Shown here: piece after piece, positions 1-64,000 of the stretch
Layout: each line of letters begins with the position of its first letter
Numbering within the stretch: position 1 is the stretch's first letter
NCBI RefSeq assembly: GCF_963664965.1
Contig: NZ_OY761823.1
Coordinates: 2,622,001-2,686,000 of the forward strand
Length of the DNA stretch: 64,000 nt
From: an uncultured Pseudodesulfovibrio sp.
Lineage (GTDB): Bacteria; Desulfobacterota; Desulfovibrionia; Desulfovibrionales; Desulfovibrionaceae
Direction of reading: 5' to 3'
Made by a program: the position numbers and the translations under genes
The notes under the pieces: generated by a model
Seen by the model: the letters and a program-made list of their open reading frames with translations, nothing else
The model's database searches: none
What the model was told of the DNA's origin: nothing

Positions 1-33
1 TGCGGCGTTTTTCTATTTCATGCGAATTAAAAT

Positions 34-591
34 CTACTGAACCACGAACTCGTCTCTGCGGTTTTCAGCCCATGCAGTTTCGTTATGCGCCGGATTAGCC
101 GGACGTTCTTCACCGAAGCTCACAATGCTCATGCGTTCCGGAGCGACACCGAGAATGACAAGGTGCTCATAGGCAGCACGGGCACGGCGTTCACCAAGCG
201 CAAGATTGTATTCTTCCGTACCACGTTCATCACAATGGCCTTCGATGACGACACGGAAGCCGGAATATCGGCGCATGATATTGGCCTTGAGAGCCAAAAC
301 GGCGCGGGCTTCTTCATCCAATTCATAGGAATCAAAAGCGAAATGAATGGTTACGCTGGTCAGCTCTTCCTTGGCCTCAGCCTTGGCACGAGCCTCTGCT
401 TCAGCGGCCAGGGCAGCTTCATCCACCTTCGGTTCTTCAGGCGGCGGAGGCGGAGCCCACTTGGTGTCGTCCTTGACCTCAACCTGTGCGCCGGGGGGGG
501 TGCTGGTCGTCTTTTTCTTGGCACAACCAGCGCCAATAACGAGCGCAAAAGCCAAAAGGACCAAAATTGCAAGATGCCATCTTGATTTCAT
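34..591 (-). CDS. pal: Peptidoglycan-associated lipoprotein Pal
   Basis: Outer-membrane lipoprotein that binds peptidoglycan and, with TolB, forms the outer end of the Tol-Pal system. The 185-residue product has a hydrophobic signal segment (about residues 6-22) ending in a lipobox-like GAGC, an Ala/Pro/Glu-rich linker, and a C-terminal OmpA-like domain (about 80-185) with HFAFDSYEL, the peptidoglycan-binding stretch EGHCDERGTEEYNLALGERR and FGEERP. The ATG at 591 is preferred to a GTG two codons upstream because AAGGAG lies 5 bases before the ATG and would run into the GTG. It is the last gene of the minus-strand tol cluster, 124 bp after tolB. Family assignment is very secure. Confidence 0.96.
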   Translation of the reverse strand: MKSRWHLAILVLLAFALVIGAGCAKKKTTSTPPGAQVEVKDDTKWAPPPPPEEPKVDEAALAAEAEARAKAEAKEELTSVTIHFAFDSYELDEEARAVLALKANIMRRYSGFRVVIEGHCDERGTEEYNLALGERRARAAYEHLVILGVAPERMSIVSFGEERPANPAHNETAWAENRRDEFVVQ

Positions 592-715
592 GCCCACTCC
601 TTCGGTAAAGCCGTCAATCGGCCATTATCAGTAAAAAGCTTTCCAGCCATTAGGTTCATCGTGATTTAAGATGTACCTTTTCTGCAATAAAAATCAACCC
701 TCTGCCTGTGACAAA

Positions 716-2026
716 TCACCACTGAAGCGTCGTATCCCACGCAGGAGCAAACGCCTGTCCCTTTCCAGTGGAGATTTTTCGAGGTGCATCACCGTGCCGC
801 GTCGTCAAGTACAATTTGTATTCACCGGAACGGCTCGAAGCAAATGCGACAAAGTAACCATCAGGTCCAAATGCCGGATATTCATCACTTCCCGGACCAA
901 ACGTCAGCTGTTTCTCGCGTCCGGTTTCCAGATCGTGCAGATAAATCCTATGCCCGTTTGATGTACGATGCGTGTAAGCCACATACCGTCCGTTGGGACT
1001 CAGGCACGGATGCGTGTTGTACTTCCCGGTAAGGGTGACTCGCCGAACATCGCCAGACTTCATATCCATCAGATAAATATGCGGATTCCCTGCACGCCCT
1101 GAAGTAAAAACCATCTTGTTTCCAGTCCGGTCAAAACTCGGAGAAACCTCGATATATGAACTGCGTGCCAATGTCCGCCCCGGCCTGAACTGGCTATCAA
1201 GCTGATAAATATTGGTCGCTCCGTTCCGATTGAGCGCGACGATCAATCGATCTCCGGGCGCAAAAACGGGACTGATAACAGTCTGACCAAGTCCCTTGGT
1301 TTTCAGCGTGATTTTCTTTGTCTTGCTGTCATAAATTCCAAGCTCATGCCGCGTCTTTCCAATGTGGGTAAAGGCAATCTTCGATCCATCAGACGACCAT
1401 GAAGGACTCAGGTTGAATCCTCCAAGGCGAGTGATCTGTCGCAAATCCCTTCCCTGCGGCAGAACCGTGAAAATTTCCTTGTCTTTTCCAGTCTGTCGTA
1501 CAAAAGCGATAGGCGAATCAAAAAAGCCCTTCTTGCCGGTAAGGGCCTCAAGGAATGCCGAGCAAAAACGATCGGCAGCCTGAGAAAGCGTCATTTCGCT
1601 GACATCCTTGTAGGACTTGCCCACAACACGGCGTCCGCTGAATGTCTCGTAAACGCGGGCCTCAATATAGTTGCCGTTCCAGCCAGTCGTCATGCACAAA
1701 TCCACACGCGAAAGCTGCATCGGCTTGAAATTGATATCCTTGCCGGTCACCCCGGTACTCGGATCGCCACCAAGCATTTCCGAGACTGGAATCAATTTCA
1801 AGAACGGAATATAACTCAGATTATTGGCAACCAACTCCTCAAATGCCTTGGCAGGAGCATCGGGAATCTGTGTCCCTGCCAAGCCCTTGGGCGGCAGCAG
1901 AATGATGTTGACCATGCGCTGTCCCGGCCCATGGATATCCACGGTAAGGGGACCGGCCGCAAAAGCCGTCGAAAAGACAAAAAGAGTGAGAATGCTGCAA
2001 ACACATGCTGTCAGAATACGTTTCAT
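716..2026 (-). CDS. tolB: Tol-Pal system periplasmic beta-propeller TolB
   Basis: Periplasmic partner of Pal. The 436-residue length is typical of the family. A signal peptide (residues 1-23, cleavage expected after STAFA) is followed by an N-terminal alpha/beta domain containing DVSEMTLSQAADRF, then a C-terminal propeller of repeated WD40/PD40-type blades (SPSWSSDGSKIAFTH, SPSFDRTGNKMVFTS, HPCLSPNGRYVAYTH, YPAFGPDGYFVAFAS). The start ATG lies 5 bases after the tolA stop, so the two are probably translationally coupled. It sits between tolA and pal, as expected. Confidence 0.96.
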   Translation of the reverse strand: MKRILTACVCSILTLFVFSTAFAAGPLTVDIHGPGQRMVNIILLPPKGLAGTQIPDAPAKAFEELVANNLSYIPFLKLIPVSEMLGGDPSTGVTGKDINFKPMQLSRVDLCMTTGWNGNYIEARVYETFSGRRVVGKSYKDVSEMTLSQAADRFCSAFLEALTGKKGFFDSPIAFVRQTGKDKEIFTVLPQGRDLRQITRLGGFNLSPSWSSDGSKIAFTHIGKTRHELGIYDSKTKKITLKTKGLGQTVISPVFAPGDRLIVALNRNGATNIYQLDSQFRPGRTLARSSYIEVSPSFDRTGNKMVFTSGRAGNPHIYLMDMKSGDVRRVTLTGKYNTHPCLSPNGRYVAYTHRTSNGHRIYLHDLETGREKQLTFGPGSDEYPAFGPDGYFVAFASSRSGEYKLYLTTRHGDAPRKISTGKGQAFAPAWDTTLQW

Positions 2027-2031
2027 GACGA

Positions 2032-2913
2032 TTACTCTGCGAGTTCCTGGCTGTTGAAGTTGATGCGGAGGACACGGTCCCTGTCTGTTCTCGGTCGTTC
2101 CACGTTTTCTGTTTCGCGTATGGCCCGAAGTGCTGAACTGTCAAACTCGGGATTCCCCGACGACTCCAGTACCTTTGATGACAAAATTTTTCCTTCCTGA
2201 TCCAATACGATCTCAATCGTTACCAACAGATTGGCTTCACCGGCAAATGAAGGATATCGCCAGTTTTTCTTGATCGCTGTTCCGACTATCAAGGCATACA
2301 CCTCGGACAGTCCGGAACCGGTGCCGCCTCGGGAACCTCCCTCAACGCCGCCTTCAACGCCCCCCGGCTGTCCGCCATGAGCATAAACCTGCGTCCCCTC
2401 GCGTTTTTTCAAAGCTGCAAGCTCATTCTTGAGCGCCTTGGCCTTTTTCCTGTCTTCTCTTTCCGTTCTGGCCTTGGCTGAGGCAAGTCCCTCCGCAAGA
2501 AGCTGTTTCGCTGTTTTTTTCGGCTTTGGCTTGGGTTCCGGTTTCGGCTTTTCTTTTGGCTTGGGGGCTTCCTTTTTCTTGACGACAGTCTTTTTCTTAA
2601 CCTTTTTCGGGCTGATTTTCTGCACCTCGGATTCAGGCGTTGCCTCGACAACCGGAGCTTTCCTGACCTCGACAACCGGATCCGGTTGCGCCTCTACCTG
2701 AGGCACGCTTGAATCCGGCACAGACGCGGCAGGAACCTCAACAACCGGAGCCGGAGCAAGAGGCGGAGGAGGAGCCAGAGAAACAAGATCGACCGTATAA
2801 ACTGGACGATCCATGTTCACTTTCACCGCCTGTCCGCCAAGGCCAAACACTGCGATAGCTGCAAGTGAGGCATGCAGGATAATTGAAAGTACGAGTCCGA
2901 AACTTTGCCGCAT
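2032..2913 (-). CDS. tolA: Tol-Pal energy-transducing protein TolA (TonB-like C-terminus)
   Basis: Inner-membrane protein that transmits proton-motive-force energy from TolQR to the outer membrane. The 293-residue product has one N-terminal membrane anchor (about residues 6-26, following MRQSFG), a Pro/Val-rich then Lys/Pro-rich spacer (about 55-140), a charged helical segment, a Gly-rich hinge (GGVEGGVEGGSRGG) and a TonB/TolA-type C-terminal domain (about 205-293, VTIEIVLDQEGKI, SSALRAI). The frame stays open upstream of 2913 but overlaps tolR; the ATG at 2913, after the tolR stop, gives the normal cytoplasm-anchor topology. The ribosome binding site is weak, suggesting coupling to tolR. Confidence 0.9.
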   Translation of the reverse strand: MRQSFGLVLSIILHASLAAIAVFGLGGQAVKVNMDRPVYTVDLVSLAPPPPLAPAPVVEVPAASVPDSSVPQVEAQPDPVVEVRKAPVVEATPESEVQKISPKKVKKKTVVKKKEAPKPKEKPKPEPKPKPKKTAKQLLAEGLASAKARTEREDRKKAKALKNELAALKKREGTQVYAHGGQPGGVEGGVEGGSRGGTGSGLSEVYALIVGTAIKKNWRYPSFAGEANLLVTIEIVLDQEGKILSSKVLESSGNPEFDSSALRAIRETENVERPRTDRDRVLRINFNSQELAE

Positions 2914-2935
2914 ATTGTATTGGTTCCCGCAGGAA

Positions 2936-3364
2936 TTACTTCTTTTCTTTCCTGCCCGGTCCGGGACGGTCCTGCTCGGCCACAATGCCGAGCCGGTCGA
3001 TGCCCGCAGCCTTGACTTCACCCATGACGTGCACCACGACACCGTAGGCGACTTCCGAGTCCGCCCGGAGGAAAAGCTGTTTCTTCTGCTTTGCCACCAG
3101 CCGTTTCAGGTGATCTTCCAGCTCGTCCATGCCGACCTGAAATTCGTCCAGAAACAACGTGCCGTCCTTTTTCACCGAAAGGACAAGGTGTTCGGAATCC
3201 TGCGGCAGGTTCTTCACGGTCTTGGTGGTCGGCAGGTCGACCTCGACCCCCTGCGTCATGAGCGGGGCCGTGACCATGAAGATGATGAGCAGGACGAGCA
3301 TCACGTCCACAAAGGGAGTGACATTGATTTCATTGAGAAATCCGCCGCCGGTCTTGATCGCCAT
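2936..3364 (-). CDS. tolR: TolR/ExbD-type proton-channel subunit
   Basis: Inner-membrane partner of TolQ. The 142-residue product is a standard TolR/ExbD protein: a short cytoplasmic start, one membrane helix (about residues 17-36) carrying the conserved Asp in NVTPFVDVMLVLLIIFM, then a periplasmic domain with GVEVDLP and the typical ending VMGEVKAAGIDRLGIV. It begins 9 bases after tolQ and precedes tolA. The membrane Asp needed for proton use is present, so it looks functional. Confidence 0.95.
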   Translation of the reverse strand: MAIKTGGGFLNEINVTPFVDVMLVLLIIFMVTAPLMTQGVEVDLPTTKTVKNLPQDSEHLVLSVKKDGTLFLDEFQVGMDELEDHLKRLVAKQKKQLFLRADSEVAYGVVVHVMGEVKAAGIDRLGIVAEQDRPGPGRKEKK

Positions 3365-3373
3365 GGGTATCCC

Positions 3374-4078
3374 CTACTTGTGGTCTTTTTTGGAAGCCCA
3401 CGCGATTTCGCGTTCGGCGCGGTTGAGGAAGGCACCGGCAAAATCAATCAGGCCGGTCTCGACTTCGTTCAGCTTTCCAAGAAAGTAGTTGTAGAAAATG
3501 GTTGCCGGGATGGCGACGAGCAGGCCGATGGCCGTGGCGATCAGGGCTTCGGAAATGCCGGGAGCGACAGTGGCGAGCGCTGCGGACTGGGCCAGCCCGA
3601 TGGAATGGAATGAGTGCATGATGCCCCAGACCGTTCCGAACAGCCCGATGAACGGGGCCGCATTGGCGCAGGTGGCGAGAAACGGCAGGTTGCGGGTCAG
3701 GACGCGCATCTCCTTGGTGATACCCTGCTTGAGCACACGGCGGAGAGTGTCCTTGACCAGAAGCCGCTTGCGTTCCCGGTTGACCTCGGCTTTTTCGAGC
3801 AGCCGGAATTCGGCCACAGCCATGGTGCTGACGCGTGCCAACGGGGAATCGTCCTTGGAGCCGATGGCCTTGAGCCCGGAAGCGAGGTCACCTGCTTCCA
3901 TGAAGGCGTCATACCCACGCATGACTTTCTTGCGCGCTGAACCGATGGTGAAGAACTTGAAGAAAATGATGGTCCAGCTCCACAGGGACATGAGGCCGAG
4001 AAAGATCATTACCAGCTTCACGGCCAGAGTCGCGCCCGTGAGCAGGGTCAGGATGTCGCTGTCAGGCAGAAAATTCAT
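3374..4078 (-). CDS. tolQ: TolQ/MotA/ExbB-type proton-channel subunit
   Basis: Forms the proton channel with TolR. The 234-residue product has an N-terminal membrane helix (about 15-40), a cytoplasmic loop, and two C-terminal helices including [24 protein letters not shown] split across the family signature, and [21 protein letters not shown]. These are the conserved MotA/TolQ/ExbB core. The ATG at 4078 is chosen; a GTG at 4090 in frame would add only four residues. It is the first gene of the tolQRAB-pal cluster, 130 bp downstream of the PHP gene. Confidence 0.95.
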
Positions 4079-4208
4079 GCGTGTACCCACAATGTTTATG
4101 GCCCGAAACGAGCCTGCTTCTTACAAGAAAAGCCGCACCAGACAAGGTCACGGCTTGGTCTGTCCACAGATTATCAGCGAGTCACCGCCTGTATGCAGTC
4201 TGCGCCGA

Positions 4209-4859
4209 CTATTTCATGCATCGCTGCACGATCTCCCAGGCGTTCGCCTCGGTTTGACGATATTCATCAAGAGTAAGCCCTGCCCCCAGGGCGATAGTCT
4301 TTCGCATTTCCTTGCTGACCAGATCCTTCGGTGCGTGTGCATCATTATTCACGACAAGCTTTGCCCCATGCTTCCGGGCGAGAGCCGCAACGTGTCCATT
4401 GGTGTAACTATGACCACCTCGTGTGGTTATTTCGAGGGCAACCCCTTTTTCCACGGCGAGTTGCACTTCCTGATCCGTAATCATGCCGGGATGGGCCAAC
4501 ACATCGACACCGGCCTCAATAGCCGCCAAGTTGGTTCCGGGTGCCACAGGCTCCACCGGAGTTTCACCATGCATGACAACAATCTGTGCACCGGCTTCCC
4601 GTGCCTTTTCGACCATTTCTCCGATAAGAGCAGGCGGGATGTGCGTCAGCTCGACACCGGCCAACACGTTGATATCGTAAAAATATCCATGTTTCTTGAC
4701 GAAACGGAGAATATTTTCAACAGCATGATACAGAGTGCTTTCATCCGCATGATCGGTCATGCAAATGCCTTTGTAACCGATAACCTCGGCCCTGCGGACG
4801 AGTTCTGCGGGGATAAGCTCCCCGTCACTGAAAACCGTGTGGGTATGCAGGTCGATCAT
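4209..4859 (-). CDS. PHP-domain metal-dependent phosphoesterase
   Basis: A 216-residue PHP-fold hydrolase. Metal-binding motifs are in the expected order: DLHTHTVFSDG near the N-terminus, MTDHAD, GVELTH, VMHGE, LAHPG and NNDAHAP. The family includes histidinol-phosphatase-like and other phosphoesterases; the substrate cannot be read from sequence. It starts 7 bases after the stop of the DUF151 gene, and that gene overlaps miaB, so the three are probably cotranscribed. It is unlikely to be the only histidinol phosphatase, as the his genes in this window (hisHF) are 48 kb away. Confidence 0.85.
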   Translation of the reverse strand: MIDLHTHTVFSDGELIPAELVRRAEVIGYKGICMTDHADESTLYHAVENILRFVKKHGYFYDINVLAGVELTHIPPALIGEMVEKAREAGAQIVVMHGETPVEPVAPGTNLAAIEAGVDVLAHPGMITDQEVQLAVEKGVALEITTRGGHSYTNGHVAALARKHGAKLVVNNDAHAPKDLVSKEMRKTIALGAGLTLDEYRQTEANAWEIVQRCMK

Positions 4860-4866
4860 AGTTCTT

Positions 4867-5361
4867 CTACATCTTGTATTTTATGTCTTCTTCCGAAAGC
4901 TTTTCAAGCTCTTCCAGCCACTTGTCAGAATCCTCGGTCTTGATAACGCTTTCACTGTCTTCCTGAAACAGAGTACCGGCTTCTTCCAACACGCTTTCCT
5001 CGACCGCAATGGGACACTCTGCCCGCACGGCCAACGCAATGGCGTCCGAAGGACGACTGTCCATACGGAGCGTTTCATTTTCAGTTGTGACGATGATTTC
5101 GGCAAAGAAAGTACCGGACTCAATGGAAGTGACTTCCACTCCTGTCACTTTTCCGCCAAGAGAATGAATCATGTTCAGAAGCAGGTCGTGCGTCATGGGA
5201 CGCGGAAAAGGGGTTTTGTTGATCGCCATGGAAATGGCCATTGCTTCCAATGCTCCAATCCATATAGGCAACACACGCCCCTGATCCCCATTCTTGAGAA
5301 CGAGAATGGGTGACTTGGTTTTCTCATCCAACGCCAATCCGAAAATCTCCACGACTACCAT
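4867..5361 (-). CDS. DUF151 / bifunctional nuclease family protein
   Basis: A 164-residue protein of the BFN (DUF151) family, members of which have been reported to have nuclease activity. The conserved features are the start MVVVEIFGLALDE, LPIWIGALEA, PMTHDLL and the strongest family block RPSDAIALAVRAECPI. The C-terminus is acidic (EELEKLSEEDIKYKM). The ATG at 5361 overlaps the end of miaB by 7 bases, which indicates translational coupling. The physiological role is not known from sequence. Confidence 0.88.
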   Translation of the reverse strand: MVVVEIFGLALDEKTKSPILVLKNGDQGRVLPIWIGALEAMAISMAINKTPFPRPMTHDLLLNMIHSLGGKVTGVEVTSIESGTFFAEIIVTTENETLRMDSRPSDAIALAVRAECPIAVEESVLEEAGTLFQEDSESVIKTEDSDKWLEELEKLSEEDIKYKM

Positions 5362-6704
5362 GGAATGCCGATCCTTTCGCCCATAAGCGAGTGTTTCTTG
5401 GCTTCGATAATCCTTACCGGCACCATCATGCCGACCAGTCCGTCGCTTTCAGGCATGGCGACATTCACGATACGTCCTGCCGGGTCACGCCCTTTCCAGA
5501 AAGTCTCTTCACCGTTCTGTTTACGGCTCATCCCTTCGATAAAAGCGACAGTTTCAAGACCCACCAAATTTTCTAGACATTTTTTAGTAATATTATTTTG
5601 CAAAGTCTGCAAGCGCATCAGCCGCTCCGACGCTTCTTCCGGGGAGACCTTCGGCTCCATGTTCACGGCTGCCACTCCGGGACGGTCGGAATACTTGAAG
5701 GAAAAACTCGATTCATAGCCGACACGCTCAACCATATCGAGTGTTTCCTGAAAATCAGCTTCTGTCTCACCGGGAAAACCGACGATCAGATCGGTTGTCA
5801 ACGCGATGTCGGGACGGGCTTGTTTCAGGCCTTCGACAATGGAAAGATAACGCTCCTGAGTATACTTTCTTCGCATGGCCTTGAGCACTGCATCCGAACC
5901 GGACTGCAACGGCAGATGCAACGATGGGCAGAGATTCTCAAGTTCACCGAAAGCACGGATGACTTCCGGCGCTATATCCTTGGGGTGGGAAGTGGTGAAT
6001 CGCAGACGATGCAGTCCGTCGATTTCGGCAACCCGGTACAGCAAGTCGGCAAAACTGACGCCGACGCCCCCCTTGTCCTGCCCAAAACTGTTGACGTTCT
6101 GCCCAAGCAGAGTGATCTCGCGAATGCCGGATGCAACGAGCGCACGACACTCCTCGACGACGACATCAGGAAGACGCGACTTCTGGCGTCCACGAGTATA
6201 CGGCACAATGCAGTAGGAACAGAAGTTGTCGCATCCCTGCATGATGTTGACAAAGGCCTGCCGGGTTTCCGGCAGCGAAACAGTGCGCTCTTCGGATGTT
6301 TCACGCTCTTCGTAGATGGAGACAAAATCAAGCAATGCGACCCGATCGTCTCCACCTTCGGCAATACGCTCAAGCGCATTGGGAGCACCGGCGATTCCAT
6401 CGGAACCGAAAACCAGTTTCACAAAGGGAAAACGCTCGAAAAATCCACGGCCGACCTGCTGCGCGACACAGCCTCCGACAGCGGCAAAAATGTTCTCATC
6501 CCGCTTGAGATGTGCGGCAATCCGCCCAAGCTCACTGTAAACCTTCTGCTCAGGCTTATCGCGAACACTGCATGTATTGAGTATGTATACCTGAGCTTCT
6601 CCCTCGTCTGCCTGTTCCCATCCGCGGCTTTCCAGAGCACGGGTCAGCCAGTCCGAATCGTGAACATTCATCTGGCACCCAAAAGTGGTGATATGAAATT
6701 TCAT
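5355..6704 (-). CDS. miaB: tRNA-2-methylthio-N6-dimethylallyladenosine synthase MiaB
   Basis: Radical-SAM methylthiotransferase that adds a methylthio group to i6A37 of tRNAs reading UNN codons. The 449-residue product has the UPF0004 domain with cluster cysteines C10, C45 and C79, the radical-SAM CxxxCxxC at C158/C162/C165 (GCDNFCSYCIVPYTRG) and a C-terminal TRAM domain. SAM-domain landmarks ITLLGQNVNSFG and DLIVGFPGE support MiaB over the MtaB and RimO relatives. It is the first gene of the miaB-DUF151-PHP unit. Confidence 0.95.
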   Translation of the reverse strand: MKFHITTFGCQMNVHDSDWLTRALESRGWEQADEGEAQVYILNTCSVRDKPEQKVYSELGRIAAHLKRDENIFAAVGGCVAQQVGRGFFERFPFVKLVFGSDGIAGAPNALERIAEGGDDRVALLDFVSIYEERETSEERTVSLPETRQAFVNIMQGCDNFCSYCIVPYTRGRQKSRLPDVVVEECRALVASGIREITLLGQNVNSFGQDKGGVGVSFADLLYRVAEIDGLHRLRFTTSHPKDIAPEVIRAFGELENLCPSLHLPLQSGSDAVLKAMRRKYTQERYLSIVEGLKQARPDIALTTDLIVGFPGETEADFQETLDMVERVGYESSFSFKYSDRPGVAAVNMEPKVSPEEASERLMRLQTLQNNITKKCLENLVGLETVAFIEGMSRKQNGEETFWKGRDPAGRIVNVAMPESDGLVGMMVPVRIIEAKKHSLMGERIGIPW

Positions 6705-6773
6705 AAATCTATGATGTCCTGCCCATATGGGGCAATTGAAGTTTTCTTGAAAGAATATCCGGTTGCAAACGAG

Positions 6774-7358
6774 TTAATCACTGTGAAGCCAAGTGTCCAG
6801 AAAGTGCAATGCTTTTCTCAGGGTTTCCTCTTTGGTGAGAAGCGTATTGTCAATAATCAGCTCAGCGCGTGGGTCGACTTCAAATTCAATATCCACGCCG
6901 ATGACATCCCCCAGCCCTTCAAACTGTTCTCCGGTCTTCTGTCTCTGCAAGGCCTTGGCATACATATCGGCGACAATCTCCCCTTTGGGGCGAGCCGCCT
7001 CTCTACGCATGGCCTCACCAAGCTCACACTGAACAAAAATTTCTGCAAAGCATGCAATAGACTGTCTGGCATACTGTCTCATCTCGACCCGATAGGCCGA
7101 CCCATCCATGAGAACCGCCTTGCCCTGCCGCGTCAAATCAGCGGCCTCGTCCACAAACAGTGCATAGGCCCGCTCTCGCTCCTGAACAGTGTATTCAGGA
7201 GACGGGAAGTAGATCTTCCTGCGCTTATCCATTTGCAGCAGAGTAACATCATGCCCCTGCACTTGAAGATACTCATACACACCGCGAGCCAACGTTGTCT
7301 TGCCGCTCCCCGGCAGGCCGACAAACCATATTGCCCAACCCTGACCGGACATCTTCAT
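6774..7358 (-). CDS. Divergent adenylylsulfate-kinase-like P-loop kinase
   Basis: A 194-residue P-loop kinase of the APS-kinase-like superfamily. Walker A is GLPGSGKTT (residues 14-22). There is a late ARPKGEIVADMY block resembling the RDPKGLY region of APS kinases. The usual DGDNVR block after the P-loop is not visible; the equivalent position reads LQMDKRRKIYFPSPEYT. The APS substrate is therefore uncertain. Its ATG shares one base with the stop of the APH-type gene (TGATG), so the two are coupled. It may phosphorylate another small molecule; calling it cysC would overreach. Confidence 0.7.
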   Translation of the reverse strand: MKMSGQGWAIWFVGLPGSGKTTLARGVYEYLQVQGHDVTLLQMDKRRKIYFPSPEYTVQERERAYALFVDEAADLTRQGKAVLMDGSAYRVEMRQYARQSIACFAEIFVQCELGEAMRREAARPKGEIVADMYAKALQRQKTGEQFEGLGDVIGVDIEFEVDPRAELIIDNTLLTKEETLRKALHFLDTWLHSD

Positions 7359-8446
7359 CAGAGAGGCTCCATATACTTATTGATATTTTCCCAGTCGAAA
7401 ACATCATCCTTCAGGACATTGACCATGAGATTATGCAATCGCTTACGTACACTCTCAGGATGGTCCGGGTACCACTCTGGCGAGGCAATGACCAACCCCC
7501 GAAAGACCAGAAACGGTGCCATGACTTCAAGGACTTCAGCATCACCAGTCGCTTCCAGATACGTCTGGAAGTATGTCCGGTACAAGGTCTCGTATTCCCC
7601 ACTCAAACCATCATGCTCATACAGACTCCATAACAGATAATTGACCGCCATGGTCGCGAGGTCGCCGCCCGGTTCGCCCCACTCTCCCCGGCTGCGGTCC
7701 AAAACGGAAAATCGACCTGTGTGATCGACCAACACATTCCATGGATGGAAATCACCGTGCACTGCACTCAGACGATGTGCGTACTCCTTGAGTTTCCAGC
7801 GCCAGTCGATAAGCCGTTTTTCGATTCGAATGAAAACGTCAGGCAGGCAATAGGCATACGGATGAACATACGCCTCATCAATCAACCCGAGGATGCACTC
7901 ACTGGACCCGAGCAGGTTGCGAATCCGCCGATAATACAAATGAGCATCATCATGTTTCACACTATGGACACGCGCCAACCAGAGAGCGAACTCGCGAGCC
8001 GTATCAGTATCGGATTCACGAAAATCACCGCTGCGAATACGCTCCAGATCGAGAAAATAGTCATGGCCTTCAAGCTTCTCATTCAAAATGAAAAACTCTT
8101 TAGGCTCGTCCACAGGCACCAGCCGGTCTCCGGCATCGACATACCCCAGACCGATTGGGCGGACATGCTTCTCCATACGCGCCGAGGTCTCGTACTGAAA
8201 CATCAGTATGGCAGCACGGTCCCAATAAAATTGATGGCCGTACTTGTCCCCCTTCATGACGGACAGTACGGCCTCTTTATTCTCTCCACCAACCCGAAAA
8301 CGAATAAGCAAGGGCTTTCCGTAACCGAAACCCTTCATCCCTTGTTCGTCCAGATTGCCGATATCGCCCGCCCCGAGCAGTACCGCGTCGTCACCGAAGG
8401 CTCGTTTAAGATATTCCTCGATGTTCCCGATCTTCAAATCGATCAT
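7358..8446 (-). CDS. Aminoglycoside-phosphotransferase-fold (APH) kinase
   Basis: A 362-residue protein of the APH/choline-kinase/ChoK-like fold. The catalytic loop is HGDFHPWN (residues 230-237) and the metal-binding Asp is at about 250 (SVLDRSRGEWGEPGGDLA), matching the family arrangement of HGDxHxxN then D. The N-terminal half lacks an obvious substrate signature. It lies 36 bases after the PfkB-type gene and overlaps the APS-kinase-like gene by one base. Family members act on sugars, choline, amines or proteins; an antibiotic-resistance role is not indicated. Confidence 0.8.
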   Translation of the reverse strand: MIDLKIGNIEEYLKRAFGDDAVLLGAGDIGNLDEQGMKGFGYGKPLLIRFRVGGENKEAVLSVMKGDKYGHQFYWDRAAILMFQYETSARMEKHVRPIGLGYVDAGDRLVPVDEPKEFFILNEKLEGHDYFLDLERIRSGDFRESDTDTAREFALWLARVHSVKHDDAHLYYRRIRNLLGSSECILGLIDEAYVHPYAYCLPDVFIRIEKRLIDWRWKLKEYAHRLSAVHGDFHPWNVLVDHTGRFSVLDRSRGEWGEPGGDLATMAVNYLLWSLYEHDGLSGEYETLYRTYFQTYLEATGDAEVLEVMAPFLVFRGLVIASPEWYPDHPESVRKRLHNLMVNVLKDDVFDWENINKYMEPL

Positions 8447-8482
8447 GACGCCTCCTTTGCGAGGCAGGCAACGGACTGCTAT

Positions 8483-9418
8483 TTATTCCATGGGTCCGAA
8501 ACTCGCCTCGAAACGTTTGGTAAACTCTTCCAAGGTGAAGCAATGTTCCTGCGTGCCGTTGCACTCGACTGCATACGCACCACAGACAGACCCGAGCTTG
8601 GCGGCTTCCACAACGGTTTTGCCCATGGACAGTCCCTTGAGCAGGCCGGAACGGAATGCATCGCCTGCGCCAGTGGGATCGACAACAGCGGAAACAGGAA
8701 CCGCGGAAACCAGCGTTTCTTCACCTTTGCAGTTCACGGCACAGCCGTTTTCGCCGAGTGTGGTGATCAAGTAAGCCACACGGTCAACGATCTCTTCCTT
8801 TGACAAGCCAGTAGAATTCTTGATCATCTCCAATTCGTAATCGTTGGTGATCAGAATTTCCGCACCATCAAAAGCCTCAAGAAGCTGCTCACCACTGAAC
8901 ACGGGAATCTGCTGACCCGGATCGAAAATAAACGGAATACCGTTCTCACGATAATACTTCGGATGAGCAATCATGTCATCAAAATTACCGGGAGAAATGA
9001 TGCCGAGAGCGTCCGCGGAATCAATCTTGGTCATGTCAAACTGACAGGGATATTTCATGGCACCGGGATTGAACCCGGTAATCTGGTTGTCCGACTTGTC
9101 CGTGGTGATATACGCACCGGCGGTGAATTCCTGTTCAATGGTCCGGATACCGGCGATGGAGATGCCGTGTTCCTGAAGCCATGCATCATACGAGGAAAAG
9201 TCCTTGCCGACCTGACTGAGGAGGACGGACTTTTCGCCCAACAGGGAAAGGCTGTATGCAATGTTTCCACCGGTCCCGCCAAAACGTTCATCCAATCCGT
9301 CCACAAGAAAGCAGACATTGAGGATATGAATCTTGTCGGGAAGGATATGGTTGGCGAATTTGTCAGGGAACGTCATGATACGATCAAAAGCAAGGGAACC
9401 GGAAATATAAATCTGCAT
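8483..9418 (-). CDS. PfkB-family carbohydrate or nucleoside kinase
   Basis: A 311-residue ribokinase-fold enzyme. It has the N-terminal GGTGGNIAYSLSLLG signature (about 47-61) and the C-terminal catalytic block DPTGAGDAFRSG, with GAGD at 250-253 and the catalytic base expected at D253. The start MQIYISGSLAFDRIM resembles adenosine-kinase-like members, but substrate is not decidable here. The frame is open upstream; the ATG at 9418 is chosen because AGGAGG lies 5-6 bases before it. It heads a run of three kinase-like genes. Confidence 0.85.
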   Translation of the reverse strand: MQIYISGSLAFDRIMTFPDKFANHILPDKIHILNVCFLVDGLDERFGGTGGNIAYSLSLLGEKSVLLSQVGKDFSSYDAWLQEHGISIAGIRTIEQEFTAGAYITTDKSDNQITGFNPGAMKYPCQFDMTKIDSADALGIISPGNFDDMIAHPKYYRENGIPFIFDPGQQIPVFSGEQLLEAFDGAEILITNDYELEMIKNSTGLSKEEIVDRVAYLITTLGENGCAVNCKGEETLVSAVPVSAVVDPTGAGDAFRSGLLKGLSMGKTVVEAAKLGSVCGAYAVECNGTQEHCFTLEEFTKRFEASFGPME

Positions 9419-9501
9419 TCTTCCTCCTGAAGATGGCGTTTTTTCGCGCAGAGAGTAAGTCCCGGTATCCTCACATGTCAATATCGATAAGCCGCTGTCC
9501 C

Positions 9502-9831
9502 TCAATTACCTCGATATTTAGCGGTTTCTTCCCGAATCCAGCCCAGAAATTCAGGATTTCCGCCCGTAATGGGCAAAGCGACGACACACGGCACCTCGTA
9601 ACTGTGCATGACCTTCACCGCCTCAGTCAGTTCCGCGAGAAGTCCGTCACGGGTCTTTGCAATGAGTACCACTTCTTCGGCTGTCTCAACCTTGCCGTTC
9701 CACCAATACATTGAATGCATGCTATCAATGATATTGACGCAGGCAGCCAAACGGCGTTCAACCAGCACCGTCCCGATGTCTCGAGCTTCCTCTTTCGACG
9801 AGCACGTCATGTAAACAAACAGTTCAGACAT
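9502..9831 (-). CDS. cutA: Divalent-cation tolerance protein CutA
   Basis: A 109-residue CutA1-family protein, a small trimeric cytoplasmic protein linked to divalent metal tolerance. Typical landmarks are YMTCSSKEEARDIG near the start, LAACVNI, YWWNGKVE, LIAKTR, and SYEVPCVVALPI near the end. The start ATG (9831) is chosen from family length and from a GGGGG-type ribosome binding site. It is divergent from nth and 83 bp upstream of the PfkB-type gene. Confidence 0.94.
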   Translation of the reverse strand: MSELFVYMTCSSKEEARDIGTVLVERRLAACVNIIDSMHSMYWWNGKVETAEEVVLIAKTRDGLLAELTEAVKVMHSYEVPCVVALPITGGNPEFLGWIREETAKYRGN

Positions 9832-9969
9832 GGCAGCCCCCTTAAAAGACTTGTAATGCAATGATACACTCTTCCCGACCAGCCGCAACTCATATCGACT
9901 CGGGAAATTGAGACTTGAGCCGCGAACAGACAGGTGCTAACCAGAGTTCGTCAAATGCAGGGAGACGTC

Positions 9970-10605
9970 ATGAAAAAACAGGATCGCGCAACCGAAATAT
10001 ACAACCGGCTTAAAAAACGCTATCCAGCGCCAACGCCGGCCCTTCACTGGAGCACTCCGTGGGAACTGCTTGTGGCTACTGCCCTATCTGCACAATGCAC
10101 GGATGAGCGGGTAAACAAGGTGACCCCCGGCTACTTCCGAAAATGGCCGACCATTGCAGACACAGCAGCTGCCGATGTTACGGATATCGAAAATGAAATC
10201 CGTTCCACAGGCTTTTTTCGGAACAAGGCCAAAAACCTCAAGGCAGCGGCTCAGCGAATAATGGAAGTATACGAAGGCGAAGTCCCGGCAAGCATGCAGG
10301 AACTCATCACGCTGGGCGGGGTTGCCCGCAAGACAGCAAACATAGTGCTGTCCAATGCGTTCAATATTCATGAAGGCATTGCCGTCGACACTCACGTCAA
10401 ACGACTCGCATTCCGTATGGGACTGACAAAAAACACGGATCCCACACGCATTGAAAAAGACCTCATGCCACTGTATCCCAATGAAGCATGGGGCGATATC
10501 AACCACTGTCTCGTCTTTTTCGGACGCGAGGTCTGCCCCGCGCGAAAACCGAAATGCGACATCTGTGAACTTGAAGACATCTGCCCGAAAAAGGGAGTGA
10601 AATAA
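9970..10605 (+). CDS. nth: Endonuclease III
   Basis: Base-excision-repair DNA glycosylase/AP lyase for oxidised pyrimidines. The 211-residue product has the helix-hairpin-helix ITLGGVARKTAN with the catalytic Lys at 121, the catalytic Asp at 140 (IAVDTHVKRL), and the C-terminal 4Fe-4S ligands C189-x6-C196-x2-C199-x5-C205. The ATG at 9970 is preceded by GGGAG at proper spacing; an upstream in-frame ATG has no such site. Its stop is directly followed by the tgt start codon. Confidence 0.96.
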   Translation: MKKQDRATEIYNRLKKRYPAPTPALHWSTPWELLVATALSAQCTDERVNKVTPGYFRKWPTIADTAAADVTDIENEIRSTGFFRNKAKNLKAAAQRIMEVYEGEVPASMQELITLGGVARKTANIVLSNAFNIHEGIAVDTHVKRLAFRMGLTKNTDPTRIEKDLMPLYPNEAWGDINHCLVFFGREVCPARKPKCDICELEDICPKKGVK

Positions 10606-11721
10606 ATGACAAAACCAGGCGATTTCACAATACATGCTACCGACGGCAACGCACGTCGATCCACCCTGAGCACCGCTCATGGCGATATTCAGACACCGGT
10701 TTTCATGCCGGTCGGCACACAGGGGACCGTCAAAAGTCTCAGTCCGCTCGACTTGGAGGAGATGGAAGCCCAGATCATCCTCGGCAACACCTATCACCTC
10801 TACCTGCGTCCCGGGGATGAGCTTGTCGCCCGACGCGGTGGCCTGCACAAATTCGCCAACTGGAAACGCCCCATCCTGACCGACAGCGGCGGTTTTCAGG
10901 TTTTCAGTCTGCAATCCATTCGCAAGCTGTCCGAAGAGGGGGTTGAGTTCCGGTCATACATTGACGGCTCAAAGCACTTTTTCTCCCCGGAAAAGGCCAT
11001 TGATATTCAGAAAAATCTCGGCTCGGACATCATGATGGTTCTGGACGAATGCGTCGGATACGGTGAAGACAGAAAATATACGGAAAAATCTCTTGAGATG
11101 ACGACCCGATGGGCACAGCGCTGCCGCGATCACTACCCCAAAGGGTCCGGCGACCAGCTCATGTTCGGCATCGTTCAGGGTGGATTCTTCAAGGACCTCC
11201 GTGAACGCAGCCTTGAACAGCTTCGGGAAATCGATTTCGAAGGGTTTGCCATCGGCGGACTTTCCGTGGGCGAGTCAACCGACGAGATGTATGACATCCT
11301 GCATCACATCGCTCCGATGATGCCCGAGAACAAACCCCGGTACCTGATGGGTGTCGGCACTCCGCTGGATCTGCTTGAAGGCGTCTCTGCGGGCGTGGAC
11401 ATGTTCGACTGCGTCCTGCCCTCACGCAATGCACGCAACGGCACCCTGTTCACTTCCATGGGCAAGATCAACATCAAGCGAGCAGAATTCGCCGAAGATG
11501 ACTCCCCTCTCGATCCGAACTGCAACTGCTACACCTGCCGCAATTTCACCAAGGCCTATCTGCGACACCTGTATCAGGCAAAAGAACTTCTGTCGTACCG
11601 GTTGAATACATACCACAACCTGTATTTCTACCTTGATCTGATGAAGCAAGTTCGTGCCGCCATTGAAAATGGTACATTCCAGGAGCTGAAAAGCCATTAC
11701 GAAGCGGTCTACGCGGGATAG
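10606..11721 (+). CDS. tgt: Queuine/preQ1 tRNA-guanine transglycosylase
   Basis: Exchanges guanine 34 for a 7-deazaguanine base in tRNAs with GUN anticodons, the entry point of queuosine. The 371-residue length is typical. Visible motifs are [11 protein letters not shown] with the substrate-binding Asp, [10 protein letters not shown], the nucleophile region [13 protein letters not shown], and the zinc site [17 protein letters not shown]. The ATG follows the nth stop with no gap. The tRNA-Asn (GUU) genes at 28-29 kb encode natural substrates. Confidence 0.97.
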
Positions 11722-11724
11722 AAA

Positions 11725-12384
11725 ATGAAAACGTTCATCCGGTATTCTCTGCAATGTATCGGCTTGCTGACCCTTCTGGCAGTATTAGCCGGATTCGGTC
11801 TCGCCATTTTTGCTGGATACTGGATGAGCGTCGAAGACGAACCTGCAAAAGCAGACTACATCATCCCGCTTGCCGGTGATGAACACAGAATCATGCGGGC
11901 GGCGGAACTCTATCGTGAAGGGTACGCGCCGACCATTCTGTTCAGCAACGCTGTATCGATCCCGCCGTCCCGATTCGACAGGCTGAAATGGAAGATGGGA
12001 TTCCCTCAATACACAAGAGAGCAGTTCCGAAAACTGATACTACAGCAACTCGGCGCAGCCAGTGCCCATGTCGAAACGTTCGGAAACGGCCATGTCAGCA
12101 CGGTTGAAGAAGCGGAAGCCCTCAGGGTTTACCTTGGCGGACAACCGAAACGCCTGCTGATTGTCACCTCGCCCTACCATGCCAAACGGGCAAAAATGAT
12201 CTTTGAAAAAGCCCTGCCCAACTGCACCATCTACATGTCAATGCCGAAAGAAGGGACTTTCGAGAAATGGTGGTGGAAGGATCAGCGGTCAGCACAACTG
12301 CTGGTAATGGAATTCGCAAAAACCATTCACTACCTGCTGGGCGGCGTATACCGGTCTTCAGACGTTCAAGAGGCTCATTCCTGA
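11725..12384 (+). CDS. DUF218 (YdcF/SanA-type) membrane-anchored protein
   Basis: A 219-residue protein with one N-terminal membrane helix (about residues 8-33) followed by a DUF218 domain: ADYIIPLAGDEHRIMRAAELY, GNGHVSTVEEAEAL and LLIVTSPYHAKRAKMIF are the family blocks. The domain should face the periplasm. Members are poorly characterised, with envelope-integrity roles proposed for SanA/ElyC. It begins 3 bases after tgt and probably shares its transcript. The last 10 bases overlap the 3' end of the convergent yihY-family gene. Confidence 0.85.
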   Translation: MKTFIRYSLQCIGLLTLLAVLAGFGLAIFAGYWMSVEDEPAKADYIIPLAGDEHRIMRAAELYREGYAPTILFSNAVSIPPSRFDRLKWKMGFPQYTREQFRKLILQQLGAASAHVETFGNGHVSTVEEAEALRVYLGGQPKRLLIVTSPYHAKRAKMIFEKALPNCTIYMSMPKEGTFEKWWWKDQRSAQLLVMEFAKTIHYLLGGVYRSSDVQEAHS

Positions 12385-13760
12385 GAATCTGTTGAATTTT
12401 CAGGCACGATTTCAAGAACATATGACGGATATTTCTCCGCACATTCGTAAAGCGTCATATTACCGGGACTTGCCGTAACCGCTTCACCCAACCGGGAAAA
12501 CAGAGCGTCCAGGAAACCGAATTTCTCGGCAAATTCCGCAAAGACTCGATTGTCGCCATCCATGTTCACGACACTGATGATGTCCACCACGCGAACATCT
12601 TCCAGTGTTCTAGCAGGCGCGTAGACTTCGCTATCAACATTCTCGGTCAGAACAGTATATCCGGCCTTGGCAAGCAGACTGAACAGATCGGAAATCAGGG
12701 GAGCCGGAGCCATGAGGCCATCTGAAATATCCTGAACCGAAGGGAGCGGCAGCCCCTCCCTGAACCGTTTGGCAAGCACTATCATCATGAGAACGGCAAT
12801 CTTTTGCCGCTCAAACGGCGTGGCCTGTCCGAAGTAGCGCTGCTTGACGAATGAATTGATGTTCTGCCACGCGTAAGTGACCTCCGATCCGAGCAAAACG
12901 ATCAGCCAACTGATATAAATCCAGATCAACAACAGCGGAAGCTGGGCAAAACTGCCGTAAATGGCGTTGTACTTTGCCGCTCCAATCTGCCAATTGATGT
13001 AAAACCATTGCGCCATCTGCCACAGCACGCCCCCAATGACACCGCCCAGCAAGGCCGCAGGCAAGTGTACCTTGGTATAGGGGATAAATGCGTACATGAA
13101 CGCGAAAGCCATGGAAATCAGCAGGTACGGCGTGGCCTTCAGGAACATTGCTTCGAGAAAGCCGATTGCCTGAACGCTCAAGAGTCCCTGCACGATCTCC
13201 TGCTGCTGTAGACTCACGTTGAAACTGGACGCGACCAACAGAACCAGCGGGCATATGAGGATGACCGGGAAAAAATCGGCGACTTTACGCCACGCAGTTC
13301 GCCCTCGCTGCACGTTCCAGATCGTGTTAAACGCTTTTTCAATAGTGCCGATCAGAGAGAACACCGTGAACAGCAATGTCGCGACACCGACCCATCCAAG
13401 GGCCTGAACATTCGTCCTGTCGATGTATTCGATAATCTTGTCGGCTACTTCCACACGCCCTGTCGTCAGCTTAAGTATAAGCGTCCTGATAAACTCGGTA
13501 TTCTGAAGACCGAATCCCTTTGAAATGGAAAACCCGACCGCCAAAAACGGAACAATGGACAGTATCGTGGTAAACGTCAGGGCCGCCGCACGAATGACAC
13601 ACTGATCCTTCATGAACCCGAAACCGATCAGATACAGCAGGCGGCATGCACCGCGCCAGATACGAAGCAGAACCGGAGTTTCCGGCGCATTTCGTACCCA
13701 GATACCCTCGGAAAAAAACGATTTGACCAAGGACGATCTCTTCAGTTTGGCAGCACTCAT
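12375..13760 (-). CDS. YihY/UPF0761-family inner-membrane protein
   Basis: A 461-residue integral membrane protein of the YihY/virulence-factor-BrkB family, once mislabelled ribonuclease BN. The first 300 residues hold about six membrane helices with family blocks AAALTFTTILSIVPFLAVGFS and IWIYISWLIVLLGSEVTYA (each split by a residue or two in the family pattern). The C-terminal 150 residues are a soluble winged-helix-like region. The start ATG at 13760 has GGAG 6 bases upstream. Function is unknown. Confidence 0.85.
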   Translation of the reverse strand: MSAAKLKRSSLVKSFFSEGIWVRNAPETPVLLRIWRGACRLLYLIGFGFMKDQCVIRAAALTFTTILSIVPFLAVGFSISKGFGLQNTEFIRTLILKLTTGRVEVADKIIEYIDRTNVQALGWVGVATLLFTVFSLIGTIEKAFNTIWNVQRGRTAWRKVADFFPVILICPLVLLVASSFNVSLQQQEIVQGLLSVQAIGFLEAMFLKATPYLLISMAFAFMYAFIPYTKVHLPAALLGGVIGGVLWQMAQWFYINWQIGAAKYNAIYGSFAQLPLLLIWIYISWLIVLLGSEVTYAWQNINSFVKQRYFGQATPFERQKIAVLMMIVLAKRFREGLPLPSVQDISDGLMAPAPLISDLFSLLAKAGYTVLTENVDSEVYAPARTLEDVRVVDIISVVNMDGDNRVFAEFAEKFGFLDALFSRLGEAVTASPGNMTLYECAEKYPSYVLEIVPENSTDSQE

Positions 13761-13829
13761 ATTTTCTCCAACGCACAAATATTCATTACCAATAGTAATA
13801 TATCCAAATCCGAAGAACAGGCAAGCAAC

Positions 13830-16800
13830 TCAATTCATCCTGAACAGATCACGCAAGAATTCGAAAGATTTTTCAGGCAGGCTCAACACATTCCTCACGG
13901 TGTCACTCAAAATCTTCCCTTTCGGTATATTCACCTTGGGATCCGTTAAACGCCCGGTAATATTTATCGTCACGCTCGGCACAGCCACGAAATCATTCTT
14001 GATGGACAGATTGATCGAATCACCGGGCAGACTGAAATTGCCGGTTCCATAGGACTGAAGCACCGGAGGTGCCTCCATACGCAGTTTATCCGCCGTAAAT
14101 ACCCCTTTTCTGATGGAAAAGAGGCCTTCACTTCTACTGAACGCGGTCCGCCGTTTTCTCGGTTCAATGGATGATGTGGCAGAGCCATTGCTTAAATGGC
14201 TGGGAGCGTCATCATAGCCGGTGAACTTGTAGGAACCATCCTTTATCTTGACCGAAGCCTGCCCCGCGAGATTTGCCACGATATCCTCATCCGTCACCCC
14301 GAAACTGGTGACGTCAAAATCCAAGTCAGCCTCACCGCGAACGTAATCACGCTTGGCGATTTCCGTCATGAACGGTCCTGCCGCCATGTCTTCGACATGC
14401 AGCTTCAATTGAGTTCGCAAGCGCTCTGCGCTCACCTGTCCTGTCAGCTTGCCGTTGAGAGCACCACGGTTCACGACCCCAACGATGTTCTTGACCCTGA
14501 TATCTCCATTGTCAGCCTTCAATTCTGCGGTAACAGACTGAGCCCTGATCTTGGCCAGTTTGAACTCTTCAAATCGCCCCTTGCCGTTCAGGCGCAGCAT
14601 ACGAAGAAAAGTCAACGGCAGATCAACAGGCGGCGCGTCGTAAACCTTCCCGGCCCGCTGCTCTTCAAGGCTCGGTTCCGGTGAACGGGGCAAATATCTG
14701 TCAATATCCAGCTTGCCCGCCGCAAAGGAGAACGAACACATCGGATTCCACAACCCCTGACCGACAACATGTCCGCTTATGTCCATGCCATCCAGATTGC
14801 CTCGCAGACCGCTCAGGGTAAACCCATCGGGATTCAACACATAATCAGCCGAAAGACTGGCGGATTTCAACGCATCAGGATCATTGGGATCCAAAGTCAC
14901 CCCACTCAAAAGGTAGATGATCCTGCGAACGTTCACATCGGGAGCATCAACCCTTCCACTGACCTTGAAATCTTTATCGGTCCAGGAAATGTTCGCATTG
15001 CCCTTTACGCTTGCTTCCAAAGTCTTAACCAAAGCACTTTCTACGGAAACCCGCTTGGCTACGGAATCAAATCCGACCACCCCCTCGGCAGCCAGACGGC
15101 TTGCAGCTTTCGTATACAATGGACCGGCAACATGGCTTTTCACTTTCATGTTGGAGATGTTCAAAAAGGATTTATCCACCCCAAATCGAACAGGCCCCTG
15201 AACGGACAAACTGAATGAGTCAAACCGTTGCGCTCCCTTTCCTTGAAGGTTGCTGCTGATATTGAATATGAAATTATCCTTTTTTTCAGTAGCAACAGGG
15301 CTGAATCTCACATTCAAACCAGCCTTGCTCCAAGTCACGGGAAATACGGAATCAGGACTTTTCACATAGCGCCCTTTCCCGGCATCCATTTCAAGAGACA
15401 TATTGCCAGACAGATATTTCAAGACATTGATCGAGCGTTCCCGAGGCTGACAGGTCATGCTTTTCGTTTCAACATGCGCCTGCAAAACACTTTTCCCGGT
15501 AAGTTCCAAAGAATCGCCCTTGAGAAAAGCAAAACCGTTTTCCGAAGATTCGACAGTCCATTTCGTTGCCAACCCCAAAGTCGGCGCATTCAATCGCTTG
15601 TCATACCCCCAAAGGCAGTCAAGCGTTCCCGTAATCGGACCATCTTCCGAACTTGTGGCCTTGGCATTGAAATGCAAGTTTTTCCCTTTGGAATTCATGG
15701 AAACCTGAACACCGGAAAGAGGGATATCAAGCACCTTGAACCCTTCGGCCTGCACCTCGCCTGCTCCTTTGAGCCAACGGAAAAAAGCAAGGGGATAATC
15801 ACCCCAGACAAAAGGTGTATCCGTCTTAAACAGTGGCAGATAGCGATCAAGGTCAATCATCCCGCTACGCAGCCGAAAAGAAAAACGAGGGTGTGCATAG
15901 CCCTTCATTTCAACGGAACCGCGTACGGTCAAATCATCAAGCAGTACGGATAACTTGTTTAACACCACGCCTGATTCAGAAACATCAAATAAAAATGAAC
16001 AATTACTCTTATTCAACCCATCGACCGATGCGACAGGAACGGTCGGGAAGAAACGTTTAACAAGTGTCGAAGGGGTGAAGGAATGCACGGTCAAATACCC
16101 TTTTGCATTCAATCCATGACGCAAATCACCGGTCTTCAATTGACCATCGGCACGCACTCCGAGAAAACGGGCACGCAAACCTTCCATAGATACGGTTTGG
16201 GTCCTCGAATCAACGACAAGCCGTCCGACCAACTCGCCGGGATTGGCCCCCTTTGGCAGGAATTCTCCACCAATCGACGCATACACGGTTGCATCCTGGA
16301 GTTGAAGATGCCCCTCTTCTACGCCCACTCCACCTTTAAGCGCCAAGCTGGATTCAACCAGCCCATTCTCCCATGAAAAATCACTGTTGGCAGAAAAAGC
16401 AATATCCTGACCGGGTATAATGACACCTGTTCGAATGTTGACACCGCTGAGTTCAAATGACTCTGTTTCAGTATTGCCAGCATACACCACAGTGGCATCA
16501 ACAACATCCACACCGTTAATTGAGATTTCTTCAAAAGGGTTTTCATCAACTGCTGCGGCCTCTTTTCCGGTCCACCTGTCAACAACAGGCTGCCAGTTGA
16601 GTTCACCTTCAGGAGATTGAACAACATTGATGTCCATCCCTTCAATCACGACAGTTCGGAGATTGAGTTGCCGGGACAGCAAAGGTATCAGTTTCGCACT
16701 TACGAGAATGGAATCAATACGGACAAGAGGAATTTCATCACCAGACGAACCGACAGCCAAATCAAGAATTTCAAGCGAAAGTTTTGGATAAACAGCTATA

Positions 16801-16982
16801 TTAAGCTCGCCGTGGAGGACTACCGGTACCCCGGCCACACCTTCAAGTACCTCGGTAAATCGCTCCCTGAACCCATCCGTATCAACATAATGAGATGCCC
16901 AGAAAAGCCCCCCAGCAAACATGAGGACACAGAAAAATACGATCTCTCCCAAAAGAGTAAGAAACCGACTGAACATCCTCAC
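13830..16982 (-). CDS. Large AsmA-family envelope protein
   Basis: About 1050 residues with one N-terminal membrane anchor (FLTLLGEIVFFCVLMFAGGL) and a long periplasmic part. It has an AsmA N-terminal domain (DGFRERFTEVLEGVAGVPV, GELNIAVYPKLSLEI, NLRTVVIEGMDINVV) and a C-terminal AsmA_2-like region rich in beta strands. AsmA-like proteins are now thought to form long lipid-transfer grooves between the two membranes; applying that here is inference. A GTG at 16982 is chosen because GGAGG lies 9 bases upstream; an ATG two codons later is an alternative. It lies 17 bp after the DUF89 gene. Confidence 0.85.
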   Translation of the reverse strand: MRMFSRFLTLLGEIVFFCVLMFAGGLFWASHYVDTDGFRERFTEVLEGVAGVPVVLHGELNIAVYPKLSLEILDLAVGSSGDEIPLVRIDSILVSAKLIPLLSRQLNLRTVVIEGMDINVVQSPEGELNWQPVVDRWTGKEAAAVDENPFEEISINGVDVVDATVVYAGNTETESFELSGVNIRTGVIIPGQDIAFSANSDFSWENGLVESSLALKGGVGVEEGHLQLQDATVYASIGGEFLPKGANPGELVGRLVVDSRTQTVSMEGLRARFLGVRADGQLKTGDLRHGLNAKGYLTVHSFTPSTLVKRFFPTVPVASVDGLNKSNCSFLFDVSESGVVLNKLSVLLDDLTVRGSVEMKGYAHPRFSFRLRSGMIDLDRYLPLFKTDTPFVWGDYPLAFFRWLKGAGEVQAEGFKVLDIPLSGVQVSMNSKGKNLHFNAKATSSEDGPITGTLDCLWGYDKRLNAPTLGLATKWTVESSENGFAFLKGDSLELTGKSVLQAHVETKSMTCQPRERSINVLKYLSGNMSLEMDAGKGRYVKSPDSVFPVTWSKAGLNVRFSPVATEKKDNFIFNISSNLQGKGAQRFDSFSLSVQGPVRFGVDKSFLNISNMKVKSHVAGPLYTKAASRLAAEGVVGFDSVAKRVSVESALVKTLEASVKGNANISWTDKDFKVSGRVDAPDVNVRRIIYLLSGVTLDPNDPDALKSASLSADYVLNPDGFTLSGLRGNLDGMDISGHVVGQGLWNPMCSFSFAAGKLDIDRYLPRSPEPSLEEQRAGKVYDAPPVDLPLTFLRMLRLNGKGRFEEFKLAKIRAQSVTAELKADNGDIRVKNIVGVVNRGALNGKLTGQVSAERLRTQLKLHVEDMAAGPFMTEIAKRDYVRGEADLDFDVTSFGVTDEDIVANLAGQASVKIKDGSYKFTGYDDAPSHLSNGSATSSIEPRKRRTAFSRSEGLFSIRKGVFTADKLRMEAPPVLQSYGTGNFSLPGDSINLSIKNDFVAVPSVTINITGRLTDPKVNIPKGKILSDTVRNVLSLPEKSFEFLRDLFRMN

Positions 16983-16999
16983 TTCTTGCTGCCTCCAAA

Positions 17000-17890
17000 T
17001 CAATCTTTAACGTCTGAAGCCGGTGCCTTGGTCTTGTAAAGCACAGAACTCCACAAATCCAATCCGGCATCTGCTGCAACGCGCTTGCACTTGACTTTGA
17101 ACGCGCAGTACACATTTGGCCAACGCCCTTCTAAGGCTTCGAAATTTCCCTGCCCCTTGCTCAGTATCAAATCAGCCTCGCGCATTTGATCCAAAAACTC
17201 AGGCTTACACCGCTCAAGAACAGTACCGGGCGTATCTACACCACTCTCAATGACTTCACATAGCTTTGTCATACCGACAAATTCTGCATCAACCATGGTC
17301 GAGTCGTTGATAACAGGCTGAGAACGAACGACATACGTAACCTTGCATCCCCGTCGCTGCAATTCCTCCACCAAGAGCATGTCGAGAACAATCTCCCCTG
17401 TATTATCGCCTAAAACAAGGATATTTGCTCCAGGTGCAGCCTTCGCCTTCACTTCATTCAAGGTATCAGGAGACACTGATTGGGATACACTCTTCAACTC
17501 GGACTCCCAATCGATATCAATATCCACTCCCCGGTCGATATAATTGCCAATAATAGCAAGCTCCAACGCCAACCCAAACGAATCCCCATCCTTCGCCACG
17601 CGCTCGTCTTCTACCAGCTTCTTAAGAGCTGGAAGCATCTTCAGAACACAAAGGTTGGCTTCACGCTTATCTTCCAAATAGAGATCGCTACACCCCGTCA
17701 TTTCGGAAACAAGATTTCCCAAATGGCGAGCAATGGCAGGAGGAGAAAGAGTCAAGTCCAGTTCTCCGAGTTTGCGCCCCCAAGCCATGACAATTTTCTG
17801 ATGCATTTCCTCGTCATTCGGGCAGGCAAGCTGTGCTTCCCGCAAAACCATTTTCATGAAGCAGGGCATGCATTCAAGAGAGGTATTCAT
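17000..17890 (-). CDS. DUF89 / damage-control phosphatase-type protein
   Basis: A 296-residue DUF89-family protein, similar to archaeal and bacterial metal-dependent damage-control phosphatases. It starts MNTSLECMPCFMK, a CxxC seen in the prokaryotic branch, and has the nucleotide-like GANILVLGDNTGEIVLD block, the likely metal site with Asp and Asn, and LILSKGQGNFEALEG near the C-terminus. The natural substrate is not known. The 300-bp upstream region holds a 22-bp perfect palindrome (18109-18130). Confidence 0.85.
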   Translation of the reverse strand: MNTSLECMPCFMKMVLREAQLACPNDEEMHQKIVMAWGRKLGELDLTLSPPAIARHLGNLVSEMTGCSDLYLEDKREANLCVLKMLPALKKLVEDERVAKDGDSFGLALELAIIGNYIDRGVDIDIDWESELKSVSQSVSPDTLNEVKAKAAPGANILVLGDNTGEIVLDMLLVEELQRRGCKVTYVVRSQPVINDSTMVDAEFVGMTKLCEVIESGVDTPGTVLERCKPEFLDQMREADLILSKGQGNFEALEGRWPNVYCAFKVKCKRVAADAGLDLWSSVLYKTKAPASDVKD

Positions 17891-18191
17891 TTCTCCACAC
17901 CTTATAAGGATATTTTTATAAAATAATACTAATTACTGCAACTAATTACAATTACGAAAAACAATAAACTCAAAGTCCAATGGCATGAGTAAGCACTACT
18001 TGCAAGAATGTTTGCAAGCAAGAAAAAGAAAAACGTTAATTAAGGGAAAAATAAAAAGAGAAGATACTAAAAATCACTTCCAAAGAATGACACAACAAAA
18101 CGACCTGATAACGTAACAATCGTTACGTTAAACGTCATTTCACTTAACAGTACATGGAAGTCAAAATGTTTTTTTGGATCTTGGGAAAAAA
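17891..18191. other. AT-rich intergenic region upstream of the DUF89 gene
   Basis: No coding frame is supported here. The stretch lies upstream of the DUF89 start (17890, minus strand) and downstream of the lpxI stop. It is strongly AT-rich, with runs such as TAATACTAATTACTGC, and contains one clear palindrome at 18109-18130. I see no convincing intrinsic terminator for the lpx cluster. It most likely holds the promoter for the DUF89-AsmA pair. Confidence 0.6.
18109..18130. promoter_or_regulatory. 22-bp palindrome, candidate operator
   Basis: Two perfect 9-bp arms, TAACGTAAC and GTTACGTTA, flank a 4-base spacer (AATC). There is no T-run on either side, so it is not a terminator. Size and symmetry fit a dimeric repressor site (for example TetR- or MarR-like), but the regulator is unknown. 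It lies about 220 bp upstream of the DUF89 start. Confidence 0.5.
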
Positions 18192-19025
18192 CTAAGAATC
18201 GAACTGCCCAGCGGTCAAACCTATGATGGAGATACCTGATTTATCAGCACAAGCAATGGCTTCCTGACTGTCGAAGAAAAGACTTTTGCCAGCTTCCACC
18301 CCAAGGCATGTAGCACCACCGTCAGCCATCACCTTGATGGTATCAAGGCCAAAGCTGGGCAAATCTACCTGCTCCTGCTGTCCCGGCTTGAACACCTTGG
18401 TCACCACACAACCGGGTCCACCGAGCTTGCAACCACGGCGTATAGCCTCATCTGTCCCCTCCAAGGCTTCAACCGCTGAGACAATACCTTCGCGGACGAC
18501 AAGACACTGACCTACATCCATTCGACCAAGTTCCTTGGCGATCTTCCATGAGAACTGAAGGTCTTCCATCTCTCTGTCGTCAGGCTTCCGCTTGGTCAAA
18601 ACTCCTGCGGGCGTGAGCAGTTCCGGCAAAAATTCATGTGCGGGAACAACCGGCATCCCTTCTCGTTCCAGTTCTCCAGACAGCGCTCCCAGTATGGCGG
18701 AATCGCCTTTGTTCTTCTGCTGAAACAGGAGCTTGACTGCGCGCATGTCAAGATGCCGGATATCCATGACTTTCGGCTTACTGATCGTACCGGCCATAAT
18801 GACCCGATCAACCCCGTTCGACTTGAAATAATCAATGAGCTTACCAAGCTTGCCAAGTTTCAATTCCTTCCAGACATCAGCATAGGGAACAACATCCATA
18901 TTGGTGTGACCGGTAAACCCGGCAACAACCAATCGGTGTCCATGTGCCTTAATGCCTTTTGCAACTAAAATGGGAAACTGAAGTCCGCCTGCGATCAAGC
19001 CAATCGTGGAGCCTGTCTTTGTCAT
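18192..19025 (-). CDS. lpxI: UDP-2,3-diacylglucosamine diphosphatase LpxI
   Basis: Hydrolyses UDP-2,3-diacylglucosamine to lipid X, the LpxI (DUF1009) alternative to LpxH. The 277-residue product starts with IGLIAGGLQFPILVAKG and contains KLGKLIDYFKSNGVDRVIMAG split across the family pattern, MAGTISKPK, KGDSAILGAL, and the C-terminal catalytic-domain block DLPSFGLDTIKVMADGGATC. It follows lpxA by 9 bp at the end of the lipid A cluster. No lpxB follows within this window. Confidence 0.93.
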   Translation of the reverse strand: MTKTGSTIGLIAGGLQFPILVAKGIKAHGHRLVVAGFTGHTNMDVVPYADVWKELKLGKLGKLIDYFKSNGVDRVIMAGTISKPKVMDIRHLDMRAVKLLFQQKNKGDSAILGALSGELEREGMPVVPAHEFLPELLTPAGVLTKRKPDDREMEDLQFSWKIAKELGRMDVGQCLVVREGIVSAVEALEGTDEAIRRGCKLGGPGCVVTKVFKPGQQEQVDLPSFGLDTIKVMADGGATCLGVEAGKSLFFDSQEAIACADKSGISIIGLTAGQFDS

Positions 19026-19034
19026 GCGCGCCCG

Positions 19035-19847
19035 CTAGGAATCACTGTTACCGTGACGTTGTTTATGGTCAGGAGTTACGCCATTCTTGCTTTCTCGAAT
19101 GAATGCAACAAGTCGCTCAACCTCGGGAATACCGACAATTTCCGCCTCAACTTGGGCAAGACTCTGCTCACGGGTCAAACCGGAGCGGAAGATGATTTTA
19201 TAGGCTTTTTTCAACCCTTTGCAGGTTGCTGCGTCAAAGCCATTCCGCCTGAGTCCTATAAGGTTCGGTCCAAACAATTTTCCACGCACACCATGAGCGA
19301 GCATGTAAGGAGGCACATCAAGTTTATAACCGCTTGCTCCGCCAAGGAAAGTATACTCACCGATTCGGATAAACTGCTGAACAGCGGACATACCGCTGAT
19401 GATCACGTTACGTCCAACTTCAACATGACCGGCAAGGTTAACGGCATTGGCCATGATGACATTATCATCCACGATGCAGTCATGAGCGATATGAGCGTAA
19501 GCCATAAACATGCAGTTCGAGCCAATGCGGGTTTCACCAGCCCCCTGCACAGTGCCTCGGTGAATAGTTACACACTCACGAATGCTGTTATTATCACCAA
19601 TTCGGGTGTAGGTTTTTTCTCCCTGATACGCGGTGTGTTGAGGTTCGCCACCTATGACCGCATGAGAGTGAACATGATTGCCTGCCCCCAATTCGGTATA
19701 ATCCTTGATGACGACATGAGACTCAAGAAACGTTCCGTCTCCGATCTTGCATTCTGCACCAACAACGACATAGGGGCCAATTTTGACATCAGCCCCCAAC
19801 TCTGCGGTTGAATCAATTACCGCACTCGGATGAATATCGGAAGCCAC
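19035..19847 (-). CDS. lpxA: Acyl-ACP:UDP-N-acetylglucosamine O-acyltransferase LpxA
   Basis: First step of lipid A synthesis. The 270-residue product is a left-handed beta-helix of hexapeptide repeats (ELGADVKIGPYVVVGAECK) with the expected catalytic-His region AYAHIAHDCIVDDNVIMANA and GLRRNGFDAATCKGLKKAY at the start of the helical C-terminal domain. The start is a GTG that shares its first G with the TAG stop of fabZ (TAGTG), so the two are coupled. Alternative starts downstream would remove the first coil. Confidence 0.95.
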   Translation of the reverse strand: MASDIHPSAVIDSTAELGADVKIGPYVVVGAECKIGDGTFLESHVVIKDYTELGAGNHVHSHAVIGGEPQHTAYQGEKTYTRIGDNNSIRECVTIHRGTVQGAGETRIGSNCMFMAYAHIAHDCIVDDNVIMANAVNLAGHVEVGRNVIISGMSAVQQFIRIGEYTFLGGASGYKLDVPPYMLAHGVRGKLFGPNLIGLRRNGFDAATCKGLKKAYKIIFRSGLTREQSLAQVEAEIVGIPEVERLVAFIRESKNGVTPDHKQRHGNSDS

Positions 19848-20305
19848 TACATATCCCCTTTATGGGCTACAGCCGCGGAAAACTCGCCCTGAGCCACAAT
19901 CTGTCCATCCACTTCCGCAACGCCTTTCATCCGCCAGATATTCATCTTATGCTTTTCGTACGAAACATTGAGAATAAGCTTATCTCCAGGCACGACGGGT
20001 TTGCGAAATTTCACCTTGTTCAGACCGGTAAACAAAAAGACCTTGTCCCCGAGCGGTTCCTTCACGGTGCTCATGACAAAGACACCACCGGCCTGAGCCA
20101 AAGCCTCAAGAATAAGCACACCCGGCATAACAGGAAGACCCGGAAAATGGCCTTGGAAAAAAGGCTCATTGATGCTGACGTTCTTATACGCCTTAAGCCG
20201 GACACCACTTTCAAATTCAAGCACTCTGTCTACCAGCAAAAAAGGATAACGATGCGGCAGCATCTCCATTATCTGCTTGATATCGAGATTAAATTCATTG
20301 CTCAT
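19847..20305 (-). CDS. fabZ: 3-hydroxyacyl-ACP dehydratase FabZ
   Basis: Dehydrates beta-hydroxyacyl-ACP in fatty-acid synthesis and competes with LpxA/LpxD for the same acyl-ACP pool. The 152-residue hot-dog protein has the catalytic His in [32 protein letters not shown] with the catalytic Glu and AQAGG, and the typical [10 protein letters not shown]. The ATG at 20305 is one base after the lpxD stop. Its place between lpxD and lpxA is the common arrangement. Confidence 0.96.
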
Positions 20306-20306
20306 T

Positions 20307-21344
20307 CTAATCATCACTCCCGGCGGCATCTTTCACCGCTTTGAGTTCTTTTTCGAGTTTTCGTACCCGTTTGAAAAGATCCGGCAGTTTTGGAAGGCAT
20401 ACACCGGCGGCCTTTCTGTATGTCCCGGCGGGCATGGCAGGCGTTCCCATGAGGACACTGCCTGAAGCGACTTTACCGGAAACACCGCCCTGTGCGCCGA
20501 TAACAACATCATCACCAATATCAACATTGTCAGCAACGCCGACCTGACCGGCAAGCACAACACCGTTGCCGACCTGAGTACTGCCGCCAATGCCGACCTG
20601 ACCGACTATAAGGCAATGCTCACCGATCTGGACATTGTGTCCGATCTGAACAAGATTATCGATCTTGGTCCCGGCCCCGATTCTGGTCGAATCAAGTGCC
20701 GCTCGGTCAATGGCTGAATTGGCTCCGATCTCTACGTTATCAGCGACATCAAGAGTACCTATTTGAGGGATTTTCATATGTCCTGCGGGTGTTTGGGCAT
20801 ATCCAAAGCCATCACCACCCAGGACGGCCCCGGGCTGTAAGATAACATTATTGCCCAATGTGATTCCACCCATGACAACCGAATTAGGATACATGATACA
20901 TTTGCTGCCCAAACGACTCCTTTCACCAAGATAACACCCGGCAAAAAGAACACATCCGGGACCGACAACGGCGTCCGCGCCGACAAAAGCGAATGGGTAA
21001 ATCACAGCATCATCTGCGATATCCGCATCCGGATGTACGTAGGCAAGTTCACTCACACCTTCAAGGCACCCCTGAGGCTGAGCAAACAAATTCACTACCT
21101 TGGCCAAATCCATGTAAACATTGGAACTGACCAAGGCACAATCCAGCTTTTCCACATACGGGGCGGATGTGAGTACACATCCGGCCCCGGTTGTTTCCAA
21201 CTGAGAAGCATATTTGGGATTGACCAAAAAGGACATTTCATCCGCCTGCGCCTTGTCCAAGGTGCTGACGCCAGTAATATCCCGGTCTTCCCCAGTGTAT
21301 TCAAGCCCCAGCTTTTCGGCCAGAGCAGACAGCCTGATATTCAT
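20307..21344 (-). CDS. lpxD: UDP-3-O-acylglucosamine N-acyltransferase LpxD
   Basis: Third step of lipid A synthesis. The 345-residue product has the N-terminal uridine-binding domain ([29 protein letters not shown]) followed by a left-handed beta-helix with the catalytic-His region [18 protein letters not shown] and the closing coil [12 protein letters not shown]. The C-terminal helix is rich in Lys and Leu. It starts 5 bp after the skp stop, inside the bamA-skp-lpxD-fabZ-lpxA-lpxI series. Confidence 0.95.
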
Positions 21345-21349
21345 TGCCG

Positions 21350-21871
21350 CTACTTGCCAGCTTTCTTGAGCTTGTTCAGTTCGGCAATAAGAGGCTTGGT
21401 GATATCAATGCCATCACCTACGTAAGAAACACCACTTGCTGCCATCTCGAAAATAACCGTGTACCCATTAGCCTTGCCATATTCAGACATGACCTTGACG
21501 ATTTTTTCGACAATCGGCTGACCAAGTTTCTGCTGCTCCATCTGACGCTTCTGACGGTAAGCGGCAACGCTGTCCTGGTAGTCACGAGCAAGACGACGAA
21601 ATTCACGCTGCTTGTCCTGCTTGGCTTCCAACTTCAGAGCCAGATCCTGATTCTTGAGCTCGGCCTCAAGCTTCTTGATGGCTTCACCATCTTTCTTGAG
21701 GTCTTTTTCCATGGGCGTAAACTTGGCTTTCAGTTTAGCGGCAACGGCTTTGCCGTAGTCACATTGAAGCATGACAGCCTGCATGTTGAATACGCCGATC
21801 TTGCTCTCTGCAAAAGCGGACACCTGAAAAACCAAAACAAAGGCAATTGCGAGAAACATTACTTTTTTCAT
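21350..21871 (-). CDS. skp: Periplasmic chaperone Skp/OmpH family
   Basis: A 173-residue periplasmic chaperone for unfolded outer-membrane proteins. Signal peptide [21 protein letters not shown] is followed by [19 protein letters not shown] and a long charged coiled coil (about residues 55-130) that forms the tentacles of the family. The start ATG at 21871 has AAGGAG 8 bases upstream; the frame runs a few codons further up without a better start. It lies directly downstream of bamA. Confidence 0.92.
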
Positions 21872-21901
21872 CAAATATCTCCTTAAAATTAATTTCAAAA
21901 T

Positions 21902-24613
21902 CTAGAATTGCTGACCCATCATCAACTCGAACTTATGCCGACCGCTTGTACCGATCTTGTCGAGACCGTAACCGTACGCGAATCCGACCGGCCCCATAGG
22001 CGAATACCAGTTGAAGCCGAGACCAACGCCCTTGTAAAGACCAAGCGTCGGACTGGTTCCCTTTCGTGAAGGCGAAGAGAAAAACATCTCGCCCTCTTTC
22101 CATGAGTTACCGGCATCCAAAAAGACCAATCCGGCTATTCCGTATTCCTTACTTAAAACTCGCGTCAATTCCAAATTCACATAGAAGGCCTTATTACCAC
22201 CTTCAGACTTGTTATCAGAATCCAAGGGCGTAATAGCGTATCGGGAATACCCTCGCACAGACCCCAAGCCACCCAACTGGAACCTCTGGTCAGTCGGAAT
22301 ACTCGATCCACTGATGTTTTTATGAACAAGTCCGGCCCATGTCTTGGTATGGAAAATCACTTCCTCAAATACAGGGGTATACCATTCGAACAAGCCCAAA
22401 TACTTAACGAAATCATCAGACCCCTGCAAAGGTCCACCACCAAAGATAATTGAAGCACTGCCAACAGTACCAGTGGTGGTTCTCATAACCCTGTCACGGG
22501 TATCACGAGTAAAAGTCGCGCTTATCTGACTGAGAACATGAGAGCCCTTGTCATCTTTTACAGAATCAGCGGCATCATCACTGATATCACGAATAGTGTA
22601 ATATTCAGCGGTGTAATCCCAGGAAAGCGTGGAGTACTCTCCGACAGGATAGAAAAAGTTTATGGTAGAACCAATACTATCCTTGTCATAGTCACTGAAA
22701 TCTTCCTTCCGATTATGCGCTTCAAGACCGAAGCCCACATCAGAATCATTGATATGAGGATTAACAAAATTCGCTGTAAATGCCGTTTTGGTACTACTGA
22801 AAGCACCATTGAATCCTAAAGAATATCCTTTACCAAAAAGGTTTGACTCAGTGATACCAGCAGCCAGATAAACACTATCGTACGTGGAGTAACCGATACC
22901 ACCACCGATCTTGCCCGTAGGCTTATCCTTCACCTTGACAATTAAATCCATCTCTTCAGGATTGCCTGTAGGAACCGGAGAGATATCAACTTTTTCAAAA
23001 AATCCGAGATTGTTAAGACGTTGATGTGATCTGTTCAAGTTGTCACCACTGAACATATCGCCATCAGCCAGACGCATCTCACGCATGATGACATTATCCC
23101 GCGTCATCGTATTGCCTTCAATCAGGACACGGCGAATATGCACTCGCTGATGCTTGGAAATGCTGTAGACAACGTCTACAATTTTCTTTTCAGCATCGTC
23201 TTTCAGATTTACCTGAACATCCACATAGGCATACCCATAATCATTATAATAATTGGTCAGTGAGTCGACATCACTCTTGATAATGGAACGATCAAAGTAA
23301 TCGTCATCTTCTTTCAGCTTGTCGATCTTGGTAACTTCTTTCAGTTTTTCAAGAGAATCGATCAAATCCCCCTTGAAAATGGTCTCACCCATCTTGTAGC
23401 GGTCACCTTCCCAGACCTGATAGATGACATCGATTCCATCATCCTTGATTTCTACTTCAGGACGACCAACTTTGACGTCAATAAAACCTTTGCTGGTGTA
23501 ATACGCCTGAATGGCAGCGGCATCACGATCCAAGAGTTCCTCTTTCAGGACTCCGGAGTTACTGATCCAAGACAGCCAGCCTCGCTCCTTAAGAGCCAAG
23601 ACATCCTTGATATCGTCAGGATCCAACTGCTTTGCCCCGTCGATAACAACATTCTTGATGTACAGCTTGGGCCCTTCGTCAATAACAAAGGTCAATCGAG
23701 CAACTCCGGTTCCGGCTTCCTCGATTTCGTGGGTCACTTTGGCTTTGTAGTAACCTTCCTTGCGATACATCTCGCGAATCACACGGATATCGTCAGCAAG
23801 CACTTTGGGGTTGACGATTCCACCTTTCTTCGTGGAAATTGCTTCAATAATATCCTCGGAATCAATGGCGTCCGATCCCTTCACACCCAAAGCCTGAATG
23901 CGGGGCTTTTCCTCAACGACAAAAATGACCTTCTTACCGTCAGGAATAGTGTCGACCTTCACTTCAACATCATCGAAATATCCGAGATCATAAATATTTT
24001 TCAAGGCAGTATTGACAGCTTTAGCCGTCAACATGTCACCTTTCTGCAAAGTAAGTCGCATGAGAACAACGTCTTTATCCAAGACTTTCGTGCCTTCAAC
24101 TTCGACCTCTGCAATAATGTCAAGACGGAGAAGATCCATCTTCATTCTGTCGACAAGCTCATCAACCGCGGGAAGAAGATTGATAAGACCTTCCTTTGTG
24201 ACAGACATCTTCTTGCCTGGATGGGTGCCGTAAGTATCCACAAGACGGGCATCCAAGGTCAGATCATCGCCGATCTGATTCAGAGATCCAAAAACGGAAA
24301 AACCGGCACCGGTAAGCAGAGCCAATTCTCGCGCCGACTGCGTGGAAACGGAAGAAACACCTTTCTCTTCAATAAGTCGATTTATCTCAGCAGGATCAAC
24401 GACTTCAAAACCGGCTTCACGCAAACGGTCAGTCAACAGCTCAGGCAGACTGTCCTGAAGGTAGGAAAGGTCTTCCCCCGCATTCACCTGAAAAGGCAAT
24501 ACGGCGACCTTCACATCCTGAGTGACGCTCTCTGCTGCACCGGCGGCTGATGCCACCAGCATGAGAGTAACGACAACCCCGACAATAAAACAACGTACGC
24601 GACTAACGGGCAT
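21902..24613 (-). CDS. bamA: Outer-membrane assembly factor BamA with an extra N-terminal domain
   Basis: Core of the beta-barrel assembly machine. The 903-residue product has a signal peptide (about 1-26), an extra domain at about 34-162 (VKVAVLPFQV, LREAGFEVVDPAEINRL, GFSVFGSLNQIGDDLTLDAR), five POTRA repeats from about 165, and a C-terminal barrel with GGLGSVRGYSRYAI and terminal Phe. The extra domain looks like the CsgG/TolB-N type and is absent from standard BamA of about 800 residues. The ATG at 24613 has AGGAG 6 bases upstream and overlaps the lolD end by 11 bp. Confidence 0.94.
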   Translation of the reverse strand: MPVSRVRCFIVGVVVTLMLVASAAGAAESVTQDVKVAVLPFQVNAGEDLSYLQDSLPELLTDRLREAGFEVVDPAEINRLIEEKGVSSVSTQSARELALLTGAGFSVFGSLNQIGDDLTLDARLVDTYGTHPGKKMSVTKEGLINLLPAVDELVDRMKMDLLRLDIIAEVEVEGTKVLDKDVVLMRLTLQKGDMLTAKAVNTALKNIYDLGYFDDVEVKVDTIPDGKKVIFVVEEKPRIQALGVKGSDAIDSEDIIEAISTKKGGIVNPKVLADDIRVIREMYRKEGYYKAKVTHEIEEAGTGVARLTFVIDEGPKLYIKNVVIDGAKQLDPDDIKDVLALKERGWLSWISNSGVLKEELLDRDAAAIQAYYTSKGFIDVKVGRPEVEIKDDGIDVIYQVWEGDRYKMGETIFKGDLIDSLEKLKEVTKIDKLKEDDDYFDRSIIKSDVDSLTNYYNDYGYAYVDVQVNLKDDAEKKIVDVVYSISKHQRVHIRRVLIEGNTMTRDNVIMREMRLADGDMFSGDNLNRSHQRLNNLGFFEKVDISPVPTGNPEEMDLIVKVKDKPTGKIGGGIGYSTYDSVYLAAGITESNLFGKGYSLGFNGAFSSTKTAFTANFVNPHINDSDVGFGLEAHNRKEDFSDYDKDSIGSTINFFYPVGEYSTLSWDYTAEYYTIRDISDDAADSVKDDKGSHVLSQISATFTRDTRDRVMRTTTGTVGSASIIFGGGPLQGSDDFVKYLGLFEWYTPVFEEVIFHTKTWAGLVHKNISGSSIPTDQRFQLGGLGSVRGYSRYAITPLDSDNKSEGGNKAFYVNLELTRVLSKEYGIAGLVFLDAGNSWKEGEMFFSSPSRKGTSPTLGLYKGVGLGFNWYSPMGPVGFAYGYGLDKIGTSGRHKFELMMGQQF

Positions 24614-25286
24614 ACAGTTCTCCTGAGCGCAATTCCACACGCCGATGCATCATTTCAGCCAGATTGGGATTATGTGTTACGACGACAAACGTCATACCCA
24701 ATTCATTATTAAGAGAGACCAGCAATTCACCAATTCTGGCCCCGCTCTCCTCATCAAGATTTCCTGTCGGCTCATCAGCTAGCAACACTTTCGGCCTGAG
24801 TAATATCGCTCTGGCAATCGCTGCCCTCTGCCGCTCTCCGCCTGATAATGTCGTCACCTTGTATTCAAGCCTGTGCGACAACCCAACCAGATCAAGAGCT
24901 TCTTCAGCCAACTTCAGTCCTTCGGAACGTCCTTTACCCGCTATAAATGCGGGCATGGCAACATTTTCCAAAGTTGAAAACTCAGGCAACAAATGATGAA
25001 ATTGAAACACAAATCCAATTTCACGATTTCTCAATTCAGCACGTTGCCTATCCCCGAGAGAACTCAGGTTAATACCATTTAAATATATATCACCTGCCGA
25101 AGCCGTATCCAGCGTTCCCAACAGATGAAGCAAGGTCGTTTTTCCTGATCCGGAGGCACCGAGCACTGCCAGTGACTCTCCACGATCTATAGTCATATCA
25201 ACCTGTCGCAGCACTCGAACCGTTTCAGAAGGACCTGCAAAGTCCTTACTGACGGCAACCAAGCGGTATAAGAAGTCTTTACTCAT
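24603..25286 (-). CDS. lolD: Lipoprotein-releasing ABC transporter ATPase LolD
   Basis: ATPase that powers release of outer-membrane lipoproteins from the inner membrane to LolA. The 227-residue product has Walker A GASGSGKTT, Q-loop FVFQFHHLLPEF, signature TLSGGERQRAAIARA, Walker B VLLADEPTGNLD and switch VVVTHN. FQFHHLLPEF is typical of the LolD/MacB group. Its ATG overlaps the lolC stop by 8 bp and its own end overlaps bamA, so the three genes are tightly coupled. Confidence 0.94.
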   Translation of the reverse strand: MSKDFLYRLVAVSKDFAGPSETVRVLRQVDMTIDRGESLAVLGASGSGKTTLLHLLGTLDTASAGDIYLNGINLSSLGDRQRAELRNREIGFVFQFHHLLPEFSTLENVAMPAFIAGKGRSEGLKLAEEALDLVGLSHRLEYKVTTLSGGERQRAAIARAILLRPKVLLADEPTGNLDEESGARIGELLVSLNNELGMTFVVVTHNPNLAEMMHRRVELRSGELYAR

Positions 25287-26508
25287 AACGCAAGGCTTCA
25301 CTCGGACTCAATGCAGCAGCACGTCTCGCCGGATAAATCGTTGCCAAAAAACACAATAAAAACGCCGCTGCCCCAATAGCCACAAGATCGAACGCCTCAA
25401 GCCGGACCGGCAGGTAGTCCACCGGGTAAACGTTGCTTGGCAGTTTGATAAACTGGTATTTCTTGAGCAACAGACTGACAGGAACCCCAATCAAAAAACC
25501 GATGAATGTTCCGGCCAATCCAATAAACGTCCCCTGCAACATGAAAATCCGACGAATACTCGCCACGTTGGCCCCGATAGACATCAATACAGCAATGTCT
25601 TTTGTTTTCTGAATGACCAACATCACCAAGCTCGTGACGATACTGAAGGAACCAACGAGTACAATCATTGCCAAAATAATGAACATCGCAGTCTTTTCAA
25701 GCTTCAACGCCGCAAAAAGATTCGCATTCATTTCCTGCCAATGACGCACATAAACCGTAAATGAACCTATGGCTTCCCTCAGATCACCGGAAATCTGTTC
25801 GACGTTATAGACGTCATCAACACTGATCTCCAATCCCGACACAACGTCGCCCTTGAATCCAAGCAGCTTTCGCGCAGCCGGAATCGAAACATATCCGAGT
25901 GATGAATCATACTCAAACATCCCGGTTCGAAAAATACCGGCAACAATAAAACGGCGAACCCTAGGCGTAAACCCGGCTGAACCGGACCGCCCTGAAGGAG
26001 AAAGAAGATTGACTTCCGACCCTTGCGTCAAACCAAGGCGTTTAGCCAGCTCGGACCCAACAATGATTCCCGGAAAATCGCCATGTCCTTCAAGATTGGT
26101 AACGTCTCCGCTGACCATATCCTTGGACAAGCTCAAAACGGAATCAGAAGTGGCAGGGTCAATCCCTCGCAAAACCACTCCCTTGACTCCACTTCTGGTC
26201 GACAGCATCACTTCGGAGTAGACAAAAGGCGTCACTCCGACAACCCCTTGAACTCTTGAAGCTTCATCGGCCAATTTCTCATAATCCTTAATTCCACCCC
26301 GAAGGGAAGTCACCATGATATGAGCATTGACGCCTAGTATCTTTTCTTGAAAATCAGTTGAAAAACCGTTCATGACGCCTATTACGACAATCAGGGCACC
26401 CACACCGATCGCAACACCGCATACGGCGAAAAGCGAAACAATGGATATGAACGACTGCTTACGCAGTGCGAACAGATATCTCAATGCCACAAATGTCTCA
26501 AACCTCAT
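25279..26508 (-). CDS. lolC: Lipoprotein-releasing ABC transporter permease LolC/LolE
   Basis: Inner-membrane permease partner of LolD. The 409-residue product has one N-terminal membrane helix (about 18-45; FETFVALRYLFALRKQSF just before it), a large periplasmic domain, and three C-terminal helices ending in RRAAALSPSEALRYE, the typical FtsX/MacB ending. Only one permease gene is present, so it probably works as a homodimer in the manner of single LolF-type proteins. It lies 31 bp after lysS. Confidence 0.93.
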   Translation of the reverse strand: MRFETFVALRYLFALRKQSFISIVSLFAVCGVAIGVGALIVVIGVMNGFSTDFQEKILGVNAHIMVTSLRGGIKDYEKLADEASRVQGVVGVTPFVYSEVMLSTRSGVKGVVLRGIDPATSDSVLSLSKDMVSGDVTNLEGHGDFPGIIVGSELAKRLGLTQGSEVNLLSPSGRSGSAGFTPRVRRFIVAGIFRTGMFEYDSSLGYVSIPAARKLLGFKGDVVSGLEISVDDVYNVEQISGDLREAIGSFTVYVRHWQEMNANLFAALKLEKTAMFIILAMIVLVGSFSIVTSLVMLVIQKTKDIAVLMSIGANVASIRRIFMLQGTFIGLAGTFIGFLIGVPVSLLLKKYQFIKLPSNVYPVDYLPVRLEAFDLVAIGAAAFLLCFLATIYPARRAAALSPSEALRYE

Positions 26509-26539
26509 ACACAGCTTCCCATAAGCACACTCAAGAACG

Positions 26540-28123
26540 TTATCCGATCTCCGGCCTCAGAAGCGGGAACAGGATGACCTCACGAATGGACGCACTATCC
26601 GTCAGAAGCATGACCAGACGGTCGATGCCAACGCCCTGTCCGGCAGCCGGGGGCATACCGTACTCAAGTGCCCTGACGTAATCTTCGTCCATGAAATGCG
26701 CTTCCTCATCTCCAGCTTCTTTTTCCTTGACCTGCTCCTCAAACCGCCCACGCTGATCCACAGGATCATTGAGCTCAGAGAAAGCATTGGCCAACTCACG
26801 GCCTGTCATAAACAGTTCAAAGCGATCCGTAATATCCGGATTCTCTTCATTCCTTCTGGAAAGCGGAGAAATATCAGTCGGATAATGGTAAATAAAGTGC
26901 GGCTGTATCAACTTGGGTTCAACAAGCATGTCAAAGAGTTTGGCCTGCAATTTGCCGAGCTTTTCTCCCTCGACAACCTTTTCACCCTTCTCTTTGACCA
27001 AGGCCTTACATTTTTCATAATCCGAGTAGACTTCAGGCGACACACCACCAATCTGCTCCAGAGAATCATGAAAGGCCAAGCGGGTCCAGGCACCGACAGA
27101 CAAGTCGATCTGCTCTCCCTGATACGGAACAACGCTCGACCCCGTAGCCTTGATGGCCACACGCGAAAACATCTCTTCCGTCAAATCCATGAGATCTTCA
27201 AAGTTCGCATACGCCCAATAGAATTCAAGCATGGTGAATTCCGGATTGTGCTGCGTTGAAATACCTTCGTTGCGAAAGTTCCTGTTGATCTCGTAAACCC
27301 GCTCAAACCCGCCGACCAGAAGACGCTTGAGATACAACTCTGGCGCAATACGCATATAGAGCTTCATGTCGAGCGCATTATGGAACGTCTCAAAAGGCTT
27401 GGCTGTCGCGCCACCCGGAATGGCCTGCATCATGGGAGTTTCCACTTCCATGAAGCCTTTCTCATTCAGGAAGTTTCGAAGCTCACGAACGATGGTCGTA
27501 CGCATCTCGAAGATTTCCTTGGTTCTCGGCGTAACGATCAGATCTACATACCGCTGACGGTATCGAATCTCGACGTCCTTGAGGCCGTGGTATTTCTCAG
27601 GCAGGGGCCGCATGGACTTGGACAGCAAGCGAAACGACTTCGTCTTGACGGTCAACTCACCGGTCTTGGTGCGGAAAAGACCGCCATGAACACCGACGAT
27701 ATCGCCGATATCAGTCTTCTTGAACAGCTGATAGGCTTCGGTTCCAAGCTCATCCCTGGCGGCATAAACCTGAATCTTCGCACTGCGATCCTGAAGATGG
27801 AAAAATGTGACCTTACCGAACGAACGGTAAGAAACGACGCGACCGGCAATCGCGAAATCAAGATCCTCGGCCACGAGCTCTTCGCCCTCAACTTCGGAGT
27901 ACTGATCCCATATGGATTGCACTTCAGTATCACGCCTGAAATCATTCGGGTAAAGATGCACATCTTCATCAAGAAGATGGCATGCTTTCTCAACACGAGT
28001 CTTGATAACAGGATTCAGCTCGTCCTTGGCCTGCAAGGCTTCGAGCATGGGCATGAACCGTTCAGCATGAACCGACTTGGTTGCAAGCTTGATTTTCTTA
28101 TTCTTTTTCTTATTCTGTGACAA
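26540..28123 (-). CDS. lysS: Lysyl-tRNA synthetase, class II
   Basis: Charges tRNA-Lys. The 527-residue product has an OB-fold anticodon-binding domain (AIAGRVVSYRSFGKVTFFHL) and a class II catalytic core with motif 1 (MEVETPMMQAIPGGATAKPF split), motif 2 FRNEGISTQHNPEFTMLEFY and motif 3 GMPPAAGQGVGIDRLVML. The start is uncertain. A TTG at 28123 follows GGGGAAAGG and gives a Lys-rich N-terminal tail (SQNKKKNKKIK); ATGs at 28054 and 28048 would remove the tail but have no good ribosome site. It heads the envelope cluster. Confidence 0.93.
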   Translation of the reverse strand: MSQNKKKNKKIKLATKSVHAERFMPMLEALQAKDELNPVIKTRVEKACHLLDEDVHLYPNDFRRDTEVQSIWDQYSEVEGEELVAEDLDFAIAGRVVSYRSFGKVTFFHLQDRSAKIQVYAARDELGTEAYQLFKKTDIGDIVGVHGGLFRTKTGELTVKTKSFRLLSKSMRPLPEKYHGLKDVEIRYRQRYVDLIVTPRTKEIFEMRTTIVRELRNFLNEKGFMEVETPMMQAIPGGATAKPFETFHNALDMKLYMRIAPELYLKRLLVGGFERVYEINRNFRNEGISTQHNPEFTMLEFYWAYANFEDLMDLTEEMFSRVAIKATGSSVVPYQGEQIDLSVGAWTRLAFHDSLEQIGGVSPEVYSDYEKCKALVKEKGEKVVEGEKLGKLQAKLFDMLVEPKLIQPHFIYHYPTDISPLSRRNEENPDITDRFELFMTGRELANAFSELNDPVDQRGRFEEQVKEKEAGDEEAHFMDEDYVRALEYGMPPAAGQGVGIDRLVMLLTDSASIREVILFPLLRPEIG

Positions 28124-28270
28124 TTTACCTTTCCCCGTCTCCTGCAAAGTCTAGAAAAAAACAAGAGACGTTGAATGCGTAAGCCATATAACGTTTCCCG
28201 TCAAGAAAATGAGCCCTTTAACATTCGATTTGCCCATTTTGATTTTTTTCAAAAATTTTGAACTTTTTTC

Positions 28271-28299
28271 TTGACCGGTATTCGGGTTTTCCTTAGAAC
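28271..28299 (+). promoter_or_regulatory. Sigma-70-type promoter of the first tRNA-Asn
   Basis: TTGACC (28271-28276), a 17-base spacer, and TAGAAC (28294-28299). It ends 24 bases before the tRNA. The -35 box matches five of six consensus bases and the -10 box four of six. Confidence 0.7.
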
Positions 28300-28323
28300 C
28301 TTTTTCGCTTCAACGGCAAGCAT

Positions 28324-28399
28324 TCCCCAGTAGCTCAATCGGCAGAGCGGGTGACTGTTAATCACTAGGTTCGCGGTTCAAGTCCGTGCTGGGGAGCCA
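28324..28399 (+). tRNA. tRNA-Asn (GTT), copy 1
   Basis: A 76-base tRNA with encoded CCA. The acceptor arms TCCCCAG and CTGGGGA pair fully, the discriminator is G, the anticodon loop is CTGTTAA with GTT at 28357-28359, and the T arm contains GGTTCAAGTCC. It reads AAC/AAU and should be a substrate for Tgt (queuosine). It is followed within 10 bases by an intrinsic terminator. Confidence 0.98.
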
Positions 28400-28407
28400 A
28401 GAGAATC

Positions 28408-28440
28408 AAACCCTCGGTAATTACCGAGGGTTTTTCTTTT
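28408..28440 (+). terminator. Intrinsic terminator after tRNA-Asn 1
   Basis: Palindrome AAACCCTCGGTAA / TTACCGAGGGTTT followed by a T-rich run (TTTTTCTTTT). Confidence 0.9.
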
Positions 28441-28505
28441 ATTTACAACGCAAAACAGTATTTTCAAGGCTGTCTCATTTTTTTACACGATATGAATAAA
28501 AGCAC

Positions 28506-28534
28506 TTGAAATCTGAACCTCATTCAGCTATTAC
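28506..28534 (+). promoter_or_regulatory. Promoter of tRNA-Asn copy 2
   Basis: TTGAAA (28506-28511), 17-base spacer, TATTAC (28529-28534). Downstream, CTCGTTG (28541-28547) and CAACGAG (28559-28565) form a 7-bp hairpin in the pre-tRNA leader. Confidence 0.75.
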
Positions 28535-28571
28535 TCCCTCCTCGTTGACGTTCAAACGCAACGAGAAATGC

Positions 28572-28647
28572 TCCCCAGTGGCTCAATCGGCAGAGCGGGT
28601 GACTGTTAATCACTAGGTTCGCGGTTCAAGTCCGTGCTGGGGAGCCA
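28572..28647 (+). tRNA. tRNA-Asn (GTT), copy 2
   Basis: A 76-base tRNA with encoded CCA, identical to copy 1 except for one base in the 8-12 region (AGTGGCTC here, AGTAGCTC in copy 1). Anticodon GTT. It has its own promoter and terminator. Confidence 0.98.
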
Positions 28648-28655
28648 AGAAAATC

Positions 28656-28687
28656 AAAACCCTCGGTAATTGCCGAGGGTTTTTTCT
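28656..28687 (+). terminator. Intrinsic terminator after tRNA-Asn 2
   Basis: Stem AAAACCCTCGG / CCGAGGGTTTT with a 6-base loop, continuing into TTTT. It is the diverged copy of the terminator after tRNA-Asn 1. Confidence 0.9.
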
Positions 28688-28757
28688 TTGGTTTACCCTA
28701 TAAATACCAACCTCCAAGACTCTCTCAATTTTTTTTGCTTGGAATGAATAAAACCAC

Positions 28758-28786
28758 TTGAAACCTGAACCTTATTCAGCTATTAC
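28758..28786 (+). promoter_or_regulatory. Promoter of tRNA-Asn copy 3
   Basis: TTGAAA (28758-28763), 17-base spacer, TATTAC (28781-28786). A leader hairpin CTCGTTG / CAGCGAG follows (28793-28817); one base differs from copy 2 but still pairs as U-G. Confidence 0.75.
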
Positions 28787-28823
28787 TCCCTCCTCGTTGA
28801 CGTTCAAACGCAGCGAGAAATGC

Positions 28824-28899
28824 TCCCCAGTGGCTCAATCGGCAGAGCGGGTGACTGTTAATCACTAGGTTCGCGGTTCAAGTCCGTGCTGGGGAGCCA
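28824..28899 (+). tRNA. tRNA-Asn (GTT), copy 3
   Basis: A 76-base tRNA with encoded CCA, identical in sequence to copy 2. Anticodon GTT. The start lies 43 bases after the first base of the -10 box, the same distance as in copy 2. Confidence 0.98.
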
Positions 28900-28907
28900 A
28901 GAAAATC

Positions 28908-28940
28908 AAAGCCCTCGATAACTATCGAGGGCTTTTTCTT
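28908..28940 (+). terminator. Intrinsic terminator after tRNA-Asn 3
   Basis: Stem AAAGCCCTCGATA / TATCGAGGGCTTT followed by TTTTCTTT. Stem bases differ from the two earlier terminators on both arms, so pairing is kept by paired changes. Confidence 0.9.
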
Positions 28941-29022
28941 TGGCTTAATTAATAAAAAACAATATATTACGGTGAATTAAATACATCACCACAACTGTCA
29001 TTTCTAATATGGCTGAAATAGC

Positions 29023-29051
29023 TTGAAGCCGGCAACTGAATCAGCTATTAC
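29023..29051 (+). promoter_or_regulatory. Fourth copy of the tRNA-Asn promoter, in front of a small ORF
   Basis: TTGAAG (29023-29028), 17-base spacer, TATTAC (29046-29051). The spacer end and -10 box (TCAGCTATTAC) are identical to the tRNA copies. No tRNA follows; an ATG lies 10 bases after the -10 box. Confidence 0.6.
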
Positions 29052-29060
29052 CTCCCCCTT

Positions 29061-29225
29061 ATGGAAATCATATCAATTGCTTCAATCATTGTCGGCTGTG
29101 GCGCAATTCTGGGCCTTGTGCTTTATGCAAGGGGCTCTCGAACACAGACAACCAACCGCCCCAATATCAATATCGACTTTGATACAGCCAAAGAACGAGA
29201 AGATAAAAACCGCTACTTCAGCTAG
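29061..29225 (+). CDS. Putative leaderless 54-residue membrane protein
   Basis: A 54-residue frame starting MEIISIASIIVGC and ending KEREDKNRYFS. Residues 3-22 form one hydrophobic helix and the rest is polar and charged, so it would be a single-pass small membrane protein. There is no Shine-Dalgarno site. Instead the ATG sits 10 bases after a -10 box (TATTAC) copied from the tRNA-Asn promoters, so the mRNA would begin at or just before the ATG. A strong terminator follows 26 bases after the stop. I do not recognise the family. It could be a chance frame; the promoter, terminator and clean topology argue for a gene. Confidence 0.5.
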   Translation: MEIISIASIIVGCGAILGLVLYARGSRTQTTNRPNINIDFDTAKEREDKNRYFS

Positions 29226-29250
29226 CCCCCAATCACCAGACTGTTTTTGA

Positions 29251-29276
29251 AAGCCGCGCCTTGCGCGGCTTTTTTC
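29251..29276 (+). terminator. Intrinsic terminator after the small ORF
   Basis: Stem AAGCCGCGC / GCGCGGCTT with loop CTT, followed by TTTTTC. It separates the tRNA/small-ORF region from the exporter operon. Confidence 0.9.
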
Positions 29277-29341
29277 TTGACTTTTATCCACTGCCACTGC
29301 CACGTTATACATGGTTGCATCTTCAACAAAAAGGCAAAACC

Positions 29342-30310
29342 ATGAAGCACCTCGCAACTGTATTGACGTTGCTGATTACTACAGCCCTGCTTTCCGCATG
29401 TTCAGACACACCTGCCAACACATTTCAAGGCTATGGGGAAGGCGAATACGTATACATATCATCCCCTATCGGCGGTGCCCTCAAAGAACTACACGTCACC
29501 CGTGGACAAAACGTTCAACAAGACGCGCCACTGTTTACACTGGATCAGGACTTTGAAAAGGCTGCTGTCAAAAAAGCCCGCCATGAATTGCAAGCTGCTC
29601 AAAATAATCTCGCCAATCTTGAAAAAGGAAAACGCCCTTCCGAAATAGCAACAATCCTTGCCCGTCTCAAACAGGCCAAGGCATCTTCGGCTCTTGCTCA
29701 AATAGAATACACCCGCCGCGTGAAGCTTATCAGCGAACACACCATTTCGCAGGAAGAGCTTGACCGGGCAAAAAGTGATTATGATCAGAAATCACAGCAG
29801 GTTCATGAAATAGCATCCGAGCTGGCGACTGCCCGCCTCGGTGCCCGGAGTGACGAAATCAGAGCGGCAGCCGCTCAAGCACTTCAGGCAGAAGCGGCTC
29901 TGGAACAGGCTCTCTGGAACCTCAACCAGAAAAAGCAAAGTGCTCCACAGGACGGACTTGTTTTCGATACGCTCTACCGCGCCGGAGAATGGGTCCCTGC
30001 CGGCAAACCCATTGTCAGCCTTCTTCCCCCATCCAACATGGAAGTCATTTTTTTCGTACCGGAACCCCTCGTGGGGTCCCTTTCGATCGGTCAAAAGACC
30101 GTAGTAACATTCGATGGGGCGTCATCTCCCATACCGGCTGAAATCTATTATATATCACCATCAGCTGAATATACTCCCCCGGTTATCTTTTCGAGCGAAA
30201 GCCGAGCCAAACTTGTTTTCAGAATCAAAGCCAAACCGAAAATCAAGGACGCTCACCTACTGCATCCCGGACAGCCGGTAGATGTCACTATCCCTGCCCT
30301 TTCCCCTTAA
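29342..30310 (+). CDS. Membrane-fusion (HlyD/YbhG-type) lipoprotein of an ABC exporter
   Basis: A 322-residue periplasmic adaptor. Signal peptide MKHLATVLTLLITTALLSAC ends in a clear lipobox, so it is probably lipid-anchored. Next come a split barrel-sandwich domain (GALKELHVTRGQNVQQDAP and GLVFDTLYRAGEWVPAGKP), a long coiled coil (about 70-185) and a beta-barrel region (VEVIFFVPEP-like). This is the YbhG-type adaptor that links an ABC-2 exporter to an outer-membrane channel. The ATG at 29342 gives the signal peptide; upstream sequence in frame is not coding-like. Two ABC genes follow in the same direction. Confidence 0.88.
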   Translation: MKHLATVLTLLITTALLSACSDTPANTFQGYGEGEYVYISSPIGGALKELHVTRGQNVQQDAPLFTLDQDFEKAAVKKARHELQAAQNNLANLEKGKRPSEIATILARLKQAKASSALAQIEYTRRVKLISEHTISQEELDRAKSDYDQKSQQVHEIASELATARLGARSDEIRAAAAQALQAEAALEQALWNLNQKKQSAPQDGLVFDTLYRAGEWVPAGKPIVSLLPPSNMEVIFFVPEPLVGSLSIGQKTVVTFDGASSPIPAEIYYISPSAEYTPPVIFSSESRAKLVFRIKAKPKIKDAHLLHPGQPVDVTIPALSP

Positions 30311-30325
30311 AAACAAGGAAATAGT

Positions 30326-31261
30326 GTGTCTGCCGAAACTGTCATAGATGTGCACGGATTAACCAAGTCGTTTGGTAAAAAGACTGTGGTCAACAATCTG
30401 GACATGACCATTCGTAAAGGGGAAATTTACGGATTCCTCGGTCCGAACGGCTCCGGAAAGACCACCTCGATCCGCATGCTCTGCGGTCTTCTGAAACCCA
30501 ACTCGGGTTCCGGCTCCTGTCTGGGATATGACATAAGAACGGAATCCGACCTCATTCGGCCTCATGTGGGCTACATGACACAGAAATTCAGTCTTTACGA
30601 AGACCTGACAGTCAGGGAGAATCTCGAATTCACAGCAAAAGTATTCGCCTTGGAAACCCCAGCAGCAATGGTAAATGAGTGTATCGACCGCATGGAACTC
30701 GGACAATTTGAAAACCAGCTTGCTGGCGCACTCTCAGGTGGGTGGAAACAACGCCTCGCCCTCGGGGCCTGCACACTGCATTCTCCGAAACTTCTGCTGC
30801 TCGATGAACCGACCGCAGGGGTCGATCCCGGCGCCCGACGCGATTTCTGGGATCAGGTGCACACCCTTGCGTCACAGGGAATAACAGCCCTCATCAGCAC
30901 TCATTACATGGATGAAGCCGAACGCTGCCATCGTCTCGCGTACATCGCATATGGCAACCTCCTCGCCTCAGGTACTTCCGAAGAAATGATACATGATGCA
31001 CAATTGACGACATGGAGCGTAACATCCGATCAAAATGAAACAGAACTGCACGCACTTTCCGAGCAACTCAGGAATCTGCCCGGTATCGATCAGGTTGTCG
31101 CATTCGGCACCACGCTCCACGTAAGCGGCCGCAATCCGCAACGCATCAAAGACAGTATCAAGCCTTTCCAGACAGAACGATTTTCATGGGAACTCATTGA
31201 AACAAGTCTGGAGGAAGTTTTCATCGACCTCATGCAAAAGAGCAAGGCAGGACTGAAATGA
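30326..31261 (+). CDS. ABC-2 exporter ATP-binding protein
   Basis: A 311-residue ATPase with Walker A GPNGSGKTTS, Q-loop YMTQKFSLYEDL, signature ALSGGWKQRLALG, Walker B LLLLDEPTAGVD and switch ISTHYMDEAERC. LSGGWKQ rather than LSGGQ is seen in the YbhF-type drug and lipid exporters. The start is a GTG at 30326 with AAGGA 6-8 bases upstream. It ends in ATGA, overlapping the permease start. Confidence 0.92.
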   Translation: MSAETVIDVHGLTKSFGKKTVVNNLDMTIRKGEIYGFLGPNGSGKTTSIRMLCGLLKPNSGSGSCLGYDIRTESDLIRPHVGYMTQKFSLYEDLTVRENLEFTAKVFALETPAAMVNECIDRMELGQFENQLAGALSGGWKQRLALGACTLHSPKLLLLDEPTAGVDPGARRDFWDQVHTLASQGITALISTHYMDEAERCHRLAYIAYGNLLASGTSEEMIHDAQLTTWSVTSDQNETELHALSEQLRNLPGIDQVVAFGTTLHVSGRNPQRIKDSIKPFQTERFSWELIETSLEEVFIDLMQKSKAGLK

Positions 31262-32391
31262 GCAGTTTCTCGCCCAAACGGTTTTCTGCGATGGTAATCA
31301 AGGAATTCATCCAGATGCGCCGGGACAGACTCACTTTTGCCATGATGATCGGCATCCCCCTCATCCAGCTCGTACTGTTCGGCTATGCGATTAACTCGGA
31401 CCCACGCCATCTGCCGACAGCCGTTCTGTCCGCCGACAACACTCCCTATTCGCGCACCATTGTGGCGGGAATGCAGACAAGTACCTTCTTCGATATTACA
31501 CATCACCCGAAAACCCGCACTGAAGCCATTCGTCTTGTCCGCGAAGGCACGGTCCAATTCGCGCTCACCATACCGGAAAACTTCGGCCGCTCACTATTGC
31601 GCGGCGACAGACCTGTGCTTCTGCTTGAAGCTGACGCCACGGACCCGACGGCAACCGCCAAAGCCGCCTCGTCATTCCCGGAAATAGTTCGGCAGGCACT
31701 CAGCCATGAACTGAATGGTCCCAACGCCGTCCTGAACCAGAAGCAGGCTCCCGTGGATATTCGAATCCATAATGATTACAACCCGGAAGCCCAGACCCAA
31801 TACAACATTGTCCCGGGCCTGATGGGAGTCATCCTGACACTGACGCTGGTCATGATAACCTCGCTCGCCATCACGCGAGAGTCAGAACGCGGTACCATGG
31901 AACACCTGCTTTCCACCCCCATTCAGCCTCTGGAAGTCATGCTCGGCAAAATCATCCCCTATATTCTTGTGGGATATATTCAAATATTACTAATTATTAC
32001 AGCATCCCGCTTCCTTTTCGACGTCCCCATGCACGGTAGCATTCTACTGGTTTTCGCCTCATCAATCGTCTTCATCGGTGCCAACCTTTCCGTAGGCGTC
32101 ACCATATCGACCATGGCCCGCAACCAGTTGCAGGCGGTTCAAATGTCCATATTTTTTTTCCTGCCGTCGCTGTTGCTGTCCGGATTCATGTTCCCATTCA
32201 GGGGAATGCCCCAATGGGCGCAGGCAATCGGATCAATTCTTCCGTTGACGCATTACCTCCGTCTGATCCGCGGCATACTTCTTAAAGGTAATGATTTAGG
32301 AAATTCCGTACAGCACGGCTGGCCCATTCTTGTTTTCTGGCTTGCCATCATCGCCATCGGCCTCAAGCGATACCGGCGCACACTCGACTGA
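31258..32391 (+). CDS. ABC-2 type permease (YbhS/YbhR-like)
   Basis: A 377-residue inner-membrane permease. One N-terminal helix (about residues 21-42, after FIQMRRDR) is followed by a periplasmic domain (about 45-170) and five C-terminal helices with the family block RESERGTMEHLLSTPIQP and GFMFPFRGMP. YbhFSR-type exporters usually have two permeases; here only one is visible, so a homodimer is likely. The start overlaps the ATPase stop by 4 bp. Substrate is unknown. Confidence 0.9.
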   Translation: MSSFSPKRFSAMVIKEFIQMRRDRLTFAMMIGIPLIQLVLFGYAINSDPRHLPTAVLSADNTPYSRTIVAGMQTSTFFDITHHPKTRTEAIRLVREGTVQFALTIPENFGRSLLRGDRPVLLLEADATDPTATAKAASSFPEIVRQALSHELNGPNAVLNQKQAPVDIRIHNDYNPEAQTQYNIVPGLMGVILTLTLVMITSLAITRESERGTMEHLLSTPIQPLEVMLGKIIPYILVGYIQILLIITASRFLFDVPMHGSILLVFASSIVFIGANLSVGVTISTMARNQLQAVQMSIFFFLPSLLLSGFMFPFRGMPQWAQAIGSILPLTHYLRLIRGILLKGNDLGNSVQHGWPILVFWLAIIAIGLKRYRRTLD

Positions 32392-32475
32392 TACTCTCTC
32401 AAAAGCTGTTTACTTCACGATTCTAAGTCATTAAGTTATAGACTGCGACGAACTGAAAGGAGTTGAAACGCAGCC

Positions 32476-34119
32476 ATGACATTTTCTATTCTCGCCGGAC
32501 TTTTCGGCGGCTTGGGCCTCTTTCTGCTCGGCATGCGCCTGATGACAAAAGGCCTACGAAATGCCGCGGGACCGGCTTTGCGAAAAATCCTCAGTAATTG
32601 GACCAAAACACCATTCAGAGGACTCTTCTCCGGATTCATGATTACGGCATTGGTGCAGTCTTCCAGCGCCATAACCGTCGCGGTCATCGGTTTCGTTAAT
32701 GCCGGTCTCATGTCCATGGCCCAATCCGTCGGAGTCATATTCGGCAGCAACATCGGCACGACTGTAACAGGCTGGATCGTTGCCGCCGTAGGAGTAAGCG
32801 TCAAAGTCAAGGCCCTCGCTCTCCCGCTCATCGGCATCGGAGCGTTGTTACGCCTGACCGGTGCCAATACTCGCCGAAAGTATATTGGCGATGCCCTGAC
32901 CGGCTTCGGCATCTTCTTTTTGGGAATCGAGATACTTCAAAGCTCGTTTCACTCAGTTGAAAGCAGCATCAACCTTGCGGCCTTCACCTTCGGCAACGTG
33001 TTTGACATCGTCATTTTCGTTTTCATAGGCTTCCTGCTGACACTGCTCATGCAAAGTTCCAGCGCAGCCATGGCTCTGGTTCTCACAGCCGCCATGTCTG
33101 GCATAGTAACCATGGAAAGTGCGGCAGCCGCTGTCATCGGCACCAATATCGGCACCACGACCACAGCCCTGTTTTCCGTTATCGGCGCGACATTCAACGC
33201 AAAAAAAGTCGCCGCGGCGCATATCATTTTCAATCTGGGCACAGGGATCATCGCCCTCTTTCTCATCCCTGTCTTTCTTCTGGTTTCCCAATCATTCGAT
33301 TTTAACATGGCGGCCAGCCTCGCAATATTCCATACGTCTTTCAATCTGTTGGGCGTCTGCGTATTCCTCCCCTTCACTGGCCAACTTGTATCATTCCTTG
33401 ATCGACATATCGGCCGTGAAATGGCCGAACTCGGCAAGCCCAGATACCTTGACAGCAACACACTCAAAACACCGACCTTCGCCATGGACGCACTGTTCAT
33501 GGAACTGGGCAGCCTCGGTGAAGCCGCACGCCTTGTCGGACAAAAAGCCATTACCTCGAAATTCCGCCACAAGGATTTCATCAAGGACAAGGCCGCACTG
33601 GACAACCTGATTCTCGCAATCAAGAAATACTGCGTGAAGATGCAGCATCTGGACCTGCCCGAGTCCGTGGCAGACAAGCTCCCCAAAGCGCTTCGCGTTG
33701 TGCAGTATTTTCAAAAACTCATTACCATTGTTGACGATGTATCCAAAGACCACGCATTATTGAATCATCAAATCCCCGGTACCGCAGCAGCCACGGCCCG
33801 CAATTTTCGCAGGGAAATACGTGATATTTTGAATGTGGCACACACGCCCTGTGCGCCCGAATTCGCAGAACTGGAAAAACTCCTGAAAGATCTGCACGTC
33901 CATTACAATGAATTGAAAGAAGCCCTGCTCCGCCTTGGTGCTCAAGGCCGAATAGATCTTAACCAGATGGTCGCTTTGCTTGACTATTACTCACGCATGC
34001 GCGTCATGTGCGAACAGGCCGCCAAGGGAACGACCCACTGGGCCATGATTCGAGACATTGACATCACCTGCTCGACCGCGACCGAAAACAATGATTACGC
34101 CTGGAAACCGAAAGAATAA
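32476..34119 (+). CDS. Na+/phosphate cotransporter family protein (NptA/YjbB type)
   Basis: A 547-residue membrane protein. The N-terminal 310 residues hold about eight helices with two inverted repeats marked by ALVQSSSAITVAVIGF and LLMQSSSAAMALVLTA, the QSSS motifs of Na/Pi cotransporters, and GSNIGTT and GTNIGTT. The C-terminal 200 residues are a helical PhoU-like cytoplasmic domain. Relatives move phosphate with sodium, often outward in bacteria. The next gene lies 33 bp downstream. Confidence 0.92.
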   Translation: MTFSILAGLFGGLGLFLLGMRLMTKGLRNAAGPALRKILSNWTKTPFRGLFSGFMITALVQSSSAITVAVIGFVNAGLMSMAQSVGVIFGSNIGTTVTGWIVAAVGVSVKVKALALPLIGIGALLRLTGANTRRKYIGDALTGFGIFFLGIEILQSSFHSVESSINLAAFTFGNVFDIVIFVFIGFLLTLLMQSSSAAMALVLTAAMSGIVTMESAAAAVIGTNIGTTTTALFSVIGATFNAKKVAAAHIIFNLGTGIIALFLIPVFLLVSQSFDFNMAASLAIFHTSFNLLGVCVFLPFTGQLVSFLDRHIGREMAELGKPRYLDSNTLKTPTFAMDALFMELGSLGEAARLVGQKAITSKFRHKDFIKDKAALDNLILAIKKYCVKMQHLDLPESVADKLPKALRVVQYFQKLITIVDDVSKDHALLNHQIPGTAAATARNFRREIRDILNVAHTPCAPEFAELEKLLKDLHVHYNELKEALLRLGAQGRIDLNQMVALLDYYSRMRVMCEQAAKGTTHWAMIRDIDITCSTATENNDYAWKPKE

Positions 34120-34152
34120 ACTGCTACTCAATGGCTCAATGGAGACCGTTCA

Positions 34153-35196
34153 ATGAATCGACGTCAACTTGCTGTTCTGCTTATCTTCTGCGCCCTCGCC
34201 CTTGCTGCGGGGGCGTACGTCCTCCTGTCAGAAGCCCCCAAGGAGGAATATGTCGTCCACCGTGAAGCGGTCAAACCACCGCCAGAAGACGTCAAGGCCC
34301 CCGCCTGGGTAGACAGCGGCCAGACTCCCGAACCTGACTATACTCCGGCTCAGGCAGAAGCCCACAACGCGACTCCCGTGCCTCCGAAGCAAGAACCGGA
34401 ATATGTACCTCAGGTTATCGAAGTCAAAGAGGACAGCGTAGTTACTCTCTCTTTTGTCGAAGCGCTCTCCAACTTTTTCCTGTCCCGTTTCGTACCGGCT
34501 GATACTTCCGGCGTTTCGACCACCGGTGTCAGCGCCAAATCGGTCAACATGCACTTCGGACAGGAACTGACAGGCTTCTCCGTCCCCGGTGACGATATTC
34601 GGACCGCACGCAAGGCTGTGCTTGATTACGCATTTACACCTTCGATGCTGAAAACTCTGGAACAAATATATTCTCCGGCTTTCCTGGCATATCTTGTAGA
34701 TTCAGCCACAACGCAAGAGCGCGAATATACCGTTGGGATGGATAAGGAAATTCGCCCCCTGACTGTTGCAGAAACCAGTGAAATGCTGAGACTGAATGCC
34801 AATGTCCTGAAACAGACGGCATCCATATTCAGAATCATCGCCAACGACCCGACCATAACCGAACTGGCAGGCAAATATCTTCGTTCCGCCAAAGCCGTGG
34901 AACGGGCCAACGGTCAATTGCAGACCGCCATTGCCGACGAAAAGGATACGGCCAAAGCGGGACAGCGTCTCAAACAGGCAATACTGCAACGGGAACACGT
35001 CAAGAATTCCATTGTCAGCCGAATCAAACGGCATTGCCCCGGATGCAGTTCCTCTGAGGCCTTCTACATAGCGCAGTGGGCTTACCGCAGAGTACTCGGA
35101 GAACCGGTAAAACGTCTCCCCACTTTCAAAACGGCCTCAGAACTATTGGACAAAATGTCAAAACGCTTTCTCCAAGAGGCTGCAAAACTGAAATAA
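34153..35196 (+). CDS. Membrane-anchored protein of unknown function
   Basis: A 347-residue protein I do not recognise. It has one N-terminal membrane helix (about residues 5-25), a Pro/Glu-rich linker (about 30-95) and a soluble, largely helical domain of about 250 residues, probably periplasmic. Near the C-terminus is a CPGCSSSEAFYIAQWAYRR segment with a CxxC. The ribosome site GGAG lies 9 bases before the ATG. It is 33 bp after the Na/Pi cotransporter gene and probably shares its transcript. Confidence 0.75.
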   Translation: MNRRQLAVLLIFCALALAAGAYVLLSEAPKEEYVVHREAVKPPPEDVKAPAWVDSGQTPEPDYTPAQAEAHNATPVPPKQEPEYVPQVIEVKEDSVVTLSFVEALSNFFLSRFVPADTSGVSTTGVSAKSVNMHFGQELTGFSVPGDDIRTARKAVLDYAFTPSMLKTLEQIYSPAFLAYLVDSATTQEREYTVGMDKEIRPLTVAETSEMLRLNANVLKQTASIFRIIANDPTITELAGKYLRSAKAVERANGQLQTAIADEKDTAKAGQRLKQAILQREHVKNSIVSRIKRHCPGCSSSEAFYIAQWAYRRVLGEPVKRLPTFKTASELLDKMSKRFLQEAAKLK

Positions 35197-35282
35197 GGAC
35201 TCTCCCCAACGGGATACGCTTTACTCTGTATTTGTGCTTATGATTCCTACTGGAAGACATTAACTGCATCAAAGGAGTTGCA

Positions 35283-36665
35283 ATGTATTTCAAGCAGATA
35301 ACCACTCCCGGACTCGGCTGTTTTTCCTATGTGATCGGATGCCCCGCAGCGCGTGAAATGATCGTTGTCGATCCCAAACGCGACGTGCAGGATTATCTGG
35401 ATATCTCACGGCAGGAAGGCATGAAAATCACTCATGTCATTGATACGCATGTTCACGCCGATCATGTTACCGGAGCTCATGAACTCAAGTCGCATACCGG
35501 CTGTGACATAATGATGTATGAGACATCCCCGGTCACATTCAATTTCACTCCGCTGAAAGAAGGCCAGAAATTGACTGCCGGAAACGCGGGGCTTGAAGTG
35601 CTGCACACTCCCGGCCATACGCCGGATTCACTGTCACTGCTTGTTACGGATTTCAGCCGGGGGCAGGAACCATGGATGGTTCTGACGGGTGATGTCCTCT
35701 TCGTCGGGGACATCGGCAGACCCGATCTCGTGGGCAATGCGAAACTCGATGAACAAATCACTAACCTCTACAACTCCCTTTACGTCAAGCTTGCCAGCTA
35801 CCCGGATCATCTGGAAGTCTTTCCAGCCCACGGCGCAGGGTCCCTTTGTGGCCGCGGCATGAGTTCAAAACCCAACTCCACCCTCGGTTTCGAACGACGC
35901 CACAACCCCATGCTCGGTTTTGACAGCTTTGAAGCCTTTCACCTCGCCATGAGTCAGCAATTCCCGACACGGCCCAAGAGCTTCACTCATATCATTTCCA
36001 CCAATGCCTCGGGCGCACGACTTCTGGAACGGTGCCCCATGGATCTCGCCATGGAGCCGGACCGTTTTGAGGAACGAATGCTGGACTCGGCTGTCGTCAT
36101 CGATGTTCGCAACGCTGCGGCCTACGCAGGTTTTCACATTCCCGGCTCCATCAATATCGGCTTCGAACCGAGCCTCGCCAACTGGGTCGGGATGGTTGTC
36201 GATCCGAAGTCGGACCTGCTTCTGGTCGTTGATTCCCAAGCGGATTATGAACGGATGCGGACAGAACTGCACCGGATCGGTTACGACAATATCCACGGCT
36301 ATCTCATGGGTGGCATCGAGTCATGGGTTTACAGCGGACGCCCGGTAGACAAGCTTTCCATCGATTCTGCTCAGGAAGTTGAACAGTGCCTTGAAGACGG
36401 CAAGAAACTGAGCATTGTGGACATACGGACACCTGCGGAAATAGCGCAAGGGAAAATCCCCGGAGCGGCCACGGTTTCTCTGATCGACATTCTGGACGGG
36501 AAATTCGATCTCCCGGAGGAGGATCACCATATCATTTATTGCGCTTCAGGCTACCGCTCAAACATTGCGGCATCTTATCTGCAACGCCACGGCTACTGGA
36601 ATGTGCGAGCCCTCGCAGGCGGAGCCATCGCCTGGACACGTGCCGGATATCCGCTGGAGAAATAG
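35283..36665 (+). CDS. Persulfide-dioxygenase-like metallo-beta-lactamase with two rhodanese domains
   Basis: A 460-residue, three-domain protein. The N-terminal metallo-beta-lactamase domain (1 to about 205) has H56-x-H58-x-D60-H61 (THVHADHVTG), TPGHTPDS, GDVLFVGDIGRPDL and FPAHGAG, the pattern of ETHE1-type persulfide dioxygenases. Rhodanese 1 (about 265-355) has DS where the catalytic Cys belongs. Rhodanese 2 (about 365-458) has the active Cys at 420 (IIYCASGYRS). The likely role is oxidation or transfer of sulfane sulfur in the cytoplasm. AAGGAG lies 6 bases before the ATG. Confidence 0.88.
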   Translation: MYFKQITTPGLGCFSYVIGCPAAREMIVVDPKRDVQDYLDISRQEGMKITHVIDTHVHADHVTGAHELKSHTGCDIMMYETSPVTFNFTPLKEGQKLTAGNAGLEVLHTPGHTPDSLSLLVTDFSRGQEPWMVLTGDVLFVGDIGRPDLVGNAKLDEQITNLYNSLYVKLASYPDHLEVFPAHGAGSLCGRGMSSKPNSTLGFERRHNPMLGFDSFEAFHLAMSQQFPTRPKSFTHIISTNASGARLLERCPMDLAMEPDRFEERMLDSAVVIDVRNAAAYAGFHIPGSINIGFEPSLANWVGMVVDPKSDLLLVVDSQADYERMRTELHRIGYDNIHGYLMGGIESWVYSGRPVDKLSIDSAQEVEQCLEDGKKLSIVDIRTPAEIAQGKIPGAATVSLIDILDGKFDLPEEDHHIIYCASGYRSNIAASYLQRHGYWNVRALAGGAIAWTRAGYPLEK

Positions 36666-36697
36666 CAAATCAAACGGCACCAAATCTGAAATCCATC

Positions 36698-36729
36698 AAA
36701 AAATCCCTGCAACCGATGTTTCAGGGATT
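36698..36729 (-). terminator. Hairpin between convergent genes
   Basis: Stem AATCCCTG / CAGGGATT with a 12-base loop. The stop codon of the MFS-ApbE gene lies at the edge of one arm. On the minus strand it is followed by a short T-run; it may also serve the plus-strand sulfur gene. Confidence 0.6.
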
Positions 36730-38919
36730 CTTTGATGGGAAATTTTCCGTCACCGTAACTGACATATCAGATTTGAACCACATGGCTGCGACGTCAGGAT
36801 ACTTCTCCCGAACAAACCGCATTCCCTCGGTGCCGCCCATGATGAACAACGCTGTTGCCAAGCTGTCTGCGGACTCAGCACTGTCAGCCACAACAGTGAC
36901 CCCAGCGACCTTGTCAGCAGGCTCCATGTCAACGGGATTTATGATGTGATGCCGCAGGTCGGTTTCTCCATCCTTTTCCAAAAGAACGAACTGCTGATAA
37001 TCACCTGAACCGCAAACGCCTTTTTCACGAACGGCAATGGTCGCAAAAACAGCATCCTTACGGGGATGCCTGATACCAACCTTCCAATCACGATCTCCAA
37101 AACAGTAAAAATCCCCCCCGGCCTCGACAATGCCAGCCGCAATCCCTAGTCCGCGCAACATCTTGACTGAAGCGTCAATAATCGTCCCCTTGGCTACACC
37201 GCCAAGATCAAGCGCCATGCCGGTTTTCTCCAACCGCACTCTTCGTTGCGCTTCGTCAAACTGAACCTTGTGGTAATCAACCAGATCCTTTTTTGACCGG
37301 GCAACACTCTCATCAAGCGCATAATACAAGGGAGAAGTCGTCAAGGCACCGATGGTCGGATCGAATACACCACCAGTCTCATCACTGAACCGAATCGTCC
37401 GCCGAATCAGGGCATATGTCCTTTTTGACGGAGTACTCCAATTCCTTCCGGCAGAATGATTGATGCGCCCAACTGATCCTCGTGGATTCCTGAAATCCAG
37501 ATCCTTCTGCAATTCACGCATGAAAGCCATGACCTTGCGCGACGCTTCGTCCGCGGCCCTGCGGCTGTCGGCAACAAGAGTCAGGCTGACGATGGTTCCC
37601 ATGGCAGTGTCAGTATATTTGTACGCGCTTTCATAATCCGCAGCATTTTTCCGGTGAGCATGCACATGCAGACCGCCGAGCACGAACAGAAACAACGCGC
37701 TGAAAAGACCAATCGCCCATGTCACTTTTCTGCCCAGATACAACTTTTTCCCAAGCACCTGACTCCCAAAAGGAAGGCAGCACAATAATCCCCAAAATGC
37801 AGCCAACTGAAAAACAACATCCAGTTGATGTGCGTACTGAACCATCAAACCGCCAGCCAGCGGTCCCGCCATGAAACCAACTCCGGATACGGCATGTGCC
37901 ATCCCGAACCCCCGCCCCTGCCGGGGAGACAGACGAGAGGCAAGAGTCATGGAAGACGGTATCGAAACAGAACTGCCAAGCCCCATGACACCGCCCCAAA
38001 GAGCAAACTGCCAAAGCTCTCTGCTCGCTCCGACTCCATAAAGAGCGACAGCGCTCAGCATCAACCCGCAAAAAGTCAGCACGCTTTCCGACCGCCCATC
38101 AAGTATACGCCCTGCAACCGGAAGCCCGAAACAAACAGCCAGTCCGGGAATGGCAAACAGCATTCCGACGACAAGCCCGCTCCTTCCAAGGGTCAACGAA
38201 AGCAGAATGGGATAAAAAGCCGCAACCAGTCCTATGCCAAAGGTTCGTCCGGCAATGGCGGTATACAAAAGAAACAGGGAATAATCTCCATCATGACCGG
38301 ACCAATTCTCTTCAGAATCATCAGTCCGAGGACCAACCTCTGCTTCTTTTGGAAAAAATACAGCAACAACCAACAATGCCAACCCCATACAGCAGGCAGT
38401 ACCGACAAGCACAGGTTGCACTTCCCGCCCCAGATACAGCCAGCCTCCCGCAAGAGGTCCGACAAACATTGCAACATGGAATAAAAAGGTATGAGCAGAA
38501 AACCAACGGACCTTGGCGTTGCCTGAACTCCCCCCTATGACAGCCATGCCGACAGGCCTGACAAGCCCGGAGACAATCCCCATAACACACTGAATAGCAT
38601 ATAATATTGTTATGGAAGGCACCGCAAAATATACCAAGGGAACGACAGCGCCGAGACCTGTTGCGAACAGCAATGGGATGCGCGCACCAGAATGGTCTGT
38701 CCACTTCCCAGCCAACGGCCCGATGACTATCCGGGCAAAATAATACCCGGCAAATCCACTGCCAAGCCATGCGCCGCTGATCTTTTCATCCAGACTCATG
38801 AGAGGCAGAACAAATGAAAACAGCCCGACACCGAGCGCCACAAGAAAACCGCTCGCCATCACGGCAGTCATCCGATGCTGTCCCGCAGCACTCGCTTTAT
38901 TTGTAGTGTCCCTTTTCAT
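36721..38919 (-). CDS. MFS transporter fused to an ApbE flavin transferase
   Basis: A 732-residue fusion in one open frame. Residues 17-388 are a 12-helix MFS transporter with GKWTDHSGARIP after helix 2 and SRLSPRQGRGFGMAH near helix 11. An extra helix follows (about 399-417), then an ApbE domain (about 435-730): YTDTAMGTIVSL, FDPTIGAL, DLGGVAKGTIID (571-582), HIINPVDMEPAD and ADSLATALFIMGG. ApbE attaches FMN from FAD to Thr/Ser of target proteins in the periplasm. With 12 helices the chain ends in the cytoplasm; the 13th would place ApbE outside. The MFS part may export the flavin substrate, which is inference. Confidence 0.9.
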   Translation of the reverse strand: MKRDTTNKASAAGQHRMTAVMASGFLVALGVGLFSFVLPLMSLDEKISGAWLGSGFAGYYFARIVIGPLAGKWTDHSGARIPLLFATGLGAVVPLVYFAVPSITILYAIQCVMGIVSGLVRPVGMAVIGGSSGNAKVRWFSAHTFLFHVAMFVGPLAGGWLYLGREVQPVLVGTACCMGLALLVVAVFFPKEAEVGPRTDDSEENWSGHDGDYSLFLLYTAIAGRTFGIGLVAAFYPILLSLTLGRSGLVVGMLFAIPGLAVCFGLPVAGRILDGRSESVLTFCGLMLSAVALYGVGASRELWQFALWGGVMGLGSSVSIPSSMTLASRLSPRQGRGFGMAHAVSGVGFMAGPLAGGLMVQYAHQLDVVFQLAAFWGLLCCLPFGSQVLGKKLYLGRKVTWAIGLFSALFLFVLGGLHVHAHRKNAADYESAYKYTDTAMGTIVSLTLVADSRRAADEASRKVMAFMRELQKDLDFRNPRGSVGRINHSAGRNWSTPSKRTYALIRRTIRFSDETGGVFDPTIGALTTSPLYYALDESVARSKKDLVDYHKVQFDEAQRRVRLEKTGMALDLGGVAKGTIIDASVKMLRGLGIAAGIVEAGGDFYCFGDRDWKVGIRHPRKDAVFATIAVREKGVCGSGDYQQFVLLEKDGETDLRHHIINPVDMEPADKVAGVTVVADSAESADSLATALFIMGGTEGMRFVREKYPDVAAMWFKSDMSVTVTENFPSKNP

Positions 38920-42795
<3,876 letters not shown>

Positions 42796-42816
42796 TCGTT
42801 ACGGAAACAAAATAAC

Positions 42817-42852
42817 AACGACACCCGCAGGCAACTGTGGGTGTCGTTTTTT
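42817..42852 (+). terminator. Intrinsic terminator after the pyruvate oxidoreductase gene
   Basis: A 14-bp stem AACGACACCCGCAG / CTGTGGGTGTCGTT (one G-T) with loop GCAA, followed by TTTT. Confidence 0.92.
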
Positions 42853-42859
42853 ATTGTAT

Positions 42860-42889
42860 AAGCCGAGTGCGAATAAACGCACTCGGCTT
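42860..42889. terminator. Second hairpin downstream of the pyruvate oxidoreductase gene
   Basis: Perfect 12-bp stem AAGCCGAGTGCG / CGCACTCGGCTT with a 6-base loop. The following T-run is short on both strands. It could be a back-up terminator for the plus strand or an mRNA 3'-end protector. Confidence 0.6.
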
Positions 42890-42985
42890 TGTTACTTGTA
42901 ACGAACGAGTCAAATGTAAGGGAAAAGAAGTGAGCGCCCCTACTCTACAGACTCTCATCAATCATAAAATCGGTACAAAGTGCTA

Positions 42986-44167
42986 CTAATACGAAACTGT
43001 TACGGCAGAAGAAACTCTTTTTGCCTTGTCTACAGCAGCCTCAACGTCGTCAGCAAGGGCCAAGGCAACGCCTAGACGGCGGACTCCGGCGCATTCGCCT
43101 TTTCCGAAAATCAAGACTTTCGTGTCTGCTTCACGAAGCGCAACATCAACGCCTTCAAAGGCGGGCTTGTCTGATGTGCCGTTAGATAAAATCACACTCG
43201 AAGCGGCGGCTCCGTATTGACGAATACCCGGAATCGGCAAGCCCAAAACCGCTCTGACATGCAAAGCAAATTCGCTCAGATCCTGAGAGATGACAGTCAC
43301 GAGTCCCGTGTCGTGAGGGCGGGGGGAAACTTCACTGAAAATGACATCATTATCTTTCACAAACAGTTCAACCCCGAAAAGGCCGCGTCCGCCCAAGGCG
43401 CCTGTGATCTTGCGTGCATATTCCTGCGCTTTCACAAGGGCCGCCTCAGTCATGGGCTGCGGCTGCCAGGATTCACGGTAATCCCCATCTTCCTGCCGGT
43501 GCCCGATCGGTTCACAGAACGTTGTTCCATCAATGTGACGCACGGTTAAAAGGGTGATTTCATAATCAAAAGGCACGAATTTTTCGATAATGATACGCCC
43601 TTCACCGGTGCGACCGCCAGACTGGGAATAATCCCAAGCCTTTTGGATATCAGCCTCACTTTTCACAGTGGACTGCCCTTTTCCCGAAGAGCTCATAACA
43701 GGCTTGATCACACATGGGATACCGATTTCAGCCACTGCCGCACGGTATTCTTCTTCTGTATCCGCGAAGCGGTATGGCGATGTGGTCAGGCCAACCTCCT
43801 CGGCAGCAAGACGCCGAATGCCTTCACGATCCATTGTCAGCTTGGTCGCATTGGCAGTGGGGACAACATTGAATCCCTCTTTCTCAAGCTCGACCAAGGT
43901 AGACGTAGCAATAGCCTCGATCTCAGGCACAATATAGTCAGGCTTCTCTTCCGTGATAACCCGACGAAGCGCATCACCATCCAACATGGACATTGTATAA
44001 GAGCGGTGCGCCACCTGCATGGCAGGAGTATCTTCATAGCGGTCAACCACGATGACCTCGACGCCCAGACGCTGCGCTTCAATCACGACTTCCTTACCAA
44101 GCTCGCCACCACCAAGAAGCATCATTTTCTTTGCCGATGCAGTCTTGGCTGTTCCTAATATTGTCAT
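42986..44167 (-). CDS. purT: Formate-dependent phosphoribosylglycinamide formyltransferase PurT
   Basis: Makes formyl-GAR from GAR, formate and ATP in purine synthesis. The 393-residue ATP-grasp enzyme has [20 protein letters not shown] at the start, [14 protein letters not shown] in the ATP-binding region, [20 protein letters not shown] with the metal ligands, and [11 protein letters not shown]. The ATG at 44167 has AAAGGGA 7 bases upstream; the frame extends 10 codons further without a better start. Use of formate fits a formate-rich anaerobic metabolism. Confidence 0.95.
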
Positions 44168-44494
44168 ATTCAATCCCTTTGAATTAATTAAAACCATGCT
44201 TAAGGCAGGAGCCCTCTATGCCAAACTTCCCCTCAAATTGAAAGGATTTCTCTTTTCGATTCCAGTGTGAACGAAGCTGGCTCACTTTTGTAGTTACGAA
44301 TTAGCTACAAGCATATGCAACTATTCTGAATGCTGCATATTCCCGAACAAGTATGAATTCTTGGCGAACTACCAAAAATGATGAGGCATACAACATTCGA
44401 GCAACACACTGGAATCCTAACTATCGGACGGCGTGTTAATTCAATTTGAAATACAATATGAGAGAAAAGCTCTGTCGCTGAATAGATAAAACAA
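44168..44494. other. Intergenic region upstream of purT
   Basis: AT-rich, with no supported coding frame. It should hold the purT promoter (minus strand). I see no riboswitch-like structure or clear operator. Confidence 0.4.
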
Positions 44495-44529
44495 AGAAAA
44501 AGGACTTCAAGATTATCTCTTGAAGTCCT
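44495..44529 (-). terminator. Intrinsic terminator after tRNA-Lys copy B
   Basis: Perfect 12-bp stem AGGACTTCAAGA / TCTTGAAGTCCT with a 5-base loop. On the minus strand a T-run (TTTTTC) follows. Confidence 0.9.
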
Positions 44530-44542
44530 TTTATTTTCTTGA

Positions 44543-44618
44543 TGGTGGGTCACCAAGGAATCGAACCTTGAACCTCCGGATTAAGAGTCCGCTGCTCTGC
44601 CAATTGAGCTAGTGACCC
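44543..44618 (-). tRNA. tRNA-Lys (CTT), copy B
   Basis: A 76-base minus-strand tRNA with encoded CCA. Acceptor GGGTCAC pairs with GTGACCC, D arm starts TAGCTCAATTGG, the anticodon loop reads CTCTTAA with CTT, and the T arm contains GGTTCGATTCC. It reads AAG. Identical in sequence to the copy at 45063-45138. Confidence 0.98.
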
Positions 44619-45013
44619 ACGCTTTGAATGACGTTGCCGTCACGTGAGGAGCTGTTTCTATAAAGCTCACTTCAAATTGTCAACACTATTTTTCATTATT
44701 TTTAAAAAACCAATTAACAGGAATGATTCGCCTTGATTCCCATGCGTCTGCAAAGGTGGAATAGATATCCATTCTAAAAAAGAAACAACTCGATTTATCG
44801 GTGTCAGTCTCTACCAAAAACGCATTAAATCACATAGGGTGCAAGAGTCATTTATTGATTTTCAACGCCCCTGCGAGTAGTAAACTAACACAATTCGATT
44901 GCTTGGTAGTACGTCGAGGAGTCAAGGTCATTTCCCCAACGCTACCGATAATGCGTCATTGTTAATAAATCCAACAAGCAGTTCAAATAAAATGGCGAAA
45001 TTCGACTTTTTCA
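44619..45013. other. Spacer between two tRNA-Lys genes
   Basis: About 400 bp that includes the promoter of copy B (44655-44683) and a pre-tRNA leader hairpin (44629-44642). The rest is AT-rich, with no supported gene. A 77-codon plus-strand frame at its right end runs across the tRNA gene and is not coding-like. Confidence 0.6.
44655..44683 (-). promoter_or_regulatory. Promoter of tRNA-Lys copy B
   Basis: On the minus strand: TTGACA (44683-44678, perfect consensus), 17-base spacer, TAGAAA (44660-44655). The leader then holds TGACG-GCAA-CGTCA, a hairpin with a GNRA tetraloop. Confidence 0.8.
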
Positions 45014-45048
45014 ACAAAAAAATGGAACCAGCTAAAAAGCTGATTCCA
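45014..45048 (-). terminator. Intrinsic terminator after tRNA-Lys copy A
   Basis: Minus-strand stem TGGAATCAGCT / AGCTGGTTCCA (one U-G) with loop TTTT, followed by TTTTTTTGT. Confidence 0.9.
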
Positions 45049-45062
45049 TTGACTTTCAAGAG

Positions 45063-45138
45063 TGGTGGGTCACCAAGGAATCGAACCTTGAACCTCCGGA
45101 TTAAGAGTCCGCTGCTCTGCCAATTGAGCTAGTGACCC
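45063..45138 (-). tRNA. tRNA-Lys (CTT), copy A
   Basis: A 76-base minus-strand tRNA with encoded CCA, the same sequence as copy B, anticodon CTT. It lies 520 bp from copy B with its own promoter and terminator, so the pair is two separate transcription units. Confidence 0.98.
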
Positions 45139-45173
45139 ACTCCGTTCAACGCGTTGCCGCGTCGACGAAGAGG

Positions 45174-45202
45174 TTTCTATAAGTGGAGCGATTATTTGTC
45201 AA
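45174..45202 (-). promoter_or_regulatory. Promoter of tRNA-Lys copy A
   Basis: On the minus strand: TTGACA (45202-45197), 17-base spacer, TAGAAA (45179-45174). The leader holds CGACGCG-GCAA-CGCGTTG, a 7-bp hairpin with the same GCAA loop as copy B but a different stem. Confidence 0.8.
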
Positions 45203-45243
45203 CAACAAAAACCAAAAAAATCATTTTTTTCAAAAGGCCTGCG

Positions 45244-47091
45244 ATGTCTCGGATGAAACAACTATCCCCCCTGCTCTTCTTGTTTTTCATTATCCTGCTC
45301 GGCAGTCCGGCGCATGCGCTCGATACGCCGAAAAGCGATCTGCTGCACACGCAAGTCTCCTTTTACAGACTCTTGGATGAGGCCCGACAAACGTCCGGCC
45401 TTTCCGGGACACTCCTCGTGGCTTTGCAACTGGATTTGCAGCCGGACTGGTATACCTATGCCGACGATCCCGGCGGAATGGGTAAACCGACTAAGCTGAC
45501 GGGAACAACCGCAAGCGGCACCCCGGTGACGACATTCTATCCCAAGGGAATCCGCAAGCCGGATTCATTCGACCCATCAGTCATGGTCAATACATATAAA
45601 AGCGGCACAAAACTGTTCGTTTTGATTCCCGGCAGCGACGCGCGCGCTTTCCCCCTGTCCCTTCGCCTCGATCTCTTGCTATGCCACCCCACCAAATGCG
45701 TTCCCATGAGACGCGATATATCCATACCGCAACCGAGCGCCCCGCTGGACAGCCTGCCGCAGGCCTCTCAGCAGGACTGGTGGCCTCAATTGATTGAATT
45801 GATCGGCAAAAAAACAGCCTCATCAGGTCAGCTCCCTGATTCAGCCGAAGCATCAGCATCTTCGATCAAATGGGATTTCACCCCAAAATATTTGCAACCG
45901 GGGCTTGAAGTCACAAGCCTGCTTTCGGCAATTCTCATGGGGCTGTTGGCTGGCTTGATACTCAACATCATGCCCTGCGTACTCCCGGTAGTCAGCCTCA
46001 AGCTCTCTGCCCTGCTCAACTCCAGTTCAATGGAAAGCAAAAGTGAACGCATTGCCGCATTCAGGGAACACAACATATTCTTTTCGCTCGGCGTGCTGTC
46101 CTTTTTCCTGTTTCTCGCCATCGTGCTTGGCGCGACCGGATCGGCATGGGGTGCGCTCTTCCAGAATCAGTGGCTGGTGCTCGGCGTCGCCGCAATCATT
46201 CTTGCGCTCTCATTAAGTCTATTCGGACTTTTCCATTTGCCTGTCATTGATCTCAAATTCGGAAGCAAAAACAAAAATCCGCACGTACAGGCCTTTTTCA
46301 CCGGCAACCTGACAACGCTACTCGCCACGCCCTGTAGCGGCCCATTTCTCGGCGGCGTCCTCAGCTGGGCACTTATTCAAGGCCCGGTCGTTATCGCCAC
46401 CGTATTCATATCAATAGGTATCGGCATGGCTTTTCCATATCTGCTTCTGGCCATGAATCCCGGCCTGTCTCGTTTTCTTCCCAAGTCCGGACCATGGATA
46501 GAATTCGTGGAAAAAGGCATCGCCTTCTTCCTGGTTGCAACGGCCTTCTACCTCTTCTCCATCGCTGTCGGCAGCGAATCCTTACGATTCCTCGCCCCAC
46601 TCTGGGCCTTGCTGTTCGGTGGTTGGCTCTGGATTCGCACCAAAGCAGCCAAGTTCACGGCAAAATGGGCTACACGCACAGCTTCTCTGATTCTGCTGGC
46701 ACTGTTAGTCGTCTGGACTACCCCCACAGAACAAGACACCCAAGTATGGGAAGAATTTATCCCGATTGCCTTGCAGGAAATCATCGGCACGAAGCCCCTT
46801 CTAATAGACTTCACCGCAGACTGGTGTCCCACATGCAAAGCCCTTGAAGCATCTGTTTTGACTGATGAGAATGTCATGCATTGGAAGAAAACATTCGGCG
46901 TAACATTCATCAAGGTAGACATGACCCAATCGACACCAGAGGCCGAGAACCTGTTGCGCGCCCTTGGCAGTGCGAGCATTCCCACTGCCGCCTTTTTCCC
47001 TGCCGGACCGGATAGCCGCTCTCCGCTTGTCCTGCGCGACATCTTTACAAAGTCACAGCTTGAAAACATCTTGGAATCGTGGGAAAAGTAG
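45244..47091 (+). CDS. dsbD: DsbD-family thiol:disulfide interchange protein
   Basis: Moves reducing power from cytoplasmic thioredoxin across the inner membrane. The 615-residue product has a signal peptide (about 1-22), an N-terminal DsbD-alpha-like domain with a Cys pair (LLCHPTKCVPM), a membrane domain of about eight helices carrying the paired cysteines IMPCVLPVVSLKL and ATPCSGPFLGG, and a C-terminal thioredoxin-like domain with C528-PT-C531 (DWCPTCKAL). The ATG at 45244 gives the signal peptide; upstream frame overlaps a tRNA promoter. The alcohol dehydrogenase gene follows by 25 bp. Confidence 0.9.
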   Translation: MSRMKQLSPLLFLFFIILLGSPAHALDTPKSDLLHTQVSFYRLLDEARQTSGLSGTLLVALQLDLQPDWYTYADDPGGMGKPTKLTGTTASGTPVTTFYPKGIRKPDSFDPSVMVNTYKSGTKLFVLIPGSDARAFPLSLRLDLLLCHPTKCVPMRRDISIPQPSAPLDSLPQASQQDWWPQLIELIGKKTASSGQLPDSAEASASSIKWDFTPKYLQPGLEVTSLLSAILMGLLAGLILNIMPCVLPVVSLKLSALLNSSSMESKSERIAAFREHNIFFSLGVLSFFLFLAIVLGATGSAWGALFQNQWLVLGVAAIILALSLSLFGLFHLPVIDLKFGSKNKNPHVQAFFTGNLTTLLATPCSGPFLGGVLSWALIQGPVVIATVFISIGIGMAFPYLLLAMNPGLSRFLPKSGPWIEFVEKGIAFFLVATAFYLFSIAVGSESLRFLAPLWALLFGGWLWIRTKAAKFTAKWATRTASLILLALLVVWTTPTEQDTQVWEEFIPIALQEIIGTKPLLIDFTADWCPTCKALEASVLTDENVMHWKKTFGVTFIKVDMTQSTPEAENLLRALGSASIPTAAFFPAGPDSRSPLVLRDIFTKSQLENILESWEK

Positions 47092-47116
47092 CCCTCATCT
47101 ATTACAGGAGAACCTA

Positions 47117-48307
47117 ATGCTCAATTTTCAATACTACATGCCGACCCGTGTCATCTTCGGACCGGACACTCTCGATCAACTCGGCGACACGCCGCACCTG
47201 CCCCGCGGCTCCAAGGCCATGATCGTCATCGGCGAATCCGGCGTCATGCTCAAACTCGGTTATCTTGCCCGCGTTCAGAGCCTGTTGTCCAAGCAGGATG
47301 TTCAGACCATCGTCTACGACAAAATCCGCCCCAATCCGGAATCCGACTACATTGATGAAGCTGCCGCCATCTGTCGCGACAGCGATGTCGATTTTGTCAT
47401 CGGCCTCGGCGGAGGCTCCACCATTGACTCCGCAAAAGCCATCGCCGTTCTGGCCACCAACACCGGAAAGTACTGGGACTACATGCAGAGCGGCAGCGGT
47501 GGTGGACAGGCGCCCGAAAAGGCAGCCCTGCCCATCGTTGCCATTCCGACCACAGCAGGTACTGGCACTGAAGCCGATCCATGGACCGTCATCACCAAAT
47601 CCGGTTCCAACGAAAAGATCGGCTGGGGCAACGACGACACATTCCCCCATCTGTCCATCGTGGACCCGAAACTCATGCTTTCGGTCCCCTCGAAACAGAC
47701 TGCGTACACGGGCATGGACGCCTTTTTCCATGCCGTTGAAGCCTACCTCGCAACCTGCCGCCAGCCCGCAAGCGACATGCTCGCCCTTGAAGCGGTCCAC
47801 CTCATCGCGCACACCCTACCCGAGGCGGTTGCCGATGGTGACAATCTTGAAGCGCGCACGGTCATGGCATGGGCCTCTTCCGCAGCAGGTCTGTGTGAAT
47901 CATATTCGTCCTGCATTTCACACCATTCTCTGGAACATGCGCTGTCCGCTTTCCATCCGGACCTGCCGCATGGTGCCGGACTGGTGATGCTCTCCAAGGC
48001 CTACTTCGCCTTTCTTGCGGCCATGGGTGAAGAACGTCTCGGCGACCTCGCGCTTGCCATGGGCGACACGCTGGAAGAGGAAGTTGAAGAAGAAATCAAC
48101 GGACTGGCCTTCATCGATGCTCTGGACAAACTCATCACAGAGGTCGGTCTGGCTGACGAAAAGCTCTCCGACTACGGCGTAACCCGTGAGGAGATTCCGA
48201 CACTGGCTGAAAACGCAATCACGACGATGGGAAAACTTTTCGACGTAACGCCGATCAGCATGTCCATCGAAGATGTCATAGCCATTTTCGAAGAAGCATA
48301 CGAATAG
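47117..48307 (+). CDS. Iron-containing alcohol dehydrogenase
   Basis: A 396-residue NAD(P)- and metal-dependent alcohol dehydrogenase of the Fe-ADH family. Nucleotide-binding GLGGGSTIDSAKAIAVL is near residue 95, followed by TTAGTGTEAD and the metal-ligand regions TGMDAFFHAVEAYLA and CISHHSLEHALSAFHPDLPHG. The ATG at 47117 has AGGAG 6 bases upstream; the same frame runs on into dsbD but is not real there. Substrate (ethanol, butanol or other) is not readable. A strong terminator follows. Confidence 0.94.
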   Translation: MLNFQYYMPTRVIFGPDTLDQLGDTPHLPRGSKAMIVIGESGVMLKLGYLARVQSLLSKQDVQTIVYDKIRPNPESDYIDEAAAICRDSDVDFVIGLGGGSTIDSAKAIAVLATNTGKYWDYMQSGSGGGQAPEKAALPIVAIPTTAGTGTEADPWTVITKSGSNEKIGWGNDDTFPHLSIVDPKLMLSVPSKQTAYTGMDAFFHAVEAYLATCRQPASDMLALEAVHLIAHTLPEAVADGDNLEARTVMAWASSAAGLCESYSSCISHHSLEHALSAFHPDLPHGAGLVMLSKAYFAFLAAMGEERLGDLALAMGDTLEEEVEEEINGLAFIDALDKLITEVGLADEKLSDYGVTREEIPTLAENAITTMGKLFDVTPISMSIEDVIAIFEEAYE

Positions 48308-48330
48308 CTCCAAAATCATTCAAAAAAAAC

Positions 48331-48366
48331 AAGGCCGGTGTGTACTGAAATACACACCGGCCTTTT
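48331..48366 (+). terminator. Intrinsic terminator after the alcohol dehydrogenase gene
   Basis: Perfect 14-bp stem AAGGCCGGTGTGTA / TACACACCGGCCTT with a 6-base loop, then TTG. Confidence 0.92.
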
Positions 48367-48435
48367 GTCTTTTTGGTCATTGAACTGCCACACAGGACAT
48401 GCTAGGCAATATTGAAAAACACATGGGAGAAACGC

Positions 48436-48942
48436 ATGTCTGACTCAGAAGCCTACCTCAAGTCCATCACGGATTTCGCCCCGTTGTTCGACAAGGCCGA
48501 CTATGCGGACGGAGAAAGCATCGACGGTTCCAGTGACTTACGCCACTTCATCCCCAAGTTCATTTACTACTCCCCTGCATGGCTTGTCTTTCTCTACAAG
48601 GTCAGGGGAGCATTGGCCAAATTAATGGGCCTTAAACGACCAGACATCCCCAACACACCACCGGCACCGGAAGATGTTTCCTTCACTCCGGGAGACATGT
48701 GCCAAGTTTTTACCGTTACACACGGGAAAGACAACCAATACATAGCTGTGGCGATTGACGACACGCACCTGATTGCGCGCATTCTTGTTGCGGCAGAGCA
48801 ACATGAAACCGGCGTCACTCGATTTCATGTGGGAACCACGGTCGAGCATCAGAACTGGAAAGGTCCCGTTTACATGACTCTGATCAAGCCATTTCATCGC
48901 ATGATAGTACGAAACATGATGGAGGCTGGAGTCAAGCCGTAA
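48436..48942 (+). CDS. DUF2867 domain protein
   Basis: A 168-residue protein of the DUF2867 family. Family-like blocks are SPAWLVFLYKVRGAL near the first third, YIAVAIDDTHLIARILV, and GPVYMTLIKPFHRMIVRNMM at the end. No catalytic motif is evident. The ATG at 48436 has GGAG 7 bases upstream. It is convergent with the M24 peptidase gene, whose stop is 2 bp away. Function is unknown. Confidence 0.8.
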   Translation: MSDSEAYLKSITDFAPLFDKADYADGESIDGSSDLRHFIPKFIYYSPAWLVFLYKVRGALAKLMGLKRPDIPNTPPAPEDVSFTPGDMCQVFTVTHGKDNQYIAVAIDDTHLIARILVAAEQHETGVTRFHVGTTVEHQNWKGPVYMTLIKPFHRMIVRNMMEAGVKP

Positions 48943-48944
48943 GC

Positions 48945-50168
48945 CTACTCCACCGGCACCATTTCATATGAATCGCCGGATATGCATCGAGCACCGTCTT
49001 CGGTGATCTCGAATGTGTTCTCCACGCCGACCATTGCAACCCCGCGTATTCCCTGCTTCGGTTCAATGGCGATCACCATGCCTTTTTCAAGCGGCAGGTC
49101 GAACCCCTTGGCTATCGGAGGAAACTCGTCAATCGTAAGGCCGATTCCGTGCCCGATGAACGGGACCTTGTTTTCACCAAGCCCCATGAATCCCTCAGCA
49201 AAACCGCGACTGTCAGCCTGTTCAATACAATAGGCATACAGTTCCGCAGGCGTCACACCGGGCTTTGCGTTATCACACACCCAGTTCTGCATCTCGATAC
49301 AAAAATCATGCGCCTTGCGAACGGCATCGGGAATATTTGCGTCTGGACCGGCAAAATAGGCCTGCGTTTTATCGGTATGATATCCCTCAAGCTGGAACCC
49401 GATATCGAGCATGAGCGGCTCACCTTCTTTCCACACTTTACCGGCATTCCCCATCAGCGCAGAGCCGGGATGCTCTCCGCGCAACCCGAGCGGCCCGTTG
49501 AATGCGCTCGGATAATTTCCGGAATCCCCTGCCGCCACATGGCCGAGAAACGCCTCTTCTCCATGCGCTTGCATTCGCAGAATCCCCATATGCCCTTCGG
49601 CAAAAAAGACTTCCCATGCCTTGTGGGAAATTTCCCGCTCGGTCATGCCTGGATGCAGATGTTTTGGAAGAATGCTGTATAAACAGCGATGGTGCTTCTC
49701 GCCGCAACGCCGCAGGATATCGAGTTCGAATTCGGATTTGACCATTTTCGCCAATGCCACGGCGTGATCCCCCGGCATAATGGAATATCCCTTGAGCTTG
49801 GCTTCAAGCATCTTCCCCAACTGCCACGTCAATCCGTTCATGACTGCGGCAATAGTTGGGGTGAACGGACTGCCGACCTCGGCACAAAGCGGTGCCAATT
49901 CGGAATAGGACTTGAAAGGCAGAACATGCTTGATTCCCGACTCCAGACGCGCCCTGTTCACTCCCTTGCGAATCAGGAGGACCGGATCGCCGGAAAGAGG
50001 CAACCAAAGGACGCCTTGACCGAAGGTTCCGGTAAGATAATAAATATTCAAGCGCGAAAAAACGAGTATGCCGCCCGCCTCTGGAGCAACAGTCTGCAAA
50101 TGACGCCTCACCGCGTCATGGCGGCGGGCAAGTTCTTCGACAGGGATATTTGCGATGGCTTCGAACAT
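48945..50168 (-). CDS. M24-family aminopeptidase (Xaa-Pro type)
   Basis: A 407-residue pita-bread metallopeptidase with an N-terminal creatinase-like domain (NIYYLTGTFGQGVLWLP) and a C-terminal catalytic domain. All five expected metal ligands are visible: the Asp pair in MLDIGFQLEGYHTDKTQ, His in FIGHGIGL, Glu in AIEPKQG and Glu in VENTFEIT. It probably removes N-terminal residues before proline, or acts on small substrates. The ATG at 50168 has GGAGG 8 bases upstream. Divergent from the CoA-binding gene. Confidence 0.9.
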   Translation of the reverse strand: MFEAIANIPVEELARRHDAVRRHLQTVAPEAGGILVFSRLNIYYLTGTFGQGVLWLPLSGDPVLLIRKGVNRARLESGIKHVLPFKSYSELAPLCAEVGSPFTPTIAAVMNGLTWQLGKMLEAKLKGYSIMPGDHAVALAKMVKSEFELDILRRCGEKHHRCLYSILPKHLHPGMTEREISHKAWEVFFAEGHMGILRMQAHGEEAFLGHVAAGDSGNYPSAFNGPLGLRGEHPGSALMGNAGKVWKEGEPLMLDIGFQLEGYHTDKTQAYFAGPDANIPDAVRKAHDFCIEMQNWVCDNAKPGVTPAELYAYCIEQADSRGFAEGFMGLGENKVPFIGHGIGLTIDEFPPIAKGFDLPLEKGMVIAIEPKQGIRGVAMVGVENTFEITEDGARCISGDSYEMVPVE

Positions 50169-50251
50169 GGGAGATCCTCCGTATTTAACAACTAGGCAAC
50201 CAGAGTATATTGCTGTACAAGGGCATTCCAACTCAATGAGGTACTATTTTC

Positions 50252-50671
50252 ATGCTGTATAACGATAAAGAGCTAGCCGCCCTCCTTTCAGAGGTCAAGA
50301 CCATTGCGATTATCGGTGCCGTGGACAAACCGACCCGCCCGGTGGACGGCGTTGCCCGCGAAATGATGTCCATGGGCTTCAAGATCATCCCGGTCCATCC
50401 GGCCCGAAGTGATGTATGGGGCTTGAAAACCTACAAATCGGTGGACCAGATCACTGAACAGGTGGACATCGTCGACCTGTTCCGCAACGGGAAGTTCTGC
50501 CCGGATCACGCTCGTGAAGTTCTGAAAATGGACCCTTTGCCAAAATTTTTCTGGATGCAGGAAGGCGTCTTCAGCCCGGAAGCCCGCGAAATCCTCAAGG
50601 ACAGCGGCATCATGGTTATTGAAAATCGCTGTCTCAAAGTTGAACTGAAACGTCTGGGGGTTTCCCGATGA
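50252..50671 (+). CDS. CoA-binding (YccU-type) domain protein
   Basis: A 139-residue Rossmann-fold CoA-binding protein: KTIAIIGAVDKPTRPVDGVA, GFKIIPVHPARSDVWG, DIVDLFR and VIENRCLKVE are the standard blocks. Relatives are small stand-alone CoA-binding proteins of unknown role. It ends in ATGA, overlapping the YkgJ-type gene by 4 bp, and the DnaJ-like gene follows, so the three form one operon. Confidence 0.9.
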   Translation: MLYNDKELAALLSEVKTIAIIGAVDKPTRPVDGVAREMMSMGFKIIPVHPARSDVWGLKTYKSVDQITEQVDIVDLFRNGKFCPDHAREVLKMDPLPKFFWMQEGVFSPEAREILKDSGIMVIENRCLKVELKRLGVSR

Positions 50672-51105
50672 GTATTGTTGCATTTGAATGCCGGATGTGC
50701 GGCCACTGCTGCCACGGCAAGGGCGGTATTGTCATGACCGAAAAGGATCAAGCACGCCTTGCGGCCCACCTCGACATCAGCGTTGGCGAACTTGTCGAAA
50801 AATATACTGAAGAACGCGGCGGCAAGCTGCATTTGATCGTCAATGAAGAGGAATACTGCATCTTTTACAAGGAAGGGTGCGGCGTTCACCCCGGCAGACC
50901 CGACGTCTGTAGGGCATGGCCCTATTTCCGTGGGAATCTCGTCGACGAGATGAGCTGGGAAATGATTCAGGAGTATTGCCCCGGCGTCAATCCGGAAGCC
51001 GGACACAAGGAATTTGTCCGACAGGGAAAGCAGTATTTGCGTGATGAAGATCTTTTGCGGTATGATCCCGATTCATCTCCCAATGCCCTGATTTCCGACG
51101 ACTGA
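50668..51105 (+). CDS. YkgJ-family cysteine cluster protein
   Basis: A 145-residue protein of the YkgJ/UPF0153 family. Eight-cysteine metal-binding pattern parts are [14 protein letters not shown] at the N-terminus and [20 protein letters not shown] in the second half. The family is thought to bind zinc or an iron-sulfur cluster; function is unknown. It overlaps the upstream CoA-binding gene by 4 bp and precedes the DnaJ-like gene by 17 bp. Confidence 0.9.
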
Positions 51106-51122
51106 TACAAGAAGGCGCGCAC

Positions 51123-51902
51123 ATGACACTTCAGGAATGCCTCAACATACTCAAGCTCCCCAAAGGAGCGGGATTGGATGATGTCAAATCCGCATTCCGT
51201 CAACTCGCTTTCAAGTATCACCCGGACCTGAACACATCGCCTGAGGCAGGCCCCAAGTTCCGGCAGATCAACGAAGCCTATGTCACGGCCAAGGACCTGC
51301 TCCGCAAAAACGGAGCAGGCAAAACAACACAATCGACCACGGCAAGCGATGGCCCGAAGGCCAGCCGCAAACAGGGAGCACGTGCATACGCCCGTCAACA
51401 GAAGACACGCCCGCACGCTCACAAAACGCATCGCTCCACACGCTCGAAACAGCAAAGCTACTATTACAAGGAAGAAGATGTCCTGAAGGACATTCTGAAC
51501 GACCCCTTTGCCAAGAAGGTCTTTGAAGACATCTATAGTCAGATCAGAAAAGAGCAGCCCGGATACAAGGGGCCACTCGAACTGAAGAAAAAAAAGCTCC
51601 AACTCCACTGGGGTGACCGCACACTCAACCTGGACTTTTCAAAAGGGATCAAAGGCTCCATCAAATCCTGGTTTACCGGACAGATGGATCATGAGCAGGT
51701 CGTTTACTTCCCTGCACAGCACCTGCTCCCTGGACGGAAAATCCGCATCACGGTCGAGCAAAGCTTTTCCAAAGGCCCCAAGACCATTGAAGTGACGCTT
51801 CCCGGCGATTTCGTCGTCGGACGACCAATCAGACTCAAAGGGCTTGGAAGAAAACTCGGCCCTCTGACTGGCGACCTGCTACTGAAAATATTCGCGAAAT
51901 AA
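51123..51902 (+). CDS. DnaJ-like (J-domain) protein
   Basis: A 259-residue J-domain protein without the zinc-finger domain. The N-terminal J domain (about 1-65) has the HPD motif ([12 protein letters not shown]). A basic, low-complexity linker follows (about 68-120), and the C-terminal half ends in [20 protein letters not shown], similar to the DnaJ C-terminal substrate domain. It is probably a specialised Hsp70 partner. Its stop abuts the stop of a small convergent gene with no space between them. Confidence 0.88.
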
Positions 51903-52067
51903 TCACCAGAAACGAACTTTCTTTACAGCATCCGGCTCCTTGAACCGATCTGCCTTTGCCCGTCTGCGTACCATGCCCGGACCATGCTCCGCATTACAGA
52001 TCAATACCGTGACAGCCAGACAGACCGCCAGCATACCAAAACCAATACAACCGGCTTCAATCAACAT
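51903..52067 (-). CDS. Small 54-residue membrane protein
   Basis: Starts MLIEAGCIGFGMLAVCL and ends EPDAVKKVRFW. Residues 5-24 form one hydrophobic helix with three Cys, followed by a basic, arginine-rich tail (MVRRRAKADRFK). An excellent AGGAGG lies 7 bases before the ATG at 52067. The frame continues upstream to 52121, but the ribosome site clearly marks this start. I do not recognise the family. It converges on the DnaJ-like gene and diverges from hisH. Confidence 0.7.
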   Translation of the reverse strand: MLIEAGCIGFGMLAVCLAVTVLICNAEHGPGMVRRRAKADRFKEPDAVKKVRFW

Positions 52068-52172
52068 ACGATTCCTCCTGGTTACACAGCTCTTTTCAAG
52101 CTCCATGCCAACCGCGAACATTCAACAATTCAACAGGTTGCCAGACTCTGCCATGGAGAATTGAAGCAATTG

Positions 52173-52224
52173 TTTACAATTTTGAAATGAAATCAAGCAA
52201 TTATACATTTTTGCAAATTGTAAA
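52173..52224. promoter_or_regulatory. Spaced inverted repeat upstream of hisH
   Basis: Perfect 10-bp arms TTTACAATTT (52173-52182) and AAATTGTAAA (52215-52224), 32 bases apart, in an AT-rich region 70-120 bp before hisH. This may be a pair of operator half-sites; no known regulator is assigned. Confidence 0.35.
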
Positions 52225-52292
52225 AAACTCCTTGTTTTCCGCACCGTTTTTTACTAGTCGCTAGAATTAAGAAATACTTACCGGAGGAACGC

Positions 52293-52934
52293 ATGCTCGC
52301 CATTTTCGACTACAAAGCGGGAAACCAAACCAGTGTTCACCGAGCCCTTGAACATCTGGGAATTCCGAATGAAATCACCAACGCTCCAGAAAAGCTTGAT
52401 AAGGCCGACGGCATTATCTTTCCTGGTGTTGGAGCTGCGGGACAAGCTATGGACGAACTCCACTCAGCCGGACTGGACGACGTCATAAAAGGTCTCATCT
52501 GGCAAAAGAAGCCGGTACTCGGTATCTGCGTCGGTTGCCAGATATTGCTGGATTACAGTGAAGAAAACGACACCAAGGCTCTTGAAGTGATCCCTGGAGA
52601 ATGTCGACTCTTCAACCCTTCATGGGTTGATTATGAAAATATAACCATCCGAGTCCCGCACATGGGATGGAATCAGGTGGAGCTCAAGCAGGAATGTGAA
52701 CTGCTCGCCGGCATTGATCCGGATGCGGACTTCTATTTTGTCCACAGCTACTTCCCTGCCCCCAAGGACGAATTTGTTATCGCGACGACCCGTTACGGAA
52801 TAGATTTCTGTTCGATTCATGGCCGTCCGGGTCTATGGGCAGTCCAGTTCCATCCGGAAAAAAGTGGACGTCCCGGCCTGAAACTGCTCAAAAACTTCCA
52901 CAACTACTGTCTGGAGGTCGCCGATGCTCAGTAA
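52293..52934 (+). CDS. hisH: Imidazole glycerol phosphate synthase glutaminase subunit HisH
   Basis: Supplies ammonia from glutamine to HisF in histidine synthesis. The 213-residue product has the nucleophile Cys at 79 ([11 protein letters not shown]), His187 and Glu189 of the triad (QFHPEKSG), and [21 protein letters not shown] has Cys where GICLGMQ is more usual. The ATG at 52293 has GGAGG 5-6 bases upstream. The end overlaps hisF by 11 bp, so the two subunits are coupled. Confidence 0.94.
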
Positions 52935-53703
52935 ACGCATCATTCCCTGCCTCGATGTCCGCAACGGTCGCCTGACCAAGGGGATCAAATTCAAGGACAA
53001 TGTTGACATCGGCGATCCTGTTGAGACCGCAAAGAAATACTATGAAGAAGGCGCGGACGAAATCGTATTTTACGACATCACCGCATCCCATGAAGCTCGC
53101 GGTATTTTCCTTGATGTAGTCGAGAAAGTCGCCTCACAGATATTCATCCCCTTCTCTGTCGGCGGCGGAATCAATACTGTCGACGACATGCGTGATGTCC
53201 TCTTGGCTGGCGCGGAAAAAGTCTCGGTCAACTCCGGCGCGGTCAAGAATCCCGATATCATCAGTGAAGGCGCAGTCCGCTTCGGATCGCAATGCGTCGT
53301 CCTCGGCATGGATGTCAAACGCGTGGATAAATCTGAACAGATTCCTTCCGGATTTGAAATCGTCATCCATGGCGGACGCAAATTCATGGGACTGGACGCC
53401 ATTGAATGGGCCAAAACAGGCGAGGCGCTGGGCGCAGGTGAAATCTGCCTCAACTCCATCGACGCCGATGGTGTAAAAAACGGCTATGATCTGGAACTGA
53501 CCAGATTGGTCGCCGAATCCGTTACCATCCCGGTCATCGCTTCGGGTGGAGCGGGTTCCCCCCAGCACATGGTGGATGCGGTCACAGAAGGACGAGCAAC
53601 GGCAGCCCTCATCGCCTCCATCGTTCATTATGGTGAATACACCATTCCTGAACTGAAAGAGTACATGAAGAACGCCGGAGTCCAGATTCGCTCTGTCTGG
53701 TAA
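52924..53703 (+). CDS. hisF: Imidazole glycerol phosphate synthase cyclase subunit HisF
   Basis: Closes the imidazole ring to give IGP and AICAR. The 259-residue TIM barrel has catalytic Asp11 ([16 protein letters not shown]) and Asp130 (VLGMDVKR), [21 protein letters not shown] and [17 protein letters not shown]. Some blocks differ from the usual ones (RNGRLTKG rather than DGRVVKG), but catalytic positions are kept. No other his genes are nearby. A bidirectional terminator follows. Confidence 0.94.
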
Positions 53704-53726
53704 CCATCCAATATAAAAAAAACAAA

Positions 53727-53757
53727 AAGGCCGCTGTCCATGTGAACAGCGGCCTTT
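53727..53757. terminator. Bidirectional terminator between hisF and moaC
   Basis: Perfect 11-bp stem AAGGCCGCTGT / ACAGCGGCCTT with an 8-base loop; A-rich on the left and T-rich on the right, so it can serve both convergent units. Confidence 0.9.
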
Positions 53758-53775
53758 ATTCATATCAGCAACAAA

Positions 53776-54255
53776 TTACTCGGCTCGAAAGGTTCCACTT
53801 TTGCCGCCACTCTTGAACATGAGTCGGCAGTCGTCAATAACGACATCTTTCTGAACCGCTTTGCACATATCGTAAATAGTGGCGGCCGCGACCTGTGCGC
53901 CGATCAGCGCTTCCATTTCGACGCCGGTCTTGTAATCGGTTCGAACTTCACATTCAAGTTCAATGACCGCTTCCGCTTCACGCACGTTGAAACGGATATC
54001 AACGTAGCTGATGGGAAGCGGATGACACATGGGGATAAGGTCGGCAGTACGCTTGGCAGCCTGAATGCCCGCAATCTTCGCAGTCGTCAGGACATCGCCC
54101 TTGGGCAGGGCATTCTCCAAAAGCAAGGACAGTGTTTTCGGCGCAAGGCGTACCAGACAATGCACAATGGCCGTCCGCTTGGTGTTGCCCTTTTCCGAAA
54201 CATCTACCATCCGGGCATTACCGTCCTCATCCATATGTGAAAATGCGTCTGCCAC
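53776..54255 (-). CDS. moaC: Cyclic pyranopterin monophosphate synthase MoaC
   Basis: Second enzyme of molybdenum-cofactor synthesis, making cPMP from the MoaA product. The 159-residue length is typical and MoaC blocks are all present: [56 protein letters not shown]. In a sulfate reducer it would feed formate dehydrogenases and similar enzymes. It starts one base after the dnaJ stop and ends the DUF4340-rpoZ-dnaJ-moaC run. Confidence 0.95.
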
Positions 54256-54256
54256 G

Positions 54257-55378
54257 TTACTCTCCCATGACCTTGTCTTTGGCCTTCTTGAAAAAGCCCT
54301 TGGCCTTGGTCGTTAATTTGCCAGCCTCGATTTCTGCGAATTCCGCAAGCAATTCTTCCTGTCGCTTGTTGAGATGCGTCGGAGTCTTGACCGACACTTC
54401 AACCAGCAAATCTCCCTTGTGAGCACTTCCGAGATGCGGCAATCCAAGACCTCGCAAACGGAAGACTTCGCCACTCTGTGTCCCCTTGGGAATATCCAGG
54501 TTGACCGGATCATCAAGGGTGGGCACTTCCAGACGATGTCCGAGAGCCGCTTCGACAAAGGTAATCTCCCGACGAATAATCAGACTCTGCCCCTGACGCT
54601 CGAACACGGAATCCGGCTCGACATGGATGACGACATACAAATCACCGGGAGGCCCGCCGTTCGTGCCCCCTTCTCCTTCACCTCGCAGGCGAAGTCGGGA
54701 ATTGTTGTCCACACCGGCAGGGATACGGACCTTGAGGTCCTTGTCACGAATAACAGTACCGCGGCCCATGCATTCGGGACACGGGTCGGAAATCATCGAT
54801 CCCGCACCACGACACTGGGGACAAGTCACGGAAATGCGGAAAAATCCCTGCGCCTGCTGAACGGTTCCGGTTCCACCACACTGAGGGCAGACTTCCGGGG
54901 TTGTCCCCGGAGCGGCCCCTGAGCCTTGGCAGTCATCACATTCCTGCTCTACAGGAATGGTGATGTCCACCTCTGCGCCTTTGGCGGCCTCACGGAAAGA
55001 GATATCCAGATTATAGCGAAGGTCAGCCCCCGGCCGAGGGCGGTTTGCACCACCACGTCCACCGGAAGAAAAGCCGAAGACTTCGCCAAAAATATCGCTG
55101 AACGCGCCAAAGATATCTTCGTTGCTGGAGAAGCCGCCTGAAAAGCCGTTACCGTTCAGGCCGTCATGGCCAAATCGATCATAGGTCTGACGCTTTCCAT
55201 CATCACCAAGGACTTCATACGCTTCAGCGGCTTCCTTGAATTTGGATTCCGCATCCGGGTCATCCTGATTACGATCCGGATGAAACTTGAAAGCCAGCTT
55301 GCGATAAGCAGATTTGATTTCGTCCTGGCCAGCCTCTCGAGAGACACCCAGAACTTCATAATAATCGCGTTTGGACAT
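54257..55378 (-). CDS. dnaJ: Chaperone DnaJ
   Basis: Full-length Hsp40 partner of DnaK. The 373-residue product has the J domain with HPD ([11 protein letters not shown]), a Gly/Phe-rich stretch ([11 protein letters not shown]), four CxxCxGxG zinc repeats ([32 protein letters not shown]) and C-terminal substrate domains ending with [15 protein letters not shown]. dnaJ usually pairs with dnaK; here it follows rpoZ by 2 bp and precedes moaC. Confidence 0.97.
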
Positions 55379-55380
55379 GG

Positions 55381-55617
55381 TTATTTAGTGACGTCCTCAG
55401 GAAATTCAACATCGATGTTTGCTTCAGGAATCGGCTGGTCAGGAAGAATCTTGCCTGCTGCGATTTCACGAAGAGAATTTACGATCTCTTTATTCTTGGT
55501 TTCCACCAAAGGCTTGTAACCTTCCCGGTACTGCTTGACGCGCTTGATCCCCATCTGAGTGATAAGAAAGCGGTTGCTCACCTTTTCCAGGCAGTCTTCA
55601 ACGGTAATCCGTGCCAT
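55381..55617 (-). CDS. rpoZ: RNA polymerase omega subunit
   Basis: A 78-residue omega subunit. The start [19 protein letters not shown] and the Lys-rich region after it match the family (ARxTVEDCL, NRFxL). It helps assemble RNA polymerase. It lies between the DUF4340 gene (17 bp upstream) and dnaJ (2 bp downstream). Confidence 0.95.
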
Positions 55618-55634
55618 GATCTTCTCCTTGAATC

Positions 55635-56972
55635 TTATTGCAGGGACGAACCCTGAACAGGGAACAGTCCCTGTAAATCCTTCAATAGTCTACTTGAAAC
55701 GGGATAGTACATCTGCCCACCATTTTTCATCCAACACTGCCCCTGAGGCAATTTGGGATCGGCATAAAATGTCAGTTCCGTCAATTTTTCCCCATCACTG
55801 TCCACCAACTTGCAATACATCAACTGCACGGCGGAAGCAGGCAGAGAATTCAGAGGCAAAGCCTCAAACTGTAATTCTGTAAATCTCCAAAGCGACATGT
55901 CAATGCCGGGAATATCTTTTTTCGTTCCAAATACCCGCCAACCGGCATCCTTCCGCTCAACGACATACTCTGTTCCACCGTGATTGACGATAAAACGGGC
56001 CACCCGCCCAATGTCAAGCTTCAGCACGGAACGTCCCTGCACATCAAAAGCGCTTTTGACAAGCTGGCCGACACTCTGAGCGTCCAAAAGAAATGGCACA
56101 GTCAACCAAGTTGACTTTCCGAGGTACACATCCGGCTTGTCTTTGACAGTATAAAAATCAACTGTGGCAGGTTCACCTTTCAGATTATCCCAAACCCGGA
56201 GAGTCAACGAAGGAACCCTCTTTTCAGTACTGACCGGCTCCAACAAAAGGCTCCCCGCCTTAAGGAGGGCCAGGGAATGTATGTACAGCTTCAGTTCGGA
56301 ATCAGAGGCAGGCTTGTCTTTCAGGTAACCGGGCAGGGTAAAGAAGTACCCTTCCTTGCGCTTCTCGACAAGCCAGCTGGAACCGAAAGGCTGCACCAAC
56401 TGCACTTTGCAGATTTTCTCCTGGTCGATATCGAAAATCCGTGTATCAAGAAAATCGGTTACAGGTTGATCAAGTTCCGCCAAAACAGCACTGCCAAATT
56501 CGTAGACCAACCCCGGGCTATCTGAATTCCAGCCAAAAACCGTGCCCGCGCTATCTGAAGTCAGCTTGATGACAACAGGTTCATCGGGTTTTGTGTCGAA
56601 TCGAATGACGACCTTGAAATCCGGCACATCCAACCCGTATTCTTCCGGCCCCCCCTTATCAAAACCACCGATCGACCGATAAGGCGAAAGGGTCTCGATA
56701 CGAGAAAGGTACGCAACGACATTATCAGAAATGACGCGTGCATTGATATTCCAGGAAGCTCCCGGCACCTGCGCCTTCCAACCGCCATCGGTCAAGCGCA
56801 AGACATACGCCCCCTGCCGCCCTTGAACGGAGATGGCTCTGACATCGTCAAAGGACCGTGACAACCACCGGCTGTCACTGAAATCAACTGTATTTAATGA
56901 AGTGTACCACAGTCCGGCTCCGACCAATCCGGCAAACAGAACAATGGTGACAGCAATGAAAAATCGCTTCAA
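55635..56972 (-). CDS. DUF4340 domain membrane-anchored protein
   Basis: A 445-residue protein with one N-terminal membrane helix ([20 protein letters not shown]) and a long periplasmic part of the DUF4340 type ([48 protein letters not shown] split by family spacing). The start is a TTG at 56972: GGAGG lies 8 bases upstream and no ATG is in frame nearby. DUF4340 genes usually sit with a GldG-like ABC transporter; none is here. Function unknown. Confidence 0.8.
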
Positions 56973-57143
56973 AAAGCATCCCTCCAAACGGGTGCAAACT
57001 CATCATCTGCAAATCCAAAGGCACCGGACCCATCGACGAAGCGAATAAATTTGCCCCATCAACACTTGCAAGTCAAGCAGGAATCATCTATCAGCGAACC
57101 TGCTAGATTGGGCATAACAAAAAACCACGCATAAGAGAAATAT

Positions 57144-57893
57144 ATGGCATCTTGGGGTAAACTCACGTTTGCACAGAAAAACTGTGTCTCGGCCACCGGC
57201 AAGCTCATGCAGAAAACCAATATGGTTTCCCATGGAGCTCGCATCGGCATAGCCGCATCCGGGGGCGTAGACAGCTTCCTGATGCTCAAAGTGCTGACCA
57301 TCCGCAAGGCGATCATGCCTTTCCCGGTCGAACTCATGGCTCTCCACATCAATCCCGGATTCGAACCGTCATCCCACTCCGTCCTCACAGACTGGTGCGC
57401 CGAACACGGCATTCCGGCACACAGTGAACTGACAGACTTCGGCCCACGCGCTCACTCAGACGAGAACAGACGCAACTCACCATGCTTCTACTGTAGCATG
57501 CTTCGCCGCAAACGCCTTTTCGAACTTTGCCGCGACTATAACCTCACCCACCTCGCATTTGGTCACAATGCCGATGACAACGTTACTACGTTCTTCATGA
57601 ACATACTTCAAAATGGTCGAGCAGACGGCCTGTCTGCCAACGAACCGTTTTTCGACGGCAAACTTCAGGTCATTCGACCAACCATGCTGCTCGACAAAAA
57701 AACCGTCATCAAGGCGGCAAAACAATGGGAATTGCCGGTCTGGGAAAACACATGTCCCTCAAACGGCAACACAAAACGAGACGAAGTCAACTCCTGGCTG
57801 CAACAGGCATGGCAAAACGACAAACGCATAAAAAACAATGTGTTCAATGCCATAACGCGCCAACAGGTTGACTTGACAAGTAAAAAAGTCTAG
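57144..57893 (+). CDS. TtcA-type tRNA 2-thiolation PP-loop protein
   Basis: A 249-residue N-type PP-loop ATPase of the TtcA/TtuA superfamily. The PP-loop is ASGGVDS (38-44). Cluster-binding cysteines are C114 and C117 (PCFYCSMLRRKRLF) and C204 (ENTCPSNGNTKRDE), matching the three cysteines that hold the 4Fe-4S cluster in TtcA. It probably thiolates cytidine 32 or another tRNA base. TtcA itself has SGGKDS, so the assignment is to the family. The ribosome binding site is weak. It is divergent from the DUF4340 gene. Confidence 0.82.
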   Translation: MASWGKLTFAQKNCVSATGKLMQKTNMVSHGARIGIAASGGVDSFLMLKVLTIRKAIMPFPVELMALHINPGFEPSSHSVLTDWCAEHGIPAHSELTDFGPRAHSDENRRNSPCFYCSMLRRKRLFELCRDYNLTHLAFGHNADDNVTTFFMNILQNGRADGLSANEPFFDGKLQVIRPTMLLDKKTVIKAAKQWELPVWENTCPSNGNTKRDEVNSWLQQAWQNDKRIKNNVFNAITRQQVDLTSKKV

Positions 57894-57956
57894 ACTATTT
57901 AGGATTGTAGTGAATCTAAATACTTACTTCAAACCATACAACCGACCGTAAAGGCT

Positions 57957-58862
57957 ATGCTTTTCAAAAAATATCATATTGTAGTCTTCAAGGATAAACA
58001 GGGCTCGTGCAAAAAATTCCAGCTTCGCGGCTGGCTTATTGCCGCACTCTTTTTCCTCATGGTCGGCATGGGCACCGGGAATGTGATTCTCTGGAAAAAG
58101 TATGCCAATCACTCACGAGTGGAAAAAGGCCTCAACATTGCTGAAAAAACGGTTCAGGATCAAAAGACCCAGCTTCTCAGCCTTTCTCAGAAAATCTCTT
58201 CTCTCCAAAAAAACCTTGATCGGATCAGGGACTTTGACTCCAAGCTGCGGGTCATGATCAATCTTGATCAGGACGGCAGTCAAGCCACCGCACCGAAAGG
58301 CGGTCCGGCAAATGAAAACTTTTCCAAGGGCTATCTGCCACTTTACCGTCAGGAGCTTCTGGCCCGCAAGATGCACGAATTTCTTCGCCAGCTGAACGTC
58401 GAGGCACGCCTCGAAGAAGTCAGGCAGCAGGAGATCATGCACACCCTGCGAAACAACCAGAACATTCTGGAAGCAACTCCGTCCATTTGGCCCACGTCCG
58501 GTTGGGTTACTTCTGGCTTTGCATGGCGTACATCGCCTTTCACCGGAAAACGTGAATTCCACAAAGGCATAGACATCTCTGCCCCCAGAGGAACACCTAT
58601 TTATGCTCCTGCCCGCGGGACTGTTACGTTTACAGGGCGCGACGGTTCCTACGGTCTCAGCATCCGACTGAAACATAATGCCAGCCTCTCTACTCGCTTC
58701 GCCCATCTGCATCGTATTGCGATCAAGAGTGGCAAAGTGGTTACTCGTGGTGAATTGATTGGTTATGTCGGTACTACAGGACGAAGCACCGGGCCTCACC
58801 TTCACTACGAAGTCCGACTCAATGGAGTACCTGTCAATCCGAAGCGGTACATCCTGAACTAA
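57957..58862 (+). CDS. M23-family peptidoglycan endopeptidase
   Basis: A 301-residue membrane-anchored LytM-type protein. One membrane helix (about 26-47) is followed by a coiled coil (about 55-100) and a C-terminal M23 domain with zinc motifs HKGIDIS (about residue 202) and HLHYEV (about 281), plus FAHLHRI. The full set of zinc ligands is present, so it should cleave peptidoglycan cross-links, perhaps at division. The AAGG before the ATG is only 2 bases away, unusually close. A terminator follows. Confidence 0.9.
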   Translation: MLFKKYHIVVFKDKQGSCKKFQLRGWLIAALFFLMVGMGTGNVILWKKYANHSRVEKGLNIAEKTVQDQKTQLLSLSQKISSLQKNLDRIRDFDSKLRVMINLDQDGSQATAPKGGPANENFSKGYLPLYRQELLARKMHEFLRQLNVEARLEEVRQQEIMHTLRNNQNILEATPSIWPTSGWVTSGFAWRTSPFTGKREFHKGIDISAPRGTPIYAPARGTVTFTGRDGSYGLSIRLKHNASLSTRFAHLHRIAIKSGKVVTRGELIGYVGTTGRSTGPHLHYEVRLNGVPVNPKRYILN

Positions 58863-58891
58863 CTCATCCGGTTGGAATGTCATTACAAACG

Positions 58892-58927
58892 CCCTCTTGG
58901 AACACATCATTCCAAGAGGGTGTTTTC
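58892..58927 (+). terminator. Intrinsic terminator after the M23 gene
   Basis: Perfect 11-bp stem CCCTCTTGGAA / TTCCAAGAGGG with a 7-base loop, then TGTTTTCG. Confidence 0.9.
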
Positions 58928-58988
58928 GTTAAGAGAAGTCGCAAGTAAACTCAGTTCAAATTACAACTTCATTTTTTCGAACCGCTGA

Positions 58989-59004
58989 TGGTTCAGGATT
59001 TGCA
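58989..59004 (+). promoter_or_regulatory. Possible sigma-54 promoter of the fliR operon
   Basis: TGGTTCAGGATTTGCA matches the -24 GG and -12 GC of the sigma-54 pattern at exact spacing (TGG, C at position 6, TTGC at 12-15). Two bases of the -24 box differ. It lies 12 bases before the fliR ATG, so a transcript would have almost no leader. Confidence 0.3.
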
Positions 59005-59015
59005 ATAAAAACATA

Positions 59016-59807
59016 ATGGAAATTTTCGGATTCAATCCCAACGACATGCTCAGCTTTTTCCTGTCTTTGTTCAGGATAAGCATAGTGTTGTTTCTATTGC
59101 CTTTTTTTGGCGGAAAATCCATTCCCAACCCTGTCAAAGGGGCTCTTCTCATCGTTTTGACTCTCGCGCTGTGGCCTCAGCTTTCCTTCCCCGGTTCAAT
59201 GATGCCTGGAACCGGACTGGGAATAGCACTCATGTTTTTGGGAGAATTAATCCTCGGTTTGACTCTCGGGCTGCTTGTCAGGGTGCTTTTCGGAGCCATC
59301 CAGTTCGGAGGGCAAATCATCGGCTTCCAAATGGGATTCTCAATGGTCAACGTCGTTGACCCCATTACGGGCGTCAGCAACGCAGTCACAGCCCACTTCC
59401 TTTATATGACGACGATGCTCACGTTTCTTGTTCTCAATGGGCACCTGCAACTTCTCGGCGCACTGGGAACCAGCTTTGAGTATATCCCTCCCGGAGGGCT
59501 TTTATTGACTCCGGAACTCGCGAATCATATTTTTGAATTCTCAAATCTCATGTTCACTCTGGCCGTCAGAATAGCTGCACCGGTCATGGCAGCCTTATTC
59601 CTGATTGACCTCTCTCTGGCTCTCATTGGTCGGGCTGCTCCGCAGATGCATGTATTGGTGCTTGGATTCCCGGTCAAAATCAGTGTGGGGTTCTTTTTCA
59701 TAGGCTTCCTTTTTACCATCATGTCAACCTATGTTCTTGATTTTATGAGAATCTTGTCACCCATGTATAAAACACTCATGCAATCCGGGGCTCCGGGTAC
59801 ATTTTAA
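59016..59807 (+). CDS. fliR: Flagellar export gate protein FliR
   Basis: Part of the FliPQR core of the flagellar type III export gate. The 263-residue product has about six membrane helices; family landmarks are FFLSLFRISIVLFLLPFFGG, GFQMGFSMVNVVDP, and GRAAPQMHVLVLGFPVKI. No Shine-Dalgarno site is visible before the ATG. FliP and FliQ are not in the window. flhB follows by 9 bp. Confidence 0.94.
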   Translation: MEIFGFNPNDMLSFFLSLFRISIVLFLLPFFGGKSIPNPVKGALLIVLTLALWPQLSFPGSMMPGTGLGIALMFLGELILGLTLGLLVRVLFGAIQFGGQIIGFQMGFSMVNVVDPITGVSNAVTAHFLYMTTMLTFLVLNGHLQLLGALGTSFEYIPPGGLLLTPELANHIFEFSNLMFTLAVRIAAPVMAALFLIDLSLALIGRAAPQMHVLVLGFPVKISVGFFFIGFLFTIMSTYVLDFMRILSPMYKTLMQSGAPGTF

Positions 59808-59816
59808 GAGGCTGCC

Positions 59817-60884
59817 ATGGGACAAAAAGATCCAAGTAAAACAGAAAAAGCAACAGCCAAAAGACGAAAAAAACAGCGCAATGAAGGTAATGTTGCCAAA
59901 GGTCGTGAACTGACCAAAGTCATGGTGCTTTTTGCTGGGCTTCTTGCTCTGCGCTTTTTAATCAATTTTTATCATGACCAATTTACGGAAATTTATGAAT
60001 GGACCTTCACTGATGCTTTCAGCGTTGCTATCAATAAATCCACGGCATATAGCCTTTTCACCTGGAGTGTTCAGAAAATTGCAATCCTGGTGCTCCCCGT
60101 ACTTCTGATCTTAGTCGCAACAGCGTATCTGACTGAACGTCTTCAAGTCGGGAAACTATGGACAACCAAACCGTTGAAACCAAAATTCGGCAAACTTTTC
60201 AACGTAATGGCTGGGCTGAAAAAGCTCATGATCAGCCCGCAGGCACTGGTAAAATTAAGCAAAAGCGTCCTTCAGGCTTTTGCAGTAGGACTGGCGCCGT
60301 ACATAGTAATCAAGCAGGAAATGGCGAACCTGCTCCCTCTCTTTCATGCCGACACTTATGGAATAATCACGTATCTTCTCTCAGTCGGCTACAAAATGAC
60401 CTGCTACGCCCTTGTCCCCATGATGCTGATTGCAATAGCAGAAGCATGGTACAAGCGATGGGATTATGAAGAGTCGATCAAGATGACCAAAGACGAGGTC
60501 AAGGATGAACGACGGCAGGCGGAAGGTGATCCCAAAATCAAAAGCCAGCAACAAGCAAAAATGCTCGAAATGATAGCGAGCAGAATGTTTCAGGACATTC
60601 CAAAAGCCGACGTCGTTGTCACCAACCCCACACACTTCGCCGTTGCCTTGCAATATGACGCTCTTGTCGCTCCAGCCCCCTTGGTTCTCGCTAAGGGCGT
60701 CAATCGAGTTGCTGAAAGAATTAAAGAAGTTGCACGGGAAAATCACATTCCCATCGAGCCTAACCCTCCGTTGGCACGCGCCTTGTATAAACAGGTAGAA
60801 ATCGGGGAAACCATCCCGGAGGAACTGTTTCAGGCGGTAGCCGCCATTCTGGCAAAGCTCGATAAATTCAAGCACCGCCAGTAG
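59817..60884 (+). CDS. flhB: Flagellar export protein FlhB
   Basis: Substrate-specificity switch of the flagellar export apparatus. The 355-residue product starts with the usual KTEKATAKRRKKQRNEGNVA, has four membrane helices (about 30-210), and a C-terminal domain with the self-cleavage motif NPTH (270-273, VVTNPTHFAVALQYD) and PLARALYKQVEIGETIPE. All elements needed for self-cleavage are present. It lies between fliR and flhA. Confidence 0.95.
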   Translation: MGQKDPSKTEKATAKRRKKQRNEGNVAKGRELTKVMVLFAGLLALRFLINFYHDQFTEIYEWTFTDAFSVAINKSTAYSLFTWSVQKIAILVLPVLLILVATAYLTERLQVGKLWTTKPLKPKFGKLFNVMAGLKKLMISPQALVKLSKSVLQAFAVGLAPYIVIKQEMANLLPLFHADTYGIITYLLSVGYKMTCYALVPMMLIAIAEAWYKRWDYEESIKMTKDEVKDERRQAEGDPKIKSQQQAKMLEMIASRMFQDIPKADVVVTNPTHFAVALQYDALVAPAPLVLAKGVNRVAERIKEVARENHIPIEPNPPLARALYKQVEIGETIPEELFQAVAAILAKLDKFKHRQ

Positions 60885-60897
60885 TTACAGCAAAGCA

Positions 60898-60939
60898 GAC
60901 ACCTCCAGGATTTAGAATCAAGACAGTTCGCGAGGTGTC
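60898..60939 (+). promoter_or_regulatory. Inverted repeat covering the flhA ribosome site
   Basis: GACACCTC (60898-60905) pairs with GAGGTGTC (60932-60939), which contains the GAGG that should serve as the flhA ribosome binding site. The loop is 26 bases. Folding could limit flhA translation. Confidence 0.45.
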
Positions 60940-60945
60940 AAAAAT

Positions 60946-63051
60946 ATGTCTCAATCCGCCAGCAAGTCAGCTATTCCAGAAATAAATTACGAAAGATTTG
61001 CCAAACAAGGCGATATTCTGCTCGCCAGTGGCGTGGTTGTCATTCTCTTCGTGATGCTGATTCCACTCCCCACTTTTTTTATCGACTTCATGCTGACCGT
61101 AAGCATTTCCCTCGGATTGGTCGTTCTTATCACCTCCATGTTCATGACCTCCCCACTGGAATTCTCGATTTTTCCCTCTCTGCTGTTGATCACCACCCTC
61201 CTTCGACTTGCACTCAACGTGGCGACAACCCGTGCCATCCTTCTGCACGGCGATGAAGGAACGAGCGCTGCAGGATCAGTCATTCAAAGTTTTGGCGAAT
61301 TCGTTGTCGGTGGTAACTATGTCATCGGTATAGTTATTTTCATGATTCTGTATATCCTGAATAAAACTGTTATTGTTTCTGGTACAACCCGTATTGCAGA
61401 AGTCGCCGCCCGTTTTACTCTCGACGCCATGCCCGGTAAACAGATGGCAGTGGAAGCAGACTTGAACGCAGGCCTGATTGATGAAAAGGAAGCGACGAGG
61501 CAGCGTGAACACATGCGCCGTGAAGCAGACTTCTACGGTGCCATGGACGGTGCAGGAAAATTTGTTTCCGGTGACGTCAAAGCTGGCCTCATGATTACCG
61601 GCATCAATATTGTCGGTGGTTTCCTTATCGGCATCATTCAGAAAGACATGCAATGGATGGACGCAGCCCAGACCTACACGCTTCTGACAATCGGCGACGG
61701 CCTCGTCGCCACCATTCCATCTCTCATTATTTCGACCTCTGCCGGTCTCATCGTATCGCGTGCAGCGGCCGAAGCCAAAATGGGTGAAGAATTCATCGGT
61801 CAATTGTCCTACCACCACAGGGCTCTTAAATTGGTCTCAATCATCCTGCTCATATTCGCAATCGTTCCCGGTATGCCGACAATTCCCTTTATCACACTCG
61901 CAGCAATCACTTTTGGCATCAGCTACATATCTGCCAAACAGCAAGAAGAACTCGGTGGCGGAGTGAACGATGAAGACGCAGATGCCCCGGATGCTGGCAC
62001 ACTCGATACCCCGGAAGAAGTACAGGCCCTCCTGCCTTTGGATCAGCTGGAACTGGAAGTCGGCTACGGCCTTATCCCGCTGGTAGACGAAGAGCAGAAC
62101 GGCAACCTGCTTTCAAGAATTCGCTCGATACGTCGCCAGTTCGCGCTGGACATGGGTGTTGTCATCCCGTCCCTGCACCTGCGTGACAATCTCCAGCTCA
62201 AACCGGGCGAATACCGCGTTGTCATCAAAGGCAACCCGGTCGCACAGGCCGAACTGCTTATCGACCACTTTCTCGCCATGGATCCGGGCGATGCAAAACA
62301 TCGCATCGAAGGCGTGGAAACCGTGGAGCCCGCATTCAATCTTCCGGCAGTCTGGATTCCGGAAGCCCAGAAAGAAGAAGCCATGCTGGCAGGCTACACT
62401 GTTGTCGATCCGTCAACGGTTATCGCCACTCATCTTACCGAAGTATTCCGCCGCAACCTGAAGGAATTCCTCGGACGACAGGAAACACAGGAACTGCTCG
62501 ACAATCTGGCAAAACGCGCACCCAAGGCCGTTGAAAGCCTCGTTCCCGCAGTGCTGAGTGTCGGGGGCGTTCAGAAGGTCCTGCAATCGCTGGTCGAAGA
62601 AAACGTCTCTATCCGTGACTTGTTGACCATCGTCGAAACTTTGGCAGACTATGCAACAGCGACACAGGACCCCGGACAGCTGACTGAATATGTCCGGGCC
62701 AAAATGGGCCGCACCATCGTAAAGCCCTACATGGGCGAAGACGGCGTGTTGCCGATCATCACGCTAAGTCCTCAGATCGACGAAATCCTGAGTCAGGCAA
62801 TGCGTCCGGCAGAGCAAGGTGGTTTTCTTGCTCTTGAACCGGGCACGGCACAACAGATCATTCAAGCGGTCAACCGATCGACCGAAGATGCCATGGTTGC
62901 GGATGGGCAGCCCATTCTTCTGGTCAGCCCGCAGATCCGGAGTCAGTTTGCCCAGCTCCTGACCCGCTTCATCCCGACCCTGCCGGTCATATCGCAGGCT
63001 GAAATTCCCGCAGACGTGAAAATTCAATCCGCAGCAAACGTGGAACTCTAG
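60946..63051 (+). CDS. flhA: Flagellar export gate protein FlhA
   Basis: Largest export-gate subunit, which forms the cytoplasmic docking ring. The 701-residue product has about eight membrane helices in the first 330 residues, with the family signature RFTLDAMPGKQMAVEADLNAG split across FHIPEP-type blocks and EADFYGAMDGAGKFVSGD (READFYGAMDG), and a cytoplasmic C-terminal domain from about 360. It follows flhB by 61 bp, in a gap that holds an inverted repeat over the ribosome site. Confidence 0.96.
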   Translation: MSQSASKSAIPEINYERFAKQGDILLASGVVVILFVMLIPLPTFFIDFMLTVSISLGLVVLITSMFMTSPLEFSIFPSLLLITTLLRLALNVATTRAILLHGDEGTSAAGSVIQSFGEFVVGGNYVIGIVIFMILYILNKTVIVSGTTRIAEVAARFTLDAMPGKQMAVEADLNAGLIDEKEATRQREHMRREADFYGAMDGAGKFVSGDVKAGLMITGINIVGGFLIGIIQKDMQWMDAAQTYTLLTIGDGLVATIPSLIISTSAGLIVSRAAAEAKMGEEFIGQLSYHHRALKLVSIILLIFAIVPGMPTIPFITLAAITFGISYISAKQQEELGGGVNDEDADAPDAGTLDTPEEVQALLPLDQLELEVGYGLIPLVDEEQNGNLLSRIRSIRRQFALDMGVVIPSLHLRDNLQLKPGEYRVVIKGNPVAQAELLIDHFLAMDPGDAKHRIEGVETVEPAFNLPAVWIPEAQKEEAMLAGYTVVDPSTVIATHLTEVFRRNLKEFLGRQETQELLDNLAKRAPKAVESLVPAVLSVGGVQKVLQSLVEENVSIRDLLTIVETLADYATATQDPGQLTEYVRAKMGRTIVKPYMGEDGVLPIITLSPQIDEILSQAMRPAEQGGFLALEPGTAQQIIQAVNRSTEDAMVADGQPILLVSPQIRSQFAQLLTRFIPTLPVISQAEIPADVKIQSAANVEL

Positions 63052-63060
63052 GACGCAAAC

Positions 63061-64000
63061 ATGCAGATGAAAACGTTTCGAGCCGCCACATCCACCGCGG
63101 CATTTGAAAAGATCAAGGCAGAACTCGGCGACGATGCTGTCATCCTGTCCAACAAAACCATCAGTGAAAACGGTTCGAAATGCTGCGAAATAGTTGCAGC
63201 CATAGACTCCGCACCAGCGGCCCCGAAAAGACAGTCCAAGGAATCCATCGTGGAGGATGCCCTTGAAAACACTGTGGGATGGCAACGGGAGTGGAGCCAG
63301 ATCAAGGGACAGATCATGGCGCTCATGAAGCCTCAAATCGATCTGAATGCACTCTCCCCCAAACAAAAAATTGCAATGGAATATCTGGAACGCGAGGATG
63401 CAGATGAGACCGTAATGACCCGCATCTTCTGTGACCTGCGCGAAGACAAAAACAAATCAGTCCTTCCAGTGCTTGAGTCCTTGGTAAACGTAAAGGCCTT
63501 CAAGGCACAGAACTGGTCAGGCACATTCCACGCCTTTGCAGGTCCGGGCGGTGCTGGAAAGACATCAAGCCTTGTCCGTCTCGCACTCAAGGAAAAAAAG
63601 AGAAATCCCAAAGCGCGCATATGCCTCGCCACGGCAGATGGTGGCCGCGGAAAAGGCCGCATTGTCCTCAAGCACTACGCAGAACTCTCCGGCCTCGCTT
63701 TCCGGGAAATCATCACACGGGACGACTTCCTCCTTCTGCAAAAAGAGGCTGATCAGTTTGACATGATCCTCATCGACCTGCCGGGACTTCCCGGCAAGGC
63801 AACACTGGAGGAATGGTCCGCCCTGTATGGATTGTCAACGTGTGAAGATTTGTCAATTCACCTCGTTCTCAACCCGTATTACAGCACAAAACAGTTTGAA
63901 AGATTCATCGAAAAATATAAAAGTGAACAACTTGCAAGCGTTATCTGGACGAAACTCGATGAAGCCTGTACATTTGGTGCAATATTGAACATGGCGTTCG
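63061..64000 (+). CDS. flhF: Flagellar SRP-type GTPase FlhF (partial, cut by window end)
   Basis: SRP-like GTPase that sets the site and number of polar flagella. The first 313 residues are visible. The start MQMKTFRAATSTAAFEKIK and DDAVILSNKT are typical of FlhF; the GTPase P-loop is GPGGAGKTSS (161-170), where GPTGVGKTTT is more usual, and LIDLPGL marks the second nucleotide motif. The frame is still open at base 64000. It follows flhA by 9 bp. Confidence 0.92.
   Translation, partial: MQMKTFRAATSTAAFEKIKAELGDDAVILSNKTISENGSKCCEIVAAIDSAPAAPKRQSKESIVEDALENTVGWQREWSQIKGQIMALMKPQIDLNALSPKQKIAMEYLEREDADETVMTRIFCDLREDKNKSVLPVLESLVNVKAFKAQNWSGTFHAFAGPGGAGKTSSLVRLALKEKKRNPKARICLATADGGRGKGRIVLKHYAELSGLAFREIITRDDFLLLQKEADQFDMILIDLPGLPGKATLEEWSALYGLSTCEDLSIHLVLNPYYSTKQFERFIEKYKSEQLASVIWTKLDEACTFGAILNMAF

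Follow-up and report, generated by a model that had tools for sequence, protein, structure and literature searches.

We describe a gene that encodes a transporter of the major facilitator superfamily (MFS) and an ApbE-type flavin transferase in a single chain, and we suggest that the product is a supply-and-transfer module for extracytosolic flavinylation, in which the MFS half would export FAD and the ApbE half would transfer FMN to RnfG. We put the probability of this reading at about 0.68. The gene lies in a window of 64,000 nucleotides, the whole stretch of DNA that was analysed, from an uncultured Pseudodesulfovibrio sp. With regard to the two parts of the reading, in many of these bacteria the fusion very probably flavinylates Rnf; for the MFS half, FAD export is the function that best fits the gene associations, and a probable one.

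FAD is made in the cytoplasm and ApbE needs it outside the cytoplasm. The source of this extracytosolic FAD is called an open issue in the Vibrio ApbE paper (PMC5655446), and a chain with both a transporter and an ApbE, in genomes where no other ApbE is found, makes the question directly testable. If the reading is correct, MFS joins MATE and ECF as types of bacterial flavin exporter, and the same role is suggested for separate MFS genes beside nqr clusters.

In the mechanism that we propose, the 12-helix MFS half would move cytoplasmic FAD into the periplasm. The C-terminus of this half would lie on the cytoplasmic side, and a 13th helix, similar to the signal anchor found in ordinary ApbE proteins, would cross the membrane again and hold the ApbE half in the periplasm. 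There the ApbE half would bind FAD, split it and attach FMN to the GAT-motif threonine of RnfG, as the domain, the catalytic triad, the census of acceptors and the operon position suggest. In the source genome the likely target is the RnfG of an rnf cluster (cluster A) about 43 kb away that has no apbE of its own.

Layout and topology of the fusion protein

The preliminary description had an MFS transporter and a complete ApbE domain in one frame with an extra helix between them, and both the sequence and the domain searches confirm this arrangement, the helix now being placed as in Table 1. ApbE and MFS_1 are the only two Pfam families in the protein at E up to 0.001, and the PF07690 match and 12-helix fold of the first half place it in the major facilitator superfamily. 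In the case of the ApbE half, PF02424 is matched completely (E 3.2e-61, 207.6 bits against a curated cut-off of 25.6, positions 1-266 of 266). The residues that align with the Ser-His-Asp catalytic triad described for FmnB (PMC12052999) are unchanged in 32 of 32 aligned fusion rows, and by its sequence the ApbE half appears to be intact.

Table 1. The fusion gene, its domains, selected codons and adjacent DNA (positions in the window)
Feature	Position	Strand	Remarks
MFS-ApbE fusion gene	36721..38919	minus	732 codons and stop, one uninterrupted frame
MFS domain	37741..38898	minus	residues 8-393, twelve helices
13th transmembrane helix	37651..37731	minus	residues 397-423
ApbE (FAD:protein FMN transferase) domain	36778..37602	minus	residues 440-714
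Gln110 codon	38590..38592	minus	helix 4, in the place of the motif-B arginine
Arg121 codon	38557..38559	minus	helix 4
Arg225 codon	38245..38247	minus	helix 7
Ser638 codon	37006..37008	minus	aligns with FmnB Ser257, catalytic triad; FmnB numbering worked out from the alignment
His658 codon	36946..36948	minus	aligns with FmnB His273, general base
Asp685 codon	36865..36867	minus	aligns with FmnB Asp301
Divergent intergenic region	38920..39288		369 bp, fusion to next gene
Next gene	39289..42795	plus	pyruvate:ferredoxin oxidoreductase by reading of the sequence alone

The topology was judged from loop charges and a structure model. The mean number of Lys and Arg over 32 rows is 1.66-3.94 in the seven stretches expected to be cytoplasmic and 0.06-1.12 in the seven expected to be outside, with loop borders that were fixed before the structure model was available, and the stretch following helix 13 has a mean net charge of -1.22 in the same number of rows. 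Two of the loops expected to be outside have a small net positive charge, which we count against the reading. At helix 13 all 32 rows have a hydrophobic 17-mer (mean Kyte-Doolittle value 1.66 or more), which is uncharged in 31 of them, and the AlphaFold model has 13 helices with the twelve MFS helices intact. The periplasmic placing of ApbE put forward in the preliminary description is thus supported by prediction, namely by the loop charges and the helix count of the model.

Several close separate ApbEs (L130, L131, L135, L136 and L137) have an N-terminal hydrophobic segment with which helix 13 aligns, and the fusion can therefore be read as an MFS protein that ends in the cytoplasm and to which an ApbE has been joined together with its anchor. 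In the two nqr-linked MFS sequences that were inspected the chain ends after the stretch corresponding to helix 12. The usual ApbE, Ftp or FmnB protein (PF02424) has a lipoprotein, Tat or simple anchor signal, whereas the ApbE of the fusion would be held by the transporter and the 13th helix. The ApbE-fumarate reductase fusions of trypanosomatids (PMC12052999) are similar in that ApbE is joined to a partner of its pathway, but there the partner is the target enzyme, and in our case the partner would presumably supply FAD.

The immediate neighbours of the fusion in the window are not flavin genes by reading of the sequence, and those at 35283..36665 and 39289..42795 were rejected as functional partners, being shared in part of the genus only. 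A search of the 369-bp divergent region gave no promoter match.

Distribution of the fusion and its link to Rnf

The database check proposed in the preliminary description was for the same domain order elsewhere, and the order does recur. The fusion is present in 34 of the 36 genomes of the genus (the source genome included, one copy, in G026, being cut by a contig end), which are not independent samples of each other; in 33 of the 35 other genomes the identity is 41-58%. The two without it are G007, which is 82% complete, and G031. In a family sample of 247 genomes, with no more than four candidates scored in each, there are 54 copies in 53 genomes belonging to genera g1, g19, g28, g34 and g36, and the fusion was not found in 24 genomes from other families of the order. 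For a phylum sample of 395 genomes two candidates per genome were scored and ordered by score, and the full-length matches among those listed are from the source genome and from G607, a member of another family. Searching contigs with the single protein gave no relative, but searching with an alignment gave 44 loci, of which 13 match over the full length and the others only along ApbE; some of these 13 loci come from genomes that also carry G numbers here. Named records with the fusion include Pseudodesulfovibrio MAGs, Salidesulfovibrio brasiliensis, and uncultured Desulfovibrio and Desulfobulbus MAGs.

The case for Rnf as the target begins with the genomes that have no alternative transferase. 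The fusion is the only PF02424 match in 26 of the 36 genus genomes, 23 of these being at least 90% complete, and all 26 have at least one acceptor, the acceptors counted being FMN_bind (RnfG-type) proteins. Seven of the 26 (G002, G003, G004, G011, G015, G017 and G028) have one fusion and one FMN_bind protein each, and in all seven the FMN_bind gene is 1.3-1.9 kb from a class-A rnfB gene. RnfG is flavinylated in the Rnf complexes that have been studied (PMC12052999), and if this is so in these seven genomes, and no ApbE has been missed, the fusion must be responsible.

Co-occurrence points in the same direction. Class-A rnfB (58-100% identity to P0002) is present in 53 of 53 fusion genomes of the family sample, the copies of G008 and G080 being partial. 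Of the 194 genomes that lack the fusion 12 have it, with a partial copy in G133. At genus level this is 5/5 fusion genera versus 6/39 (hypergeometric P 4e-4), the corresponding value at genome level not being meaningful because of kinship. The two genes are less than 20 kb apart in 22 of the 53 genomes and 44-54 kb apart in seven, including the source genome. They are far apart on one contig in eight and on different contigs in 16, and we count these 24 of 53 against the reading.

Direct association is seen in L057 (G082) and L063 (G607), from different families, in which the fusion is the next gene on the same strand after a complete rnfC-D-G-E-A-B operon, with gaps of about 0.5 kb and 0.2 kb respectively. 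The rnf operon of Desulfovibrio alaskensis ends with an apbE-like gene (PMC4841214), and a separate apbE directly follows rnfB in four genomes without the fusion (G090, G095, G128 and G146), from which we take it that the fusion occupies the place of a separate apbE. Of the 12 genomes with class-A rnfB but no fusion, 11 have a separate ApbE, these four among them. The neighbourhood check proposed in the preliminary description thus gave recurrence beside Rnf in relatives and a link elsewhere in the source genome, but not at the immediate neighbours in the window. An FMN_bind gene is a neighbour by way of rnf at L057 and L063, and directly only at the second fusion of G020, which starts 14 bp after the gene for a 226-aa protein with two FMN_bind stretches. 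This protein (L111 4661-5341) has a signal-like start and an FMN_bind motif ending in AKAS rather than GAT. At L140 and L149 the rnf genes are 14-16 kb from the fusion, and between them lie, by reading, genes for fumarate reductase, fumarase, malic enzyme and a transporter; the whole cluster, which ends near the fusion, includes a cytochrome gene and rnf (L140 1451-19632, L149 2254-17135).

The source genome has two ApbE matches and two FMN_bind matches, each of the latter inside an rnf cluster. Cluster B (L116) terminates in its own apbE. Cluster A, which lies outside the window (L127 6923-13804, equivalent to G000:C1:2703922-2710803), consists of a gene read as cytochrome-like, rnfC, D, G, E and A, and an rnfB gene for a protein of 701 aa, with no apbE among them. 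NCBIfam and Pfam confirm RnfG, RnfD and RnfA of this cluster. Its RnfG retains the acceptor threonine (TAISGAT), as do nine of nine RnfG proteins inspected, but the first residue of the motif is Thr in place of the usual Asp, and a strict Asp-first pattern misses it. RnfD of cluster A (L127 8858-9838) has no GAT motif and was rejected as a flavinylation target, RnfG having the motif. The 701-aa RnfB (L127 11699-13804, outside the window) carries pyridine-nucleotide-disulphide-oxidoreductase and Fer4_20 domains, from which it seems to be joined to a part that presumably resembles GltD/NfnB.

In several genomes, including the source genome, a separate apbE serves another rnf cluster, which we count against the preferred reading, and flavinylation in itself can do without the fusion, since G031 has no fusion but has two separate ApbEs and two FMN_bind proteins. 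G607 has a second ApbE-like match (G607:C158:2242-3264) with three internal stops, perhaps a decayed copy.

The MFS half, its relatives and other flavin exporters

The preliminary description had linked the two halves by inference, and independent evidence for the link comes from separate relatives of the MFS half. Against the MFS profile of the fusion, fourteen separate MFS proteins, each about 400 aa long, reach 291-318 bits, and all 14 are in loci with ApbE. By tblastn each locus has complete nqrA, B, C, D, E and F followed by apbE in order; the MFS gene is before nqrA on the same strand in 13, and beyond apbE on the other strand in L098 (G022). NqrA and NqrB of L105, and NqrC, NqrF and ApbE of L108, matched their family profiles, the L108 ApbE below the model cut-off. 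As a control, 14 more distant MFS genes (96-171 bits) were examined and 0/14 have an ApbE frame within about 6 kb, although for L158 one flank is just 1.6 kb long. A gene for a protein of 152-153 aa follows apbE in 11 of the 14 nqr loci (e.g. L105 14839-15297); the one searched gave no Pfam match.

In a tree of 41 rows made by a quick method, the fusion and nqr MFS sequences form one group (SH-aLRT 100, branch length 1.85) apart from 13 comparison MFS proteins. The nqr MFS sequences are one group within it and the fusion rows are unresolved, such that one or more fusion events are both possible. The clade has its own marks. At position 110 all 42 fusion rows and all 14 nqr MFS proteins have Gln, but 11 of 11 comparison proteins have Arg; position 121 is Lys or Arg in all 56 of the clade, with Arg in 2/11 of the comparison set, and position 225 is Arg in all 56 and in 4/11. 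A possible role for these two basic positions is to bind the phosphate groups of FAD. All 56 keep the motif A aspartate, and many glycine and proline positions are also conserved.

The strongest alternative is that the MFS half pumps out or otherwise carries a compound that is not a flavin, the fusion giving ApbE a membrane anchor and co-regulation, and we consider it unlikely. There is weak similarity to pumps of the Tet and NorA type, drug:proton antiporters that we take to be the group named DHA1, and by sequence the closest named families and structures are those of drug transporters, with none of these families over its curated cut-off. TetR-like genes often precede drug pumps, and a gene read as TetR-like is directly before the fusion in four loci (L112 6209-6805, L113 6368-6940, L114 6856-7554 and L060 9369-9941). 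The DHA1 antiporters share the 12-helix MFS fold and motif A aspartate with the fusion (motifs as in PMC9143388), but they have in helix 4 the motif-B arginine thought to act in proton transfer (PMC9143388), whereas the fusion clade has Gln in 56 of 56 together with the conserved basic residues at 121 and 225. Also against a drug pump are the association of the separate clade members with nqr and apbE in 14 of 14 loci, and the fact that an ordinary anchor would suffice, as it does for separate ApbEs. No substrate was read from the VIA and Foldseek lists, because many different MFS proteins rank within a narrow band.

Known flavin exporters offer a comparison for the proposed export role. The MATE proteins Bfe and YeeO export flavins (PMC5655446), and export to the periplasm is the job we propose for the MFS half, although it has a different fold and is in one chain with ApbE. 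In Listeria the FAD exporter is EetB-FmnA, and eetB is often near apbE (PMC9973259); this transporter delivers FAD for ApbE, as we propose for the MFS half, but EetB-FmnA is of ECF type with separate subunits, in contrast to an MFS protein in the same chain. The fusion protein has no Pfam match to PF07456 (EetB), nor to MatE at E up to 0.001. EetB is found in 0/36 genus genomes, two control genomes giving matches, and an ECF-type FAD exporter was dropped as an explanation. MatE gives nine matches in five frames of the source genome, and as Bfe and YeeO are MATE proteins another FAD exporter is possible.

The MatE matches also bear on a second alternative, less likely than a drug pump, in which FAD leaves by a MATE protein and the MFS half retrieves the AMP that ApbE releases as a by-product, or imports external flavin. 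Inhibition of ApbE by AMP (PMC12052999) and the MATE membership of Bfe and YeeO (PMC5655446) fit such a role, but the neighbourhoods, by reading, show nothing toward nucleotide uptake, and the same linkage is explained more simply by export. An extension of the export reading, which we regard as doubtful, is that the whole clade forms a new exporter family that serves ApbE with FAD and nothing else, fused in the case of Rnf and separate in the case of Nqr, and perhaps exchanging FAD out for AMP in. The loss of the proton-coupling arginine and the gain of two basic residues would then go with the return of AMP, coupling transport and transfer within a single chain.

Very improbable is a third alternative, in which transport has been lost and the MFS half serves as a scaffold that brings ApbE to Rnf or Nqr while these are assembled. 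In its favour, each of the presumed targets is a complex in the membrane, and the arginine usual for proton coupling has been lost in the clade. The motif A aspartate in 56 of 56, the many glycines and prolines kept, and the twelve helices intact in the predicted model argue against it.

To date no MFS-ApbE protein is named in the titles and abstract openings that we found in the open-licence literature, or in the available parts of PMC8238504, PMC11334425, PMC12052999, PMC9973259, PMC8836040, PMC11509735, PMC10920352, PMC9143388, PMC5655446, PMC12504390, PMC3751524, PMC4403809 and PMC4841214. In main-text word counts 'major facilitator' scored 0 in PMC8238504, and 'MFS' scored 0 in PMC11334425, PMC12052999 and PMC9973259.

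The preliminary description had named a frameshift, a cytoplasmic ApbE domain and absence of the fusion from close relatives as findings that would tell against it, and none of the three holds, the second on prediction. That the frame is an artefact of assembly or frameshift uniting two genes is hardly credible and is ruled out by the identical frame in genus relatives (33 of 35) and in four further genera of the family.
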